Source of the DNA: Flavobacteriaceae bacterium
GTDB lineage: Bacteria; Bacteroidota; Bacteroidia; Flavobacteriales; Flavobacteriaceae
Assembly: GCA_027082925.1 (NCBI GenBank)
Contig: JALWTD010000004.1
Coordinates: 1-64,000, forward strand
Reading direction: 5' to 3'
DNA: 64,000 nt
The notes under the pieces are model-generated. The model saw only the letters and a program-made list of their open reading frames with translations, had not been told where the DNA came from and did not search any database. How positions within the stretch are numbered: the first letter of the stretch is position 1; every line of letters begins with the position of its first letter. Made by a program: the position numbers and the translations under genes. Shown here piece after piece: positions 1 through 64,000 of this stretch.

Positions 1-1221
1 TATATTTACGACGCAACAGGAGTAAAACAGAAAAAGATAGTGAGTACAGGGGCAACAACGGAGTATGCAGGTAATTATGTTTATGAGAACGGCCAACTTC
101 AGTTTTTTAACACGGCAGAAGGTTATGCAGAGCCAACTATAAATAACGGGAGTGTTACTAAATGGGATTATGTCTATCAATATAAAGACCACTTAGGGAA
201 TATCAGGTTGTCCTACCAAGATAAAAACAATGATGGTACAATTACAGCTTCTACGGAGATAGTAGAAGAGAATAACTACTATCCATTTGGACTTGAACAT
301 AAAGGATACAACAATGTTGTGAATGGTACTGAAAACAACTACAAAACGTTCCAAGGTCAAGAACTGGAAGAAGAACTTGGAAAAAATACATTAGCATTCC
401 AATGGAGAGACTACGACCCAGCAATTGCGAGGTTCAATAAGATTGATAGATTTGCCGAAAAGTATTATGACCAATCGCCTTATAACTTTACAAAGAACAG
501 TCCTATCGTATTTACAGAAGTTAAAGGCGACAGTATTTGGGTAAATACTGGTTTTAGAAAACTTCGGTATGAAAACGGAAAACTCTATAATAAAAAAGGA
601 AAAGAAGTTAGAAAAGGGCTGACAAACAGAATTGCAAATGGAAAATCCTCTGGTAGTTTTGTTGGAAAAGCGGTAGGTGCATTGAATGATATTGCTAATG
701 CGGAAAATACTACAGGAACAGATGTGATATCGGCTTTACAATCATCCGATAATAATTTTGTAATCACTAATGCAAGTAAGAATCCTAATGGTGTTGGTAG
801 AAATGAGTTTAAGGCTGATGACAGAAATGCTTCTTATGCAGTTGCCATTTTAGATACTGGTCAAGGTAAAGCAAAGCTTGGTGGTTCTGGAGGTACTGTC
901 TATTGGAATCCTTCAGGCGGAAGCGTACTTGAATTAGGTGGTGGTCGAGGAACAAGACCTACCTCTAATTTGGCACACGAATTATTCCACGGATATGATG
1001 CCAATTTTGGTTTAAGTGATAACCGACCTACAAGCACAGGTTTAAAACGTAACGAGGGACGAGCATCCTTTTTTGAAAATCAAATCAGAAGTCAGTTAGG
1101 TTATCCATCCAGAGAATTTTATAGAACAGGTGGCACAAATTATAGGATATTAGATAGTAATAACAAACCTATCCAAGTAGCACCACCTTCAATTACTTGG
1201 CTTAACTTTTTAAGATTCTGA
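1..1221 (+). CDS. RHS-repeat polymorphic toxin, C-terminal part, with HExxH metalloprotease-like tip (5' end outside window)
   Basis: The frame is open from base 1, so the gene begins upstream. The first ~170 residues are RHS/YD-repeat core ending in the RHS-associated motif (RDYDPAIARF, then SPYNF and NSPIVF). After that the sequence is unrelated to the second RHS gene, as expected for a swapped toxin tip. The tip holds HELFH at bases 976-990, followed about 25 residues later by a Glu/Asn-rich helix (RNEGRASFFENQIRSQLGYP). This resembles the zinc-site layout of M91/NleD-like and other toxin metallopeptidases; that family assignment is inference. The first 127 bases are identical to 9903-10029 in the downstream RHS gene. 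A lipoprotein gene follows one base after the stop and is the natural immunity candidate. Confidence 0.85.
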   Translation, partial: YIYDATGVKQKKIVSTGATTEYAGNYVYENGQLQFFNTAEGYAEPTINNGSVTKWDYVYQYKDHLGNIRLSYQDKNNDGTITASTEIVEENNYYPFGLEHKGYNNVVNGTENNYKTFQGQELEEELGKNTLAFQWRDYDPAIARFNKIDRFAEKYYDQSPYNFTKNSPIVFTEVKGDSIWVNTGFRKLRYENGKLYNKKGKEVRKGLTNRIANGKSSGSFVGKAVGALNDIANAENTTGTDVISALQSSDNNFVITNASKNPNGVGRNEFKADDRNASYAVAILDTGQGKAKLGGSGGTVYWNPSGGSVLELGGGRGTRPTSNLAHELFHGYDANFGLSDNRPTSTGLKRNEGRASFFENQIRSQLGYPSREFYRTGGTNYRILDSNNKPIQVAPPSITWLNFLRF

Positions 1222-1222
1222 T

Positions 1223-1672
1223 ATGAAAAATTTTATAACAATAGGCACACTGTCACTGCTTCTAATTTCTTGTGTATCTTCAAAAAGTTTAAAATTGGAA
1301 ACTTATGAAGAGGGAAAGAAAATCAGATATATTTTAGATTTACCAAGTGGTTACGAATTTAAAGAGAACCAAGGTGAAGTTTTTAAAGAATATCATTTTC
1401 TATATCCTGATGGTTCAGTGTTTTATTTTACAGATGATTATGAATCAGGTGGAGCAGTCAACAAGGATAAAATTGAGAAATACGGTGATGATATTTTAGT
1501 GAAAATAGCTATAAACGATACTCTTGATATAAATGGTTCTAATGAAGAAGGTAAGTATTGGCGAGAGAAAAAAGAAACTAATGTTGTGATAGGTTATATA
1601 AGTGCCACTAAAGAACGTAAAGTTGAGTTTGATAATGTGATATTAACAATGCAACGAAAACCAAGAAAATAA
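1223..1672 (+). CDS. Small lipoprotein, candidate immunity protein for the upstream RHS toxin
   Basis: 149 residues with a type II signal peptide and lipobox (LLLISC, Cys about residue 17). The rest is a soluble, charged domain with no family I recognise. It starts one base after the stop of the RHS toxin and is followed by a strong terminator, so the two form one transcription unit. An immunity protein anchored on the periplasmic or outer-membrane side would suit a toxin that acts in the envelope, such as a protease. The immunity role rests on position only. Confidence 0.7.
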   Translation: MKNFITIGTLSLLLISCVSSKSLKLETYEEGKKIRYILDLPSGYEFKENQGEVFKEYHFLYPDGSVFYFTDDYESGGAVNKDKIEKYGDDILVKIAINDTLDINGSNEEGKYWREKKETNVVIGYISATKERKVEFDNVILTMQRKPRK

Positions 1673-1682
1673 TTAAAAATCG

Positions 1683-1712
1683 AAAAACCACCTTTAACGA
1701 GGTGGTTTTTTT
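1683..1712 (+). terminator. Rho-independent terminator after the first RHS/immunity unit
   Basis: An 11-bp perfect stem (AAAAACCACCT at 1683-1693 with AGGTGGTTTTT at 1700-1710), loop TTAACG, then T residues. The core hairpin recurs at 12046-12071 after the second RHS unit. Confidence 0.85.
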
Positions 1713-1724
1713 ATGCGTAAGTAT

Positions 1725-1988
1725 TGGTAGTGGGTCAAATTAGTGGTTAGCTCATTTATGAGAGTTACTAGTTTGGTTTTCAATCATAAATTAAACTATG
1801 AATACATGAAAATGGGAATACTTAGGTATGCTCACTTTCTTTTGAACTTGTTTTAGAGGCTTAGAAGAGGAATTTATAAACCTCGTGGGTTAAATTAGCG
1901 GGTAAAAAATAGTAATGGTAAACAAGGCTTAATGGTAGTAGGGTAAATTAAGAGGTAGTTAATAAGGAAATTCCTTAAATATTCTATT
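1725..1988. repeat. 264-bp direct repeat, copy 1 (left end of an IS1-family element)
   Basis: Matches 12071-12334 base for base apart from one difference (G at 1808, A at 12154). No gene is visible in it. It contains three related 21-nt motifs of form GTnGGTnAAATTAnnnGGTA at 1730-1750, 1885-1905 and 1938-1958. The first motif shares the 10-mer GTGGTTAGCT with the right end of the IS1-family element at 13103-13126 (inverted), so the repeat probably starts at the IS left terminal inverted repeat. In this copy the match breaks at 1988 and leads into the toxin-antitoxin-chaperone operon instead of a transposase. Confidence 0.8.
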
Positions 1989-2068
1989 TTAGATAAAATA
2001 GTAATTTTGATTACGCTTTGTTAGTTGTAGTATTTTATTTTAGTATATTCGAATCATTAAATTTTAAT

Positions 2069-2632
2069 ATGAAAATTGAGATTCAAGGGTTTCACGGTAC
2101 AAGTTATCAGAAGGCAAAAGAAATTATAACGACTGGATATAAATTGTCACTTGGTGATAGTGAGTGGTTGGGTGATGGAGTTTATTTTTTTATTAAAGGC
2201 TTGAGTAAAAAGCCGATAGAACAGGCTCAAAAGTGGGCAATTTCTCAATCATGGGACAATATCACAAAAAAGTTGAGATATAATAGCTTATCTATTTTAA
2301 AATCAGAGATTGTAGTAGATGAAGAAAATTTTTTAGATTTAACAGTAGATGAAGGAATAGAAGTTCTTGAATATATTATTGATAGACATTCAGATAAAAT
2401 ATCTAAGTTAAAAAAGAGGTTTAATCATATTGATGGTTTGGTAATTAATTTTGCTAGAAATGAAAATATTTTGCCTATTGAGGTTGCTAAAGGGAATTTT
2501 TATATTAAATTTACAAAAGAGAGAATGTCAAATTTTGATAGAAGGACTTCAAATTGTACAATATGTTCTGTATATTTGCCAGCTAAAAATATTAAGAGTA
2601 AGGAATTAGTTTTAACTAACGAGATTGGATAA
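2069..2632 (+). CDS. ADP-ribosyltransferase-like toxin of a CmdTAC-type toxin-antitoxin-chaperone system
   Basis: 187 residues from the ATG at 2069; the frame is open upstream to a TTG at 2018, but conservation begins at MKIEIQGFHGTS. The protein has an FHGTS motif (His9) and a WLGDGVYFF motif (Tyr39), the pattern of the His and Tyr motifs of ADP-ribosyltransferase-fold toxins of the DUF3990/CmdT kind. The third catalytic position is not obvious. The next two genes, a 73-residue protein and a SecB-like chaperone, are packed within a base of each other and give the toxin-antitoxin-chaperone order of CmdTAC, in which CmdT ADP-ribosylates mRNA after phage infection. A possible promoter box (TAATTTTG) lies at 2002-2009. 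Family membership is inferred from motifs and context. Confidence 0.7.
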   Translation: MKIEIQGFHGTSYQKAKEIITTGYKLSLGDSEWLGDGVYFFIKGLSKKPIEQAQKWAISQSWDNITKKLRYNSLSILKSEIVVDEENFLDLTVDEGIEVLEYIIDRHSDKISKLKKRFNHIDGLVINFARNENILPIEVAKGNFYIKFTKERMSNFDRRTSNCTICSVYLPAKNIKSKELVLTNEIG

Positions 2633-2633
2633 G

Positions 2634-2855
2634 ATGAAACTTAATAAAAAAATAAAGGAACGAATAGATAATTATTTTGATAGTATATCTGCCGAAGAAT
2701 TATATAAAATTTCGATCAAATATGGTTTTGTAGAAGATTTTGGCTTTGAAATTTCAAATGAACAATTGAATAATGTCAATGTAGATATTTATATATCAGG
2801 CACTGATCAGAGTTATGAATCTAATGACGTTAGTAATATTCCATTAGCAGCTTAA
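2634..2855 (+). CDS. Candidate antitoxin of the CmdTAC-like operon, with ssrA-like C-terminus
   Basis: 73 residues from ATG 2634, one base after the toxin stop; an in-frame TTG at 2625 would overlap the toxin. The N-terminal half is basic and helical, the C-terminal half acidic and probably flexible. The protein ends in Pro-Leu-Ala-Ala, close to the LAA end of the ssrA tag read by ClpXP. In known toxin-antitoxin-chaperone systems the antitoxin has an unstable C-terminal chaperone-addiction segment bound by a SecB-like protein; this tail would fit. I recognise no sequence family, so the role comes from size and position. Confidence 0.6.
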   Translation: MKLNKKIKERIDNYFDSISAEELYKISIKYGFVEDFGFEISNEQLNNVNVDIYISGTDQSYESNDVSNIPLAA

Positions 2856-2856
2856 A

Positions 2857-3240
2857 ATGAAAATACAACTACAAAATTGGAAAATACAAAGACTTAGCTT
2901 TGAACTCTTAGATGAAAATCAAAAGAGAGAAGAGAGTTCTTTTGGAATTAAAAAAGGTCAAATATTTCCAGAAGAAGATAAAAAGAGTTTTGTCATAGTT
3001 TTTGAAATTGATTTAAAGGACAAAGATTTTGATTTAAACTTTGAATCTGCTTTTGTATTTAGCCTTAATGATGAAATTACAGAGGAATTTAAGTTTTCGG
3101 ATTTCCCTAAAATTAATGCTCCTGCCATTGCTTTTCCATACTTAAGAGCTTATATTTCTAATTTAACCTTACAATCTGGTTTTGAACCAAGAATTTTACC
3201 TTCAATAAACTTTGTTAATTTAGCAAAGGAAGATAATTAG
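2857..3240 (+). CDS. SecB-like chaperone of the CmdTAC-like operon
   Basis: 127 residues. The C-terminal third (about residues 87-120) reads NAPAIAFPYLR...ISNLTLQSGF...LPSINF, the signature stretch of SecB (export chaperone, PF02556: NAPxxLFPYLRxxIS then GFPPLxLxPxNF). The N-terminal part has the alternating hydrophobic strands expected of the SecB fold. It starts one base after the antitoxin stop. Bacteroidota generally lack a classical secB next to export genes, so a SecB homologue behind a toxin and a tiny antitoxin is best read as the dedicated chaperone that guards the antitoxin. The stop codon abuts a degenerate transposase fragment. Confidence 0.8.
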   Translation: MKIQLQNWKIQRLSFELLDENQKREESSFGIKKGQIFPEEDKKSFVIVFEIDLKDKDFDLNFESAFVFSLNDEITEEFKFSDFPKINAPAIAFPYLRAYISNLTLQSGFEPRILPSINFVNLAKEDN

Positions 3241-3400
3241 TAATATTAAAGCATTAAGCTAAGTTTATACAAATAACTAACTACCTATATATGACCTTAA
3301 TTCCTAAAGAGGTGTTCATATAGATATAGCTTCAAACAACAAGAATAGGACGATTTAATCTCAATTTAAAGCACAATCTAAATTTTAAATTTGTATGTAA
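3241..3400 (+). pseudogene. IS1-family transposase remnant (3' end of gene)
   Basis: This non-coding stretch aligns with the 3' part of the intact transposase at 12423-13109. The 20 bases at 3350-3369 are identical to 12959-12978, and the block from 3261 tracks 12871 onward with scattered substitutions and small indels. A short final piece (3380-3400) matches the region before the transposase stop, so about 90 bases are deleted between. All frames are interrupted. With the left-end repeat at 1725-1988 it brackets the toxin-antitoxin-chaperone genes. Confidence 0.7.
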
Positions 3401-3484
3401 TATTTATTAAAAGGGATTTAGTAAAAAAGCGGTGTAATTTATTAGTTTGACTTAGAGGGTTTAATAAAGGTAATCAATATAAAG

Positions 3485-3518
3485 AATAAGCGTATTATTT
3501 AATATGCTTATTTTTTTT
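3485..3518 (+). terminator. Probable Rho-independent terminator before the RHS pair
   Basis: AATAAGCGTATT pairs with AATATGCTTATT (one G-T wobble) and is followed by eight T residues. It lies between the IS remnant and the RHS pair. The rest of 3401-3671 holds no gene that I can see. Confidence 0.6.
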
Positions 3519-3671
3519 GATTTGTTTTTATTAAGGAAATACCGTAATACTTAGGAGGGGTAACCTTAATGTAATTTATAAGGAGATGATTAAATTTACT
3601 GCGGTTAGGATTGTTACAGAGTGATAGTTTTAGCTTGGTATTAAACAAATCATTATTTAAAATAATTGACT

Positions 3672-6600
3672 ATGAGAAGAATTATCTTAATAGTATTTTT
3701 AATCTCAATGTACAATGTTCATTCTCAGAATTTAAACTATCAGAATGAACTTGAGCGCATGATTAAAATACCAAAAACACCTGAAGCAGAAGCTTTTGCT
3801 AAGTATGGTAATACAAGTGTGAATATGTATTCGGGGACACCTACTGTAAGTATCCCGATCTATACGATTTCAGGGCGGGAGTTGGATTTACCTATCAGTC
3901 TCACGTACGATGCTTCAGGAGTCAAGGTGTCTCAATTAGCTTCGCAAGTGGGTTTGAACTGGAATTTAAATGTAGGGGGTAGAGTTAGTAGAACAATTAA
4001 TGGTATGGTTGATGATTATTTCTACATTGCTCCTGCGTCGACATCATATACTTCGGTGTATAGTAATAGCGATGTTTATGTTGAAGGGGTACCTACAGGG
4101 AAAACATTAAGAGAGTTAATTCTAGAAAATTTGAACCCTCCACAAACGTTTCCTAGTCAATCTGCTGCTGAAAATTATTTTAAGTTTCTAAAAGAAATAA
4201 GTGATAATAAGCTTGATACTCAGCCGGATTATTTTAGTTTTAATGCTTTGGGTAATAATGATAATTTTGTGTATGTTATAGATAGTTTAGGAGGTAGCTT
4301 TCAATCTTTGGATAATCCTAGGACAAAGGTTTCGGCGACTTTTGATGCTACAAACACATATATTACAAGTTGGACAGTTGTAACAGAAGACGGAACTAAA
4401 TTTTATTTTAATCAAGCGGAAAAGACGAGTGTAGAAAATCTAAATGATATTGTTGGTACAGTGGTGCTTCAAGATTATTATTCTTCTTGGTTACTAACTA
4501 AAATAGAATCGCCTAACCTTAAGGATGTTTATGAGTTTACGTATTCAGATTTAGGGTTGTCAGAGACTCAGCCAAATTTATCTACCAAAGTTATTACCAA
4601 TGAGATGAGTAATCCAAACCCTGAATGGAATGGAAGTATTACATATCAGGACACGAATTATAAAATTTCACAATTAGCATTAACAAAAATTACTCACAAT
4701 AATAGAGTTGTTGTTGATTTGACGTTAAAGAGTAGATTTGATTTCAGTTTACCTTCTGCAATAAGTAAGATAGATATATACAAATATGACGGGTCGAGTG
4801 TTCTAAAAACCTTTTTGTTTAATCACAGTTATTTTGGGATAGTAAGTGGTGCAGATCCAAAGTTTCAATCTCCTTTTAGTATTAGATTAAAGCTAGATAG
4901 TATTACTATCAAGTCAGGGGTTAGCACAAGTTTATATTCATATAAGTTTGATTATTTTTCTCCTGAAAGTGTTCCTTCTAGAGATTCTTACGGGATTGAT
5001 TATTTAGGTCTGTATAATGGCAAAAGCAATAGTGTTTTATATCCCTCAGTTACAGTTAATGGAGTTTATTTTAGTGGGGCAGATAGATCTCCGGATTTTA
5101 ATAAAGCAATTATAGGAACCCTTAAAACATTAACATATCCTACAGGAGGTTATACGGAATTTACTTATGAGCCAAATAAAACAACGTATACTTTAAATGA
5201 TGTATCAGAAACAGTTCATGATGTAACGTATGGTAGTTTGAGTGTTTCTGGAGGTGTAGGAAATGGTGCCGATTGTGGTAATTGTTGCTTAGATCAATAC
5301 GGTTCTCCTCCAAATAACAATAGTGTTTTATTTAATATTACTGAGCCAGGAAATTACAGGATATCGTATACTAATACAGGTGGTGGTGATAGTGAGGCGT
5401 ATTTATTTTTAAGATCTTCTATACAAAATTTTACACCTGAGTTAAATTATAATCAAGTGATAGATCAGAGTAATTGTGCAGTATTGGTTCCTATGACTTG
5501 GACTAATTTTTCAGGCTATAATGATGATTCTGTTTACTTAACTCCGGGAACCTATCAAATTACATTAGTTAAGGGTTATTTTACTGGCGGGAGTGGAACT
5601 ATTAGCTTATCTGTTCATCGAGAAGAAACGATTTCAAGTACTATAGTTGGGACGGGTGAAGTTGCAAGAGCTGGGATACGTATAAAAAACATAAAAGATT
5701 ATAGAGATGTGGGAGTATTAAGTTTAGAAAAGGAATATCAGTATACAACAACTCTTAATGGGGCTAATTCGTCAGGAGAAATACTATTCCAACCTTCTTT
5801 TTACACAATTTCAAATTATCAGGTTTATATTGATCAGCCAGATTTGACCAAGGGGCAAGTTATGGGCTTAAATACTCTTACTCGAATGACAAGAGTAGGT
5901 TCTTGGAGCGGAGGGAGCAGGCCGCATATAGCGTATACAAAAGTTTATGAAATTCAAAAATCTGGAGGGGTAAACAATGGATATGTTGAATATTATTTTA
6001 ACACAGGATGGTATAATGGAATTTTTTCTACAGGGATTACTCCAAGTGTAAATCTCTATAGAAATGATTTTAGTACAGGAAAAAAATGGAAGTCAAATGT
6101 TTATAATAGAAGCGATGAGCTTTTAAAGACAGAGGTAACAGAGTACACTAATACTCGATATTTTGGAAACTCTACATTATACATTTATAATAATATTTAC
6201 AATAGTTATAGTTACGTCGATATTTATCCTGATGGCACAGGGAAATATCGCTACAAATATACTCCGGCAATTTTTATAGGATTTAACGGCCCTTATGCTC
6301 CAGGCTCATCGGTTAATGCGTCTCATCCAAATAGTTGTACCTATTGTTTACCTACACTTGATTATTCTTCTTTAGAAACGAGACAAACCTATGCTCAAGG
6401 TAATACGGGAGGTGTTTTAACTGAGGAAAGTACGATGTATTATAATGGTGTTGCTAGTACCCAGTCAACTATTAATACTTATGGAAACGTAGATATAGAC
6501 TATTTACTTAGAGAAACAGCAACAATAAATAGCAAAGGAGAATCATTAATAACCAAACAATACTATCCCAAAGACTTTCCAGCGATACCTTATACCACAT

Positions 6601-7199
6601 TAGTGTCTAATAATAGGTTAACAGAAGTGATTCAGACAGAAACTTTCAAGAAGACGGGTACAAATCCAGAGCAAAAACTGTTTACTAGGAAAAACGAGTA
6701 TATAGATACAAGTAAAGGGATTTTTCCCAACGAAATTTTAGCAGCCAAAGCAACAGATATTTTAGAAGGTAGGATTAGATATGGGTATAGTGATGGAAAT
6801 GTTGTAGAAGCATCACAACTTTCAGGAGATAATACAGAAACCCACACAAGTTATATTTGGGGGTACGATAAGTCTTTACCAATAGCTAAGTTAGAGAATA
6901 TTAAATACGCTGATATCCCTTCAAGTACTATACTAAATTTGCAAGCAGCAAGTGATAATGATGTCGATGAAGTTACAGAGCAAATACTTAGGACAGAACT
7001 AAATAACCTAAGATTACAGTTTCCTAATGTAAAAATCACCACATTTACTTTTGATCCCCATGTTGGTATTAAGAGTATGACAGACCCAAAGGGGCAGGTG
7101 TTTTACTACCATTATGATGAATTCAATAGATTAGAATTTGTTATAGATTCTGAAGGAAAAGTACTTAGTAAGAATCAATATAATTTTAGAACCAATTAA
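3672..7199 (+). CDS. Secreted RHS-repeat protein, first subunit of a two-gene RHS system
   Basis: 1175 residues from the ATG at 3672 (a TTG lies two codons upstream). The signal peptide ends near NVHSQ. The N-terminal ~150 residues (PTVSIPIYTISGRELDLPISLTYDA type) are the entry domain typical of large Bacteroidota RHS proteins and resemble the SpvB/TcB side of Tc toxins. A beta-rich insert with a Cys cluster (GADCGNCC) lies near residue 530. RHS/YD repeats occupy the end, which stops at a repeat with no toxin tip. The next gene starts 6 bases later and supplies the RHS-associated core and variable tip. It is therefore probably the structural half of a split RHS shell, exported across the inner membrane. 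Confidence 0.8.
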   Translation: MRRIILIVFLISMYNVHSQNLNYQNELERMIKIPKTPEAEAFAKYGNTSVNMYSGTPTVSIPIYTISGRELDLPISLTYDASGVKVSQLASQVGLNWNLNVGGRVSRTINGMVDDYFYIAPASTSYTSVYSNSDVYVEGVPTGKTLRELILENLNPPQTFPSQSAAENYFKFLKEISDNKLDTQPDYFSFNALGNNDNFVYVIDSLGGSFQSLDNPRTKVSATFDATNTYITSWTVVTEDGTKFYFNQAEKTSVENLNDIVGTVVLQDYYSSWLLTKIESPNLKDVYEFTYSDLGLSETQPNLSTKVITNEMSNPNPEWNGSITYQDTNYKISQLALTKITHNNRVVVDLTLKSRFDFSLPSAISKIDIYKYDGSSVLKTFLFNHSYFGIVSGADPKFQSPFSIRLKLDSITIKSGVSTSLYSYKFDYFSPESVPSRDSYGIDYLGLYNGKSNSVLYPSVTVNGVYFSGADRSPDFNKAIIGTLKTLTYPTGGYTEFTYEPNKTTYTLNDVSETVHDVTYGSLSVSGGVGNGADCGNCCLDQYGSPPNNNSVLFNITEPGNYRISYTNTGGGDSEAYLFLRSSIQNFTPELNYNQVIDQSNCAVLVPMTWTNFSGYNDDSVYLTPGTYQITLVKGYFTGGSGTISLSVHREETISSTIVGTGEVARAGIRIKNIKDYRDVGVLSLEKEYQYTTTLNGANSSGEILFQPSFYTISNYQVYIDQPDLTKGQVMGLNTLTRMTRVGSWSGGSRPHIAYTKVYEIQKSGGVNNGYVEYYFNTGWYNGIFSTGITPSVNLYRNDFSTGKKWKSNVYNRSDELLKTEVTEYTNTRYFGNSTLYIYNNIYNSYSYVDIYPDGTGKYRYKYTPAIFIGFNGPYAPGSSVNASHPNSCTYCLPTLDYSSLETRQTYAQGNTGGVLTEESTMYYNGVASTQSTINTYGNVDIDYLLRETATINSKGESLITKQYYPKDFPAIPYTTLVSNNRLTEVIQTETFKKTGTNPEQKLFTRKNEYIDTSKGIFPNEILAAKATDILEGRIRYGYSDGNVVEASQLSGDNTETHTSYIWGYDKSLPIAKLENIKYADIPSSTILNLQAASDNDVDEVTEQILRTELNNLRLQFPNVKITTFTFDPHVGIKSMTDPKGQVFYYHYDEFNRLEFVIDSEGKVLSKNQYNFRTN

Positions 7200-7205
7200 A
7201 TTGCT

Positions 7206-10200
7206 ATGAAAAAGATTATAATCATATTGTTAGTTTTGCCTTTAGTTTTATTAGCGCAGACTACACCTAGTCAAGATCAAAATTATATTTTAACAACCAC
7301 TTATCAGAAAGGTTATTTAAAAGGACAGGAGCAAAATGCGACCAATGAAGAACAGCTTATAACTATAGGGTATTTTGATGGTTTAGGAAGAGCTATTCAA
7401 AATATTGAAGTACGAGCTGGAGGTAATAAAGAAGATATTGTAACATTTATTGATTATGATGGATATGGGAGGCAAACCAAAGAATATTTACCATACGCTA
7501 CTTTAAGTACAGGAGGTTTGTTTAAGACAGATGCTTTAAATGTAACAGCTAGTTTTTATAATACCGATAAGTACGAAAACACATATAATCCATTTTCAGA
7601 AAAGCTTATTGAAGCCTCTCCATTAAATAGGGTATTAGAACAGGCGTCTCCAGGAAATTCTTGGAGTATATCAAGCGGACACACGATACGTTTTGACTAT
7701 CAAACCAATATTGGAAACCAGGGAGATTTTATAAAAAAACTGGGAGTTGGATTCACGGGAGGAGATACAACTTTACCGTACCTAACCACAGATGGATATT
7801 ATTCGGATGGGAGTTTAATGAAGACAGTTACAAAAGATGAAAATTGGACATCAGGGAATGATCACACAGTAGAAGAATATAAAAATAATCAGGGACAGGT
7901 AATTTTAAAGAGGAGTTATAATAACAATGAAATTTTTGACACCCAGTATGTATATGATGATTATGGGAATCTAACTTTTGTAATTCCACCCAAAGCAATG
8001 GATGTTATTTTTAATGAAACCATAACTACTCAGCCGGGAGTTTATGATACAACAACAACAACTTTTAGTTGGACAGACTTTGTTTCAGATCCTGGTGGTT
8101 CTGGGAGTGGTTCAGTTACAGCAGGAATTGTGCTTTTACCGGATGGGTCACACCAGTATAGTATTACGTTTAATTTAAGTTCATTGACAGGAAACACATT
8201 AAAAACAGGAAATGTAGTTGCTTTACCTAATGCAGAAAGTTTAGGAGACCAAGATTTGTTTAATATTAATATTATTCCTTATAAGTTTGCCCCAACAACA
8301 ACTTATGCCTATAAAATAATTAATGGCTATATTAATGTAGAGTTGGTATCAGGCTCTCCCGCAGCTCCTTATGGTATCACAAAACAAAATTCATTTGTTT
8401 TACCACCACCTGTTGGAGATACAACAGCTTCTTATACAGCTACTACAGGGAATGCTTTAGATGATTTATGTTACCAATACAAATACGATTACAGAAATAG
8501 ACTAATTGAAAAAAAAATACCGGGTAAAGGGCCAGAGTATATTGTTTATGACAGAATAGACAGGCCAATTTTAACACAAGATGCTAATCAAAGGTTGGCT
8601 AACCAATGGAGTTTTACTAAATATGATGCTTTAGGAAGAGTAGTATATACAGGAATTTACCATAACACTAATTTAACAGGTAGGTTGGTTATGCAAAATT
8701 TAGCCAGTACAGCAGAGCCTTTTCATTATGAAAATAAGACATCATCAGGGACAATGATTGATGGAGTTACAGTTTATTACACCAATAGAAGTTTTCCTAA
8801 TGATATAGGTGCTTTAACTGTATTAACAATTAATTATTACGATAATTATACTTTTGATAATGACGGTCTTGTTTTGCCGAGTTCTGTTGAAGGTCAATCA
8901 ATTGTAAACTATAATAATGCTACGGCTACTCAAATTTTAACCAATGGTTTGTCAACGGGGAGTAAGGTAAGGATTTTAGAAACTACTGATTGGATTACAA
9001 CAGTTATGGGTTATGATACCAAAGGTAGAACAATTTATACAGTAAGCAAGAATAATTATTTAGAAACGACGGATATTGTTATAAATAAACTGGATTTTGT
9101 AGGTAAAGTAGACAAAACAACTACGACACATACAAAAGGGACACAGGCAACTATAACCACGACAGATAATTTTATGTATGACCATGCAGGGAGGCTAATA
9201 AAACAAACACAGACACTGGCAGGACATACAGAAACAATTGTGGTAAATAATTATGATGAGCTAGGACAGTTACAAAGTAAGAAAGTGGGTAATACAGAAA
9301 CAGCCCCTTTACAAACAGTTGATTACACCTACAATATTCGAGGTTGGTTAAAACAGATTAACAATCCTACAAGTTTGGGGTCGGACTTATTTGGTTTTAA
9401 AATAGGTTACGATGAAGGTATTAATCCGTTGTATAATGGGAATATAAGCCAAACACAATGGAAAACAGCTAATACGGATAACAGTTTAAAGACATACGAT
9501 TACACCTACGATGCTTTAAACCGAATCACAAGCGGTATAGACAATACAAATGACCAACGTTATAGTTTAACCAATGTTTCTTATGATAAGAATGGGAATA
9601 TAACTCATTTACAAAGAAGAGGACATACAGATAATTTAAATCCCGTTTATTTTGATATTATGGACGATCTTAATTATTATTATAATGGAAATCAATTACA
9701 CTCGGTAACAGATAGTGCAGTATACAGTACAGGATTTGATGATGGAAATGCTTCAGATGCTATTTTTAACAACGGAAATGATGATTATATTTATGATGTA
9801 AATGGCAACTTATTGTCAGATGCTAATAAAGGCATAACAAATATTGCCTACAATCATTTAAATTTACCAACTCAAGTTACTTTTAATGATGGAAATATTA
9901 CTTATATTTACGACGCAACAGGAGTAAAACAGAAAAAGATAGTGAGTACAGGGGCAACAACGGAGTATGCAGGTAATTATGTTTATGAGAACGGCCAACT
10001 TCAGTTTTTTAACACGGCAGAAGGTTATGTAGAGCCAAGTGGAAGCACATATAGTTATGTCTATCAATATAAAGACCACTTAGGGAATATCAGACTAAGC
10101 TATAAAAACGTTAGTACTACAAGTATCCCTGTATTACAAATAGTAGAAGAAAATAACTATTATCCTTTTGGATTACGTCATAAAGGTTACAACAATGTTG

Positions 10201-11090
10201 TGACTTCTACCAATATAGCACAGAATTGGAAATACAACGGAAAAGAGTTAAATGAGAGTTTAGGTCTTAATTGGTACGACTATGGTGCTAGACGTTATGA
10301 CCCTGCAATTGGAAGGTGGTTCACTTTAGATAAGATGGCAGATGATGAAATGCAGATTGACAAAACGCCATATGCTTATAGTTGGAACTCACCAGTAACT
10401 TTAAACGACCCTGACGGTAACTGTCCTTGGTGTATTGGTGCGTTAGTTGGTGCTGCTACAGAATATTTAGTGCAAGCAGGAACAAACCTTGCGAAAGGTC
10501 AAGATTTAGGAGATGCGCTTTGGAATAATATTGACGGTGCAGATGTTTTAATAGCTGCAGGAGAGGGAGCTTTAACTGGAGGTGCTAGTGCAGTTAGAAG
10601 AGTTGCAGTTACAGTAACTGCCGAAGTTGTGAAATCTGCTATAGATGTAAATTTAGATGGTAGCACAGATGTAATAGGTACAGAAGGAAGTACTAAAACA
10701 GCATCAGGTGTTGTTAAAGAAGCTGGGGTTAATATTGTAGCGGGCGAAGCTCTAGGGAAAATAGATTTATCAGGAAAATTGGTAGATGCTTCTAGTGATG
10801 TAGCTGTGAAATCTGCTAAATCAAATGTGACTGCTAAAGCTAAAAATTTAGATAAAGCTAACAATATACGCAGAACAGGTAATGCTTCCGAAGCAGCAAG
10901 AGGTTCGAAGGCTAAAAATTCAAATGATGCTTTTAAAGATTTTAATAAAGCTAAACAAGCTCAATCTACTACAAAAGCGTTAAACTCGACTGTTGGTAAA
11001 GTGAATGACAATGTAGTTAAAACAACTGTAAATTCCGCAGAAGGTACAGTTTATAATACAATAAAGGATGACCTCCAAAAAGAAAAATAA
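7206..11090 (+). CDS. DUF6443-type RHS-repeat polymorphic toxin, second subunit, unknown toxin tip
   Basis: 1294 residues: signal peptide (LPLVLLAQ), an N-terminal DUF6443-like segment (YQKGY, then GYFDGLGRAIQ), a long RHS/YD-repeat body, and the RHS-associated core near residues 980-1075 (ARRYDPAIGRWFTLD, then SPVTLNDPDGN). After that comes a variable ~220-residue C-terminal domain: a Gly/Ala-rich possibly membrane-active stretch, then Lys/Ala/Asn-rich sequence (SKAKNSNDAFKDFNKAKQA) with no catalytic motif I can name. Bases 9903-10029 are identical to the start of the window, where a different tip is attached. It starts 6 bases after the first RHS gene and overlaps a small candidate immunity gene. 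Confidence 0.85.
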   Translation: MKKIIIILLVLPLVLLAQTTPSQDQNYILTTTYQKGYLKGQEQNATNEEQLITIGYFDGLGRAIQNIEVRAGGNKEDIVTFIDYDGYGRQTKEYLPYATLSTGGLFKTDALNVTASFYNTDKYENTYNPFSEKLIEASPLNRVLEQASPGNSWSISSGHTIRFDYQTNIGNQGDFIKKLGVGFTGGDTTLPYLTTDGYYSDGSLMKTVTKDENWTSGNDHTVEEYKNNQGQVILKRSYNNNEIFDTQYVYDDYGNLTFVIPPKAMDVIFNETITTQPGVYDTTTTTFSWTDFVSDPGGSGSGSVTAGIVLLPDGSHQYSITFNLSSLTGNTLKTGNVVALPNAESLGDQDLFNINIIPYKFAPTTTYAYKIINGYINVELVSGSPAAPYGITKQNSFVLPPPVGDTTASYTATTGNALDDLCYQYKYDYRNRLIEKKIPGKGPEYIVYDRIDRPILTQDANQRLANQWSFTKYDALGRVVYTGIYHNTNLTGRLVMQNLASTAEPFHYENKTSSGTMIDGVTVYYTNRSFPNDIGALTVLTINYYDNYTFDNDGLVLPSSVEGQSIVNYNNATATQILTNGLSTGSKVRILETTDWITTVMGYDTKGRTIYTVSKNNYLETTDIVINKLDFVGKVDKTTTTHTKGTQATITTTDNFMYDHAGRLIKQTQTLAGHTETIVVNNYDELGQLQSKKVGNTETAPLQTVDYTYNIRGWLKQINNPTSLGSDLFGFKIGYDEGINPLYNGNISQTQWKTANTDNSLKTYDYTYDALNRITSGIDNTNDQRYSLTNVSYDKNGNITHLQRRGHTDNLNPVYFDIMDDLNYYYNGNQLHSVTDSAVYSTGFDDGNASDAIFNNGNDDYIYDVNGNLLSDANKGITNIAYNHLNLPTQVTFNDGNITYIYDATGVKQKKIVSTGATTEYAGNYVYENGQLQFFNTAEGYVEPSGSTYSYVYQYKDHLGNIRLSYKNVSTTSIPVLQIVEENNYYPFGLRHKGYNNVVTSTNIAQNWKYNGKELNESLGLNWYDYGARRYDPAIGRWFTLDKMADDEMQIDKTPYAYSWNSPVTLNDPDGNCPWCIGALVGAATEYLVQAGTNLAKGQDLGDALWNNIDGADVLIAAGEGALTGGASAVRRVAVTVTAEVVKSAIDVNLDGSTDVIGTEGSTKTASGVVKEAGVNIVAGEALGKIDLSGKLVDASSDVAVKSAKSNVTAKAKNLDKANNIRRTGNASEAARGSKAKNSNDAFKDFNKAKQAQSTTKALNSTVGKVNDNVVKTTVNSAEGTVYNTIKDDLQKEK

Positions 11091-11403
11091 AAAATCATAT
11101 TTAGTTGTTGTACCTGTTTTAATTTTATTATGTATCGGTTATTTTAGTAGTCGAAGTAATAAAATAAAATTAGAAAAGTTTGGTGTTACAGTTGGACACA
11201 TACAGGAGATAGAACCTATGAATCGGAGAGGTTATTTTGTTAAATATAACTATAACATTTCTGGAAGACAGTACTATAACACTCAAAAGCTTACAATTAA
11301 AAAAGAATTAGTATCGGTTGGCGATATCTTTGAGGTAAAGTATTCTATTGAAGATAAAAGTGTTAGCGAATTAAATTTTAAAAAGAAAATAAATAATGAA
11401 TAG
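11068..11403 (+). CDS. Small membrane-anchored protein, candidate immunity protein of the second RHS toxin
   Basis: 111 residues; overlaps the RHS stop by 23 bases, implying coupled translation. A basic N-terminus is followed by one hydrophobic helix (about residues 11-27) and a small beta-rich domain similar in size to DUF3592-like modules. Position right behind a polymorphic-toxin tip makes it the first immunity candidate. The next gene starts inside its last codons. I recognise no firm family. Confidence 0.6.
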   Translation: MTSKKKNKKSYLVVVPVLILLCIGYFSSRSNKIKLEKFGVTVGHIQEIEPMNRRGYFVKYNYNISGRQYYNTQKLTIKKELVSVGDIFEVKYSIEDKSVSELNFKKKINNE

Positions 11404-12022
11404 ATTAATTTTATTGGTAGTTCTATTTAACTCTTATTTTGTGCAATCGCAAGATTTTGAGGGTATGATAGTGTACTCTGTTAATTATGAAAGTAAATCC
11501 TCTGAAGTTACTAGCGACCAATTAAATAGTTTGATGGGTACTAAACAATGGTACGCAGTTAAAGGCGGTAATTATAAGTCTGTTTTCAATGGGAACTTTA
11601 TAAAACTACAGATTTACAGAAGTGATGAAAATAGGAATTATAGTTTAACAGCGAAGTCAGATATTTTGTACTATGAAGATTATAGTGAAAATAAAGATAA
11701 AGCTTTGAGTTTTGAGATGAAGAAAAATAAAGATACGATTATGGGCGTACCTTGTGATTTAATCATTGTCAAAGCAGAAAAAAGCAAGACATCTTATTAT
11801 TTTAACTCTAGCTATAAAGTAAATCCAGAATTATTTAAAGGTCATAACTACGGAAATTGGTACTATATGGTATCTAAAACTAAAGCTTTGCCTTTAAAAA
11901 CAGTAATGGAAACAGAGCAATTTATAATGACAAGTATTGCAACAGAAGTAAAACCAATGCAATTAAATGACAATGTTTTTGAAATTCAAAATAAGGATAA
12001 AATAGCACCAGCCTATTGGTAA
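11396..12022 (+). CDS. Secreted GLPGLI/DUF4412-like protein in the RHS operon
   Basis: 208 residues with a signal peptide ending at VQSQ. The mature part starts FEGMIVYSVNYES and later carries CDLIIVKAEKSKTSYYFN and a final block on conversion of the reported value, a layout shared with DUF4412 and GLPGLI periplasmic proteins of Bacteroidota. It overlaps the preceding gene by 8 bases and is followed by a terminator, so it belongs to the RHS transcript. It may be a second immunity factor or an accessory protein; nothing decides between these. Confidence 0.6.
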   Translation: MNRLILLVVLFNSYFVQSQDFEGMIVYSVNYESKSSEVTSDQLNSLMGTKQWYAVKGGNYKSVFNGNFIKLQIYRSDENRNYSLTAKSDILYYEDYSENKDKALSFEMKKNKDTIMGVPCDLIIVKAEKSKTSYYFNSSYKVNPELFKGHNYGNWYYMVSKTKALPLKTVMETEQFIMTSIATEVKPMQLNDNVFEIQNKDKIAPAYW

Positions 12023-12045
12023 TTGCAATTATCTTATTAAGATTT

Positions 12046-12071
12046 AACCACCTTTAACGAGGTGGTTTTTT
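12046..12071 (+). terminator. Rho-independent terminator after the second RHS unit
   Basis: Stem AACCACCT/AGGTGGTT with loop TTAACG and a T run; same core hairpin as at 1683-1712. In this copy the 264-bp repeat begins at its T run. Confidence 0.8.
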
Positions 12072-12334
12072 GGTAGTGGGTCAAATTAGTGGTTAGCTCA
12101 TTTATGAGAGTTACTAGTTTGGTTTTCAATCATAAATTAAACTATGAATACATAAAAATGGGAATACTTAGGTATGCTCACTTTCTTTTGAACTTGTTTT
12201 AGAGGCTTAGAAGAGGAATTTATAAACCTCGTGGGTTAAATTAGCGGGTAAAAAATAGTAATGGTAAACAAGGCTTAATGGTAGTAGGGTAAATTAAGAG
12301 GTAGTTAATAAGGAAATTCCTTAAATATTCTATT
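12071..12334. repeat. 264-bp direct repeat, copy 2 (left end of the intact IS1-family element)
   Basis: Matches 1725-1988 at a constant offset of 10,346 bases with a single mismatch. The three 21-nt motifs fall at 12076-12096, 12231-12251 and 12284-12304. Here the repeat runs straight into the transposase leader. No other gene is visible in 12072-12422. Confidence 0.85.
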
Positions 12335-13126
12335 GTAAATCATTAATAAAAAAGACAGGAAACAACCTAATTTCGAATCTATATATTAGTGTAATAGTCA
12401 TTATTTAATTTAAGAAATAGTTTTGAATTGTAATAAATGCGGTAGGGTATGTATAAAAAATGGATTTCAAAAAAATGGAAGACAGAGATATTATTGTAAA
12501 ATATGTGAGTTAAATCAACAAAAAGTATATGTTTACCAAGCGTATAAGAGACATATAAATCAATCAATATATACCCTATTAATAAATAGTTGTGGAGTTA
12601 GAGATATTTCTAGAGTATTAGAAATATCTAAAAAAACAGTAAGTACTAGAATAGTAAAAATAGCCCAAAGGATTAGGATCCCGATTTTTACTGAATACTC
12701 ACAAAGTTATGAAATGGATGAGCTTTTTGTTAAAAATAATGGAAAACGGTGTTGGATATCTTATGCTATCAATAGAAAAACAAAGCAAGTAATTTCTTTT
12801 GTAGTTGGATCCAAAAGTAGAGAAAATTTAGCCAAAGTAACGAATCAGGTTTTATTATTAAATCCCAAGAAAGTTTACACAGATAAACTAACTACTTATA
12901 AGACCCTAATTCCTAAAGAAATTCATGATAGTTGTCGCTATCAAACAAATAGAATAGAACGATTTAATCTCAATTTAAGAACACATTTAAAAAGATTAAA
13001 TAGGAAAACAATATGTTATAGTAAAAGTTTAAAAATGCTTGAATCTATTATTAAAATTTACTTTTGGGGGAGTTCTATAAATTTTGAATTTGTAAATAAC
13101 AGTAGCTAACCACTTGGATTATCCCA
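12076..13126 (+). mobile_element. IS1-family insertion sequence, probably complete
   Basis: One transposase gene framed by imperfect inverted ends. Left: GTGGGTCAAATTA then GTGGTTAGCT. Right, read on the minus strand: TGGGATAATCCA then AGTGGTTAGCT. They share the 10-mer GTGGTTAGCT and an outer TGGG. No clear target-site duplication is visible. A shorter element starting at the third internal motif (12284, about 840 bp, more usual for IS1) is also possible, so the left end is uncertain. Confidence 0.55.
12423..13109 (+). CDS. IS1-family transposase, single reading frame
   Basis: 228 residues from a TTG at 12423; an in-frame stop sits three codons upstream. The N-terminus has a zinc-ribbon (CNKC...CKIC), then a helix-turn-helix-like segment (residues 55-80), then the catalytic domain with DDE candidates Asp99 (YEMDEL), Asp154 (VYTDKL) and Glu179 (NRIERFN), spaced as in IS1 InsAB. 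Unlike classical IS1 there is no insA/insB frameshift, as in several bacterial and archaeal IS1 subgroups. The stop codon lies inside the right inverted repeat. Confidence 0.85.
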   Translation: MNCNKCGRVCIKNGFQKNGRQRYYCKICELNQQKVYVYQAYKRHINQSIYTLLINSCGVRDISRVLEISKKTVSTRIVKIAQRIRIPIFTEYSQSYEMDELFVKNNGKRCWISYAINRKTKQVISFVVGSKSRENLAKVTNQVLLLNPKKVYTDKLTTYKTLIPKEIHDSCRYQTNRIERFNLNLRTHLKRLNRKTICYSKSLKMLESIIKIYFWGSSINFEFVNNSS

Positions 13127-13329
13127 TAATAATTAATATTGTTTATTATTAGAAATACCAATATTTACCGTTTTTTATCTTATTATTAATTAAGTCAATA
13201 GATTAATGTGCTTTTGAGATATGTTAGCTGTACAATCAATCATTATGTTTCTTTGGGTAATTTAAGTTTAACAGTAATTCAAATTTTAATAATTCATGGA
13301 AATAATAATTATTAATTTAAATTAGATAT

Positions 13330-13698
13330 ATGTTTAATAAGATAATATGTAGCCTATTTTTAGGCGTTTTTGTATTTAGTAGCTGTGAGGAAGTATTTTA
13401 TGAAGTAGACATTTCTAATGTTAGTGTTGAGATTCTTTCACCAACAAACAATGTTAATTTAAGTACAGGAGTACAAACTTTTAAATGGAACCCTGTAGAT
13501 GGGGCTGATATGTATCAAATTCAAATAGCTACACCAAACTTTGAAAATGCCATTGAAATAGTACTTGATTCCATAATAATTAAAACATCAATAAATGAGG
13601 AGTTCTTAGTTCCAAATAATTATCAGTGGCGCGTAAAAGCTAAAAATTTTGCTTACGAAACAGCTTTTACAACTTCTAATTTTAGTGTTGGATACTAA
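13330..13698 (+). CDS. Small lipoprotein with fibronectin-III-like fold
   Basis: 122 residues with a lipobox (VFSSC, Cys about residue 19). The body (LSPTNNVNLSTGVQTFKWNPVDGADMYQIQIATP...YQWRVKAKN) has the strand pattern of a fibronectin type III or Ig-like domain. It is followed 11 bases later by the pilus/secretion genes on the same strand and may be their outer-membrane partner; that link is positional. The 13127-13329 gap before it holds no gene that I can see. Confidence 0.65.
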   Translation: MFNKIICSLFLGVFVFSSCEEVFYEVDISNVSVEILSPTNNVNLSTGVQTFKWNPVDGADMYQIQIATPNFENAIEIVLDSIIIKTSINEEFLVPNNYQWRVKAKNFAYETAFTTSNFSVGY

Positions 13699-13709
13699 AA
13701 TATAAAACA

Positions 13710-14174
13710 TTGAAAAATAGAAACAACAGTTTTTTATTAGTGCTTGTAGTTATTCTAGTATGGGGAATTATAGGGTATAAAGTATATAAGGTGAAGTATC
13801 CTTCAAATGAATCATTTCATATTGAAAACTCGACTACTGCTTTTATACCTGAAGAAATTATAGAAGCTAAACAATTTACAATTAAATTAAATTACAGAGA
13901 CCCTTTTTTAGGAAATTTAGAAGAAAAAAAACAAAAAAACAAATCTAAATACATTTTAAATAAATCAATCACATTCCCTAAAATATATTATAAGGGTATG
14001 CTATCTTCTAAGGGGAAGGTATCTAAAACTATATTTTTTGTAATGATTAATGGTAAAGAGCTATTTTTATCAGCAGGAGAGCAAGAAGAGGGTGTTAAAT
14101 TACTAAAAGGAAGTCATAAAGAGATTAAAGTGAGCTTTAAAAATATTAAAAAAACAATACCAATACAACAGTGA
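13710..14174 (+). CDS. GspC/PilP-like inner-membrane protein of a type II secretion-like cluster
   Basis: 154 residues from a TTG start; no ATG lies near the N-terminus. One transmembrane helix (residues 8-24) is followed by a linker with a DPF motif (RDPFLGNL). The C-terminal beta domain (YYKGMLSSKGK... FFVMINGKELFLSAGEQ... VKLLKGSHKEIKVSF) follows the homology-region pattern of GspC and PilP: short strands, then a Gly-rich turn and a final strand pair. It overlaps the next gene by 4 bases (GTGA). The assignment is by pattern and neighbourhood. Confidence 0.55.
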   Translation: MKNRNNSFLLVLVVILVWGIIGYKVYKVKYPSNESFHIENSTTAFIPEEIIEAKQFTIKLNYRDPFLGNLEEKKQKNKSKYILNKSITFPKIYYKGMLSSKGKVSKTIFFVMINGKELFLSAGEQEEGVKLLKGSHKEIKVSFKNIKKTIPIQQ

Positions 14175-15442
14175 GTTTTTTAATAAATAAAAAAATAAAT
14201 GCAGGTGCATTGCAGTATACAATGTTTATTTCAGTGGTAATAGTTATACTTATATCTACTTTTTTATTATTAACATTCTTGCAAAATCATTTAAAAACAA
14301 TTGCTAATTTCCGTATTGAAAGTATTCAAAATTCAAATTTAGGTTTTCAGTACGTTTTGGAACATGAGATACCGTATGATCTACAACAAAATATAGAACT
14401 TACTTCACGAGTAAAAAGCGAATTAACTTTGATAAAAAAACATTGGGGAATGTTTGATGTGTTAAAAGTAAAGTCAAATGTAAATAGTAATAAGTTTGAA
14501 AAAGTAGGGCTTATGGGAGGGCATACTAAAAAAAGACCTGTATTGTATTTGAAAGATAATAATAATGCCTTGGTACTTGTTGGTAATACAAAAATTCAAG
14601 GAAATGTGTTTTTACCTAAAAATGGAGTAAAAACAGGAAATATTTCAGGATATTCGTTTTATGGAGACCAACTGATTTATGGATTAATTTCTCAAAGTGA
14701 TTATAAACTCCCAACAATTAAAAATCGCAAATATCTAAAAGCCCTTTCTAAGGGTGAGATAGATGAAAATAACCTAATTTTTATAGACCTTGTTGAAGAT
14801 ACTAAACATATAAATTCGTTTAGTAGCCATGCTCAAATTTACAAACAGTCAGGTGAAGTGCATTTAAAAAATATTGAATTAATAGGAAATATTATAATAC
14901 AGTCAGACTCATTGATAAAAATTGATAATTCTGCTAATTTAAAGGACATACTTTTGGTTGCTCCAATTATTGAAATTAACAATAATGTGACGGGTAACTT
15001 TCAGGCAATTGCTACCAAAAATATTATTGTTGGAGAAAATTGTAACTTATTGTACCCTAGTGTAATTTTATTAGATGAGAATAAAATTGATACCCCAGAA
15101 AAGCAATTTACCTATAATAATCAAATACAAATAAATAGCAATACTTCTATAAAAGGAATAGTTGCATTTCTGTCTACTTATACAACGAGTAATTTTAAGC
15201 CTCAAATAATTCTTGAAAATAATTCAAAAGTAATAGGAGAAGTTTATTGTGATAAGAATTTTGAATTAAGAGGAATTGTTTTTGGGAGTGTTTATACTAA
15301 CAATTTCATTGCTTTACAGTTTGGGTCAATTTATCAAAATCATATTTATAATGGTAATATCTTATTAGAAAATTTGCCGATTCAATATGTAGGATTGATT
15401 TTGGAAGATTCAAAATATAAAATATCAGAATGGTTATACTAA
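14171..15442 (+). CDS. GspK-like / pilus-associated protein with beta-solenoid domain
   Basis: 423 residues from a GTG start overlapping the upstream stop. The N-terminus KINAGALQYTMFISVVIVILIS resembles a prepilin leader cleaved after Gly, but lacks Glu at +5, as GspK pseudopilins do. From about residue 130 on the sequence is a run of short hydrophobic strands separated by Asn/Gly turns (LVLVGNTKIQGNV, IELIGNIII, NNNVTGNFQAIA, RGIVFGSVYTNN), consistent with a right-handed beta-solenoid or bactofilin-like fold. The next gene overlaps its end by 13 bases. Confidence 0.5.
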   Translation: MSFLINKKINAGALQYTMFISVVIVILISTFLLLTFLQNHLKTIANFRIESIQNSNLGFQYVLEHEIPYDLQQNIELTSRVKSELTLIKKHWGMFDVLKVKSNVNSNKFEKVGLMGGHTKKRPVLYLKDNNNALVLVGNTKIQGNVFLPKNGVKTGNISGYSFYGDQLIYGLISQSDYKLPTIKNRKYLKALSKGEIDENNLIFIDLVEDTKHINSFSSHAQIYKQSGEVHLKNIELIGNIIIQSDSLIKIDNSANLKDILLVAPIIEINNNVTGNFQAIATKNIIVGENCNLLYPSVILLDENKIDTPEKQFTYNNQIQINSNTSIKGIVAFLSTYTTSNFKPQIILENNSKVIGEVYCDKNFELRGIVFGSVYTNNFIALQFGSIYQNHIYNGNILLENLPIQYVGLILEDSKYKISEWLY

Positions 15443-15768
15443 AAAAACTAAAAGCATCAACCTTGATTGAAACAGTTACGGCATCAATTATTATAATTAT
15501 TGTTTTCACAATAGCTTCATTAACGCTGAACAATGTGTTTTCAAATACCATAACGAGAGATACGAGTCGAATAAGAAATTACATTAATAAGTTAGAGTAC
15601 GAGTACTTAAATAAAAAAATTACAATTCCTTACAAAGAAATTCACAAAAACTGGGAGATAAGTGTAACTAGCCAAAAAGAAAATTTAACTCAATGGGTTG
15701 TTTTTCAAGCTAAGAATAGTTCTTCAAAAGTAATGTTTTTTAAAAAAATACTTTATGTTGATAAATAA
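15430..15768 (+). CDS. Pseudopilin (GspI-like)
   Basis: 112 residues. The leader MVILKKLKAS-TLIETVTASIIIIIVFTIASLTLNNVF fits a class III prepilin signal in which the cleavage-site Gly is replaced by Ala/Ser and Glu +5 is kept (TLIE). After the hydrophobic helix comes a short globular domain. It overlaps the GspK-like gene and is overlapped by the next pseudopilin, so translation is probably coupled. Confidence 0.7.
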   Translation: MVILKKLKASTLIETVTASIIIIIVFTIASLTLNNVFSNTITRDTSRIRNYINKLEYEYLNKKITIPYKEIHKNWEISVTSQKENLTQWVVFQAKNSSSKVMFFKKILYVDK

Positions 15769-16216
15769 CAAAATAAAGAGCTTCACTATTGTTGAACTAC
15801 TGGTTGTTATGGTTTTAACAGTTATTGTAATTACAATAACTATTTTAGTATTAAACCTAATTCAAAAAGAACTTTTAGGTATGCAGTTAAACTATAAAAA
15901 GAATACTGAAATAAGAATTTTAGAACAAGTACTTTGGAATGATTTTAATAAAAAAACTATTTTTATAGATGTTAAAAAAAACCGATTAAGATGTGTAACT
16001 CCTTTAGATACAGTACTGTATGAGTTTAACGCAAAAAATATTGTGCGTAATAAAGATACGTTAAATATTGAAGTTATTAATGTGAACTATTATTTAGATA
16101 TGAAAAATCCCGAGGAGCAAGTAGATGGATTAAATCTAGTTTTGGCTAGAACATTTCAAAATAAGCAATTATTTATTTATAAAATAAAAGCTTCAACATA
16201 TTATATGAATAAATAA
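15755..16216 (+). CDS. Pseudopilin (GspJ/GspH-like)
   Basis: 153 residues with a prepilin-type N-terminus (IKSFTIVELLVVMVLTVIVIT; Glu at +5). The cleavage-site residue is Ser rather than Gly. The helix is followed by an alpha/beta domain (RILEQVLWNDFNKKTIFIDVKKNRLRC) like minor pseudopilins. Its stop shares a base with the ATG of the GspF gene (TAATG). Confidence 0.75.
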   Translation: MLINNKIKSFTIVELLVVMVLTVIVITITILVLNLIQKELLGMQLNYKKNTEIRILEQVLWNDFNKKTIFIDVKKNRLRCVTPLDTVLYEFNAKNIVRNKDTLNIEVINVNYYLDMKNPEEQVDGLNLVLARTFQNKQLFIYKIKASTYYMNK

Positions 16217-17352
16217 TGGCTTTCAATTTAGACAATATATCAAAAGAGAAAAGAGTTCAAAAAACTCAAATGTTATCTATTGCCAATTTATTGAAGAAAG
16301 AGATTGTTTTTTTAGGAAAAACATTTCCAAATAAAAAAAAAGAAGCTTTTTATACAGAGTTAAGTGTGTTGTTAAGCGCAGGGATTACCTTAAAAAATTC
16401 ATTGCACCTAATTGAGACAGAACAAAAAAAAGAATTTGATAAAAACCTCATAAAAAAAATTAAAGAAAGCATTATCAAAGGGAAAACTTTATCAGATGCA
16501 ATCAAACAGCGTAATATGTTTTCTGAATATGAGTACTACTCGTTAAAAATTGGAGAAGAAACAGGACAATTACAAAAGGTGTCTAATGAATTGGGATTAT
16601 TTTATAAAAGAAAAAATGAGCAAAGAAGGAACATTTTAAATGCATTATCATATCCTTTGGTGATAATGATTACAGCAATTTTAACAGTTGTATTTATGCT
16701 GCAGTTTGTTGTGCCTATGTTTGTTGATATTTTTAAACAAAACAGGGTAGAACTACCCTTTATCACAAAAGTTATTATAGCTATATCACAGGTTTTTAGA
16801 CAAAATTTCTTGAATATCTTTCTTTTTGTAGGTATAATTATTCTTATTCGATTTTTTATCTCTAAAAAAAAATGGTATAAAAAAATGACATCTCAAATTT
16901 TATTAAAAACTCCGTATATAGGAGAGCTGATTAGAAAAATATATTTAGCTCAATTTACCCAAGCAACAACTCTTTTAGTTAGTGCAAAAGTTCCTTTGCT
17001 ACACTGTATACAATTGACAAAAAAAATGATAGATTTTTATCCCTTACAGCTAGCACTTGTACATGTTGAAGATGAAATTATTAAAGGAAAGGAATTAAGT
17101 GAAACCTTGTCAAATTATTCAATTTTTGATAAAAAAATGATATCCTTATTAAAAGTCGCTGAAAAGACAAACCAAAATGAATATATTTTTAAAAGATTAA
17201 CTGAGCAATACAACGAAGATATTCAATATAAATCAAAATTATTGAATACAGTATTAGAGCCTTTGATTATTGTTTTTTTGGGAGCTATGGTTGCTGTTAT
17301 TTTAATTGCCATGTACTTACCAATGTTTAAATTAAGTACGGTTATTGGCTAA
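16216..17352 (+). CDS. Type II secretion / type IV pilus inner-membrane platform protein (GspF/PilC family)
   Basis: 378 residues with two copies of the T2SSF domain: FYTELSVLLSAGITLKNSLHLIE in the first and LAQFTQATTLLVSAKVPLLHCIQL in the second, each followed by one or more transmembrane helices (about residues 145-170, 195-215 and 350-375). This protein anchors the assembly ATPase to the pseudopilin machinery. No GspE-type ATPase, secretin GspD or prepilin peptidase lies in the window, so the operon is either incomplete or relies on distant genes. The operon ends here. Confidence 0.85.
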   Translation: MAFNLDNISKEKRVQKTQMLSIANLLKKEIVFLGKTFPNKKKEAFYTELSVLLSAGITLKNSLHLIETEQKKEFDKNLIKKIKESIIKGKTLSDAIKQRNMFSEYEYYSLKIGEETGQLQKVSNELGLFYKRKNEQRRNILNALSYPLVIMITAILTVVFMLQFVVPMFVDIFKQNRVELPFITKVIIAISQVFRQNFLNIFLFVGIIILIRFFISKKKWYKKMTSQILLKTPYIGELIRKIYLAQFTQATTLLVSAKVPLLHCIQLTKKMIDFYPLQLALVHVEDEIIKGKELSETLSNYSIFDKKMISLLKVAEKTNQNEYIFKRLTEQYNEDIQYKSKLLNTVLEPLIIVFLGAMVAVILIAMYLPMFKLSTVIG

Positions 17353-17448
17353 AATAATTAGTGCATTTTTGTGAACTAGGATTAATGTAATAAGACTTTT
17401 AATAATTATGTGAAATGTTAGCTGTTTTAACACATAGGTACAAGAGGA

Positions 17449-18126
17449 TTAGATAAAGCCCTTCTTTTTTGCTTTTAAAATCAACTCTCTATCTTCATTT
17501 TCTAGTACATCAAAAATCTCTTTAAGTTGTCTCTTCCTTTTTTCGATTCCAGCCATTGACATAGGAATGACTTTAGGTAAGTCTTTCATTTTTGTGCCTA
17601 TAGAAAGCTCGTATAGTAGTTGGCGATCAATTTTATCCAAAAGATAATCACTTGACATTTGCTTTCGAACTAGCTTTAAAACAGATTTACTATAATAAGG
17701 AGGGTCTTTTATTATTTTTTTTACAGCTTCAATGAGTTCTTCAGTGCCAATATCATTTTTTATTAAAAACCCATCAGGATTAATATTTCTCAAGATATTT
17801 TGAATACGGTAATTATCATTAAAAGTTGTAGAAATAATTACTTTAGCACTAGGTAAAAGTTGATTAATCTTAAGTCCTAAATCTTCACCGGACAAAATTT
17901 TACCATCTTTAGAAGGTGGCAATTTTATATCTAAAAATATGATATCATACCCCTCAGTTTTTGAAGCGTCCAGTATTTTATTTAATGCTTCTTCAGAATT
18001 TTTAGCACTTTCAATGTCGAATGTAACATTTTTAATTATTTGTCTTGATTCTTCAAGAGCTGTTTTATATACCTCTAGTATTATGGGATGATCATCAATC
18101 AATAAGACTTTATAAATTTTAGTCAT
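17449..18126 (-). CDS. Two-component response regulator, NarL/LuxR-like
   Basis: 225 residues from the ATG at 18126; the frame extends upstream into the kinase gene, but the receiver domain begins at MTKIYKVLLIDDHPI. The receiver has the DD pair, the phospho-acceptor Asp in DIIFLDIKLP and the conserved Thr/Lys (ISTTF, FLIKND). The C-terminal ~60 residues (LLDKIDRQLLYELSIGTKMKDLPKVI) form a helix-turn-helix related to GerE/LuxR domains but diverged. It lies 11 bases after the kinase, its evident partner. Confidence 0.85.
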   Translation of the reverse strand: MTKIYKVLLIDDHPIILEVYKTALEESRQIIKNVTFDIESAKNSEEALNKILDASKTEGYDIIFLDIKLPPSKDGKILSGEDLGLKINQLLPSAKVIISTTFNDNYRIQNILRNINPDGFLIKNDIGTEELIEAVKKIIKDPPYYSKSVLKLVRKQMSSDYLLDKIDRQLLYELSIGTKMKDLPKVIPMSMAGIEKRKRQLKEIFDVLENEDRELILKAKKKGFI

Positions 18127-18137
18127 AACTATTTTAG

Positions 18138-19829
18138 TTATAAGGTTACACAAACTTTTATGGTAGTACCTTTGTTTAAAGTGGATTCAATTTCAAAAGT
18201 ACCATTAATTTTCGAAATTCTAGAATTCATATTTGTTAAACCAATACCTCTGTTCTTAGTTGTTTTGACAAACCCAATACCATCATCTTGGATACAAAAA
18301 TAAATACGATTTGAATTTAAATCAAATTTAATATTCACGTTATTAGCTTTTGCATACTTGTTAATATTTTGAATAGCCTCTTGTATTATTCTGTAAAAAT
18401 TGATTTTGAGATCATTACTAACTTTGTCCCAGTTCACATTGTTTTCTATATTGAAGTTAAATTTCCCAAATTTACTTTGTGTTTCTAGTAAATTCTCAAC
18501 GAGTCTAATGAAATCATGCTGTGAGGATAAAATATCATTTTTTAGTTCATGAGATATTACTCTAATTTCTTTTTCAATATTTTGTATTTTATCAATGTAC
18601 TCTTTCCTTTTTTTAACAGAATCTATATCTGTTTTTGAGTTTAAAAAGCCTAAAGCCATCCTAGTTCCAAAAATTTCACCGAGTATTCCATCATGCAAAT
18701 CTTCAGATATTCTTTGGCGCTCTTTTAACCTTCCAACTTCCATTACTGATTGTTGTTTTAGCATCAAAGAATAGATTTCTTCATTTGCATTCTGTTGTTT
18801 TTTTTCTAAAAGGAGCTCCTTATTTTTCGATCGTTGCACCTTTATATAGTATAATAGAGAAAGTATAAAAATTGTAAAAATACTTGCGATGGTAATCAAT
18901 ATTTTTTGTTGTGATAGTTTTTCGCTTTTTTCTATGTATTCATCAGTTTCAAATCGTATTCTTGTAAATTTATTTCGTATCTTTCGTTCATTGGTATATA
19001 AATGATCATTCAGGGTAACATACTTACTAAAGTAAGTATTTGAGTTTGTTTTGTCCAGTTTTGCTAATAATAGCAAAGACGCCAAAACATCTCTATTATT
19101 ATTTGCTTTTAAGGCTAGTTTATTTGCCTCAGAAGCAAACCCAATTGCTTTGGAAGTATCGGAATGCTTGGCGTAAAATTCAGCTAAATGTAGTTTACTG
19201 ATGACAATTCCTGATAGAAAATGAATACTATCTCTTATTTTAAGAGCTTGAAGGAAATTTTGATATAAATCAGTTGTATCCCCACTTAAAAATCGAGTAT
19301 AAGTCAAGTTATCTATCAAACGGGCATATAAATTAACATAAGAATGTTTGAGTTTCTTACTATTAAGAGCTTTTTCAAAGTAATAAGCTGCCAGTTTATA
19401 ATTGGCTTGTTTTTGATATACTAGTCCTAAATTATTTAAGCTAGTAAGATAAAGAAAGTCTGAGCTATTTTTGGATTTTAAATACTTTAAAGCTTTTTTG
19501 TGGTATTTAACAGCCTTTTCGTACTCTTGAATTTGCTTATAAATAGTTCCTAGAAGATTATAACATAGATATAGATATTTAGAATTATTCAATTTTTTAA
19601 ATATTGGTATACAATGAAATACTGAAATTTCAGAACCAGTATAGTCTCGAAGATTATATTGTATTATTGCCATATTATAAAGCATTCCTGCAGCGTAATT
19701 TTCAAGTTTTTTTGTTTGAAAGTACTTATAGGCTTTATAATAATGATAATAAGAACTATCAAGCGACTCTATTCGATAATAATATAATCCATAATTCCAA
19801 TGACTTTTAGCTATATTTAGAGTGTCCAA
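18138..19829 (-). CDS. TPR-containing sensor histidine kinase (HisKA_3 type)
   Basis: At least 563 residues. Order: TPR repeats over the first ~280 residues (for example AVKYHKKALKYLKSK, AAYYFEKALNSKK), one transmembrane helix (ITIASIFTIFILSLLYYI), a coiled coil, the HisKA_3 dimerisation/phosphorylation motif ERQRISEDLHDGILGEI (His in LHDG), and an HATPase domain with DDGIGF and GIGLTNM. This is the common Bacteroidota design in which periplasmic TPRs sense an unknown signal and the partner is a LuxR-type regulator (next gene). The best canonical start is a TTG at 19829, but the same frame is open upstream and encodes further sequence plus a signal peptide; see 19830-20165. Confidence 0.85.
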   Translation of the reverse strand: MDTLNIAKSHWNYGLYYYRIESLDSSYYHYYKAYKYFQTKKLENYAAGMLYNMAIIQYNLRDYTGSEISVFHCIPIFKKLNNSKYLYLCYNLLGTIYKQIQEYEKAVKYHKKALKYLKSKNSSDFLYLTSLNNLGLVYQKQANYKLAAYYFEKALNSKKLKHSYVNLYARLIDNLTYTRFLSGDTTDLYQNFLQALKIRDSIHFLSGIVISKLHLAEFYAKHSDTSKAIGFASEANKLALKANNNRDVLASLLLLAKLDKTNSNTYFSKYVTLNDHLYTNERKIRNKFTRIRFETDEYIEKSEKLSQQKILITIASIFTIFILSLLYYIKVQRSKNKELLLEKKQQNANEEIYSLMLKQQSVMEVGRLKERQRISEDLHDGILGEIFGTRMALGFLNSKTDIDSVKKRKEYIDKIQNIEKEIRVISHELKNDILSSQHDFIRLVENLLETQSKFGKFNFNIENNVNWDKVSNDLKINFYRIIQEAIQNINKYAKANNVNIKFDLNSNRIYFCIQDDGIGFVKTTKNRGIGLTNMNSRISKINGTFEIESTLNKGTTIKVCVTL

Positions 19830-20165
19830 TAATTTTAAAGAGAGCTTATGATACTCTAAATTTGCTTTTTTAAAAAGAAGAGAATCATTTAAATGGTAAG
19901 CACCGATAGCTATATCAAATAAATTTTTGTTTTTTATAGAATCATTTTTTTGATAATGATTCCAATAATAGGCCTCGTTTAAGTTTTGTATTCTGAATCT
20001 TAAACTAAGCTTTGAGTTTTCTGAATTTCTTATCCATAAAGAAATGCTATCTGTTTTTTTTAATTTATTCTTAGGGTCTTGAATCCCATATTTTTGAGAA
20101 TTACTAGATAGTAGAATAATTAAAAATAATGATATGAACGATATGGATTTTATTATAGCTATTAT
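19830..20165 (-). other. Upstream in-frame extension of the histidine kinase with a signal peptide but no standard start codon
   Basis: Translated on the minus strand this stretch is open from after a TAA at 20181-20183 and continuous with the kinase. It encodes a hydrophobic leader (AIIKSISFISLFLIILLSSNSQ, a good signal peptide) and then TPR-like residues (ANLEYHKLSLKLLDTLNI). There is no ATG, GTG or TTG in it; an ATA at 20163-20165 is the best-placed codon. The true kinase therefore either starts at a rare codon or has lost its start by mutation. Confidence 0.6.
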
Positions 20166-20204
20166 TTTACAGTATTTTAATTAGAAAATACTAACAAATT
20201 TATA

Positions 20205-20240
20205 AAAAAAACCTTAAAATTGATTTTAAGGTTTTTTTGT
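20205..20240. terminator. Bidirectional hairpin terminator upstream of the kinase
   Basis: AAACCTTAAAAT pairs with ATTTTAAGGTTT, flanked by A residues and T residues, so it can work in both directions. On the minus strand it follows the frameshifted small gene at 20269-20422. Confidence 0.65.
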
Positions 20241-20268
20241 TTTAGAGTAAATACAAATCAATAGAAAT

Positions 20269-20422
20269 TTACCCAGGTTCTACCGGAGGAATTCCATCAT
20301 CGCCTGTACTATAGGTGTCTTCAATTTGATTTGTGATTGTTAAATCATCAAGATCCTCGCGTGCATGATGTTAAACATTTTGAAAAAATAATGAAAATAA
20401 TAAATAATTTAGCTAACTTCAT
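20269..20422 (-). pseudogene. Frameshifted small lipoprotein-like gene
   Basis: On the minus strand ATG 20422 opens MKLAKLFIIFIIFSKCLTSC, a lipoprotein-like leader, and hits a stop six codons later. A single-base shift continues the reading as REDLDDLTITNQIEDTYSTGDDGIPPVEPG and a TAA at 20269. Small Thr-Gly-Asp-Asp-ending peptides of this kind occur beside flavobacterial histidine kinases (recollection, not searched). The region is otherwise empty; 20423-20609 shows no gene. Confidence 0.4.
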
Positions 20423-20609
20423 AAGAGTTGGTTTTTGATTTGACAATAATTTTAAGCTAGATTGTGCTATTTAAGAAACATCAATGTAGATTTCTCTATA
20501 GCTATTTTTACTAAAATAGAGTAGTTTAATTGCTTGATAAACAAAAGTTAACGCCGTTTAGTGAATGTGTTAATTGTAGGAGTGTAGTGTGTGTTTTTGA
20601 GAGGGAAAT

Positions 20610-21338
20610 TTAATTTAATAAGTAAAATGTTTGTCGTGATAGAGTACTTCTCATAGTTTCTATATTATTTAAATAGGTTTTCGAAAATGGAATATCATGA
20701 CTATTTTTTTTAATAGTACATATTAATTTACCGTATTGAATCCTTGAGACATGATTTTTATTAATTATATAGCTTTTGTGAATCCTTAAGAAGTTGTTAG
20801 GAAGTAACGTTTCATAAGTTTTTAGAGTTTTAAACGAACTAACAATATTACCATCACTCATGTAAAAATCAGTAGTATTGTTATCAGCTTTTAAAAAAAG
20901 AATTTCATCTAAGTCTAAATACCTGTAATCTTTATATGATTTTAAGCAAATGTTTTTTCTAGCCTTGAATGGATTTTTTTTTTGGAATTTTAAAATTGTT
21001 CTTCTAATCTCTAAGTCAGATAATGGGCTTAACAGGAAATCAAAAAAACCATTTTTAATTATTTCATATGCTTTATCTTTTGAGGATGAAATCGCAACAA
21101 AAACAGGTAAATTTTCACTAAAAATTGAATTCAATTCATTCAAAAGTGAATAGGGATTTTCAAAGGTATTATCAATATTAAAAAATATTAAATTTGGAAC
21201 ATCTTTGAGTATAATATCGAGAGATTGATTATACTGATTGGAAATACCAACACAATTAAAATTATGATAATTTTTTAATACGTTCTGTAGATTGTGTATA
21301 TACTTGCTTTCTTTTTCTATAATTAAGTAACTATGCAA
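20610..21338 (-). CDS. LytTR-family response regulator
   Basis: 242 residues. The N-terminal receiver is atypical: the acidic pair is replaced (YLIIEKES), though an Asp is present at the phospho-acceptor position (LIFFNIDN). The C-terminal LytTR DNA-binding domain (about residues 130-235) is clear: DLDEILFLKADNNTTDFYMSDG, then LPNNFLRIHKSYIINKNHVSRI. No LytS-type kinase lies next to it. The promoter side faces the tRNA-like remnant. Regulation probably depends on an unlinked partner or does not need phosphorylation. Confidence 0.85.
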   Translation of the reverse strand: MHSYLIIEKESKYIHNLQNVLKNYHNFNCVGISNQYNQSLDIILKDVPNLIFFNIDNTFENPYSLLNELNSIFSENLPVFVAISSSKDKAYEIIKNGFFDFLLSPLSDLEIRRTILKFQKKNPFKARKNICLKSYKDYRYLDLDEILFLKADNNTTDFYMSDGNIVSSFKTLKTYETLLPNNFLRIHKSYIINKNHVSRIQYGKLICTIKKNSHDIPFSKTYLNNIETMRSTLSRQTFYLLN

Positions 21339-21551
21339 TGTTTTTGGTGTAAAAATTAAAACATAAATTTATTAATGTTTTCTTTTAATGAAGTATGGAT
21401 TTTCCTTAAAAGAAGAAAGGATAAAGCAAAGTTATTAGCGCTATATTCAATGCTAAATTTGAAAATAGTAGAATTAATAATAAGATATTTAGATGTATAA
21501 AATATTTTTGTAAATTGCATAAAACAATATTGTATAATCGAAAGCAAAAAC

Positions 21552-21575
21552 TGCATACGATTTTGCATACGATTT
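21552..21575. repeat. Two tandem 12-bp repeats next to the tRNA-like remnant
   Basis: TGCATACGATTT occurs twice head to tail at 21552-21563 and 21564-21575, 14 bases before the tRNA-like sequence. Such short repeats are common near integrase attachment sites; function is unknown here. Confidence 0.5.
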
Positions 21576-21588
21576 TGAAAATTAACAT

Positions 21589-21674
21589 AGCGGGAGCCCA
21601 GTAAAATGGTTGAAATTTTGGTCAGCTTTGAGCTCATAACCCGAAGGTCGCTGGTTCGAGTCCAGTCCCCGCTA
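21589..21674 (+). pseudogene. Degenerate tRNA-Met-like sequence (CAT anticodon), possible attachment-site remnant
   Basis: The 3' half from the anticodon loop on is normal: CTCATAA loop, CCCGAAGGTC, a T arm with GGTTCGAGTCC, and an acceptor strand CCCCGCT plus A. The 5' end AGCGGGA pairs with that acceptor strand with one mismatch. Between them the D arm is about 12 bases too long and unpaired, and the anticodon stem (TTGAG/CCCGA) pairs badly. It is more likely a tRNA fragment or pseudo-tRNA than a working tRNA. An intact 3' half joined to foreign 5' sequence is the usual scar of tRNA-directed integration. Confidence 0.55.
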
Positions 21675-21676
21675 CT

Positions 21677-21708
21677 AAAAAAAGCAGCTTTATAAAGCTG
21701 CTTTTTTA
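21677..21708. terminator. Bidirectional terminator between tRNA-like sequence and adhesin gene
   Basis: AGCAGCTT-TATA-AAGCTGCT palindrome at 21683-21702 with A residues on the left and six T residues on the right. It serves the tRNA-like sequence on plus and the adhesin gene (stop at 21732) on minus. Confidence 0.85.
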
Positions 21709-21731
21709 GTTAATTGTAAAAAGAGGTTATA

Positions 21732-24152
21732 TCAATTACCTTTTGCTAACATTTGTTCTATTCTTTCCAATCGTTTTTTAAGCTCCTCGTTTTCTTGTTT
21801 TAATTTTTTAATTAATTTTTGTTGTTCTTGTGTAGCTTTTACCAGCGGTACTACAAATTCGGCATATCGCAATCCGTAATAGTCGGTACTGCTTTTAGGT
21901 TTGTCTACACCGTGAAAATTAAAATTCACTTCTTTAGCTGCTTTTTCTACCTCTTGAGCTATAAAACCAACCTGTATTTCGTTTGCTTTTTGTTGTATAT
22001 TAGACTGTAAGTTGTTAGGTACTTTTAAAAAGGAATTAATTGCATTTATATTTAGCTGGTACGTAACTGGGCGTAGTTTCATAATAAAGTTTAACCCTTT
22101 TACGTTTTCTTTGACATTTTTTTTAAATCGCTTATCAGATACATTTGTCCAATTTTGAAATCCACCAATGCTTGTAACAGATGAGTTTCCAAGTCGTATT
22201 TGGTTTGAAGCAGAAATAGCAGTTCCGTATCCAAGTGCAGTTGAATTACTATACGATGCTCCATTGTAAAAAGCTTGCAAGCCCAAGGCTGTATTATTTG
22301 AGCCAGTTGAATTTGAGAAAAGAGATAAATAGCCAAAAGCACTATTATTATTTCCGGTAGTATTTGAATAAAGAGCCTGATATCCGGCAGCACTATTTTG
22401 ACCACCTGTCGTATTTTTATTCATTGTAAAATAGCCAAAAGCACTATTAGAACTTCCGGTAGTATTTGTATACAGCGTATTGTTTCCAAAAGCCATATTT
22501 TTATATCCGGTAGTATTTGAATAAAGAGTCTGGTATCCAACCGAAGTGTTTTCACTTGCGGTAGTATTTGAATACAATGCGCTGGTTCCAATAGCCGTAT
22601 TTAAATCGCCAGAAGTATTTGAGTGAAGTGATTGACTTCCATTTGCTACATTAGAACTTCCTGTAGTATTTAAATACAAGGCCTTATAACCACTTGCAGT
22701 ATTAGATGCCCCGATGGTATTGTATCGTAATGATTGACTTCCTATTGAGGTGTTATTATTCCCTGTAGTATTTGAATATAGTGCAAAAGTACCATTAGAT
22801 GTATTATCAACTCCAGTAGTATTTTGTCGCAATGCAGATGTTCCTGTTGCTACGTTTTGTGTTCCTGTTGTATTGTACCTAAGAGCTTGGCTCCCATATG
22901 CTGTATTGTAATTTCCTGAGGTATTAGAGGTTAATGCATAATATCCATTTGCTGTGTTTTGAAAACCTGTAGTATTTGCATACAAAGATAAGCTCCCTGA
23001 AGCCGTGTTGTAATATCCAGTGGTGTTGCTACCTAAAGAATTAAATCCTGTTGCTGTATTGTTATTTCCAGTGGTGTTGCTACGTAAAGAATTAGCGCCT
23101 ATGGCTGTATTGTAATTTCCGGTAGTGTTTGAGTTTAAGGAGTAGCTTCCAATAGTTGTATTGTAAATTCCTGTAGTATTTGAGTACAACGCACGATATC
23201 CATTAGCAGTATTGTAATTTCCGGTAGTATTGCTATTTAAAGAGTTAGTACCTACAGCTGTATTTTGACTTCCTGTTGTGTTTGAGACCAAAGAGAAGTA
23301 TCCGTTAGCTACGTTATTACTCCCGGTAGAGTTTGTAAGTAATGCTTGAAATCCACTGGCCGTATTGTTATTTCCAGTGGTGTTGCTACGTAAAGAATTA
23401 GCGCCTATGGCTGTGTTGTTATTTCCGGTAGTGTTTAAGTATAAGGAGTAGCTTCCAATAGTTGTATTGAAAGTTCCTGTAGTATTTGAGTATAACGCTA
23501 GATATCCATTAGCAGTATTATAATTTCCGGTAGTATTGCTAAACAAAGCCTGTGCACCAACGGCAGTATTAAAATCGGCAATATTAGAATACAGCGCTTT
23601 GTATCCAATACTGGTATTGTAAGTGGTATTTATAGTAGAAAACCCAGCTTGAAACCCAATATGTGTGTTGTAATTAAGTGTTAAGTCATCGTTTTCACCG
23701 GCATTTTCACCAATAAACACCGAATTCCCTGTATTTAAAATTTCAATTTGTCCTTTTTGTGAGATTCGAGCCTTTAAAATATTATTTGTTCTAAAATCTA
23801 AATCTTGCGCATCTGTGGTTCCTATAAAATGGGTTCCATTAGTTGTTCCCGAGTTTCCCGATTGTTTCCAAGCATCACCTACTTTTTGAAGTTCATTCCA
23901 TGCTGTGCCGTCCCAAAACCAAAAGCTATTGGTAGTTGTGTCGTAAACTGTAAGTCCTTCTTCTGTAGTGCCAAGTCCGGAAATTCCGGTTCGTTGTGTG
24001 GTTGTTAATCTTGGAATAAGTAATCCTTTAGATGTAGATGCAATCTCTAGCATAGAAGCTGTATTAGGCGAAGTAGTACCAATACCAACCTGCGCAAAAA
24101 GCCCAAGTATTGTAAAAATACTAAAACCAACCGCTATTAACCCTCTTTTCAT
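21732..24152 (-). CDS. Large repeat adhesin / tail-fibre-like protein with C-terminal endosialidase chaperone domain (peptidase S74)
   Basis: 806 residues: signal peptide (to LFAQ), an N-terminal cap starting VGIGTTSPNTASMLEIASTSKGLLIPR, which is typical of Bacteroidota tail-fibre-like surface proteins, then from about residue 190 to 631 some 26 tandem repeats of 17 residues, consensus NTTGxxNTAxGxxALYS, like YadA/haemagglutinin head repeats. The C-terminal S74 intramolecular chaperone domain (SDKRFKKNVKENVKGLNFI, then GFIAQEVEKA, from about residue 665) should trimerise the fibre and cut itself off. A coiled coil (QEQQKLIKKLKQENEELKKR) ends the protein. It probably forms a trimeric surface fibre. 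Confidence 0.85.
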   Translation of the reverse strand: MKRGLIAVGFSIFTILGLFAQVGIGTTSPNTASMLEIASTSKGLLIPRLTTTQRTGISGLGTTEEGLTVYDTTTNSFWFWDGTAWNELQKVGDAWKQSGNSGTTNGTHFIGTTDAQDLDFRTNNILKARISQKGQIEILNTGNSVFIGENAGENDDLTLNYNTHIGFQAGFSTINTTYNTSIGYKALYSNIADFNTAVGAQALFSNTTGNYNTANGYLALYSNTTGTFNTTIGSYSLYLNTTGNNNTAIGANSLRSNTTGNNNTASGFQALLTNSTGSNNVANGYFSLVSNTTGSQNTAVGTNSLNSNTTGNYNTANGYRALYSNTTGIYNTTIGSYSLNSNTTGNYNTAIGANSLRSNTTGNNNTATGFNSLGSNTTGYYNTASGSLSLYANTTGFQNTANGYYALTSNTSGNYNTAYGSQALRYNTTGTQNVATGTSALRQNTTGVDNTSNGTFALYSNTTGNNNTSIGSQSLRYNTIGASNTASGYKALYLNTTGSSNVANGSQSLHSNTSGDLNTAIGTSALYSNTTASENTSVGYQTLYSNTTGYKNMAFGNNTLYTNTTGSSNSAFGYFTMNKNTTGGQNSAAGYQALYSNTTGNNNSAFGYLSLFSNSTGSNNTALGLQAFYNGASYSNSTALGYGTAISASNQIRLGNSSVTSIGGFQNWTNVSDKRFKKNVKENVKGLNFIMKLRPVTYQLNINAINSFLKVPNNLQSNIQQKANEIQVGFIAQEVEKAAKEVNFNFHGVDKPKSSTDYYGLRYAEFVVPLVKATQEQQKLIKKLKQENEELKKRLERIEQMLAKGN
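22262..23585 (-). repeat. 51-bp coding repeats in the adhesin, with a six-unit higher-order duplication
   Basis: About 26 units of 51 bp. Units 2-6 and 8-12, counted from the N-terminus, correspond one to one (for example NTTGNYNTANGYLALYS with NTTGNYNTANGYRALYS, and GANSLRS in both), showing a block duplication of six units, about 306 bp. Confidence 0.8.
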
Positions 24153-24181
24153 TTGGTGTATGTTTTTGATTTTTAGTCCTA

Positions 24182-24189
24182 CAAATTTA
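24182..24189 (-). promoter_or_regulatory. Putative -7 promoter box of the adhesin gene
   Basis: TAAATTTG on the minus strand, matching the Bacteroidota TAnnTTTG box, 30 bases before the ATG. No clear -33 element. Confidence 0.45.
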
Positions 24190-24297
24190 AAAAAAAATAA
24201 ATAAACGCTTGTTTTCCAGGGTTGTAACGGTGTTTGGTAAATTTACTTTTATTAAAAATATGTATATTTAACCACTAAACTTAAAGATACATCGGTT

Positions 24298-24960
24298 ATG
24301 TTTGTAGGTCATTATGTAGCTGCTTTTGCTCTAAAGGGTAAAGAAAAAGACGCTTCACTAGGATTGCTTTTTATTGCTACTCAATTTGTAGATATTTTAT
24401 TTTTCCCACTGGCTTTAGCCGGAATTGAAAATTTAAAATTCGAGGAATCTTTTACAGAGGTTAATAATTTTAATATGGATTATTATCCTTTTACTCATGG
24501 TTTACTAGGAACCTTTTTATGGGCAGGGCTGTTTTTTTGTTTGTTTTATTTTGTATGCTATAAAAATAAATCGAATAAAAAGCAACTAGCTATGGTTATG
24601 GCTTTGGCAGTTTTATCGCATTGGTTCACCGATTTAATTGTGCATACACCCGATTTACCCATAATTAGTGGAGCACCAAAATTTGGGTTTGGATTGTGGA
24701 ATAGTAAAATTTTGACATTTATTTCAGAAGCTGTATTACTGGTTATAGGGTTGCTATACTACCTTAAAAAAACAGTAGCAACTTCGGCTTTAGGGAAATA
24801 TGCTGCTATTGTATTTGTGTTGTTTTTATTGCTGATAAATTACCTGAATCTTTTTGTGCTACCTGCTAATGACGATATTAAATCATTAACAATATCTGCA
24901 CTTTTTTCTTATGTATTATTTGCGTTTATAGCGCACTATGTAGCTAAAAAAAGAGCTTAA
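24298..24960 (+). CDS. Polytopic membrane protein, YdjM/DUF457-like
   Basis: 220 residues with about six hydrophobic helices. Conserved-looking polar residues sit at MFVGHYVAAFAL, ATQFVDILFFP, YYPFTHGLLG and LSHWFTDLIVHTPD, a His/Asp arrangement reminiscent of membrane-bound metal-dependent hydrolases of the YdjM (DUF457) type. Substrate is unknown. It converges with the GNAT gene, the two stops overlapping by 4 bases. Confidence 0.55.
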   Translation: MFVGHYVAAFALKGKEKDASLGLLFIATQFVDILFFPLALAGIENLKFEESFTEVNNFNMDYYPFTHGLLGTFLWAGLFFCLFYFVCYKNKSNKKQLAMVMALAVLSHWFTDLIVHTPDLPIISGAPKFGFGLWNSKILTFISEAVLLVIGLLYYLKKTVATSALGKYAAIVFVLFLLLINYLNLFVLPANDDIKSLTISALFSYVLFAFIAHYVAKKRA

Positions 24961-25490
24961 ACAGGTAATGAAGATGCTTTACAAGCAAAAAGCATAAGTG
25001 TTTCAGGGTTATTGGGAAGGTTCATGTTTTTTACAAATTTAAAAGATAATTTTTTTAATAGTTTTTGAGAGTCTAGATTTTCCTTTAGTGTAATTGCTAA
25101 AACTTTAGTCAGCCCAAATTCAGAAAAAGCCAATTCTTTTATTTTTTGAGTACTTTCAAAGGCATATCCCTTTTTTTCGTAATCGGGTAAAAAAGCAAAA
25201 CCTATATCTACACTGTTTAAACCTTCTCGGTCATACAGTCCGCAAGAGCCTATTTTTACACCATCAGATTTTCGAATAACAGTAAAATTTCCAAATTCTA
25301 ATTTTTTGTACTGCGGCAGCATTTTGGTTGCAATGTACGTTTTGGCATCACTTATAGATTTTACTTTTCGGTCACCAATAAATTTTATCCATTTAGGTGT
25401 GTTTACAAGTGTGTAAATAAAAGTAGCATCATCTAAATCTGTAGGTTTTAGAATTAAACGAGTGGTTTCAAATACTGTAGCATTGCTCAT
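24957..25490 (-). CDS. GNAT-family N-acetyltransferase, RimJ/RimL type
   Basis: 177 residues. Starts FETTRLILKPTDLDDATFIYTLVNTP, the usual RimJ/L opening; then FGNFTVIRKSDGVKIGSCGLYDREGLNSVDIGFAFLPDYEKKGYAFES, giving the beta4 strand and a variant acetyl-CoA loop (KKGYA), and NLDSQKLLKKLSFKF near the end. Acceptor unknown; family members acetylate ribosomal-protein N-termini or small metabolites. It sits at the downstream end of the minus-strand cluster, 7 bases after the PepSY gene. Confidence 0.85.
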   Translation of the reverse strand: MSNATVFETTRLILKPTDLDDATFIYTLVNTPKWIKFIGDRKVKSISDAKTYIATKMLPQYKKLEFGNFTVIRKSDGVKIGSCGLYDREGLNSVDIGFAFLPDYEKKGYAFESTQKIKELAFSEFGLTKVLAITLKENLDSQKLLKKLSFKFVKNMNLPNNPETLMLFACKASSLPV

Positions 25491-25497
25491 ATGTATG

Positions 25498-26202
25498 TTA
25501 TTTTTTAGAAGAATTTACTCTTTTTTTTACTTTCCGAATGGTTGGAGAAGAGGTAAACCACAATAAAAATCCACTTAATACGGTAATGAGTCCAAGAAGA
25601 GAAAATGCTCTTAAAAGAGTGGTGTTAAAATTATCTCGAGTTTGGTAATCCATAGTATGTGTCATCCATAAAAAATCAAACCATCGCCAATTTCTATGTC
25701 TAACGGTTTGAAAAGCACCGTCATTTGCAGAAACATAAGCTTTTAAGAGATCTTTTTGATTGTATGAAATAACGTAGGCGGGAAGTAATTTTTCACGATA
25801 TTCATGGTGTTTTCCTACAGCTGTTATTAGTTTCACATCTTTTACTTTTAAGTCTGGTTTTAAAAACCTATTGGCAACAGCAATAGCTTCATTTTTTGTA
25901 ATACCATTTTTCAATTTTCCGGTAATAGCATTGTACAAATAGTTATTGTTAATCCAGTAGTAAGGGATTTTATTAATTTCTCTGAGTTCAAGTGTTTTTA
26001 TAGGCGGAACTTTTTCAAGTGATGAAATTCCAATGAGCTGATTAAAAGCATGTGTTGTTGGTATTTCTTTTTTAAAATGGTCTCCATGAATATTGTCGAG
26101 ATTAGACCAACTAAAATACAGACCACTTAGCGTCCAAAATAAAAATTGAATACCCAAAAATATCCCTAAATACCGATGGGTTTTACGAATGGTTTTTTTC
26201 AT
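25498..26202 (-). CDS. PepSY domain membrane protein
   Basis: 234 residues. An N-terminal helix (YLGIFLGIQFLFWTLSGLYFSW) preceded by KTHRYLG, a central PepSY-type domain (KNGITKNEAIAVANRFLKPDLKVKDVKLI), HTMDYQTRDNF, and a C-terminal helix (FSLLGLITVLSGFLLW). This is the reduced PepSY_TM layout often found with iron or copper uptake/reduction genes. It follows the haem-binding protein of the metal island by 68 bases and may be its last gene. Confidence 0.8.
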   Translation of the reverse strand: MKKTIRKTHRYLGIFLGIQFLFWTLSGLYFSWSNLDNIHGDHFKKEIPTTHAFNQLIGISSLEKVPPIKTLELREINKIPYYWINNNYLYNAITGKLKNGITKNEAIAVANRFLKPDLKVKDVKLITAVGKHHEYREKLLPAYVISYNQKDLLKAYVSANDGAFQTVRHRNWRWFDFLWMTHTMDYQTRDNFNTTLLRAFSLLGLITVLSGFLLWFTSSPTIRKVKKRVNSSKK

Positions 26203-26270
26203 TTTTAAAAGTTTAATTCTGTTGTGTTTTTAACAACATTACTAAAATAAGGTTTTATTTTATTAAAAGT

Positions 26271-26723
26271 TTATAAGCTATCTCTTAACTTAGCTATCCA
26301 ACTTATAAGCTCGTTTTTGTCTTCTTCTGAAAGTGCTGCTTTTTTATGAATAATAGTGTAAGACCATAAAGGCATTTCATCATCCTTAATCTGACTTGCA
26401 ATGGCTTTTAGCTTATTTTTTTGTTTTCGTTTTGAATAATTTCCAAAGACATCAAAATTTAGCTCTTTTTTCCCGTTATCGATATGTGTTTTTAGCATAA
26501 ATCGTATAGGCTGAATGGTATTGTACCAAGGGTAATTAGTATTATTGCTGTGGCAATCGTAACACGATTGTTTTAACAAAACTTGAATTTTTTCGGGAAC
26601 GTTATAGAGGGTATTAAAATTAGTTTCCGGTACACGGTTGCTTACATTGCGTTTAGTGGGTATAAATTGTATACCCACAAACGCTATAAACAACAAAAGA
26701 AACATTTTCTTCAGTTTTCCCAT
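26271..26723 (-). CDS. Haem-binding domain protein (c-type CxxCH, PF14376-like)
   Basis: 150 residues. An N-terminal signal-anchor helix (MFLLLFIAFVGIQFIP) is followed by VPEKIQVLLKQSCYDCHSNNTNYPWYN, the haem-attachment CxxCH and the Tyr-Pro-Trp-Tyr signature of the Haem_bd family, and later DEMPLWSYTIIHKKAALSEEDKNELISWI. It is periplasm-facing and probably passes electrons. Start codon is immediately adjacent to the stop of the DUF3347 gene, so it is part of the copper operon. Confidence 0.85.
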   Translation of the reverse strand: MGKLKKMFLLLFIAFVGIQFIPTKRNVSNRVPETNFNTLYNVPEKIQVLLKQSCYDCHSNNTNYPWYNTIQPIRFMLKTHIDNGKKELNFDVFGNYSKRKQKNKLKAIASQIKDDEMPLWSYTIIHKKAALSEEDKNELISWIAKLRDSL

Positions 26724-27356
26724 TTAATTTAATTGCTTTTGAACACTACCGCAGGTAAGCATTTTACTTCCAAAAAAAGGATTTTTAATTTCTTTAAATT
26801 CGCTTAGCCAAATAGCACCTTTGCCATTTCCTGCCATTGGGCATTTACTTAAGTATAATGTTTTATTAGTACCTAGTAAAGCAATTAAATCGTTAATATC
26901 AATACTTAAATTTTCAAAGTGTTCTCTTTGGTGGTCTATCGGACTTTTAACAATGTGTTCTGCTTGTTCTTTGGCATCTTCGTAAATTTCCATAAACTCT
27001 TTATGTGTATCTTTTGAAAGTTGTGCCATGTCAAAATTAGAAAAGGCATCTAATAGCATAATTGCACCTTTGGCAGCACCTTCCTTTTTATCGTTTACCA
27101 GTGCATTTTTAATTTCAAGATAACTATCTATAATTGGAGTAATGGCATCACTCTTTTGAGGAGTTGCATGTAGGTTTTTTTCCATTTTTTCGGAATGATT
27201 TCCTATAGCATTGTTATGAGTGTTGTGATTGTGCTCTGCCGCTTCTTTCATATTCATTTCTTGCGATTGCATAGCGTTTTTAGACGGTTTGTCATTATTT
27301 TTACAAGCACTAAAAAGTAGTGTTGTTGCTACAAGTACGTAAATTGCTTTTTTCAT
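26724..27356 (-). CDS. DUF3347 lipoprotein of the copper island
   Basis: 210 residues with a lipobox (LLFSAC). A His/Asn/Met-rich linker (residues 25-65: EMNMKEAAEHNHNTHNNAIGNHSEKMEK) could bind copper. The DUF3347 helical domain follows (YLEIKNALVNDKKEGAAKGA...), ending in the CPMAGNGKGAIWLSEFKEIKNPFFG...TCG motif. The same domain forms the C-terminus of the CusB-like protein at 33019-34854. Probably an outer-envelope metal chaperone. Confidence 0.85.
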   Translation of the reverse strand: MKKAIYVLVATTLLFSACKNNDKPSKNAMQSQEMNMKEAAEHNHNTHNNAIGNHSEKMEKNLHATPQKSDAITPIIDSYLEIKNALVNDKKEGAAKGAIMLLDAFSNFDMAQLSKDTHKEFMEIYEDAKEQAEHIVKSPIDHQREHFENLSIDINDLIALLGTNKTLYLSKCPMAGNGKGAIWLSEFKEIKNPFFGSKMLTCGSVQKQLN

Positions 27357-27389
27357 TTTTATTGATTTTTATAGTTATTAATTATTATT

Positions 27390-29855
27390 TTATTCTTTTA
27401 AAGAAACATTTCTTAGCCTAAGCGAATTTGCTATTACTGAAAATGAGCTGAAACTCATAGCCGCAGCAGCAATCATTGGAGATAGTAATATTCCAAATAC
27501 AGGGTACAGTAACCCCGCAGCTACCGGAACACCTAACGCATTGTAAACAAATGCGAAAAATAAGTTTTGTCTAATATTTTTCATAACAGCATGACTGAGG
27601 TTTTTGGCTTTTACAATTCCTAGTAAATCTCCTTTTACTAAGGTAACCTCGGCGCTTTCAATAGCTACATCGGTTCCTGTGCCCATTGCGATTCCTATAT
27701 TTGCTTGTGCTAGTGCAGGTGCATCATTAATGCCATCTCCAGCCATCGCAACTATTTTTCCTTCATGTTGTAATTTTTTAATGATATCTAGTTTGTCTTG
27801 TGGCAAACATTCTGCTTCAAAATGAGATAGGTTTAGTGTTTCAGCTACAGATTTTGCAGTATTTTTATTATCTCCTGTAAGCATAATAACATCAATATTT
27901 TTGTCTTGTAACAGTTTAATAGCTTGTTTACTTGTAGCTTTAATAGCATCAGAAATACTTACATATCCTACTACTTTTTTAGCTACAGAAATATAAGAAA
28001 CGGTTTTTCCTAATTTTTGCTCTTTTGCTATTAATTGCTCAAACCCATCAGGAATAGTTGCTTTTACCAAAACCATAAGTTTTTTGTTACCGAGAGCTAT
28101 TTTTTTATTATTTACAGTACCAAGAACTCCTTTTCCTGAAACAGCTTCAAAATCGTTTGCGGTTAACAGAATGCTGTTTTTTTGATGTGCGTATTTTACA
28201 ACAGCTTCAGCGAGTGGATGCTCACTGTATTGATTTAAAGAGGCAATGTATTGAAGTAGTAAATTGGAATCAATTTCAGGAGTAACAGCTACAATTTTTT
28301 CTACAGAAGGTTTTCCTTCGGTAATAGTTCCTGTTTTATCGGTTATTAACACATTTACTTTATCTAAATTTTCTAAGGCTTCGGCATTTTTTATTAAAAT
28401 ACCGTTTTGAGCACCTTTCCCTACGCCAACCATTACAGACATTGGCGTAGCCAAACCTAAAGCGCAAGGACAGGCTATAATAAGTACGGCAATGGCATTT
28501 ACAAAAGCGTAAACCAATGTAGGCTCAGGGCCAACATATTTCCAAACAAAAAAGGTGATAACGGATATAATTAATACAATAGGAACAAAGTATTTCGAAA
28601 TTTTATCGGCTAATTTTTGAATGGGGGCTTTAGACCTACTTGCGCTGTTTACCATTGAAATAATTTGTGATAACAACGTTTCTGAGCCTATCTTATCGGC
28701 TCTCATTACAAATGATTTTGTTCCATTAATAGTTCCTGAGCTTACTTTATCGCCTTCGGCTTTATCAACAGGAATAGGCTCTCCGGTTATCATAGATTCA
28801 TCTACACTACTTTTTCCTTCGACAATTTCACCGTCAACAGGTATTTTATCTCCGGGTTTTACCCTTAATAAATCGCCTTTTTTAATGTCGTGAATAGAAA
28901 TTACTTTGTCGGGCTTTCCGTTAACAACTAAAACGGCTTCTGTAGGTGCTAGTTTTAAAAGTTCTTTAATAGCACCACTTGTTTGGCTATGAGCTTTGGC
29001 TTCTAAAAGTTGTCCCAATAACACCAAGGTTAAAATAACAGTTGCGGCTTCAAAATAGACAAAAACAGTTCCGCTTTCGGTTTTAAATTGTTCGGGAAAA
29101 ATATTGGGGAAAAACATGGCGAATACACTAAATAAAAAGGCAACACCGGTACCTATGCCAATAAGTGTAAACATGTTTAAGTTTAGCGTAACAATAGATT
29201 TCCAACAGCGTTCAAAAAACATCCAGCCGGCATAAAAAACAACAGGAATAGAAAGTATTAATTGTACCCAATTCCAATAGTATTGCGGCATAATATCTAA
29301 TAAAAAGTTATTAGAAAAAATATCGGACATTGCAATAAATAAAACCGGAATAGTAAATAATGTAGCTACCTTCATTTTAAACAGTAGCATTTTATAGGTT
29401 TTACTTTCTTCGCTTTCCTTTGGAATTACAGCAATTAAATCCATACCGCAAATAGGACAAGAACCGGGAGCATCTCTAATAATTTCAGGATGCATAGGGC
29501 AGGTATATTTGTCTTTTTTAATTTCTTCTTTTAAACCGTCAAGTTCGCAGGTGGTACAATTACTCGCATTGGAATCGCAAAACATTTCTAAATAAAAATA
29601 ATTATTCTCTTGTTGTGTTGCAATTGGAATTCCGTTTTTTATATAGCCTTCATTGGCAAAAATAGTACAGTGCGATGAAGCATTTATAACTAATTGTTGT
29701 ATTTTTTCTACAGATAAAAGGTACGTTGCTTCAATAACAATATCATCTTCTTCAATCGAAATTTTAGAAAAGCCTTTTATACTTTCTAAAACCTGTTTAA
29801 TGTTAGATTTACATTTTTTGCAATTTATACCTTCAATTAAATATGTATAGATCAT
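27390..29855 (-). CDS. copA: Copper-translocating P-type ATPase (CopA type)
   Basis: 821 residues. An N-terminal HMA domain (GINCKKC, residues 9-15), then a Cys-rich segment and a heavy-metal-binding domain (YTCPMHPEI...CPICGMDL, about 117-140), eight predicted helices, the ACPCALG copper/silver motif (CPC 462-464), phosphorylation site DKTGT (506-510), an SEHPLAEA nucleotide-domain motif, and [10 protein letters not shown]. It exports Cu(I) from the cytoplasm. It starts 16 bases after the CDF gene in the same operon. Confidence 0.95.
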
Positions 29856-29871
29856 AAGTGTTGTTTTTTAA

Positions 29872-30789
29872 TTAGTACATTTCTTCATCAGCAGTACTTG
29901 CTTGATGTGCTTTTTCTATTTGGAGTGTTGAAAAATAGAATTGGTATTTTTCTTTAAGTAGTTGTGAGGCTTGTTTTAATATTTCTTCGGCTTTAGAAAA
30001 GTCGCTTACTTGTATGTGTGCCGAGAAGATATTTTTTTCGGAAGTTAATACCCAAGCGTGTGGGTGTGCCATGGATTTTACGCCTTCAATATTTAATATT
30101 GTTTTTTTAATATCGTCAATATCTATGTTTTTAGGTGTTGTTTGCATTAATATGTCTAGTACATCTTTTATAATTTTGTACGAAGCCCATAAGAGTACTA
30201 AGCCAAAAAGCATTCCTAGAATTGGATCTATTTTTGTCCATCCTGTAAAGTAAATGACTATGGCTGAAATAATAATAAGTATGCTTCCTACAAAGGTTTG
30301 CATAATATGCCAAAATGCACCTTGCATATTTAAATTTCCTTTTTGTTTGTTGTAAATTAGTTTGAAGGAAATAACTTCTGTAATAAGTCCGCCAAATGCG
30401 GCAATAAGCATAATTCCCGTAGGTAATTCAAAGTTTTGACCTAGTCGTTGGTATCCCATGTACAAAACATAAAAAGCCATAAAAAGTAAAAAAACACCAT
30501 TTAATAATGCGCCTAAAATTTCGGCTCTTTTATACCCAAATGTTGCTTGTTTTGTTGCAGATTTTCTGGCAATTTTTGATGCAATAAAAGCAATAAGAAT
30601 TCCGCCAACAGCCGAAAAGGTGTGAAAAGCATCGGATATTACAGATACCGATTGAGAATAAAACCCCAAAATAAGTTCAATAACAAAATAAACTCCGGTT
30701 AACCAACCTGTTATTTTTAGTACTTTGGCATCTGCTTCAATTCCGTGAAAACCGCCTTTAGAATCGTGTTTTTTGTGTTGAGTTTGCAT
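29872..30789 (-). CDS. Cation diffusion facilitator (CDF) family transporter with altered transport site
   Basis: 305 residues, six helices and a C-terminal cytoplasmic domain (IEGVKSMAHPHAWVL). The overall CzcD-like layout is clear, but the two HxxxD motifs that bind Zn in helices 2 and 5 read HTFSA (His56, Ala60) and HIMQT (His161, Thr165): both Asp residues are missing. It may carry another ion or act differently from ZitB/CzcD. Its ATG overlaps the stop of the NDH-2-like gene. Confidence 0.85.
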   Translation of the reverse strand: MQTQHKKHDSKGGFHGIEADAKVLKITGWLTGVYFVIELILGFYSQSVSVISDAFHTFSAVGGILIAFIASKIARKSATKQATFGYKRAEILGALLNGVFLLFMAFYVLYMGYQRLGQNFELPTGIMLIAAFGGLITEVISFKLIYNKQKGNLNMQGAFWHIMQTFVGSILIIISAIVIYFTGWTKIDPILGMLFGLVLLWASYKIIKDVLDILMQTTPKNIDIDDIKKTILNIEGVKSMAHPHAWVLTSEKNIFSAHIQVSDFSKAEEILKQASQLLKEKYQFYFSTLQIEKAHQASTADEEMY

Positions 30790-32105
30790 TATGTTTTTGA
30801 TTTTTTGTAGTTTCTAATAATTAATCGGTTACTTTTTTCATAATTGAAATAGCTAATGGTCCAGTTAATGCCAACCAACAGCTTATTTTTAAAGCCACTT
30901 ATAGACATAAGGTGTACAAAAGACCACAATAACCAAGCAATATATCCGGTGAATTTAAAGCTCCCTAAATCTGCGACAGCTCGGTGTCTTCCAATAGTAG
31001 CAAGAGAACCTTTGTCTTTGTATACAAAAGGATTTAGAGGTTTGTTACGGGCTATTTTTTTAAAGTTTTTAGCAAGGTATTTGCCTTGTTGAATGGCTAC
31101 CTGAGCTACTTGAGGATGTCCTTTAGGCGTGTTTTTAGTTGTAACAACAGCAACGTCTCCTATAGAAAAAATATTTGGATATCCTTCCAATTTTAAAAAA
31201 CGATTAACACTTAATCTATTTCCTTTTTTTACAAATTCTTTTTTTATTCCTTGCGGAAATTGTCCTTTGACACCTGCAGTCCATATAAGATTTTTAGAAT
31301 GGATTGCTTTTCCACTTTTGGTTGTAACAACATTGTTATTATAGTTAACAACAACTTCGTTTAAAAGTACTTTTACATTTAAATCGTTTAAATATTCGAG
31401 GGCTTTTTCTGAAGATTTTTTAGACATAGAAGCAAGTAATTTTCCAGAAGCTTCTATTATGTGTATTCCCATAATTGATGAAGGATATTCCGGATAATCT
31501 TTAGGGAGAATATAGTTACAAAATTCAGCCAACGCACCTGCCATTTCTATTCCTGCAGGGCCGCCACCAACAATTACAAAATTAGTTAGTGCTTTACGTT
31601 CTTCATTATTACACGTAATGGCTGCTTGTTCTAAATTTTGAAGCATTACATGGCGAATATTTAAAGAATCTCTAATACTTTTTAAGCCAAGACCATTTTT
31701 TTTAATTGTATCTAAACCAAAAAAATTTGTGGTAGTTCCGGTTGCCAATACTAAATAATTGTAAGTTAAACTACCATTAGTTGTATGTATTGTATTTGTT
31801 TGGGAATCTATTTGGGTTACTTCAGCTAATTTAAAGGAAACATTTTTATATTTAGATGCTTGTTTTCTAAAAGGAAAAGCAATGCTGTCAGGTTCTAATC
31901 CACTGGTTGCTACTTGATATAAAAGCGGCTGAAATTGATGAAAGTTGTTTTTATCAATAAGTACTATTTGGTAGTTTGTATTTTTTAGTTCTTTTACCAA
32001 TGCTAATCCTGCAAAGCCACCACCAACCACTACAATACGAGGATTGTTAGAGCTAGGTAAACACATTATGGGTGTTTTTGTGTCTTTTTTTAAGGAAGTT
32101 TCCAT
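30789..32105 (-). CDS. NDH-2-like NAD(P)H:quinone oxidoreductase (FAD-dependent)
   Basis: 438 residues. Two Rossmann motifs: PRIVVVGGGFAGLALVKEL for FAD and NFVIVGGGPAGIEMAGALAEF for NADH. The C-terminus (YIAWLLWSFVHLMSISGFKNKLLVGINW) is the membrane-binding tail of type II NADH dehydrogenases. E. coli NDH-2 can reduce Cu(II), so a copper-reductase role beside copA is plausible but inferred. It follows a terminator and heads the second part of the island. Confidence 0.9.
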   Translation of the reverse strand: METSLKKDTKTPIMCLPSSNNPRIVVVGGGFAGLALVKELKNTNYQIVLIDKNNFHQFQPLLYQVATSGLEPDSIAFPFRKQASKYKNVSFKLAEVTQIDSQTNTIHTTNGSLTYNYLVLATGTTTNFFGLDTIKKNGLGLKSIRDSLNIRHVMLQNLEQAAITCNNEERKALTNFVIVGGGPAGIEMAGALAEFCNYILPKDYPEYPSSIMGIHIIEASGKLLASMSKKSSEKALEYLNDLNVKVLLNEVVVNYNNNVVTTKSGKAIHSKNLIWTAGVKGQFPQGIKKEFVKKGNRLSVNRFLKLEGYPNIFSIGDVAVVTTKNTPKGHPQVAQVAIQQGKYLAKNFKKIARNKPLNPFVYKDKGSLATIGRHRAVADLGSFKFTGYIAWLLWSFVHLMSISGFKNKLLVGINWTISYFNYEKSNRLIIRNYKKSKT

Positions 32106-32136
32106 TTTAAATATTTTTTAGTAATGGGCTTAGATT

Positions 32137-32176
32137 AAAAGGCAAGTACAAGTTAAAAGTACTTGCCTTTTATTTT
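32137..32176 (-). terminator. Terminator inside the metal island
   Basis: AAAAGGCAAGTAC pairs with GTACTTGCCTTTT (13 bp) around an 8-9 base loop. It separates the cusACB/P-II/metal-binding genes from the NDH-2/CDF/copA genes. Confidence 0.75.
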
Positions 32177-32177
32177 T

Positions 32178-32651
32178 TTAATGATTGTGTTCTTCGTGTT
32201 TTTTCATTTTTTCACTCGTTTTTTTCTCCATTAACTTCATTCCACACTCAGGACATTTTCCAGGTTTATCGCTAGTTACTTTTGGATGCATCGTACACGT
32301 ATAGGTCATTTTTTTTGCTTTCATATCATTGTGTTTCATCATCTTGTCATGTTTCATTTTCATTTTTGTTGAATCGTGCTTCATCATCATTTTTTCGCTC
32401 ATTTTTTTCGCCATTAACTTCATTCCACATTCAGGACATTTCCCAGGTTTATCACTAGTTACTTTTGGATGCATAGCGCAGGTATAGGTCATTTTTTTTG
32501 CTTTCATATCATTGTGTTTCATCATCTTGTCATGTTTCATCATCATTTTTGTTGAATCACGTTTCATCGTCATTTTTTTTTCTTGAGCTTTAGCTACAGC
32601 TATTGTTAATGCTAAAACGGTAATTACGGATACTAAAATTTTTGTTTTCAT
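32178..32651 (-). CDS. Periplasmic Met/His/Lys-rich protein with two heavy-metal-binding domains
   Basis: 157 residues: signal peptide (to AVAKAQ), then a 61-residue unit repeated twice. Each unit has a Met/Lys/His-rich stretch (MMKHDKMMKHNDMK) and the metal motif YTCxMHPKVTSDKPGKCPECGMKLM (starting at residues 56 and 117). The same CxMHP...CPxCGM motif occurs in the CopA and CusB proteins nearby. Probably a periplasmic copper-binding or transfer protein; Met/His side chains suit Cu(I). Confidence 0.85.
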   Translation of the reverse strand: MKTKILVSVITVLALTIAVAKAQEKKMTMKRDSTKMMMKHDKMMKHNDMKAKKMTYTCAMHPKVTSDKPGKCPECGMKLMAKKMSEKMMMKHDSTKMKMKHDKMMKHNDMKAKKMTYTCTMHPKVTSDKPGKCPECGMKLMEKKTSEKMKKHEEHNH

Positions 32652-32685
32652 TATGATTGTTTTTAAGATTATTATATGGTTTTAT

Positions 32686-33000
32686 TTATTCTCTTATTCT
32701 AATTCTGTTTTCTACATTGCTTACGTAAATTAATCCGTCACCTTTGTTTCGGGTTTGGGCATTTGTTTTTATTACGTCAATAATTTTTTCTACGTATTTT
32801 TTATCACAAACAATTTCAATTTTAACTACTTTGCTGTGTAAAAAAGGGAATTTTAGGCTTGGAAATTCAGTATCTGGATCTGTAAAATCACCCACACCTT
32901 CACCTTCAAAAACGGTGAAGCAACAGAATTGCTCTCTTTTTAAATTTTTAGCTACATCTATAAGTTTTTCTGGTCTGATAAACGCTTTTATTTCTTTCAT
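32686..33000 (-). CDS. P-II-like protein associated with CusABC efflux
   Basis: 104 residues with the P-II fold: MKEIKAFIRPEKLIDVAKNL, a T-loop region, VVKIEIVCDKKYVEKIIDVIKTNAQTRNKGDGLIYVSNVENRIRIR. The T-loop lacks the GlnB/GlnK uridylylated Tyr motif and instead carries paired Cys and Phe residues (EQFCCFTVFEGEG). Such divergent P-II proteins occur next to CzcA/CusA transporters and may sense metal or nucleotides. It starts 18 bases after the CusB gene. Confidence 0.85.
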   Translation of the reverse strand: MKEIKAFIRPEKLIDVAKNLKREQFCCFTVFEGEGVGDFTDPDTEFPSLKFPFLHSKVVKIEIVCDKKYVEKIIDVIKTNAQTRNKGDGLIYVSNVENRIRIRE

Positions 33001-33018
33001 AATTTTAGATTTTAATCG

Positions 33019-34854
33019 TTATTTTATGATGTTTTTTACTTCGCCACAGGTTCGCATATCAGCATTTAAATATGGGTTTTTAATATCTTTATTTAAGCTC
33101 ATCCAATACGCTCCTTTATTATCATCGGCCATTGGGCAAAATTGTTCGTAGACGGTTTGGTTTACACCAAATAGCTTTACGGCTTTAATAAGATGTGCCG
33201 ATAAATGTTTAAAATGGCTTCTTTGCATTTCTAAATTAGAAGATGTTATTGCCTTTGCTGACGATAAAACTTCTTTTTGAATAACCATCCAATGGTTGTG
33301 AGCTTCAGGGTTTGTTAGAAGCTTCATATCTACACTTGTAATAGTTTTTACTATTTCATTGGCAGTATTCTTAGCAAGATTGTTATTGTCTTTCACAAGG
33401 GCGTCTTTTAATTTGAGGTAGGCATTAAATACGGTGTTTAACTGGTTTTTAAATTCTTTTTTCACTTCAATACGTTTGTTCATATTGGTATGATCTACCT
33501 CTTTTTGCACTTTTACTTCGGTGTTTTTTGACATATCGCTACCTTTTGAAGAAGTAGTTTTTTCGCCCATATCCATTCCGGCATGACCTCCTGTACTTAT
33601 TTTTCCTCCTTCAGGATTCATCATACTTTTTTGCCCCATTAATTGAGCAGAAGCATCAATTCTGTACACGCCATTTGTAGCAATAATATCACCTTCTTTT
33701 AATCCCTCTTTAACAATGTATAAATCGCCCATATCTTGTCCTAAAACAATTTCTTTATAAGTGAAAGAGTGAATTTTTTGATGAGGAACTTTAATGTAAA
33801 CAACGGCTCTTTTTCCTGTCCAAAGCACTGCCGATTTTGGAATTACAATGGCATTTTTTAAAGTTCTAAGTTTGGCATTAATAATACCATTTGCATACAT
33901 TTCAGGAAGCAGTTTGTTTGAAGGGTTTTTTACTTCTACCCTTACTTTTGCAACTCGAGTACTTGAAGAAACAAAAGGATCTACATAGGTAACTTTTCCG
34001 TTAAATTTTCTCCCCGGAAGCGCTTGGATTGTAAAACTTACTTTGTCACCAATATGAATCCATGGAATATCTGTTTCATATGCTTCAAACATTACCCAAA
34101 CGGTACTTAAGTTAGCAATATCAAACAAGTTGCTTCCTGTCATAATATGGTCTCCTAATTCTACATTTCGTTTCATAACATAGCCGGTATAATCAGATAA
34201 AATATCTATTTGCTCTTGTACTTTTCCTGATTTTTCTATGGCTGAAATTTGTGCATCAGATAATTTCCACAGCTTGAGTTTATTTCTAGAAGCTGTATAT
34301 AATTGCGGATAAATATCTTTGGACTTTATGGCTTCAAAAAGCTCTTTTTGTGCTGTAATTAAATCGGGAGAATACACACGTACAATTCTTTGTCCTCTGT
34401 GTACTTTTTCACCGGTAAAATTCACATATAATCGTTCTATTCTTCCAGGAATATGAGATACTTGAGAATACAACTTTCGCTCATCGGGTTGTACTTTTCC
34501 AAGCAATCTAATTTCTTTGTTTGCCGCAGCACTTTGAACGGTATAAGTTTGAATATTTGCTAGTTGCATAGCCTCTTCAGTAAACACAATTTCATTTGAA
34601 GCTACATTTTCTCCAGTACTATCTTCGTCTAAAGGAATGAGTTCCATACCGCAAATAGGACAGTTTCCCGGTTTTTCCATTTTAATTTGTGGGTGCATAG
34701 AACAGGTCCAAAGTTTTGTTACAGGGTCTTGCACAAGATCGTGTTCATCACTTGTGGTTGTAGAACTGTTTTTATCGCTTGAGAAAATTGATCCTAAGAA
34801 AATACCTATGATAAGTATTCCGGTTCCTATGATGTAATTTTTATATTTTTTCAT
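33019..34854 (-). CDS. cusB: CusB-type periplasmic adaptor of a heavy-metal RND efflux pump
   Basis: 611 residues, longer than a typical CusB (about 400). Order: signal-anchor, a heavy-metal-binding domain (WTCSMHPQI...CPICGMELIPL), the membrane-fusion core with GRIERLYVNFTGEKVHRGQ and RVYSPDLITAQKEL, a beta-barrel part, a Met/His-rich linker (GGHAGMDMGEK), and a C-terminal DUF3347 domain ending in CPMADDNKGAYWMSLNKDIKNPY. It joins CusA to CusC and may hand copper to the pump. 11 bases separate it from the TolC-like gene upstream. Confidence 0.9.
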   Translation of the reverse strand: MKKYKNYIIGTGILIIGIFLGSIFSSDKNSSTTTSDEHDLVQDPVTKLWTCSMHPQIKMEKPGNCPICGMELIPLDEDSTGENVASNEIVFTEEAMQLANIQTYTVQSAAANKEIRLLGKVQPDERKLYSQVSHIPGRIERLYVNFTGEKVHRGQRIVRVYSPDLITAQKELFEAIKSKDIYPQLYTASRNKLKLWKLSDAQISAIEKSGKVQEQIDILSDYTGYVMKRNVELGDHIMTGSNLFDIANLSTVWVMFEAYETDIPWIHIGDKVSFTIQALPGRKFNGKVTYVDPFVSSSTRVAKVRVEVKNPSNKLLPEMYANGIINAKLRTLKNAIVIPKSAVLWTGKRAVVYIKVPHQKIHSFTYKEIVLGQDMGDLYIVKEGLKEGDIIATNGVYRIDASAQLMGQKSMMNPEGGKISTGGHAGMDMGEKTTSSKGSDMSKNTEVKVQKEVDHTNMNKRIEVKKEFKNQLNTVFNAYLKLKDALVKDNNNLAKNTANEIVKTITSVDMKLLTNPEAHNHWMVIQKEVLSSAKAITSSNLEMQRSHFKHLSAHLIKAVKLFGVNQTVYEQFCPMADDNKGAYWMSLNKDIKNPYLNADMRTCGEVKNIIK

Positions 34855-34865
34855 GGTTTTTAAGT

Positions 34866-36113
34866 TTATTGACCTATTAAGTAATATAGAAATGCTACAG
34901 CAGCATTTTTGTCTGTTAAGGCTTTTTGATATGCTAATTCGTATGTTAATAATTGACGCTCTATTCTTAAAACTTCTTCAAAATCTTTAGAGCTGGTAGA
35001 GTATGATGTAATTAAAATATCTAAAACTTTTTTAGCTATTTTAGATTGCTTTTTGTTTAAATCAATACGTCTATCACCATCGCTATAATTTTTATAGGTG
35101 CTTTCAAAAATGGTACTTAGTGTATTTTTTTTAGCTTCTTTATTGGCAACTTGTGCTTCTTTATAATAGCGAGCTTCTTTTATAAGTGCCTTGTATTTTT
35201 TTCGGTATAAAGGAATACTAATTCCTACCGAAGGAAACAAAAAAGCATCTTTACCATTATTTGCAACTGTAGAAGAAGACACCTTGTCTACAATGGTATA
35301 ATTTAAACCGATTGTAAATTTGGGCATTCCTTCTTTTTTTGCAGCGACTTCTTGATTTATAAAAGCATTGAGTTTGTGGTCAATACTTTTTAGCTGGTGA
35401 TTTGCAGTGTAAATCTCGTTTAACAACTGTACTTTTGGGTAAGGTAACTGGTCTTCTTGCAATACGTTTGGTACAAAAATTTGACTTGTTTTATCTCTAT
35501 TTAACAAGTTGTTGAATTTGACTTGTAATGCATTTTTAGTGTCTACAAATAAGGCCAATTTATTTTCCAAATCGTTTAATTCTAATTCTACTCTTAGTTC
35601 ATCTACTATTGAGGCGCTTCCGGCTTCAATTTTAACAATAGACAACCGTTTAAATACTTGAAGAATATCAATATTTCTTTTAGTTATTTCTATTGCTTTT
35701 TCAATAAAATAATAGTTGTAATAGGCTGTTTTTACTTCAAAAAACAGGTTAGATTTTGCATTTTCAAACACTTCAAATTTAGCTTTTGCCATTTCGTTAG
35801 CCACTTGTTTTTTAGCATCTAGCAATCCAAACCAAGGGAAACTTTGCGCTAAGTTAAATCGCCATTTTTGCGGTCCAACTTTTGTCTCTACAGGTTGCAC
35901 AAAATAACCAAAGGCAACTTGAGGATTTGGCAATGTACCTACCTGAGGTATTTTTTCCATCGCAGCCATATAATTGTTGAATTTCACCTTTAATTCAGGG
36001 TTATTTTCAGCGGCTACTTTTAAATAATCGGTTAAATTTTCTTGACCAAAAAGATTAATACTAAGGATTAATAATAGGTTCAGGAAAATGTATTTATAAG
36101 TATGTACTTTCAT
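34866..36113 (-). CDS. cusC: TolC-family outer-membrane channel of the metal efflux pump (CusC-like)
   Basis: 415 residues with a signal peptide (to NLFGQ) and the OEP pattern of two alpha-helical hairpin repeats (AAENNPELKVKFNNYMAAMEKIPQVGTLPNPQVAFGYF; SIVKIEAGSASIVDELRVELELNDLENKLA; LIKEARYYKEAQVANKEAKKNTL). It forms the outer-membrane exit duct. It is placed between cusA and cusB; spacing on both sides is under 20 bases. Confidence 0.88.
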   Translation of the reverse strand: MKVHTYKYIFLNLLLILSINLFGQENLTDYLKVAAENNPELKVKFNNYMAAMEKIPQVGTLPNPQVAFGYFVQPVETKVGPQKWRFNLAQSFPWFGLLDAKKQVANEMAKAKFEVFENAKSNLFFEVKTAYYNYYFIEKAIEITKRNIDILQVFKRLSIVKIEAGSASIVDELRVELELNDLENKLALFVDTKNALQVKFNNLLNRDKTSQIFVPNVLQEDQLPYPKVQLLNEIYTANHQLKSIDHKLNAFINQEVAAKKEGMPKFTIGLNYTIVDKVSSSTVANNGKDAFLFPSVGISIPLYRKKYKALIKEARYYKEAQVANKEAKKNTLSTIFESTYKNYSDGDRRIDLNKKQSKIAKKVLDILITSYSTSSKDFEEVLRIERQLLTYELAYQKALTDKNAAVAFLYYLIGQ

Positions 36114-36131
36114 TATCTTTAGATTTAAGTA

Positions 36132-39100
36132 TTACTTGTTTTTTAATTGTTTTTTTAAAGAATTTTCTTTCCACATACTGTATAAAACAGGTACAACAAA
36201 CATGGTCATTACCTGTAGTAGCATTCCTCCAAAAGAAGGTATTGCCATTGGGATAACAACATCAGATCCTTTTCCTGTTGCGGTTAGTACCGGAATAAGC
36301 GCTATAATTGCAGTTGCAGCAGTCATCATTGCCGGACGTACTCTTTTAGCACCAGCTTGTAGTACAGATTTTCGAATGTCTTGTACCGTTTTTGGTTTGT
36401 CTTTTTCAAAAACTTGTGTTAAGTAAGTTCCCATAATTACACCGTCATCAGTAGCAATACCAAATAGTGCAATAAATCCTACCCAAACGGCAACACTTAA
36501 ATTAATGGTGTGTAGTTGGAATAAATCTCGCATGGAAACATCGGCAAAAGAGAAGTTTAAAAACCAATCTTGTCCGTATAACCAAATCATTATAAATCCT
36601 CCGGCGAAAGCCACAAAAATTCCTGAAAAAATCATGAGTGACGGTAATAATGATTTAAACTGAAAATACAGGATAAGTAGAATTAAAATAAGTGAGATAG
36701 GAACTACAATCATTAAGCGTTTAGAGGCTCTAATTTGATTTTCGTAGTTACCGGTAAAACGATAGGTTACACCTGCCGGCAATATAAATTCTCTACTTGC
36801 TATTTTTTCTTTAATAAGTGCTTGTGCTTCTTCTACCACATCGGTCTCGGCAAAGCCATCTTTCATATCAAAAATAACATAGCCGGTTAAAAAAGTATCT
36901 TCACTTTTAATTACTTGCGGACCTCTAGTGTATTCTATAGAAGCAAGTTCTCCTAATTCTACTTGAACACCTGCCGGAGTTGGAATTAACACTTTTTTGA
37001 TATCATCAGGGTTATCTCTAAATTCTCTTGCATATCGAACTCTAACCGGAAATCGCTCTCTTCCTTCAACAGTTGTTGTTAGTTGTTTACCACCAATGGC
37101 TACCGAAAGCTGCATTTGCATATCCTTAATAGTTAGTCCGTAACGCGACATTGCTCGTCGATTTAATTTAATCTCCAAATAAGGTTTACCAACAACTCTA
37201 TCGGCAAATACAGTTGACGGATTAACACTAGGCACTTCTTTTAAAATGTTTTCGAGTTCAAATCCAACCTTTTCAATAGATTCGAGCGTAGGTCCAAAAA
37301 CTTTAATTCCCATAGGAGCACGCATTCCTGTAGATAACATAATTAAACGTGTTTGTATAGGTTGCAGCTTAGGAGCAGATGTAAGTCCGGGGAATTTAGA
37401 ATGTTTTAAAATTTCTTTCCAAATATCATCGGGCTTTTTTATTTTTTTACGCCATTGTCTAAAATATTCACCGTCTTCATCTAAAATGAGTTCTTCTTCG
37501 GTAATTTTACGAAATGGGTCTTTACCGTATTTATAGGTTTCTCCATTTTTTAATACAAAAGCTTTTTCTTTATTTACTTTAAACCGAACTCTACGCCCAT
37601 CTTCATCTAAAATATATTCAGGAATATAATTAATGGTGTTTTCAAACATTGAAGTTGGTGCAGGGTCTAAAGCAGAATTTACACGTCCCCACTTTCCTAC
37701 TGCTGTGGCAATTTCAGGAATAGAATTCATATGTTTGTTAATGCTTGCAATAACCTCCATATTTTCGGCAATTCCGGAGTGAGGCATGGTTGTAGGCATT
37801 AATAAGAAAGAACCTTCATCCAATGCTGGCATAAACTCTTTTCCAAGTCCCGGAAATGTTTTGTCTAAACTAATCCAAACAGTATTGCTTTTTAGGGCGT
37901 TTGGAACAAAAGAAAATAATTTTCCAAAACCAAGCCATATGGTAATACCAAAGAGTACTACAAAAATAGGAACCCCTAAAAATTTCCATTTGTTATTTAG
38001 GCACCAAGCCAAAATAGTGGTGTAGTAATGAACAATAGCCATTAAAAACCCTAAAACAGCTCCTACAACAACCAGTACAAAAATAAAGTTTATAAAAATT
38101 GAATTTGAAGCACCTAGTGGCATCCATTCAATTGTTAAAAAGTACACTATAATGGTAATGGTAATAACAATGTTTATGTAGTTGGCAATTTTTTCTGAAT
38201 ACGGTAGTTTAATACGTCCGTTTAGCCCATTCCAACTAGGAACTTGGGTAAGTAAATTGTTTACACCAAAAGCAATAAGTGCAAGTGCAATATAGCTTCC
38301 GTAAGCTATTAAAAATACAATTCCAAATCCTATAAGGATGGCGTTAAATATGCGACTAGTTCTTTTTTTATCAAATCGAATAGAAAATAAAAGTTGTGCC
38401 ATAGCAGGAATAAACATGATTCCTATAAAGAGGGCCGATATAAGTGCAAATGTTTTTGTAAAAGCTAAAGGTCTAAAAAGCTTTCCTTCCGATGCTTGCA
38501 TAGCAAACACAGGTAAAAAACTTACTACAGTGGTTGCTAATGCCGTAATTATGGCTGAAGCAACTTCGGTAGTTGCCAAGTAAATAACTTGTAGTAGCTG
38601 TTTTCCTTTAGCATTTTTATGTTCTTCCATATCTAGATGCCTAATAATGTTTTCAGTAAAAACAATACCGACATCTACCATGACCCCAATAGCAATAGCA
38701 ATACCAGATAAGGCTACAATATTAGCATCGATGTTAAAATATTTCATTAAAATGAAAGTCATTAGCACTCCAATAGGAAGTAAGCTGGAGATAAGTACAG
38801 AGGCTCTTAGGTTTAAAACCAGTACAATAACAACTAAAATACTAATAAGAATTTCATGAGATAAGGAAGATTCTAGTGTTCCTAAAGTTTCTTGAATTAG
38901 CCCTGAACGATCATAAAAAGGAACAATAGTAACCTTTGAAATAGTACCGTCGGCTAGTGTTTTAGAAGGCAATCCCGGAGCAACTTCACTAATTTTCTTT
39001 TTCAAGTTATGAATGACTTCTTGAGGATTTGCTCCATATCTGGCAACAACAACACCTCCTACAGCTTCAACACCACTTTTATCTAAACCACCTCTACGTG

Positions 39101-39965
39101 TAGCAGGTCCAAACTGAATTTTAGCAACGTCTTTTAGTCTAATAGGAACATTGTTTCTAACCGCAACAACACTTTCTTCAATGTCCTCTAAATTTTTTAT
39201 ATATCCTAAGCCTCTAACTAAGTACTCTACTTTGTTAAACTCTAACGTTCTAGCGCCAATATCTAGATTGCTATTTTTAACAGCATTCATAATCATTTTT
39301 ACGTCTACATTGTTAGCTTTCATGGCATTTGGGTCAATGTCTATTTGGTATTCTTTTAAGAATCCTCCAATAGAAGCAACCTCAGAAACTCCGCTGGCAG
39401 CCGTTAAATAGTATCGAACGTAAAAATCTTGTATAGTTCTAAGTTCTTGAGGGTCCCAGCCTCCTGTAGGCTTTCCTGTTTTTGGATCTCTTCCTTCTAA
39501 AGTGTACCAATACACTTGTCCTAAAGCAGTAGCATCAGGTCCTAAAGCGGGTTTTACTTCGGAAGGTACGGTTCCCGGTGGTAGTGAATTTAATTTTTCT
39601 AAAATTCGAGTTCTACTCCAATAAAAATCTACATCATCTTCAAAAATGATATAGATACTAGATAACCCAAAAATAGAATTACTTCTAATGGTTTTAACAC
39701 CCGGAATACCAAGAAGTGCGGTAGTTAGCGGGTATGTTATTTGGTCTTCAATGTCTTGTGGCGATTGCCCCATCCATTCTGTAAAAACAATTTGTTGATT
39801 TTCACCAATATCTGGAATGGCATCAACAGGTACCGGATTTCGCTCTATTAAAGGAGTATCCCAGTTAAAAGGAGCTGTTATTATTCCTCCAACAATAAAT
39901 GTTAAAAGAAGTAAAAATGTGATTAACTTATTTTCTAGAAAATATCTAATAATTTTATTAAGCAT
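36132..39965 (-). CDS. cusA: CusA/CzcA-family heavy-metal RND transporter
   Basis: 1277 residues, about 200 more than E. coli CusA. The RND body is clear: MLNKIIRYFLENKLITFLLL, the GIPGVKTIRSNSIFG porter motif, the charged transmembrane segment SGIAIAIGVMVDVGIVFTENIIRHL, and GIATDDGVIMGTYL with AGAKRVRPAMMT in the C-terminal half. Two insertions stand out: extra hydrophobic helices after the first RND half (about residues 540-690) and a charged periplasmic block (ILDEDGRRVRFKVNKEKAF to KIKKPDDIWKE). It heads the operon. Confidence 0.92.
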   Translation of the reverse strand: MLNKIIRYFLENKLITFLLLLTFIVGGIITAPFNWDTPLIERNPVPVDAIPDIGENQQIVFTEWMGQSPQDIEDQITYPLTTALLGIPGVKTIRSNSIFGLSSIYIIFEDDVDFYWSRTRILEKLNSLPPGTVPSEVKPALGPDATALGQVYWYTLEGRDPKTGKPTGGWDPQELRTIQDFYVRYYLTAASGVSEVASIGGFLKEYQIDIDPNAMKANNVDVKMIMNAVKNSNLDIGARTLEFNKVEYLVRGLGYIKNLEDIEESVVAVRNNVPIRLKDVAKIQFGPATRRGGLDKSGVEAVGGVVVARYGANPQEVIHNLKKKISEVAPGLPSKTLADGTISKVTIVPFYDRSGLIQETLGTLESSLSHEILISILVVIVLVLNLRASVLISSLLPIGVLMTFILMKYFNIDANIVALSGIAIAIGVMVDVGIVFTENIIRHLDMEEHKNAKGKQLLQVIYLATTEVASAIITALATTVVSFLPVFAMQASEGKLFRPLAFTKTFALISALFIGIMFIPAMAQLLFSIRFDKKRTSRIFNAILIGFGIVFLIAYGSYIALALIAFGVNNLLTQVPSWNGLNGRIKLPYSEKIANYINIVITITIIVYFLTIEWMPLGASNSIFINFIFVLVVVGAVLGFLMAIVHYYTTILAWCLNNKWKFLGVPIFVVLFGITIWLGFGKLFSFVPNALKSNTVWISLDKTFPGLGKEFMPALDEGSFLLMPTTMPHSGIAENMEVIASINKHMNSIPEIATAVGKWGRVNSALDPAPTSMFENTINYIPEYILDEDGRRVRFKVNKEKAFVLKNGETYKYGKDPFRKITEEELILDEDGEYFRQWRKKIKKPDDIWKEILKHSKFPGLTSAPKLQPIQTRLIMLSTGMRAPMGIKVFGPTLESIEKVGFELENILKEVPSVNPSTVFADRVVGKPYLEIKLNRRAMSRYGLTIKDMQMQLSVAIGGKQLTTTVEGRERFPVRVRYAREFRDNPDDIKKVLIPTPAGVQVELGELASIEYTRGPQVIKSEDTFLTGYVIFDMKDGFAETDVVEEAQALIKEKIASREFILPAGVTYRFTGNYENQIRASKRLMIVVPISLILILLILYFQFKSLLPSLMIFSGIFVAFAGGFIMIWLYGQDWFLNFSFADVSMRDLFQLHTINLSVAVWVGFIALFGIATDDGVIMGTYLTQVFEKDKPKTVQDIRKSVLQAGAKRVRPAMMTAATAIIALIPVLTATGKGSDVVIPMAIPSFGGMLLQVMTMFVVPVLYSMWKENSLKKQLKNK

Positions 39966-40087
39966 GGTTGCATTTATTTTAATTATAGAATTGATTTAAG
40001 TACTTATGAAAGCACAAAAAGTGATATAAACAGGCATTTTAGGTTATAAGAAACCTATGCTTGTAAATACGAATTAAAATAAATGTA

Positions 40088-40504
40088 TCAGATACGGAAT
40101 GTTTGGTAGAGTACGTTTAAGTCTCTATCTACCAACGGTAAGGGGTAATTTTTTAGAGGAAAAACTTTAGAAGATACATCCTCAAATATTTTTTGATATG
40201 TATATGTAAAAGCAACTACAAAGAATTGTTGTTTTAGTGTAAAATCAGGGAAATCAACTTTTAAATCACTTTGTCCTTTAACTAATTTTACAACGTCATT
40301 ACAACAGTTGTCTTTTTGAATGTTACAATCATCAGTAAACGATGTTTTTTGCATATCCATTCCACAAGATTCCGCTTTAGAAAATACCGCGCTATTAACA
40401 AGCTTTTCACCACAATAGTGTTCGCTTACAGTAAATGACACTGTTGAAAATACAACGATAAAAGCCATTAAAATTGCCGCTATTTTGCTAAAATATTGCT
40501 TCAT
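40088..40504 (-). CDS. HYC_CC_PP family protein (predicted copper-related, membrane-anchored)
   Basis: 138 residues. A hydrophobic N-terminal segment (FIVVFSTVSFTVSEHYCGEKL) carries the HYC motif; DNCCNDVVKLVKGQ supplies the paired Cys, and a Pro-Leu block ends the protein. Cys/His spacing suggests metal binding. In Bacteroidota these genes are commonly next to copper or zinc transport operons. It has its own promoter and lies 122 bases upstream of cusA. Confidence 0.8.
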   Translation of the reverse strand: MKQYFSKIAAILMAFIVVFSTVSFTVSEHYCGEKLVNSAVFSKAESCGMDMQKTSFTDDCNIQKDNCCNDVVKLVKGQSDLKVDFPDFTLKQQFFVVAFTYTYQKIFEDVSSKVFPLKNYPLPLVDRDLNVLYQTFRI

Positions 40505-40512
40505 AGTTACCG

Positions 40513-40520
40513 CAAAGTTA
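40513..40520 (-). promoter_or_regulatory. Putative -7 promoter box of the HYC_CC_PP gene
   Basis: TAACTTTG on the minus strand, 9 bases before the ATG at 40504; a leaderless or very short leader would result. Confidence 0.4.
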
Positions 40521-40756
40521 TAAAATAATAATGAACTTTTATTAAAATGTTGTTAAAAAGAGTTTTAACTTTATTGAAAATTAGTATGTTAAAAATTAAG
40601 AAAAAGGATAAATAACTGTATTAAAATGTTTAATTTACAGCGATTTTATATCTTGAAGAAGTTTTTATTTATTTGAAATGTTGCTTGTGAGAAAGATTTT
40701 ATTCGCTTTTTTGATAATAAATAAACATAACTAATAGTTAATAAGTATATATATTT

Positions 40757-40764
40757 TATATTTG
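40757..40764 (+). promoter_or_regulatory. Putative -7 promoter box of the porP/sprF gene
   Basis: TATATTTG, exact TAnnTTTG, 18 bases before the GTG start. The rest of 40521-40756 shows nothing I can name. Confidence 0.55.
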
Positions 40765-40782
40765 GACATTTATTTTTAGACT

Positions 40783-41754
40783 GTGAAAACATTAACAAAC
40801 CTTATTATTAGCCTGTTTTTTGCTGGAGCATACTTTGCAAATGCACAAGAAACGTTGCCGGTGTATTCCGATTATTTATCAGACAATGTATATTTAATTC
40901 ATCCTGCTGCTGCCGGGATTGGTAACTGCGGAAAGGTTAGAGTTACAGCTCGTAGTCAATGGAACGGTATTCCTGATGCTCCTGCGTTACAAACGCTAAG
41001 CATTCACTCTAGAGTTGGTGAAAATATGGGAGCAGGATTGATACTTTTTAACGATAAAAATGGATATCATTCACAACAAGGAGTACAAGCAACATATGCA
41101 TATCATATCAATTTAGGCAGACCAGAAGAAACCAATCAGCTTTCTTTTGCACTGTCGTTAATGGCGGTTAATAACACGGTTGATGAAAGCCAGTTTGTGT
41201 TACCAGATCCTGTAATTTCTCAAATAGTAAGAAGTGAAAGTTATTTTAACGCTGATTTTGGAATGGCGTATCACAACAAAGGCTTCTTTTCATATTTCAC
41301 TGCAAAAAATATTATGTTGAGTGCTAGAAATCTCTATAGTCAACGGTATGAATCGTTAAACTTGAGAAGATATTTGGTTACGTTGGGTTATTATTACGGT
41401 CAAGGAAAAAGTTTTCAGTTAGAGCCTTCTGTAATGATGCAGGCTATTGAGCGAACAGGAGAAATGTTTGTAGACTTAAATTTAAAAGTTTATAAAAATG
41501 TTGCCGATGCTCAAATATGGGCAGCGTTTTCGTATCGTAAAGGAATGGATAATGCGACTACCGAGGAATTAAATTACTTAACGCCAATTGTAGGTGTTAA
41601 CTATAAAAACTTTATGGTTTCTTATACCTATACCAAACAAGCAGGTGATATTTTGTTTGATGATGCCGGTTATCATCAAATTACGCTAGGGTTCAACTTT
41701 TTATGTAGAGAACCTAGAAGGAGTGGATGTCCAAACATCAATGCTTCATTTTAA
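40783..41754 (+). CDS. PorP/SprF family type IX secretion system membrane protein
   Basis: 323 residues from a GTG start. Signal peptide ends at ANAQE; then LPVYSDYLSDNVYLIHPAAAGIGNCGKVRVTARSQWNGIPDAP, the hallmark N-terminus of the PorP/SprF family (DxYL-NPAAAG...R-QW-G). The remainder is an outer-membrane beta-barrel ending in a C-terminal Phe. Family members fold with a partner SprE/gliding adhesin, often SprB; no adhesin is next to it here, so it is a stand-alone paralogue. Confidence 0.88.
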   Translation: MKTLTNLIISLFFAGAYFANAQETLPVYSDYLSDNVYLIHPAAAGIGNCGKVRVTARSQWNGIPDAPALQTLSIHSRVGENMGAGLILFNDKNGYHSQQGVQATYAYHINLGRPEETNQLSFALSLMAVNNTVDESQFVLPDPVISQIVRSESYFNADFGMAYHNKGFFSYFTAKNIMLSARNLYSQRYESLNLRRYLVTLGYYYGQGKSFQLEPSVMMQAIERTGEMFVDLNLKVYKNVADAQIWAAFSYRKGMDNATTEELNYLTPIVGVNYKNFMVSYTYTKQAGDILFDDAGYHQITLGFNFLCREPRRSGCPNINASF

Positions 41755-41775
41755 CAACTATTTTACGCTTACATA

Positions 41776-42288
41776 ATGATTATTAGACCGCTTAGAGGAA
41801 TTACACCACAATTTGGTAGTGACTGCTTTATTGCAGAAAATGCAGCTATTATTGGTGATGTTACTATGGGGAATGAGTGTAGTGTTTGGTACAATGCTGT
41901 TGTTAGAGGTGATGTGCATTTTATTAAAATTGGAAATAAAGTAAACATTCAAGATGGCGCGGTAATTCATGCTACATATAAAAAATCCCCAACAATTATT
42001 GGAGATAATGTGTCAATAGGTCACAATGCTTTGGTTCATGGATGTACCATTCACAACAATGTTTTAATAGGTATGGGAGCTATTGTTATGGATGATTGTA
42101 TTGTAGAGCAAAATGCCATTATTGCAGCCGGAGCAGTTGTTACTAAAGGAACAATCGTAAAATCGGGAAGTGTTTTTGCCGGTATTCCTGCCAAAAAAAT
42201 AAAATCGGTAAGTGCCGACTTAATTTCAGGAGAAATTGATAGAATTGCCAATAATTATGTTAAATATGCCAATTGGTATAAAGAGTAA
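41776..42288 (+). CDS. Gamma carbonic anhydrase family protein (YrdA/PaaY-like)
   Basis: 170 residues of left-handed beta-helix hexapeptide repeats (IAENAAIIGDVTMGNECSVWYNAVVRGDVHFIKIGNKVNIQDGAVIHA). His residues at VIHATY, IGHNALVHG and VHGCTIH match the Zn-binding triad of the gamma class. Cytoplasmic trimer; carbonic anhydrase or acyl-transfer activity uncertain. Starts 21 bases after the porP stop and ends one base before the convergent murI gene. Confidence 0.88.
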   Translation: MIIRPLRGITPQFGSDCFIAENAAIIGDVTMGNECSVWYNAVVRGDVHFIKIGNKVNIQDGAVIHATYKKSPTIIGDNVSIGHNALVHGCTIHNNVLIGMGAIVMDDCIVEQNAIIAAGAVVTKGTIVKSGSVFAGIPAKKIKSVSADLISGEIDRIANNYVKYANWYKE

Positions 42289-43077
42289 CTAAAAGTTTAA
42301 CTCTTCTACAGAAAAAGATACCGAGCTATTGTGTAGCAGATTGCGTAGTGTGGTAGATGAAGTATTAATGTAAAACTGATGTTTGCTTTTTTTAGCCTCA
42401 CGTTGTAAATCTAATTTTTTTAACACATTTTTTGTCTGCCTTGCAACGGCTTCTCCCGAATCTATTATTTGTACGTTGTTACCAACTATTTTTCTAATTT
42501 CAGGTATTAAGTAGGGGTAATGTGTGCATCCTAAAACCAAGTGATCTATATGGTGCTTGAGCATAGGTTCTAAATAAGTTTTTAGTAAATTTTTTACTTC
42601 AGAACTGTTTGTTTTTCCTGCTTCAATAAGAGGAACAAGACCTTCACCTACTTGTTCTATTGTAGTAATATGGCGTGTGTATTCGTTGGCTGTTTTTTCA
42701 AAAAGTTTGCTGCTAAGCGTTCCTTTAGTTGCCAATATACCTATAGCTTCTGTTTTGCTATATAATGCTGCAGGTTTTATAGCGGGTTCAATACCAATAA
42801 AGGGAACATTGTAATTTTTTCTCAAAAAATCTATGGCATTGGTTGTTGCGGTATTACACGCTACTACAATAATTTTACAACCTTTAGAAAGGAGTAGTTC
42901 TGTGTTTTTTACACACAGTTCAATAATTTTTTTTTGAGTTTTTTGCCCATACGGAGCATTGCTACTATCGGCCAAATAAATAGTGTCTTCATAAGGAAGT
43001 AATTTTACAATTTCTTTCCATATTGAAGTACCTCCAATTCCAGAGTCAAATAAACCAATAGGTTGTTCAGTATTCAT
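42289..43077 (-). CDS. murI: Glutamate racemase
   Basis: 262 residues. Both catalytic Cys contexts are present: VVACNTATTNA and LGCTHYPYL, with Asp in PIGLFDSGIGGTSIWKEI and DSSNAPYGQK. It makes D-glutamate for peptidoglycan. It is preceded by a perfect hairpin terminator that closes the OmpH/BamA operon, so it may use its own promoter. Confidence 0.95.
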   Translation of the reverse strand: MNTEQPIGLFDSGIGGTSIWKEIVKLLPYEDTIYLADSSNAPYGQKTQKKIIELCVKNTELLLSKGCKIIVVACNTATTNAIDFLRKNYNVPFIGIEPAIKPAALYSKTEAIGILATKGTLSSKLFEKTANEYTRHITTIEQVGEGLVPLIEAGKTNSSEVKNLLKTYLEPMLKHHIDHLVLGCTHYPYLIPEIRKIVGNNVQIIDSGEAVARQTKNVLKKLDLQREAKKSKHQFYINTSSTTLRNLLHNSSVSFSVEELNF

Positions 43078-43092
43078 AAATTAAAGGTAAAA

Positions 43093-43116
43093 AAAATCCC
43101 GCAATTGCGGGATTTT
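43093..43116 (-). terminator. Terminator of the BamA/Skp operon
   Basis: 24-base perfect palindrome (AAAATCCCGC and GCGGGATTTT around AATT) between skp and murI. Confidence 0.85.
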
Positions 43117-43137
43117 ATAGAAATAGAGTATTGTATT

Positions 43138-43638
43138 TTATTTGATTCCTAATTTTGCTTTTACTGCAGGTAGTAAATCGGTACCATTAGCTACAATTAA
43201 TGTAGAAGCTTCTAAAACGTAAGTAAAACCTTGTTCTTTAGCAACTTCATCAATAGCTTTTTTTGCTTTTTCTAAAATAGGTTTTAATTTTTCGTTTCTC
43301 TTTTTAGTGATTTCTTCACCAGCAATTTGAGAAGATTGATACAATTTTTGTTGATCTTGTTGAATCTCAATACTTCTTTGTTGGTTTACTTCATCGGTTT
43401 GAGAACTAGCCTCTGCATCGTATTTTTTTAATTTAGCTTCTAATTTAGCTTTTTGAGCTTTTAACTCACTCTCGTAGGTTTTGCTTAGTTTTTCTAATTC
43501 AGCATTTAAAGCTTTTGTCTCTGGCATTAAGCTAATTAATAAGTCAGTACTAATATGTCCTACTTTTGTTTGTGCTTTTACAGAATTAAACCCTAAAGTT
43601 ACTATGGCAACTAATAATAAAGTTCTAAATTGTTTCAT
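43138..43638 (-). CDS. skp: OmpH/Skp family periplasmic chaperone
   Basis: 166 residues: signal peptide (to VKAQ), then KVGHISTDLLISLMPETKALNAELEKL and a long Lys/Glu coiled coil, with IQQDQQKLYQSSQIAGEEITKKRNEKLKPILEKAKKAIDEVAKEQGFTYVLE. This is the jellyfish-like Skp fold that holds unfolded outer-membrane proteins for BamA. It follows a longer Skp paralogue and bamA. Confidence 0.9.
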   Translation of the reverse strand: MKQFRTLLLVAIVTLGFNSVKAQTKVGHISTDLLISLMPETKALNAELEKLSKTYESELKAQKAKLEAKLKKYDAEASSQTDEVNQQRSIEIQQDQQKLYQSSQIAGEEITKKRNEKLKPILEKAKKAIDEVAKEQGFTYVLEASTLIVANGTDLLPAVKAKLGIK

Positions 43639-43658
43639 TTTATTGCTTATTGTTTTAA

Positions 43659-44450
43659 TTAATTATTTCCGTTATTTGTTTCTTCTTTTGCTTTTTTAGC
43701 GTCTTCTATTTCCTTAATTCGTTTCTTTCTTTTCTCTTCAATAGCTTTTTTAAGTTCTTCTCTTTTTTTAAGCTGAGCTGCTTTTTTTTCTGCTATTTTC
43801 TTTTTTAAAGCTTCTTTTTTAGCGTTTCGTTCATCTATTTTCTTTTGAGCTTCTTCGCTAATTTGTGTTGCTTTTTTAGTGCTATTTTTTTTCGATTTTT
43901 GTTTTCTTTTTTCGGCAACGGCATTTACTTTTTTAGCTCGTGTAATGCTCTTAATAACCAAATCGCTAATATCAAATTTATTATTTGTGTATAGCATTAC
44001 CAAGCTGCTAGATTTGTCTAACACAAAGTCGTATCTTCTTTTAACAGCAATATCTTGAATAGCATTGTACACTAAATCTTGAATTGGCTTAACCAATTGT
44101 TTACGTAAAAAGAATAAATCTCCATTTGTACCAAAATAAGCTTCTTGTAATTTTTTTAATTCCAATTCTCTTATTTGAATATCTTCTTCTTTTTCTTCAA
44201 TAAGTTCTTTTGTTAGAAGAACTCTTTCATTGTTTAATTCGGCTTTTAGTGCTTCAATTTCTTTTTGCTCTTTTTCTATATTGTTTTGCCAAGTTATAGC
44301 TTTTGCATTTATTTTTGCTTGTGCTTGATTGTATTCTGGAAGGTTTTCTAAAATATATTCCATATCAATAAAACCAATTCTTTGAGGCTTTTGTGCATTT
44401 ACAGTAAGCCCAAAAATTAAAAACGCAAATAAAAGAACTTTTTTTGTCAT
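43659..44450 (-). CDS. OmpH/Skp family protein with long basic C-terminal tail
   Basis: 263 residues from the ATG at 44450; the frame runs 11 codons further up, but a TATATTTG box at 44500-44507 and the signal peptide (to VNAQ) support this start. Residues 25-165 form a Skp domain (RIGFIDMEYILENLPEYNQAQAKINA ... YDFVLDKSS). About 85 Lys/Glu/Ala-rich residues follow (NSTKKATQISEEAQKKI ... KREELKKAIEEKRK), a tail absent in the paralogue. It probably forms an extended coiled coil. Confidence 0.88.
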   Translation of the reverse strand: MTKKVLLFAFLIFGLTVNAQKPQRIGFIDMEYILENLPEYNQAQAKINAKAITWQNNIEKEQKEIEALKAELNNERVLLTKELIEEKEEDIQIRELELKKLQEAYFGTNGDLFFLRKQLVKPIQDLVYNAIQDIAVKRRYDFVLDKSSSLVMLYTNNKFDISDLVIKSITRAKKVNAVAEKRKQKSKKNSTKKATQISEEAQKKIDERNAKKEALKKKIAEKKAAQLKKREELKKAIEEKRKKRIKEIEDAKKAKEETNNGNN

Positions 44451-44499
44451 ATGTTGATATGTATTTAGAAAAAACCGTGCCATTTTAATAAATTATCTG

Positions 44500-44507
44500 C
44501 AAATATA
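44500..44507 (-). promoter_or_regulatory. Putative -7 promoter box of the skp pair
   Basis: TATATTTG on the minus strand in the gap between bamA and the first skp gene. Confidence 0.5.
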
Positions 44508-44518
44508 ACTGATTTTAA

Positions 44519-47089
44519 TTAGAATTGTTGTCCAATTATAAAGTGAGTTTGCCATCCTGATTTTTGAGTTTGTCCTGGTAATGGATCAAATCCGTGTGCA
44601 AAATCAATTCCTAAAAGTCCGAAGGCAGGCATAAAAATTCGAAGTCCCATACCGGCAGATCTTTTAAGTACAAACGGATTAAAGTTTTTAAATCCGTCAT
44701 ACGAGTTCCCAGCTTCTAAAAACCCAAGTACATAAATTGATGCAGAAGGTTTTAGTGTAATAGGGTATCTCAATTCCATTTGAAACTTGTTATAGATAGT
44801 TCCACCTTCTATTGAAGATAAACGTGCATTTTCATATCCTCTTAAGGCAATAGTTTCTCTACCGTCAAGTTGGTAAGAGGCCATTCCGTCACCACCTACA
44901 AAGTAGCGTTCAAAAGGAGAGTCGCCAAGGTCGTTATTGTAGCTTCCTAAAAATCCGAATTCGGCATTAGACATTAATACAAGGTCTTTGGTTAGAGATG
45001 TAAACCATTTTCCTTTAAAACTTGCTTTATAGTATTCTAGCCATTTGTATTTTTCTTTATCCTCTAAATTTGCGTAATCTTTATCATTAAACAAAGAGTA
45101 AGGAAGTGTTAGTTTTGCTCCAATACTAAACTCAGATCCTGTTTTTGGGAAAATTGGGTTTGGTCCGGAAGAATTTCTTCCAAGAGTAATACTATAGGCT
45201 AAATTGTTTGATGTACCGCTTGAGAACGAAAATGTTGATATTGGATAATCTTTCAAGTCGTACAATTGGTAGCTCACACTTTGCGATAGTGTAAAATAGT
45301 TATCAGGCCATTTTAATCTTTTTCCAAGACCAACAGATACACCAACAATATTTAAACGTTGATCTTTATCTACTTGGTTGGTTACATAATCGTATCTAAA
45401 TTGTTTAGAGTTGTATATTGAAAAAGAGAATGATTGCGGTTTTTTACCACCTAACCAAGGTTCTGTAAATGAAAAACTAGAAGTAGTATAAAATCTACTT
45501 TTTTGTAATCTTAAAGACAGCTTTTGTCCGTCTCCCATAGGTAGAGGTTTGTAAGCTTCTTTGTTAAATATATTTTTAATAGAGAAGTTATTAAACGACA
45601 ATCCTAAAGTTCCAATAAAAGAACCTCCACCATAACCACCTTGAAGTTCAATTTGGCTAGAGCCTTTTTCGGCAACGGTGTAATCGATATCTACGGTTTT
45701 ATCTCTATAATTTGGATTGATATCAGGAGAAATGGCTTCGGCATCAAAAAAGCCTAATTGCCCAATTTCTCTAATGGTTCTAATAATTTGACTTTTACTG
45801 TACAAATATCCCGGTCTTGTTCTTATTTCTCGATAAATAACGTGGTCGTTGGTTCTGTCGTTACCGTTAACAGTAACTTTTCTAATTTTTGTAGGCTCGT
45901 CTTCGTAAATTCGAATTTCGATATCAATAGAATCATTATCAATTTTTGTTTCTACCGGTAAAACTCTTGAAAATAAGTATCCGTTATCTTGATATAGTGT
46001 TGCAATATCTTGTGAATCTGGAGAGCCATCACCTGTAACGCGTTCTTTTAAAACTTTTCCGTTGTAAGTATCACCTTTCTCAATTTTTAGAAGTCTTTGC
46101 AGTTGTTCGTCGGTGTATTTACTGTTTCCTAAGAAACGGATGTCTCCAAAATAGTACTTATTACCTTCGTCAAGTTTTATGTTAAGGTTAATGGTATTAT
46201 CATCGTTCCATGTAAGAGAGTGTCCTAAAACTCGAGCATCTCTATATCCTTTTTCGCTGTATGCAGTAACAATGCTTTCTAAATCTTCTTTAAAGTCGGC
46301 ATCAATATATTTTGAGCTTTTCCAAAACCTACCAATCATTGCTTTTTTGGTATGTTTCATAGCTTTTCTTATTTTTTTAGGGCTAAAAGCTTTGTTTCCT
46401 TCAAAAGTAATATGCTTAATTTTCACCTTTTCACCTTTGTCGATATTCACAAGCATTTTAACGGTGTTTACACCAACGGTATCAGGTTTTGTGTTTAGTG
46501 TAACTTTGGTTTTTAAATATCCTTTTTCTTGAAATTTCTTTTTGAAGTAGTTTTTAGTAGTTACAATTAGGTTATCGGTTACCATTGCGCCTTTTTTAAG
46601 TTCGGCATCCGATTTTAAATCTTTAGCTTTTCCTTTTTTAACACCTCGTATTGTAACACTGCTTAATTGAGGAAGTTCTTCAACATCAAACTCTATATAA
46701 GCTGTTTTTCCATCAATTTTAGAAACGTATACCGATACATCACTAAATTGTTTGGTTTCGTATAATTTTTTAATAGCACTCGTAAGTTTATCTCCCGGAA
46801 GTTTAATTTGTTGTCCAACTTTTAATCCGGTAAATACTTTTACGGTTTGTTCTTCAAATTTCTGAAGGCCAATAATTTTAATTCCTCCCAGTTCATACCG
46901 TTCCCCTTTTTTAAATAAAACAGGTTCTTTGAATTTTTTTGCCGGAGCAATAGTATCGTTAACTATTACAGAATCTTTTTTAGATGGTTGAATTTCTTTT
47001 AAATTATTTTTTGGCTGTTCTTGAGCGTTAATGGTATTGCTAGCTAAAATAATTGTTAAAAGTATAAGCGCTATTTTAATTTTATTCAT
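44519..47089 (-). CDS. bamA: Outer-membrane protein assembly factor BamA
   Basis: 856 residues from the ATG at 47089 (MNKIKIALILL; an upstream in-frame codon lies inside uppS). Signal peptide ends at INAQE. Five POTRA domains cover about residues 60-460 (GIKIIGLQKFEEQTVKVFTGLKVGQ, VTIRGVKKGKAKDL, HITFEGNKAFSPKKIRKAM, IRFLGNSKYTDEQLQRLLKI, VTVNGNDRTNDHVIYREIRT). The beta-barrel carries the family signature FERYFVGGDGMASYQLDGRE and RGYEN, and ends in Phe. Overlaps uppS by 8 bases. Confidence 0.95.
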   Translation of the reverse strand: MNKIKIALILLTIILASNTINAQEQPKNNLKEIQPSKKDSVIVNDTIAPAKKFKEPVLFKKGERYELGGIKIIGLQKFEEQTVKVFTGLKVGQQIKLPGDKLTSAIKKLYETKQFSDVSVYVSKIDGKTAYIEFDVEELPQLSSVTIRGVKKGKAKDLKSDAELKKGAMVTDNLIVTTKNYFKKKFQEKGYLKTKVTLNTKPDTVGVNTVKMLVNIDKGEKVKIKHITFEGNKAFSPKKIRKAMKHTKKAMIGRFWKSSKYIDADFKEDLESIVTAYSEKGYRDARVLGHSLTWNDDNTINLNIKLDEGNKYYFGDIRFLGNSKYTDEQLQRLLKIEKGDTYNGKVLKERVTGDGSPDSQDIATLYQDNGYLFSRVLPVETKIDNDSIDIEIRIYEDEPTKIRKVTVNGNDRTNDHVIYREIRTRPGYLYSKSQIIRTIREIGQLGFFDAEAISPDINPNYRDKTVDIDYTVAEKGSSQIELQGGYGGGSFIGTLGLSFNNFSIKNIFNKEAYKPLPMGDGQKLSLRLQKSRFYTTSSFSFTEPWLGGKKPQSFSFSIYNSKQFRYDYVTNQVDKDQRLNIVGVSVGLGKRLKWPDNYFTLSQSVSYQLYDLKDYPISTFSFSSGTSNNLAYSITLGRNSSGPNPIFPKTGSEFSIGAKLTLPYSLFNDKDYANLEDKEKYKWLEYYKASFKGKWFTSLTKDLVLMSNAEFGFLGSYNNDLGDSPFERYFVGGDGMASYQLDGRETIALRGYENARLSSIEGGTIYNKFQMELRYPITLKPSASIYVLGFLEAGNSYDGFKNFNPFVLKRSAGMGLRIFMPAFGLLGIDFAHGFDPLPGQTQKSGWQTHFIIGQQF

Positions 47090-47837
47090 TGATATTTTCA
47101 ATTTGTTCGCTGGTTTTCCCAAAGCGTCGTTCTCTATTTTGATAATCTAATATTGCGTTGAAAAGATTTTCTTTTTTAAAATCAGGCCAAAGTGTGTTCG
47201 TAAAGTACAATTCGGCATAGGCTAATTGCCATAATAAAAAATTGCTAATTCTTTTTTCACCACTCGTTCTAATCATTAAATCAACATCAGGCAAAGAAAA
47301 CGTATATAAATGATTATTAATAATTTTTTCGTCAATTTCTTCAAATTTTAGCTGTTTATTAACAACTTTTTTTGATATATTTTTGATAACATTAACAATT
47401 TCTTCTCTAGATCCGTAACTTAAAGCAAGTGTAAGTGTAAGTGTTTTGTTGTTTTTGGTTTTTTTTACCACTTCTTCAAGCTCTTTTTGTGCTTTTTCAG
47501 GAAGTTGTTTTATGTTTCCAATAGTGTTTAGTTTGATGTCATTTTTTTGTAATGACTTCAATTCTTTTCGTAGCGAAGACACCAGAAGTGCCATTAGTGT
47601 TTTAATTTCTATTTTTGGTCTGTTCCAGTTTTCGGTTGAAAAAGCGTAGAGTGTTAAGTAGTTTACGCCAATTTCAGCACATGCTTCAATAGCTTCTCTT
47701 ACAGAGTTTACTCCATTTTTATGACCAAATACTCTAGGCTTTCCTTGTTTTTTTGCCCAACGACCATTGCCATCCATAATAATAGCTATATGGTTAGGAA
47801 GCTTGGTTTTATTTATTTTAGCCTTTAGTGATTCCAT
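47082..47837 (-). CDS. uppS: Isoprenyl transferase (undecaprenyl diphosphate synthase)
   Basis: 251 residues. NHIAIIMDGNGRWAKKQGKPRVFGHKNG gives the diphosphate-binding Asp and His; LYAFSTENWNRP, and RTSGEKRISNFLLWQLAYAELYF the substrate-binding C-terminal motif. It makes the C55 lipid carrier for cell-wall polymers. Starts next to the DUF6089 stop and overlaps bamA. Confidence 0.95.
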   Translation of the reverse strand: MESLKAKINKTKLPNHIAIIMDGNGRWAKKQGKPRVFGHKNGVNSVREAIEACAEIGVNYLTLYAFSTENWNRPKIEIKTLMALLVSSLRKELKSLQKNDIKLNTIGNIKQLPEKAQKELEEVVKKTKNNKTLTLTLALSYGSREEIVNVIKNISKKVVNKQLKFEEIDEKIINNHLYTFSLPDVDLMIRTSGEKRISNFLLWQLAYAELYFTNTLWPDFKKENLFNAILDYQNRERRFGKTSEQIENINE

Positions 47838-48518
47838 TTAAAAAGGAGTTGCATAACATGGAGGTCTTCCAAACGAGTACGAAATGGAAAAACCACTTAG
47901 TACGTACCAATCGTTACTGTTAGGATTACCAAAAGTTAGCGAATTTATAGTATTGTTGTTATAATCGAGATCGTCTACAAAAGTATATCTGGCTCTTATT
48001 TCTAAAGCAATGGCAACATCTTGAAACAATTTTGTTTTATAACCAATACCTATTGGAATAGCAAAAGAGGTTTTCGATTTGTATTCGTACTGATTAGGAC
48101 TTGTTTCTCGTGTAGCAACATTGTAATTAAAAGCAGCTACTTCGAGAAGCAGATACGGCGTGTGCGTGTATCTGTAATCGTCTAAATTGTAGTCGAAATA
48201 GTTAAATTCTAATCCCAAAGCGAATTCCTTTATATTGTTATCAAATTTAATACCTCTAATATAACGTTCTCTATTTGTTGCATCCGCATCATTTGCAGCT
48301 ATTTTAGCATAGGTAAAAGTGCCTCTTAAAGCGATTCTAGGATTTATATTTCTTTTGTAAAAAATACTTCCTGTAAAATTTCTAGGGTTTATATAATATT
48401 CAGGTCCTATATCTCCTATATAATTACTTCCTCCTACAAGTACCCCAATTTCGTGCATTTGTGCATTAGAACTAATTGTTACACAAACGAATGTAATAAA
48501 TAAAACAAATTTTTTCAT
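47838..48518 (-). CDS. DUF6089 family outer-membrane beta-barrel protein
   Basis: 226 residues. Signal peptide (to SSNAQM); EIGVLVGGSNYIGDIGPEYYINPRNFTGSIFYKRNINPRIALR is the DUF6089 opening, followed by alternating strands typical of an eight-stranded barrel (LALGLEFNYFDYNLDD, SFAIPIGIGYKTKL). Function is unknown; the constant position before uppS-bamA suggests a role in outer-membrane biogenesis (inference). Confidence 0.88.
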   Translation of the reverse strand: MKKFVLFITFVCVTISSNAQMHEIGVLVGGSNYIGDIGPEYYINPRNFTGSIFYKRNINPRIALRGTFTYAKIAANDADATNRERYIRGIKFDNNIKEFALGLEFNYFDYNLDDYRYTHTPYLLLEVAAFNYNVATRETSPNQYEYKSKTSFAIPIGIGYKTKLFQDVAIALEIRARYTFVDDLDYNNNTINSLTFGNPNSNDWYVLSGFSISYSFGRPPCYATPF

Positions 48519-48534
48519 AAATAAAAATAGCGAG

Positions 48535-48542
48535 CAAATATA
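48535..48542 (-). promoter_or_regulatory. Putative -7 promoter box of the DUF6089-uppS-bamA operon
   Basis: TATATTTG on the minus strand, 17 bases before the ATG of the DUF6089 gene. Confidence 0.5.
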
Positions 48543-48647
48543 AATAAATCTATTTGCTTTTTGAAGTTTAACAAAGTCTTTTTTGATTAACTTTTTACAA
48601 ATGAAAATATTGTAAAGAGGTAAAGGTACTTTTGAAAGAAGATAGAA

Positions 48648-49529
48648 TTAATTTCTAGTATCGTGTCCCCAAAGTAATTTTTCTCTTAAAGTTTTTATGA
48701 ACGTTTGTTTTTTTATTTGAACCATTTTTAGACTAAAATCTGATTTTTTCACAAAGATTTGAGTTTGGCTGTTTATGGTTGTAATTCTAGAGTCTAACGA
48801 TAAAAAGAATTCATCTTCTCTACCGCTAACAGTAAATTTTATTCTAGTATCATCCGGAATTACCAATGGTCTGGCATTTAAATTGTGAGGAGCAATAGGT
48901 GTTAGCGCAAAGCTTTTGGCCTGAGGTGTAATTATAGGTCCGCCACAACTTAGTGAATAACCTGTAGACCCGGTAGGTGTTGCAATAATTAACCCGTCTG
49001 CCCAGTATGAAGTTAAATATTCATCGTCTAAATAAGTATCAACCGTAATCATTGAAGTGGTGTTTTTTCGGCTTATAGATACTTCGTTGAGCGCAAAATT
49101 TAGTTCAGATAGTTTATCAATTTCAGGTGTTGTAGAAACACTTAGTAAAGAGCGTTTTTTTATGGTAAACTCATTGTTTAAAAGTAGCTTAATAGCATTC
49201 GAAATTTCTTCTTTTTGAATGGTTGCTAAAAAACCTAACCTTCCGGTATTAATACCAACAATTGGAATTTTAGAATCTCTAATAAATGTTACAGCTCTTA
49301 AGATAGTTCCGTCACCACCTATGGTAAACATAAAGTTAAACGAGCTATCAAGGTCTTTGTGTGTTTTAAAAGTACGGGTATTTTGTAAATTAAATTCGCT
49401 TTTAATGGCAAGGTAAAACCGGTGTTCAATTACAAAATTAATAGTGTATTTTTGAAGTGTATCAATAAGTTCTTTAATATACTTATTGTCTTCAGATTTA
49501 TAATATTGACCGTAAATAGCAATTTTCAT
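48648..49529 (-). CDS. nadK: NAD kinase
   Basis: 293 residues. GGDGTILRAV near residue 75 is the ATP/NAD-binding glycine motif; GINTGRLGFLAT and the conserved block TPTGSTGYSLSCGGPIITPQA follow. It makes NADP from NAD and ATP. It is the second gene after a CBS-domain protein, 3 bases apart. Confidence 0.95.
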   Translation of the reverse strand: MKIAIYGQYYKSEDNKYIKELIDTLQKYTINFVIEHRFYLAIKSEFNLQNTRTFKTHKDLDSSFNFMFTIGGDGTILRAVTFIRDSKIPIVGINTGRLGFLATIQKEEISNAIKLLLNNEFTIKKRSLLSVSTTPEIDKLSELNFALNEVSISRKNTTSMITVDTYLDDEYLTSYWADGLIIATPTGSTGYSLSCGGPIITPQAKSFALTPIAPHNLNARPLVIPDDTRIKFTVSGREDEFFLSLDSRITTINSQTQIFVKKSDFSLKMVQIKKQTFIKTLREKLLWGHDTRN

Positions 49530-49532
49530 AAA

Positions 49533-50192
49533 CTAAATATTAAGGTATTTTTGTAAATAGTTAGATCTGTTTTTTAAGTCTTCTAAATAATTGTCTTCAT
49601 AATGTTTAGAGAGTACATTGTATTTATACCTTCTAAAGGTTTGTATAATTTCATTAATATTTTGGGTTGTAATTTTTAAAATTATTTTCACAAAAGTTGC
49701 ATTTGTTTCAGAAACAAAAACGCCCATTACTTTTCCGTTATTTGTTTCAACAATTTGACAAACTTCGCTAAACGAATAATCTCTTTCTTCTTTTTCAATA
49801 ATTAAAAAAGTACCTTCACTTTTTATAAACGGAGTATTGTTAAAAGAATGTAAAACATCAATTAAATCGTAGTATCCTAAGTATTTATTTTTAGCATCCA
49901 GCACCGGAAGAATATTAGCATCATTTGAAGAAAAACAAGGAATAATTTCTAACAAATTGGTGTTTTCTTTGGTATAAAAGAAAGTGTATAAATACTGAAA
50001 TTGGTCAATACTTTTTTGACTATCATCAAGTGCCTCAGCATCAGCTTCAGAAATAAGCCCTAAAAGTGTTCCATTTTCTACAATAGGAAAATGGGTAAAC
50101 GTGGTTTCTGTAAAAAAATCTTTTATGGCCGATATTTTTGTTTGAGGCGTAAAGGCTTTAAATTCTTTTAATATGTAAGGGATTGTATTCAT
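49533..50192 (-). CDS. CBS domain protein
   Basis: 219 residues with a tandem CBS pair: FFTETTFTHFPIVENGTLLGLISEADAEALDD and IPCFSSNDANILPVLDAKNKYLGYYDLIDVLHSF. The C-terminal part (VCQIVETNNGKVMGVFVSETNATFVKIILKITTQNINEIIQTF) resembles an ACT-like regulatory domain. Adenine nucleotide sensing is typical. A possible promoter box TATTTTTG sits at 50221-50228 on the minus strand. Translationally close to nadK, which hints at control of NADP supply (inference). Confidence 0.82.
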   Translation of the reverse strand: MNTIPYILKEFKAFTPQTKISAIKDFFTETTFTHFPIVENGTLLGLISEADAEALDDSQKSIDQFQYLYTFFYTKENTNLLEIIPCFSSNDANILPVLDAKNKYLGYYDLIDVLHSFNNTPFIKSEGTFLIIEKEERDYSFSEVCQIVETNNGKVMGVFVSETNATFVKIILKITTQNINEIIQTFRRYKYNVLSKHYEDNYLEDLKNRSNYLQKYLNI

Positions 50193-50253
50193 ACAAACTG
50201 TTAATGTATTGCAAATTAATCAAAAATAAAACCAAAAACATATTCTTACTTCG

Positions 50254-50261
50254 TAAATTTG
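50254..50261 (+). promoter_or_regulatory. Putative -7 promoter box of pdxJ
   Basis: TAAATTTG ending 30 bases before the ATG at 50292. It overlaps the in-frame TTG at 50259, so that TTG cannot be the start if this box is used. Confidence 0.5.
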
Positions 50262-50291
50262 CCTTGCTTTTCAAAATTAAGAAATTTAAGA

Positions 50292-51017
50292 ATGACAAAA
50301 TTAAGTGTAAATATTAATAAAATAGCTACGTTGAGAAACTCAAGAGGAGGAGATTTTCCAAATGTAGTAAAGGTAGCTACTGATATTCAGTCGTTTGGTG
50401 CAGAAGGAATTACAATTCACCCAAGACCCGATGAACGCCATATTAGATATCAAGATGCATACGATTTAAAAAAAGTAGTGACTACCGAGTTTAATATTGA
50501 AGGAAATCCAATTCCTAAATTTATTGATATGGTACTAAAAATAAAGCCTACACAGGTTACTTTAGTGCCTGATGCTGTTGATGCAATTACCTCAAATGCC
50601 GGATGGGATACCGTTTTAAACCAATCTTTTTTAAAAGAAGTTATATCAGAATTTAAGCAAAACGGTATTAGAACGTCTATTTTTATAGATACCATTCCTA
50701 AATTTATTGAAGCTGCGGCAACAACCGGTGCAGATAGGGTAGAATTGTACACAGAAGAATTTGCAACACAGTATGCTTTAGGAAATAAAAAGGCCGTAAT
50801 TCCATATACAACAAGTGCCAAACTGGCTTCAGAACTTAATTTAGGCATAAATGCAGGACACGATTTGAGCTTAGAAAATATTCAGTTTTTTGCGAAAAAT
50901 GTACCTAATCTACTCGAAGTTTCTATAGGGCATGCTTTGATTGCAGAATCATTATATTTAGGTTTTGAAAATGTAATCAATATGTATAAAAATAAATTAA
51001 AAAACGCTTCGGTTTAA
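50292..51017 (+). CDS. pdxJ: Pyridoxine 5'-phosphate synthase
   Basis: 241 residues from ATG 50292 (MTKLSVNINKIATLRNSRGG). Family hallmarks: NINKIATLRN, the GITIHPRPDERHIRY active-site block, VTLVPDA, RVELYTEEFA and GINAGHDLSLENI. It condenses aminoacetone phosphate and deoxyxylulose phosphate to pyridoxine phosphate. The stop is next to the ATG of the hydrolase gene. Confidence 0.95.
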   Translation: MTKLSVNINKIATLRNSRGGDFPNVVKVATDIQSFGAEGITIHPRPDERHIRYQDAYDLKKVVTTEFNIEGNPIPKFIDMVLKIKPTQVTLVPDAVDAITSNAGWDTVLNQSFLKEVISEFKQNGIRTSIFIDTIPKFIEAAATTGADRVELYTEEFATQYALGNKKAVIPYTTSAKLASELNLGINAGHDLSLENIQFFAKNVPNLLEVSIGHALIAESLYLGFENVINMYKNKLKNASV

Positions 51018-51782
51018 ATGGAAATTCTTCATTCTACAATACTGGGAACAGGACAGCCGTTACTTATTTTACATGGTTTTTTTGGTATGAGTGATAATTG
51101 GAAGACACTGGGTAAAAAGTTTGCAGAAAACTACGAAGTACACCTTATAGACCAAAGAAACCACGGGCGAAGTTTTCATTCTGATGATTTTGATTATGAA
51201 TTAGCTGTTGAAGATTTGCATCGCTATATAAATCATTACAATTTAAAAACCAGCCACCTTTTAGGGCACTCTATGGGTGGAAAAGTAGCCATGCTTTACG
51301 CTGTAACGTATCCAGAAAAAGTGGCTAAACTAATTGTAGCCGATATAAGTCCAAGAGCTTACGAACCTCATCATCAGTTAATTTTAGAAGCCTTAAATGC
51401 TGTAAATTTTTCAATTCATACTACGCGAAAACAAGTTGAAGATGTTCTTAGAATGTATATAGATAATGAAGGAATTATTCAATTTTTATTAAAAAATGTG
51501 TATTGGAAATCAAAAGGACAATTGGCTTATAGATTTAATTTGCAAAGTTTAACAGAAAACTACGATGAAATTGGTGCTCCATTGCCTCCTTTTACACAAT
51601 TTGAGGGAGAAACACTGTTTTTAAAAGGAGAGCTTTCGCCATACATTACAGAAAAAGACTCCGCTTTAATCGCTGCTCATTTTCCAAACAGCAAAATTGT
51701 AACTGTCAAAAATTCAGGTCATTGGCTTCATGCCGAAAATCCTACGCAATTTTATAGCGAAGTTGACAGCTTTTTAAAATAA
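51018..51782 (+). CDS. Alpha/beta-fold hydrolase (YbfF-like esterase)
   Basis: 254 residues. LHGFFGMSDNWKTLG is the oxyanion region; LLGHSMGGKVAML holds the nucleophile Ser in GHSMGG; NSGHWLHAENP carries the His. The closest known layout is E. coli YbfF, an acyl-CoA/ester thioesterase-like enzyme. Directly joined to pdxJ, a pairing seen in related bacteria. Confidence 0.88.
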   Translation: MEILHSTILGTGQPLLILHGFFGMSDNWKTLGKKFAENYEVHLIDQRNHGRSFHSDDFDYELAVEDLHRYINHYNLKTSHLLGHSMGGKVAMLYAVTYPEKVAKLIVADISPRAYEPHHQLILEALNAVNFSIHTTRKQVEDVLRMYIDNEGIIQFLLKNVYWKSKGQLAYRFNLQSLTENYDEIGAPLPPFTQFEGETLFLKGELSPYITEKDSALIAAHFPNSKIVTVKNSGHWLHAENPTQFYSEVDSFLK

Positions 51783-51837
51783 TTGTACGATGGCACAGTT
51801 CTAGCTATACAAATGGTGAATTTTAGAAAATAGAAAT

Positions 51838-52182
51838 ATGAAATTAATAATCAAAATATTACTAACAGCCATTGCGGTAGTTATAATTGCCAATTTTTTA
51901 CCGGGTGTGCAAATAAACGGATTTACAAGCGCTATTGTTGTAGCCGCAGTATTAGGATTTTTAAGAGTTACAGTAAAACCGCTATTGATATTTTTTACAC
52001 TACCGGCAACCATAGTTACCTTCGGAATTTTTATACTGGTAATTAATGCAGTAATAATATTGTTGGCAGATTATTTAGTGAGTGGTTTTTCTGTGTCAGG
52101 ATTTTGGATTGCTCTATTATTTAGTTTGTTACTTTCATTTTTCCAAACAATATTTTACGCAATAGCAGATGAAAATAACTAA
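51838..52182 (+). CDS. Phage holin family 4 (YvlD-like) membrane protein
   Basis: 114 residues with four hydrophobic helices. Opening LIIKILLTAIAVVIIANFLPGVQINGFTSAIVVAAVLGFLRVTVKPLL is the Phage_holin_4_2/YvlD signature, with the conserved LNxxVKPLL-type turn. Despite the name these are chromosomal membrane proteins, not lysis holins. Lies 55 bases after the hydrolase. Confidence 0.85.
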   Translation: MKLIIKILLTAIAVVIIANFLPGVQINGFTSAIVVAAVLGFLRVTVKPLLIFFTLPATIVTFGIFILVINAVIILLADYLVSGFSVSGFWIALLFSLLLSFFQTIFYAIADENN

Positions 52183-52210
52183 AATTAGTTGAATTTGAAC
52201 GAATTAAATA

Positions 52211-52241
52211 TTGGTTAGAAGCATAAAAAATAGTACTTTTG
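52211..52241 (+). promoter_or_regulatory. Putative promoter of tig
   Basis: TTGG at 52211-52214, 19 bases, TACTTTTG at 52234-52241: fits the Bacteroidota TTTG-N19-TAnnTTTG arrangement. The start codon is 39 bases further on. Confidence 0.6.
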
Positions 52242-52280
52242 CCCCCGATTTTTAATGATTTAAGTAAAAACGCATACATA

Positions 52281-53606
52281 ATGAATATTACAAAAGAAAA
52301 TATTGATGCACTAAACGCAGTAGTTAAAGTTGAAATTTCAGCAGAAGACTACCAAGATAAAGTAGCAAAAATTTTAGAAGACTACCGTAGAAAAGCAAAT
52401 ATTCCGGGTTTTAGAAAAGGACACGTTCCTATGGGAATGGTTAAAAAACAATATGGAAAATCAGTAATGATTGATGAGGTAAATAAGCTTTTACAAGAAT
52501 CATTAAATAATTTTTTAGTTGAAGAAAAGTTAGATATTTTAGGAAATCCACTACCAAAGGTACAAGAAGATTTTTCTTGGGATACTAGCGAAAATTATTC
52601 TTTTGAATTTGAATTAGGTTTAGCTCCTGAGTTTGAAGTAAACCTAGACACCAAAAAGAAAATAACACGATATACAATTGTTGCAGATGATGATTTGTTA
52701 GACAAAGAGGTAGAAAATATTCAAAAGAGATATGGTAAAATTATTCCTAAAGAAGTAGTAGAAGAAGGAGTAAACATTACAGGAACTTTTGTGAATGAAG
52801 AAAAAGAAATTAATAAAAAATCTACCATTTCTTTTGACGCTATTAAAGGAAAAGCAAACCAAAAAAAGTTTTTAGGTAAAAAAGTAGGAGATGTTGTTGA
52901 GCTAAAAACAAAAGGATTGTTTGATGATGACCACAAATTAATGGGGGCATTAGGATTGAGTCATGAAGAAATACACGACTTAAACATTCCGGTTACCTTT
53001 ACTATTGAAGAAATTAATGCTACAGAATTGGCTGAAGTAAACCAAGAACTTTTCGATAAAGTATTTGGACCTGGTGTTGTTACTTCTGAAGCAGAATTAA
53101 GAGCTAAAATTAAAGAAGATGCTGAAAAGCAATTTCAAACACAAGCAGACCAACAATTATTAAATGCAGTAACAGAATATTTAGTAGAAAATACAAAATT
53201 TGATTTACCTGCAGAATTTTTAAAGAAATGGTTAGCTGTAGCAGGTGAAAAACCAATGACGCCAGCGCAAGCTTCTGAAGAATTTGAGAAATCAGAAAAA
53301 GGATTGCGTTACCAATTAATAGAAGGGAAAATATTAAAAGACAACAATCTTCAAATTAGTTTTGAAGAATTAAAAGAATTTACAAAAGGTTTTGTAAAAG
53401 CTCAAATGGCTCAGTACGGACAATTAAATCCGGAAGAAAAAGAATTGGATGATATTGTACAAAGAGTACTTAGCAACCAAGATGAAGCTAAACGTTTGCA
53501 AGAACAATTAATGAGTAAGAAGCTATTAGATTTTTATAAAGAAAATATGGCTTTTAAAGAGAAAGAAGTGAACTACGAAAAATTTGTAAAAGAAGTTTAT
53601 AAATAA
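52281..53606 (+). CDS. tig: Trigger factor, ribosome-associated chaperone and prolyl isomerase
   Basis: 441 residues from ATG 52281 (MNITKENIDALNAVVKVEIS); the frame extends 14 codons up, into the promoter. The ribosome-binding signature is PGFRKGHVPMGMVKKQYG. The middle domain is FKBP-like in fold but diverged (VNITGTFVNEEKE... KKFLGKKVGDVVELKTK). The C-terminal helical arms (GVVTSEAELRAKIKEDAEKQF onwards) form the substrate cradle. It is separated from clpP by three unrelated genes. Confidence 0.93.
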   Translation: MNITKENIDALNAVVKVEISAEDYQDKVAKILEDYRRKANIPGFRKGHVPMGMVKKQYGKSVMIDEVNKLLQESLNNFLVEEKLDILGNPLPKVQEDFSWDTSENYSFEFELGLAPEFEVNLDTKKKITRYTIVADDDLLDKEVENIQKRYGKIIPKEVVEEGVNITGTFVNEEKEINKKSTISFDAIKGKANQKKFLGKKVGDVVELKTKGLFDDDHKLMGALGLSHEEIHDLNIPVTFTIEEINATELAEVNQELFDKVFGPGVVTSEAELRAKIKEDAEKQFQTQADQQLLNAVTEYLVENTKFDLPAEFLKKWLAVAGEKPMTPAQASEEFEKSEKGLRYQLIEGKILKDNNLQISFEELKEFTKGFVKAQMAQYGQLNPEEKELDDIVQRVLSNQDEAKRLQEQLMSKKLLDFYKENMAFKEKEVNYEKFVKEVYK

Positions 53607-53630
53607 TTAGGTAGTATTTTTACAATATAC

Positions 53631-53663
53631 AAACGCTTCAGTATTTTTACTGAAGCGTTTTTA
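53631..53663. terminator. Bidirectional terminator between tig and the helicase gene
   Basis: AAACGCTTCAGTA pairs with TACTGAAGCGTTT (13 bp, loop TTTT), then T residues; serves both converging genes. Confidence 0.88.
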
Positions 53664-53671
53664 GTTAAAAG

Positions 53672-55000
53672 CTATTTTCGCTTTTGTCCTCGAGTTTTAG
53701 GCTTTTTGTATTTTTTGGCAATTTCTCTTCGGTACGAACCTCCTAAATTTTTCTTTTTATTTTTTTCCTTTTTTTCGTGAAACGCAGGACCGCTCACAAT
53801 TATAGGTTGTTTTTTTTCTACATTTTCAAGTAGGTATTTTGGCTTTTCTTCATCAATTAACTCCGTAGAAATATCAATATTTTCAGGGAGGTCTAGGACT
53901 TCAATTTCAGTCTTCATGAGCAGCTCAATATCACCCAATAATTCAGCTTCATTTTCAGTAAAAAAAGAAATAGCAACTCCTTTTTTTTCTGCACGCCCTG
54001 TCCTACCTATCCTATGAATGTAGTTTTCAGGCTCTTTAGGAATGCTAAAATTAATAACGTGGCTTACATCTAAAATATCCAATCCTCTAGCAATAATATC
54101 AGTAGCAATTAATACATTAAAAAATCCTTTTTCAAAGTTTTTTACAGACCGCAACCTGTAATTTTGAGTTTTATTAGAATGAATTACATCTACTTGCTTA
54201 GGAAGTAACTCAGATAAAGTCTCGTATAAAAGATTTGCGTGTTTCTTGTTTTTTACAAACACCAACACTTTGTTAAAGGTCTCTTTATCTTGTAAAAGCT
54301 GTGCTAAAAAGGTAACTTTTGTGTAAAAATTTGGGACAGGATATGCTAATTGCTGAATTGTTTTTAGAGGATTACCACTACCTTCAACTTCAATTTTAAC
54401 AGGCGATTTAAAAAACTGATGAAGTAAATCGGCAACTTCTTTTGTTAAAGTGGCTGAAAATAAAATACTCTGACGTTTTTTGGGAAGCAAATCTAACACT
54501 GTAATTAGTTGCGCTCTAAAACCTAAATTTAGCATTTCGTCAACCTCATCTATAACGAGTTTTTGAATGGTTTTTAGTTTTAAAATTCCGTCTAAAGTTA
54601 AATCTAACAATCTTCCGGGTGTGGCAACAATAATGTCTTGCCCCGAAAAAACCAATTCTTTTTGCTTGTTAATATTAGTGCCTCCATAAACTCCGGTATA
54701 CCTAACATTTATATAGGTAGTAAGGTTTTTAATTTCTTGAATTACCTGTACTACCAGCTCTCGAGTAGGAACTACAATTAAAACACGAGGACTTTTTTGG
54801 TCAGAATAGCGTAACTGTGTTAAAATAGGAAGTAAGTACGCGTATGTTTTACCAGTACCTGTCTGCGCAATACCTACCATATCTCTACTGCTTAGAATTA
54901 CCGAAAAAGCTTTCTCTTGAATGGGTGTTGGTTTTGTAAGCCCCATTTCATCCAAGGCATCTAGTAAAAATCGATTTAAGTTTAAATCAGAAAAAGTCAT
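53672..55000 (-). CDS. DEAD-box RNA helicase
   Basis: 442 residues. Q motif (FSDLNLNRFLLDALDEMGLTKPTPIQ), Walker A AQTGTGKT, motif II as DEVD rather than DEAD, SAT, ARGLDI and HRIGRTGRAEKKG. The C-terminal tail is Lys/Arg-rich (EKKEKNKKKNLGGSYRREIAKKYKK). RhlE-like; helps with RNA folding or ribosome assembly at low temperature (family knowledge). Confidence 0.92.
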   Translation of the reverse strand: MTFSDLNLNRFLLDALDEMGLTKPTPIQEKAFSVILSSRDMVGIAQTGTGKTYAYLLPILTQLRYSDQKSPRVLIVVPTRELVVQVIQEIKNLTTYINVRYTGVYGGTNINKQKELVFSGQDIIVATPGRLLDLTLDGILKLKTIQKLVIDEVDEMLNLGFRAQLITVLDLLPKKRQSILFSATLTKEVADLLHQFFKSPVKIEVEGSGNPLKTIQQLAYPVPNFYTKVTFLAQLLQDKETFNKVLVFVKNKKHANLLYETLSELLPKQVDVIHSNKTQNYRLRSVKNFEKGFFNVLIATDIIARGLDILDVSHVINFSIPKEPENYIHRIGRTGRAEKKGVAISFFTENEAELLGDIELLMKTEIEVLDLPENIDISTELIDEEKPKYLLENVEKKQPIIVSGPAFHEKKEKNKKKNLGGSYRREIAKKYKKPKTRGQKRK

Positions 55001-55014
55001 TCGTAGTTTTTTTG

Positions 55015-55022
55015 CAAAGATA
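55015..55022 (-). promoter_or_regulatory. Putative -7 promoter box of the DEAD-box helicase gene
   Basis: TATCTTTG on the minus strand, 15 bases before the ATG. A TTTG at 55039-55042 is 16 bases upstream rather than 19. Confidence 0.5.
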
Positions 55023-55080
55023 AGTGTTAATAAATTAGCAAACCTAACAGTTAAAGGCTTATATAAAATACTTTTAAAAG

Positions 55081-55707
55081 TTAAGATTCAAATATTATGA
55101 GTCTGTTTTGCACACTTACTTTTGAAAAGTGCATGTTTTTTTGAATCCATTCAAAAGTATCTTTTTGGTAAAAAAATACGTGAGTTTCATCGTTTTTGTA
55201 ATACCAATTTTCAAAGTTAATGCCTTTGTGGTAAACTTCGGTCATACAAAACAATTTTCCTTTGGGCTTTAACAGTGATTTTAGTAATTTAAACTCTTTG
55301 TTTGGGTTATGAAAATGTTCAATAACCTCGCAACAAGCAATAAAATTATAGTTGGTTTTTAAAGCGTGTATGTTATTATCAAAAAAAGGATCGTAGGTTG
55401 TTACGTTGTAATTGGCATCTCGAAGTAATTTTGTAATAACCGGTCCTGTTCCGCTACCAAAATCAAGACCATGATGTTTGGTGTTAAAACATTTTAAAAT
55501 ATTAGAAACTATAGGATTTACAAACTGTTGGTAGTGTGGGTCGTTTACATCGTTATTGTGGGTTTGGTATCTTTTTTTTTCGGCAGTATTGGATACAAAA
55601 AAGTTAGGATGCATAAATATGCCCTTGCAAGTGCAACACTTGTAGTAAGGAGTTTCTTTAATTGTTGAAAACAACTCCGATTTTGAATTACATAAGGGGC
55701 AATTCAT
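55081..55707 (-). CDS. Class I SAM-dependent methyltransferase with N-terminal zinc ribbon
   Basis: 208 residues. The zinc ribbon is CPLCNSKS...YYKCCTCKG; the methyltransferase motif I reads HHGLDFGSGTGPVITKLL, followed by YDPFF and EVIEHFHNPNKEFKLLKSLLKPKGKLFCMTE. Substrate unknown; tRNA, lipid or polyketide-type small-molecule methylation are all possible. Located immediately downstream of the M1 peptidase on the minus strand. Confidence 0.85.
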   Translation of the reverse strand: MNCPLCNSKSELFSTIKETPYYKCCTCKGIFMHPNFFVSNTAEKKRYQTHNNDVNDPHYQQFVNPIVSNILKCFNTKHHGLDFGSGTGPVITKLLRDANYNVTTYDPFFDNNIHALKTNYNFIACCEVIEHFHNPNKEFKLLKSLLKPKGKLFCMTEVYHKGINFENWYYKNDETHVFFYQKDTFEWIQKNMHFSKVSVQNRLIIFES

Positions 55708-55709
55708 AA

Positions 55710-57305
55710 TTAATTGCTAACCATTTCAAATAATAACCAAGTATTTGGATCAAAATTAATACGTACAACTTCTTTTTTTGTTGAAATTTCGTAGGGAGCA
55801 CCTTTGTAAGTAACATTTAGCCTTTTTATTTCGGTAGTTCCATCGGCATATATAAGTTCAACATCAAGAGGGAAATCAAACCCGTTTTCCTGAATTTGAC
55901 TTATAATAATACGTACTTTATCAGCTGCGTAAATCCAATTGGTTTTTAGTATAGGGTGTCCTGGTTTTTCAAGCCATTGTGAAAAAAAAGAATCTAAATT
56001 TTTTCCAGATACATTGGCCATTACATTTTTAAATTGAGTTGTAGAAGCATTTTTAAATTTATATTTTTTGTAATACGTTTTAATGCCTTTCCAAAATAAA
56101 TCATCGCCTAATTTTTTACGAAGCATGTGCAACACCCAAGCACCTTTTTGATAAGAATTAGGATTGAGAAGTTGCATGTAATTGGTAGTTTTTAGATCAA
56201 TTACCGGTGTTTGTTTTCTTTTGTAAAAATTTAAAACCGTAGTTCGTTCTTGTTGCATTCTTTTTTGAAATGCTTCAGCACCTTGGGTTTCTAAAATATA
56301 CAAATCGGTGAAATAGGTAGCAAAGCCTTCGCTAAGCCATAAATGAGGCCAATCAATTTCACTTGCAGTATTCCCAAACCATTGGTGTGCAATTTCGTGA
56401 GCAATTAAATCTTCATGTTCTTGTTTTCCGGTAACCGATTTTTCAAAGTAAAAAATATTTCCGGCATTTTCCATTCCTCCAAACCTAGTTTTAGACTGTA
56501 CATTAGCAAGTTTTGAATACGGATATTCATCAATATTTTCAATAAACCAATTCAGTACTTTTTTAGCCACTTTAAAGTCGTAAAACCCTAATTCTTTTGT
56601 TTGTGGGTACACCCAAGTAGAAACGGGGACATTGTGCACAAGTCCTATGTGTTGCACGGCAAAATTAGCAATGCCAATAACCATCACTTTTGTAGGAATT
56701 GGGACGGAAGTTTTCCATACGTATTTATTTAGTAAATTATTAAGGTTAGTTTCTTCTACTAAAACGCCATTGGCAATTACTTGGTAGTGATTGGGAGCTG
56801 TTATTTCATAAGTTACGGTAGCCTTATCAGAAGGGTGATCTACGCAAGGAAACCAATGATGTGCTCTATTAGGCCAATTATCTCCAAAAAAAGTTCTATC
56901 ACCATATAAATTTTCACTTACAATAAGTCCGTCTTTTGGTATTCCGCGGTATTTAATAGTGTATGTATACGTACTGTCAGTAGTTGTTTTTTTAGGGTAA
57001 ATGTAAAGTTGGTTGTTATTATGAGTATAAAGAATAGTATCATTATTTTGAAAAACAGCCTCTACAATCATTCCTTTACCAGAATTATCTTTAGTTGCTA
57101 AATCTAAATAAAACTGTTTTGCAATTTGTTTAAACTTTACAGAAATATTGGCGGTAGCATATATCAAATTGGTTGAATCGTTAACAGTAATGTTTAGCTT
57201 GTAGTTCTGTACATCAATACTGTTTAGCCGCTGCTTGTAATTTTGTGCATTAATTGCGGTTTGAAGCAGAAAGAAAAAAATGGTAAGTTTACGATAGATA
57301 TTCAT
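55710..57305 (-). CDS. M1 family metallopeptidase (aminopeptidase)
   Basis: 531 residues. Signal peptide ending INAQN. The zinc site HEIAHQWFGN with the downstream Glu in WLSEGFATYF, and the GMENAG motif, identify M1. It is shorter than PepN (about 870), so the C-terminal HEAT domain is absent. Exported, probably periplasmic or lipid-linked. Promoter box at 57330-57337. Confidence 0.93.
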   Translation of the reverse strand: MNIYRKLTIFFFLLQTAINAQNYKQRLNSIDVQNYKLNITVNDSTNLIYATANISVKFKQIAKQFYLDLATKDNSGKGMIVEAVFQNNDTILYTHNNNQLYIYPKKTTTDSTYTYTIKYRGIPKDGLIVSENLYGDRTFFGDNWPNRAHHWFPCVDHPSDKATVTYEITAPNHYQVIANGVLVEETNLNNLLNKYVWKTSVPIPTKVMVIGIANFAVQHIGLVHNVPVSTWVYPQTKELGFYDFKVAKKVLNWFIENIDEYPYSKLANVQSKTRFGGMENAGNIFYFEKSVTGKQEHEDLIAHEIAHQWFGNTASEIDWPHLWLSEGFATYFTDLYILETQGAEAFQKRMQQERTTVLNFYKRKQTPVIDLKTTNYMQLLNPNSYQKGAWVLHMLRKKLGDDLFWKGIKTYYKKYKFKNASTTQFKNVMANVSGKNLDSFFSQWLEKPGHPILKTNWIYAADKVRIIISQIQENGFDFPLDVELIYADGTTEIKRLNVTYKGAPYEISTKKEVVRINFDPNTWLLFEMVSN

Positions 57306-57329
57306 AATAAAAACAAGTTAAAAGAGTTT

Positions 57330-57337
57330 CAAATATA
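57330..57337 (-). promoter_or_regulatory. Putative -7 promoter box of the M1 peptidase gene
   Basis: TATATTTG on the minus strand, 25 bases before the ATG. Confidence 0.5.
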
Positions 57338-57436
57338 CCGAAAAACAGCTTAAAAAAGAGAGATATCGTATGATATATCCAAAATAAAGAAATACTTCTT
57401 ATCTTTACAAATTAAACATCTATAAAACCCTGTAAA

Positions 57437-58096
57437 ATGGATTACGGAAAAGAATTCAAAAAATTTGCTACAAAACACCATGGAATTAACAGTATGCACT
57501 ACGATAAATTGGTGAGTAGCGTTACACCTTATATTATAGAAGAGCGTCAGTTAAATGTTGCTCAAATGGACGTGTTTTCACGTTTAATGATGGATCGAAT
57601 TATTTTTTTAGGAACAGCTATTGATGATTATGTAGCTAATATTATTCAAGCACAATTGTTGTTTTTAGAAAGTGTAGATAACTCTAAAGATATTTCTATT
57701 TACATTAATTCTCCAGGAGGAAGTGTGTATGCAGGTTTAGGAATGTACGACACAATGCAGTTTATTAAACCCGATGTAGCCACAATTTGTACAGGAATGG
57801 CAGCTTCTATGGGAGCAGTGCTTATGTGTGCCGGTGAAAAAGGAAAACGCTCTGCATTGCCACATTCTAGAATTATGATTCACCAACCTTTAGGAGGAGC
57901 TCAAGGACAAGCTAGTGATATTGAAATTACAGCTCGTGAAATACTCAAATTGAAAGATGAGTTATACCAAATAATCTCAAAACACTCAGGACAACCTATG
58001 GAAAAAGTAACCAAGGACTCTGACCGTGATTATTGGATGAAAGCTAGTGAAGCTAAAGAATACGGAATGATTGACGAAATTTTAATTAGAAAGTAA
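57437..58096 (+). CDS. clpP: ATP-dependent Clp protease proteolytic subunit
   Basis: 219 residues. Catalytic Ser124 ([10 protein letters not shown]) and His149 ([12 protein letters not shown]) are in place, with the [18 protein letters not shown] oxyanion strand. The mature N-terminus follows a ~40-residue leader. Forms the ClpP barrel that with ClpX degrades unstable proteins, including ssrA-tagged ones. A weak TATCTTTA box lies near 57398. ClpX follows 4 bases after its stop. Confidence 0.96.
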
Positions 58097-58100
58097 ACAC

Positions 58101-59342
58101 ATGGCAAAGGAAGAAGTTTTAGAATGCTCTTTTTGTGGTAGAAAAAAACCGGAAACAGATTTACTAATAGCCGGGTTAGATGCCCACATATGCGATAAAT
58201 GTATAGAACAAGCGCATGGAATTGTTATGGAAGAAATTGCAGAGCAAAATTCTTCTACGCTTACCTCAGAGCTAATTGTAAAAAAACCAAGAGAAATAAA
58301 AGAGTTTTTAGACCAATACATGATTGGGCAAACACAGGCAAAACGAGTAATGTCTGTTGCTGTTTACAATCATTATAAACGATTATTACAACCTCCTACA
58401 ACAGAAGAAGATGATATTGAAATTGAAAAGAGTAATATTATTTTAGTAGGAGAAACAGGTACAGGAAAAACATTAATAGCTCGTACCATTGCCAGAATGC
58501 TTAATGTTCCTTTTTGTATTGTAGATGCAACGGTTTTAACAGAAGCCGGTTATGTAGGAGAAGATGTAGAAACTATTTTAACACGTTTATTACAAGCCGC
58601 AGATTACGATGTGTCAAAAGCAGAAAGAGGAATTGTATTTATCGATGAAATTGATAAAATAGCTCGAAAATCAGACAACCCTTCTATTACTAGAGATGTT
58701 TCTGGAGAAGGCGTACAACAAGCTTTACTTAAATTATTAGAAGGTTCGGTAGTAAATGTACCGCCAAAAGGAGGTAGAAAACATCCCGACCAAAAATTTA
58801 TTGAGGTAAACACAAAAAATATTCTTTTTGTAGCAGGAGGAGCTTTTTCCGGTATAGATAAGATTATAGGAAAACGTTTAAACAGACAAGCTGTAGGTTA
58901 TGGAGCTTCAATTAAAGAAGATAGAATTGATGAAGGAAATATGTTGCAGTACATTATTCCAAAAGATTTAAAAGATTTTGGTTTAATTCCTGAGATTATA
59001 GGACGATTGCCTGTATTAACACACATGAATCCGTTAGATGCAAATACACTAAGAGCTATTTTAACAGAACCAAAAAACTCAATTATAAAACAATACCAAC
59101 GTTTATTTAAAATGGATGGTATCGATTTTTCTATAGATGAAAAAGCACTTATGTATATTGTTGATAAGGCAGTAGAATACAAACTTGGAGCTAGAGGCTT
59201 GCGTTCACTTTGCGAAGCAATTTTAACAGACGCTATGTTTGAATTGCCGGGCTCAGGAGAAACAGAACTTAGAATTACCAAAAAATATGCTCGAGACAAA
59301 ATAAACAAGTCAACACTTAAAAAATTAAAAGCAGTCTCGTAG
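58101..59342 (+). CDS. clpX: ATP-dependent Clp protease ATP-binding subunit ClpX
   Basis: 413 residues. N-terminal zinc-binding domain ([10 protein letters not shown]...[10 protein letters not shown]), Walker [16 protein letters not shown], Walker [12 protein letters not shown], the IGF-like loop as an ISFDE-free variant, sensor 2 [16 protein letters not shown]. It unfolds substrates, often by C-terminal LAA-type degrons, and feeds ClpP. Ends at a strong terminator. Confidence 0.96.
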
Positions 59343-59359
59343 CCAATTTATTATTAGTC

Positions 59360-59389
59360 AGTCACCCTACACAAAGGGTGACTTTTTTA
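59360..59389 (+). terminator. Terminator of clpPX
   Basis: AGTCACCCT pairs with AGGGTGACT, followed by six T residues. Confidence 0.85.
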
Positions 59390-59421
59390 ACGGTTTTAAC
59401 AAATTTAATAACAAACTACAA

Positions 59422-61398
59422 TTGATATCTAGAAATACCATAGACAGCGTTTTTGAAACTGCTCGTGTAGAAGAAGTTATAGGAGAATTTGTACAGTTAA
59501 AAAAAGCAGGCAGTAACTTTAAAGGCTTAAGTCCTTTTTCTGATGAGCGAACACCTTCGTTTATGGTTTCGCCTGTAAAACAAATCTGGAAAGATTTTAG
59601 TACCGGAAAAGGAGGAAATGTGATTTCGTTTCTTATGGAACACGAGCATTACTCATATCCTGAAGCAATACGTTATTTAGCCAAAAAATATAATATTGAA
59701 ATAGAAGAAACCGAGCAAACCGATGAGCAAAAACAACAAGCCGATGAGCGAGAAAGTATGTTTTTGGTATCTGAGTTCGCAAGAGATTATTTTCAGCAAA
59801 TTTTATGGGAAGACGAACAAGGTAAAGCAATAGGATTAACCTATTTTAAAGAAAGAGGTTTTACCGATGAAATTATTCGAAAATTCCAGTTGGGATATTC
59901 GTTAAACGAATGGGATGCTTTTACCAATGAAGCCTTAAATAAAGGATATAACCTAAAATATTTAGAATCTACCGGACTCACAATTGTAAAGCAAGATTTA
60001 CTTTCAGCAACAGGAACAAAGCAATTTGATAGGTTTAAAGGACGTGTTATGTTCCCAATTCACAGTATGAGCGGTAGAGTACTTGGTTTTGGAGGAAGAA
60101 TTTTAGGAAATGATAAAAAAGCAGCCAAGTATTTAAACTCGCCCGACAGCGAAATTTATCATAAAAGCAACATTCTATACGGTATTTACCACGCAAAGCA
60201 AAGTATTGCCAAGTTAGATAATTGTTATTTGGTTGAAGGGTATACCGACGTTATTTCATTTCATCAATCTGGAATTGATAATGTTGTAGCTTCTTCCGGA
60301 ACGGCACTTACCGAAAATCAAATTCGATTAATAAATCGTTTAACAAAAAATATCACCATTCTTTTTGATGGTGATGCTGCCGGAATAAGAGCTTCTCTTA
60401 GAGGAATAGATCTTATATTAGAGCAAGGAATGAACGTAAAAGTGCTTTCGTTTCCTGATGGCGATGATCCGGATAGTTTTGCTAAAAAAGTTTCTACAAA
60501 CGAGTTAAAAGAATATTTACAAAATAACGCAAAGGACTTTATTAATTTTAAAGTTTCTTTGTTAATGAAAGATGCACAAGATGATCCTGTGAAAAAAGCA
60601 GGACTAATTCGTGATATTGTAGTGAGTATTTCAAAAATTCCGGATAGAATCCAGCAAGAAGTATACATACAAGAGTGCTCAAGAATTATGAGTATTTCTG
60701 AAGAAGTTCTTTTTAATGAATTGGCACAGTTAGACAAAAAAGAACAAAGAGAAGCTTCTAAAAAACCGGTAGCTAAATTAGCTCCAAAACTTCAAAAAAC
60801 GTCACAAGCAAAAGAAATAGACGAGCTAAAAAAATACGAACGCGAAATTATTAAAATTTTATTGCTGTACGGAAATAAAGAAGTAGAGTTTATCGATTAT
60901 GTTACAAATGATGAAGCTACGGCAGAACCGGAAACGCAACCGTTAAAAAAAGTAAAGTTTACCAATGTAATATCAAGAGAAATTTATTTGAATTTGCAAG
61001 ACGATGAGGTAGAGTTTACCGATGAAAATTTTAAGCAAATTTACTACGAAATTATTCATCAGCTAAATCAGGAAAAAGCAGTAATTGTAGATGCTTTTGT
61101 AAATCATCCCAATATAGAAATAGCAAACATGGTTACCAATATTTTAATGGATGATGAAAAACACAGCCTAAGTAATTGGGAGAAAAAAGATATTATAGTA
61201 AAAAGTAAAGAAAGTGTACTATCTAAAATGGTTTTAGATGCCATTTATAACTTGAGAAGAGTACTTATAGAACAAAAAATAAAAGCACTTATATCAGAAA
61301 TTGAAAAAGAAGAGCAAAGAGAACAAGTGTTAGAAACAGTGGTAAATTACACCGGTTTAAAACAGCGTTTGTTTGAACGTTTGAATAGAGTTATTTAA
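59422..61398 (+). CDS. dnaG: DNA primase with a zinc-free N-terminal domain
   Basis: 658 residues from a TTG start (MISRNTIDSVFETARVEEVIGEF, the standard DnaG opening). The TOPRIM core is intact: LVEGYTDVISFHQSG, IDNVVASSGTALTENQ, ILFDGDAAGIRA. The CHC2 zinc finger segment (about residues 36-66) has the right shape, but its ligands are replaced (LSPFSDERTPSF ... WKDFSTGKGG: Ser, Ser, Asp/Phe, Thr instead of Cys, His, Cys, Cys). The C-terminal helicase-interaction part is Lys/Glu-rich and variable. Confidence 0.94.
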   Translation: MISRNTIDSVFETARVEEVIGEFVQLKKAGSNFKGLSPFSDERTPSFMVSPVKQIWKDFSTGKGGNVISFLMEHEHYSYPEAIRYLAKKYNIEIEETEQTDEQKQQADERESMFLVSEFARDYFQQILWEDEQGKAIGLTYFKERGFTDEIIRKFQLGYSLNEWDAFTNEALNKGYNLKYLESTGLTIVKQDLLSATGTKQFDRFKGRVMFPIHSMSGRVLGFGGRILGNDKKAAKYLNSPDSEIYHKSNILYGIYHAKQSIAKLDNCYLVEGYTDVISFHQSGIDNVVASSGTALTENQIRLINRLTKNITILFDGDAAGIRASLRGIDLILEQGMNVKVLSFPDGDDPDSFAKKVSTNELKEYLQNNAKDFINFKVSLLMKDAQDDPVKKAGLIRDIVVSISKIPDRIQQEVYIQECSRIMSISEEVLFNELAQLDKKEQREASKKPVAKLAPKLQKTSQAKEIDELKKYEREIIKILLLYGNKEVEFIDYVTNDEATAEPETQPLKKVKFTNVISREIYLNLQDDEVEFTDENFKQIYYEIIHQLNQEKAVIVDAFVNHPNIEIANMVTNILMDDEKHSLSNWEKKDIIVKSKESVLSKMVLDAIYNLRRVLIEQKIKALISEIEKEEQREQVLETVVNYTGLKQRLFERLNRVI

Positions 61399-62182
61399 GA
61401 CTCTCTGGAATAATACAAACGGGAATTGCTTTCATTTTATGCTTATTTGCACTGTTGCGTTGTGTGTAAATATCGAACACAATTTTATCTCTACCGTTAA
61501 AATCGTTGCTTGTTTTTCCTAATTCCGCTTGTTCCATAGCCCATTCAAGTTCGTCGTAAGAGGCACCAAGTTGGTCTTCATCCGATCTACTATCGCCAAA
61601 TAATCCGTCGGTAGGTTTGGCATTCATAATAGACTCTGGAATGGTTAAAATTTGTGCAATTTTATAAACTTCAGATTTTAATAAGTCTGCAATTGGACTT
61701 AAATCTACACCACCATCTCCATATTTAGTAAAAAAGCCAACACCAAAATCTTCCACTTTATTTCCTGTTCCGGCAACCAAATAGCCATGCAGTCCGGCAA
61801 AATAATAAAGAGCAGTCATTCGCAGTCTAGCTCTTGTATTAGCAAGCGATAAATTTACAGTATCACTAGAGCTACCTGTTGTAGGTACAGCCATTTTAAA
61901 GTGTTCAAAAGTATCGGTTAAATTTACAGTTACTGCCTGCACATTTGAAAAATGATTCTTTAAATGCGCAATGTGTTCTTTAGCTCTGGACACTTGATTT
62001 TCAGCCTGATGTATGGGCATTTCAAGACATAAAACAGAAAGTCCGGTTTTAGCACATAAGGCTGAGGTAACGGCAGAATCAATTCCTCCCGAAACTCCAA
62101 CAACAAAACCACTAACATTTGCTTGGTGTGCATATTTTTTTAACCAAGAAACAATATAATCTACTACTTTTTCAGTATCCAT
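61391..62182 (-). CDS. nadE: NAD synthetase (NH3-dependent)
   Basis: 263 residues. P-loop-like GFVVGVSGGIDSAVTSALCA; LCLEMPIHQ; LANTRARLRMTALYYFAGL; VEDFGVGFFTKYGDGGVDLSPIADLLKSEVY. No glutaminase domain, so it uses ammonia directly. Converges with dnaG with 8 overlapping bases. Confidence 0.95.
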   Translation of the reverse strand: MDTEKVVDYIVSWLKKYAHQANVSGFVVGVSGGIDSAVTSALCAKTGLSVLCLEMPIHQAENQVSRAKEHIAHLKNHFSNVQAVTVNLTDTFEHFKMAVPTTGSSSDTVNLSLANTRARLRMTALYYFAGLHGYLVAGTGNKVEDFGVGFFTKYGDGGVDLSPIADLLKSEVYKIAQILTIPESIMNAKPTDGLFGDSRSDEDQLGASYDELEWAMEQAELGKTSNDFNGRDKIVFDIYTQRNSANKHKMKAIPVCIIPESLK

Positions 62183-62241
62183 AATTAAACTAATTTAGTA
62201 ATTTTAGCGTTCTGTAAACAAAAGCGTAAATATAGAAATTA

Positions 62242-63201
62242 ATGAACAGATATTTTATTCTACTAATTATTTTATTCTCCTTTGCTTCTTGTAAAAAGGA
62301 AAATAAAACAGAGGAACTCGTTTCAAAATTAAAAGTAAAGGTTTTAGTTGATAGGTTTGACACCAAATACTACAATGCTACACCCGAAACATTTTTTAAA
62401 GTAAAGCAAGAGTATCCTTATTTATTTCCAAGTCAAACACCTGATAGTGTTTGGATTAACAAGATAAATGATAGCATAGAGCGTACGTTGTTTGAAGAAG
62501 CTCAAAAAGTATTTCCAAACTTTGAGAAAGAGAAACCTCAAATAGCAAATTTGTTTCAACACGTAAAATACTACCACCCTAGCTTTAAGTCGCCTAAAAT
62601 AATTACACTTATTACCAATTTAGACTATCAAAACAGGGTGATATATGCTGACAGTTTATTATTTGTTTCGTTAGACCTGTATTTAGGTAAAAACAATACG
62701 GTATATCAAGATTTCCCAGAGTATTTATCTCAAAACTTCGACAAGTCACAATTGGTTGTAGATATGGCAAAGGCAATTAGCGAACATTATTTTATTCCGA
62801 GTAGAAGTCGACAGTTTTTACATACTATAATTGATGAAGGAAAAAAAATGTACTTGATAGATAGTTACTTACCAGCGATAACCGATGCTCAAAAAATGGG
62901 CTGGAACAATACCAAATTGGCTTGGGCTCAAGCAAATGAAGTAGAAGTGTGGAAGTATTTTATTGAAAATAAATTGCTGTATAGTACAAATGTAAAATTA
63001 TACACTCGCTTTGTAGCCAATGCTCCATTTTCTAAATTTTATATGGATTTAGATAAGGAATCTCCGGGTAAAATAGGTGTTTGGGTAGGATGGCAAATTG
63101 TAAGGGCTTATATGAAAAATAATCATGTAACTTTGCAGCAGCTTTTGCAAACAAATGCAGATGATATTTTTTTAAAATCTAAATACAAACCTAGAAAATA
63201 A
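62242..63201 (+). CDS. gldB: Gliding motility lipoprotein GldB
   Basis: 319 residues with lipobox FSFASC. The body VDRFDTKYYNATPETFFKVKQEYPYLFP is the GldB signature, followed by HYFIPSRSRQFLHTIIDEGKKMYLIDSYLP and MGWNNTKLAWAQANEVEVWKYFIEN. Required for flavobacterial gliding and the type IX-linked machinery (family knowledge). Its stop overlaps the gldC start (TAATG). Confidence 0.95.
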   Translation: MNRYFILLIILFSFASCKKENKTEELVSKLKVKVLVDRFDTKYYNATPETFFKVKQEYPYLFPSQTPDSVWINKINDSIERTLFEEAQKVFPNFEKEKPQIANLFQHVKYYHPSFKSPKIITLITNLDYQNRVIYADSLLFVSLDLYLGKNNTVYQDFPEYLSQNFDKSQLVVDMAKAISEHYFIPSRSRQFLHTIIDEGKKMYLIDSYLPAITDAQKMGWNNTKLAWAQANEVEVWKYFIENKLLYSTNVKLYTRFVANAPFSKFYMDLDKESPGKIGVWVGWQIVRAYMKNNHVTLQQLLQTNADDIFLKSKYKPRK

Positions 63202-63530
63202 TGGCTATAGCACATACATCAAAAATTGAATTTAAAGTTGGGTTAGACGAAAATAAAGTTCCGGAGGCTTTAAGTTGGACAGCCGAAGACGGAGGCATTA
63301 CCAATGAAGAAGCAAAGGCAATTATGATATCGGTTTGGGATCATAAAGCAAAAGATACGTTACGTATGGATTTATGGACAAAAGATATGCCTGTAGACGA
63401 GATGAAACAATTTTTTCATCAAACTTTAGTTTCTATGGCGAATACTTTTGAAAGAGCTACAAACGATGATAAAATGAGTGCTACAATGCGCGATTTTTGT
63501 GCCTATTTTGCTGAAAAATTAGAACTATAA
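63201..63530 (+). CDS. gldC: Gliding motility protein GldC
   Basis: 109 residues. SKIEFKVGLDENKVPEALSWTAEDGGITNEEAKAIMISVWDHKAKDTLRMDLWTKDMPVDEMKQFFHQTLVSMANTFERAT matches GldC over its full length. Cytoplasmic; the gldBC pair is the classical arrangement of gliding Flavobacteria. Confidence 0.95.
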   Translation: MAIAHTSKIEFKVGLDENKVPEALSWTAEDGGITNEEAKAIMISVWDHKAKDTLRMDLWTKDMPVDEMKQFFHQTLVSMANTFERATNDDKMSATMRDFCAYFAEKLEL

Positions 63531-63537
63531 AAATAGT

Positions 63538-64000
63538 TTATGCGTTTTTAATAATATCTATTATAGTTACATAATCTTCAGGATTATTTACAAAATCTTT
63601 ATCAGAAATATCTATAATTAGCGTGTTTAAATGCTGTTCTGTTTTTACAAAATTTAAATACCCTTTGTGTATTTTTTCTAGGTATTCAGGTGCAATATTT
63701 TGTTCGTAATCTCTTCCTCTTTTTTTAATATTTTCAATCAAACGTTTGGTATTTTGATATAGGTAAATGTACAAATCAGGTTTAGAAATTTCTTTGTACA
63801 TAATGTCAAACATTTTACGGTATAAAAAATACTCGTCTTTTTGTAACGTAACTTGTGCAAAAATGAGTGATTTAAAAATGTAATAATCTGAAACAATAAA
63901 ATTTTTAAACAAGTCGTACTGCGCTAAATCATCTGAAAGTTGTTGGTATCTATCTGCCAAAAAACTCATTTCTAACGGAAAGGCATAGCGCTCATTGTCT
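63538..64000 (-). CDS. Deoxynucleoside kinase, C-terminal part (5' end outside window)
   Basis: The frame runs past the window edge; FPLEMSFLADRYQQL is read just inside it. Visible residues include KPDLYIYLYQNTKRLIENIKKRGRDYEQNIAPEYLEKIHKGYLNF, the dNK-family ERS-like/LID region with Arg residues. The P-loop and catalytic base lie upstream, outside the window. Phosphorylates deoxynucleosides (dAdo/dGuo or dThd type not decided). Converges with gldC. Confidence 0.88.
   Translation of the reverse strand, partial: DNERYAFPLEMSFLADRYQQLSDDLAQYDLFKNFIVSDYYIFKSLIFAQVTLQKDEYFLYRKMFDIMYKEISKPDLYIYLYQNTKRLIENIKKRGRDYEQNIAPEYLEKIHKGYLNFVKTEQHLNTLIIDISDKDFVNNPEDYVTIIDIIKNA

What the first reader, a model, noticed from the sequence alone, without database searches (positions are those of the whole stretch)
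2018..3240. CmdTAC-like toxin-antitoxin-chaperone anti-phage operon in a flavobacterium
Seen: three genes packed within a base of each other; an ART-like protein (His in FHGTS, Tyr in GVYFF), a 73-residue protein, and a protein with the SecB signature (NAPAIAFPYLR...GF...LPSINF). Known: CmdTAC has this order, with CmdT an mRNA ADP-ribosyltransferase released after phage infection. Inference: this is a CmdTAC homologue from Bacteroidota, where it may differ in target and trigger.
Basis: partly seen in the sequence, partly recalled or inferred. Interest (0 to 1): 0.85.

Follow-up and report, generated by a model that had tools for sequence, protein, structure and literature searches.

The report
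CmdTAC-like anti-phage operon, altered toxin site
Three tightly packed genes in a bacterium, probably of the Bacteroidota, look like a known kind of anti-phage alarm (a toxin, its short-lived antitoxin and a chaperone that guards the antitoxin), but the toxin belongs to a separate branch that lacks one of the three catalytic residues described for the known toxin.

Summary
In detail: genes at 2069-2632, 2634-2855 and 2857-3240, 1 nt apart. The third is SecB-like and hits the PADLOC CmdTAC chaperone model at 1.8e-36. The second, unrecognised by profiles, ends in LAA like CmdA; the host encodes ClpX and ClpP and its tmRNA tag ends ALAA. The first is predicted to fold as an ADP-ribosyltransferase (pLDDT 95.5) and is profile-homologous to CmdT-type toxins (E 6e-38). 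The triplet recurs in 19 of 22 clade loci, the window included. So the CmdTAC-like reading stands. New: the 22 toxins form one clade (100/99) with invariant His and Tyr but no E, D or Q where CmdT has its third catalytic residue (Thr164 or Ile165 there; Asn162 invariant). Three loci lack the chaperone gene, and no SecB model match was found in their genomes. Defence, RNA target and trigger are inferred. Filed as a CmdTAC-like sister branch, a new variant of a known kind.

The parts
2069..2632 (+). cmdT-like toxin with ADP-ribosyltransferase fold (187 aa): His9 (2093-2095), Tyr39 (2183-2185), clade-invariant Asn162 (2552-2554), Thr164 and Ile165 (2558-2563), one of which takes the place of the third triad residue
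   Evidence: AlphaFold model mean pLDDT 95.5, pTM 0.91; Foldseek and VIA rows to PARP, exotoxin A, NatT, MbcT; hhalign to CmdT-type toxins E 6e-38; phrog_14664 4.1e-19
2634..2855 (+). cmdA-like antitoxin (73 aa): conserved N-terminus, variable tail, C-terminal LAA (2844-2852), a ClpXP-type end
   Evidence: position between T and C; N-terminus shared with relatives; 18 of 19 antitoxins of complete clade triplets end in AA; no convincing profile hit
2857..3240 (+). cmdC-like SecB-family chaperone (127 aa)
   Evidence: PF02556 1e-8; PD-T4-9_C 1.8e-36; 19 of 19 clade chaperones, this one included, hit that model; only SecB match at E up to 0.001 in its own genome
57437..58096 (+). clpP of the host (not part of the operon; protease partner by inference)
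   Evidence: TIGR00493 match 1.6e-88 at 57518-58090, 295.8 bits, under the curated cut-off of 308.6; ORF
58101..59342 (+). clpX of the host (not part of the operon; protease partner by inference)
   Evidence: TIGR00382 match 2.8e-168 at 58107-59297, over cut-off; ORF

Best explanation
The operon is a toxin-antitoxin-chaperone (TAC) module of the CmdTAC type, from a separate, mainly Bacteroidota branch. In the resting cell the SecB-like chaperone holds the antitoxin's variable tail and hides its LAA end, and the antitoxin in turn keeps the ART-fold toxin folded and silent. When a phage protein made during infection (the capsid protein in E. coli CmdTAC) takes the chaperone away, ClpXP degrades the antitoxin, and the freed toxin uses NAD+ to modify a cell component, most likely RNA, which stops translation and phage production. 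Shown here: gene order, SecB identity, predicted ART fold, the His and Tyr, the LAA end, host clpXP and tmRNA tag, recurrence of the triplet, and absence of E/D/Q at the third triad position. Inferred from E. coli CmdTAC: complex formation, ClpXP degradation, phage trigger, RNA target, abortive infection. As the third triad residue is missing, catalysis probably differs in detail: either the invariant Asn162 substitutes, or the substrate itself helps, as in human H-Y-hydrophobic mono-ARTs such as PARP10.
For: PD-T4-9_C hit 1.8e-36, 19 of 19 clade chaperones; ART fold and neighbours; hhalign of the clade to CmdT-type toxins, probability 99.95, E 6e-38; PD-T4-9_A hits at E up to 1 in 14 of 22 clade toxins, best 2.7e-7, and in 10 and 11 of 12 comparison toxins for its two models; PARP Pfam hits at E up to 1 in 9 of 22, best 1.4e-4; triplet adjacent in 19 of 22 loci; 18 of 19 antitoxins of triplets end in AA against 2 of 171 ORFs of 150 aa or more (the 19 are related and not independent); host clpXP and tmRNA tag GEDNYALAA; published CmdA ends in LAA and is removed through ClpP (PMC11618068 section 6); among 124 flanking ORFs of 21 clade loci, model hits to terminases, a portal protein, type II methyltransferases and MADS.
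Against: PADLOC's CmdT model finds nothing in this T protein at E up to 1. No E, D or Q at positions 158-169 in 22 of 22. No antitoxin model matches. The flanking ORFs also include ordinary genes (ABC transporter, PhoH, ribonucleotide reductase models), so a defence-island setting is not general. Foldseek TM-scores are modest (0.48 at best among the first rows). No trigger, target or defence can be tested by sequence.
Confidence: 0.75

Rival explanations
1. A TAC module with an NAD+-consuming toxin: the ART-fold protein breaks down NAD+ (the activity I recall for NatT and MbcT) rather than ADP-ribosylating RNA.
Against: Sequence and profile kinship is to CmdT-type toxins and PARP, Foldseek ranks PARP2 first, and Z differences under 1 are ties. 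In the comparison toxin, which keeps Gln, NatT ranks even higher, so this fold likeness does not follow the lost residue.
Confidence: 0.2
2. An ordinary addiction module that stabilises a mobile element, with no phage-specific trigger; the chaperone only makes the antitoxin dependent.
For: CmdT- or CmdC-like genes lie on plasmids, phages and prophage-like contigs and here beside RHS genes and an IS1-type transposase; T is in 1 of 100 relatives, the own genome only.
Against: The closest characterised system with this gene order is a defence system (PMC11618068); carriage by phages and plasmids also fits defence.
Confidence: 0.2
3. A decayed system whose toxin has lost catalysis.
For: Third triad residue absent; some relatives are broken (L027 antitoxin, L039 toxin and chaperone, L005 toxin).
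Against: His9, Gly10, Thr11, Trp33, Gly35, Gly37, Tyr39, Phe40, Phe41, Tyr145 and Asn162 are invariant in 22 of 22, which a dead enzyme would hardly keep; the three window genes are intact.
Confidence: 0.07
4. An RHS-associated effector/immunity cassette, since it lies between RHS genes.
For: Upstream RHS core end with a Peptidase_M91 tip, downstream RHS-like genes, and a 271-nt repeat shared with the next RHS region.
Against: T has its own start and no RHS core, and its relatives occur as the same triplet beside other kinds of genes.
Confidence: 0.03

Closest known systems
CmdTAC (PD-T4-9), E. coli ECOR22
   Same: Gene order toxin, antitoxin, SecB-like chaperone; ART-fold toxin with the His and Tyr; short variable antitoxin ending in LAA; chaperone recognised by PD-T4-9_C.
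   Different: T not recognised by PADLOC's PD-T4-9_A; Thr or Ile where CmdT has E, D or Q; separate clade; three clade loci lack the chaperone gene. Trigger and target unknown. The E. coli proteins themselves were not at hand for a letter-by-letter comparison (one search found nothing).
Phage- and plasmid-borne CmdTAC-type operons (Vibrio phage L018, annotated PD-T4-9 A/B/C; Streptococcus satellite phage L008; Psychrobacter plasmid L021)
   Same: Same gene order; second gene ending in AA (L018, L008) or VA (L021); SecB-like third gene.
   Different: Toxins 19 to 24% identical to the window T and with Gln at the third triad position.
HigBAC and MqsRAC TAC systems
   Same: A SecB-like chaperone guards a labile antitoxin through its C-terminal tail (passages of PMC6377645 and PMC9519451).
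   Different: MqsRAC is described as unrelated to CmdTAC in toxin and antitoxin sequence (PMC9519451); that these toxins are not ARTs is recalled.
Human H-Y-hydrophobic mono-ARTs (PARP10, PARP14, PARP15)
   Same: His and Tyr of the triad without the glutamate; they head the PDB sequence list of the clade profile, but without significance (E 0.13 and above, residues 6-45 only).
   Different: At best distant homologues; register of the third position here unresolved (Thr164 or Ile165).
NatT, MbcT, ParT toxins
   Same: ART-related fold in toxin-antitoxin pairs.
   Different: Two-gene systems with other antitoxins and activities (recalled); T finds no PDB chain by its own sequence at E up to 10.

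Membership tests
CmdTAC (PD-T4-9) | Toxin, short antitoxin and SecB-like chaperone genes in that order, adjacent | tested here: met
   19 of 22 clade loci
CmdTAC (PD-T4-9) | Third gene CmdC-like (SecB family) | tested here: met
   PF02556 1e-8; PD-T4-9_C 1.8e-36; 19 of 19
CmdTAC (PD-T4-9) | First gene recognised by the CmdT profile | tested here: not met
   PADLOC PD-T4-9_A: no hit at E up to 1 for the window protein; 14 of 22 clade members hit. DefenseFinder's CmdT model, used by the authors, was not available.
CmdTAC (PD-T4-9) | ART fold of the diphtheria-toxin/PARP type | tested here: met
   predicted model and its matches; hhalign
CmdTAC (PD-T4-9) | His and Tyr of the HY-[E,D,Q] triad | tested here: met
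   His9 and Tyr39 in 22 of 22
CmdTAC (PD-T4-9) | E, D or Q as third triad residue | tested here: not met
   No E, D or Q at positions 158-169 in 22 of 22; outside, D or E at 157 in 4 of 22 and at 170 in 8 of 22. Aligned residue Thr164 in 10 of 11 MAFFT runs and in hhalign, Ile165 in 1 of 11 and by predicted strands.
CmdTAC (PD-T4-9) | Antitoxin ends in LAA, a ClpXP signal | tested here: met
   host tmRNA tag ends ALAA; degradation itself not testable
CmdTAC (PD-T4-9) | mRNA ADP-ribosylation, phage capsid trigger, defence | not testable with these tools
   needs experiments
SecB family | SecB Pfam model over its curated cut-off | tested here: met
   35.6 bits against 26
H-Y-hydrophobic mono-ART type | Hydrophobic residue in the third triad position | tested here: inconclusive
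   Ile165 by predicted strands and by an ungapped profile in 14 of 22, not in the window protein; Thr164 by most alignments

The most novel reading that the evidence does not exclude
A whole, mainly Bacteroidota branch of CmdT toxins works without the triad Glu/Gln, by substrate-assisted catalysis like the H-Y-hydrophobic human mono-ARTs or with Asn162 in a catalytic role, and therefore marks a different RNA position or base than CmdT's adenine N6 in GA (PARP10 is reported to modify uracil in single-stranded RNA); some members have even shed the chaperone and become two-gene systems.
Probability: 0.25. Interest if true: 0.7.

Novelty: new variant of a known kind. Interest (0 to 1): 0.45.

Why it matters
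It extends a recently described anti-phage mechanism to a coherent, mainly Bacteroidota branch whose toxin PADLOC's model misses in this genome. If the branch is active without the third triad residue, it gives a natural set of enzymes for asking how the triad sets the target of RNA ADP-ribosylation in immunity, a question that also stands for human PARP10-type enzymes. The loci without a chaperone gene offer a natural test of what the chaperone contributes to sensing phage.

Tried and rejected
DUF3990: not among the Pfam hits of T or its 21 relatives at E up to 1. WcaF-type acetyltransferase for T (NCBIfam E 0.022, far under its cut-off) and HslJ for the upstream lipoprotein-like gene (E 0.11) are chance-level. 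T finds nothing in the PDB by its own sequence. Viral-contig scans with C and the C alignment returned the same two contigs, and those with L010's T and C only L010's own contig. T is in 1 of 100 relatives, the own genome; with the three-row profile, in 2 of 395 genomes of the phylum, the own one and a weak partial match (E 4.4e-4, residues 5-41). blastn of the Vibrio phage operon against E. coli genomes found nothing. I first took Cys163 for the replacement of the catalytic Gln; the alignments and strand data moved it to Thr164 or Ile165, and the register stays open. In one search the best match of the small profile over the whole sequence fell elsewhere in 18 of 22 toxins; in the local comparison with the Gln column masked, the Ile165 register is best in 14 of 22 and other registers in 8, the window protein among these. 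The L053 model is less sure around its strand (mean pLDDT 82.7; 73 for residues 151-160). hhalign of the two antitoxin alignments shares rows, the window protein among them, and is not evidence. Literature: searches (8 papers; 21; 7) listed no title or abstract on CmdTAC in Bacteroidota; one search showed only 12 of 5,419 papers, none of them with PD-T4-9. 'Bacteroid' does not occur in the main text of PMC11618068, which says homologues are found in diverse Gram-negative and Gram-positive bacteria; its Extended Data Figure 1 could not be seen, and Mets et al. 2024 is not held.

Rows dropped before counts: L027 (T reads the same as L026; antitoxin frame broken), L039 (toxin and chaperone broken; its antitoxin is in the antitoxin alignment A9), L005 (toxin broken), L057 (toxin of 122 aa), L023 (first gene lacks the HGT start; in the first alignments, not in the tree), L004, L011, L012, L016, L017, L060, L061 (contigs or matches already held; L004 has the same match values as L003 and was not compared further).

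Full report
Observation. Three + strand genes lie at 2069-2632, 2634-2855 and 2857-3240, with 1 nt between neighbours. They sit between the end of an RHS gene with a following lipoprotein-like gene (40-1672; lipoprotein read by eye) and an RHS-like region (3672-11090), at the start of contig C4 of a 2.47-Mb genome.

Chaperone. The third protein passes the SecB Pfam cut-off (35.6 against 26 bits) and matches the PADLOC chaperone model of PD-T4-9, the earlier name of CmdTAC, at 1.8e-36; 19 of 19 clade chaperones, this one included, hit that model. It is the only SecB match in the own genome.

Antitoxin. No profile matches it convincingly; the CmdTAC authors describe CmdA as more variable and often unannotated (PMC11618068 section 34). 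Its N-terminus (MKLNKKIKERIDNYFDSISAEELY) resembles that of the close relatives while the tail varies. It ends in LAA; CmdA ends in LAA and is degraded through ClpP (PMC11618068 section 6). Of 19 antitoxins in complete clade triplets 18 end in AA and one in GA; of 171 ORFs of 150 aa or more in the window and the clade loci 2 end in AA. The rows are related, so this is a description and not a probability. The host has clpX and clpP inside this window (clpP a little under its curated cut-off), and its tmRNA tag is GEDNYALAA, so an LAA end is what its own ClpXP is expected to read (inference).

Relatives. A scan of genome contigs with a three-row toxin alignment gave 36 loci. By similarity 21 of these (L024-L044) go with the window; L027 and L039 were dropped, and the 19 others with the window and viral contigs L003 and L010 make 22. 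In 19 of 22 the three genes lie together (A-C gap 335 nt in L037, otherwise -4 to 15 nt). The 22 form one clade in a tree of 46 toxins (100/99; 100% of 200 bootstrap trees): 16 from records labelled Bacteroidota, one each from Psychrobacter, Fibrobacter and a Desulfonema-labelled bin, two viral contigs and the unnamed window. Of the 15 other loci, nine have a SecB-like third gene and six do not, by reading their ORF lists. Among 124 flanking ORFs of 21 clade loci the scans list hits to terminases, a portal protein, endolysins, type II methyltransferases and MADS models, and also to ordinary genes such as ABC transporters and PhoH; only the first 25 of 40 and of 80 families are shown and hits were not assigned to loci.

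The odd point. The published CmdT triad is HY-[E,D,Q] (PMC11618068 section 6). In this clade His9 and Tyr39 are invariant (22 of 22), but the strand that should carry the third residue reads N-[CSTAV]-[TSCR]-[IVF]: no E, D or Q at positions 158-169 in 22 of 22. D or E does occur nearby, at 157 in 4 of 22 and at 170 in 8 of 22, and Glu151 is present in 18 of 22. In the 24 other toxins of the tree the place holds Gln in 21 and His in L047 (22 rows chosen by eye, which fall into one column in 11 of 11 alignments), Ile in L014 and Glu in L022. Which clade residue takes that column is not settled: Thr164 in 10 of 11 MAFFT runs and in hhalign, Ile165 in 1 of 11. Predicted strands favour Ile165: residues 163-168 here and 156-161 in L053, whose Gln158 is third in its strand as Ile165 is third here, though the L053 model is less sure there; an ungapped profile favours Ile165 in 14 of 22, not in the window protein. 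Asn162, just before the strand, is invariant (22 of 22). Human mono-ARTs with H-Y-hydrophobic triads are described as working by substrate-assisted catalysis (passages of PMC9189837), and PARP10, H-Y-I, modifies uracil in single-stranded RNA (passages of PMC13036486). So loss of the third residue does not by itself argue against activity, but it leaves the target open.

Two-gene derivatives. L031 and L033 (Capnocytophaga) and L038 (Prevotellaceae) have toxin and antitoxin but no chaperone gene in the ORFs behind them. No SecB Pfam match was found in those three genomes; the clade's chaperone profile gave one weak partial match (E 0.011, inside a 363-aa frame) in the genome of L038 and none in the two others. 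Their antitoxins end VIA, LAS and QIA. In the tree they lie inside the chaperone-bearing clade at two places, which suggests two losses. The sample is small and the completeness of these assemblies was not told.

Mechanism. The most likely working is that of E. coli CmdTAC: chaperone holds antitoxin, antitoxin holds toxin, a phage protein competes for the chaperone, ClpXP removes the antitoxin, the toxin modifies RNA and the infection aborts. Only the parts list and the predicted fold are shown here; complex, trigger, degradation, target and defence are inferred. The NADase rival is kept because NatT and MbcT are as close in fold as PARP.

Membership. Gene order, chaperone, ART fold, His/Tyr and LAA end are met; the CmdT profile (for this protein) and the third triad residue were tested and not met. 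I therefore call it CmdTAC-like, a sister branch, and not a strict member; this does not lower the claim that it works like CmdTAC.

Papers. PMC11618068: outline and abstract, sections 6, 12 and 34, part 1 of 2 of section 41, and passages. PMC9519451, PMC11833690, PMC8053099, PMC9189837, PMC13036486, PMC6377645: passages only. PMC11445053: search listing only. Mets et al. 2024: seen only as a reference in PMC11833690.

Noticed in passing
window 1724-1994 and 12070-12340: A 271-nt direct repeat, 99% identical, follows a hairpin-like sequence after each of two RHS regions; the cmdTAC-like operon begins shortly after the first copy and an IS1-type transposase ORF (12423-13109) after the second.
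   Followed up: partly
window 40-1672: RHS core end (TIGR03696) with a Peptidase_M91 tip containing HELFH, followed by a lipoprotein-like gene that may be its immunity protein.
   Followed up: no
L031 3941-4740, L033 3995-4797, L038 694-1415: CmdT/CmdA-like pairs without a chaperone gene behind them and with antitoxins that do not end in AA.
   Followed up: partly
L048, L049, L050, L055, L059, L006: A separate group (98/95) of CmdT-like toxins from cyanobacteria, a planctomycete, Akkermansia, Rhizobium and an unplaced bacterium, with Gln in the third position and no SecB-like gene seen in the ORFs behind them.
   Followed up: no
L027, L039, L005: Relatives with broken genes: antitoxin in L027, toxin and chaperone in L039, toxin in L005.
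   Followed up: no
window 1977-2008: An imperfect inverted repeat (15-nt arms, 80% complementary) about 60-90 nt before the toxin start; an operator, or chance in AT-rich DNA.
   Followed up: no
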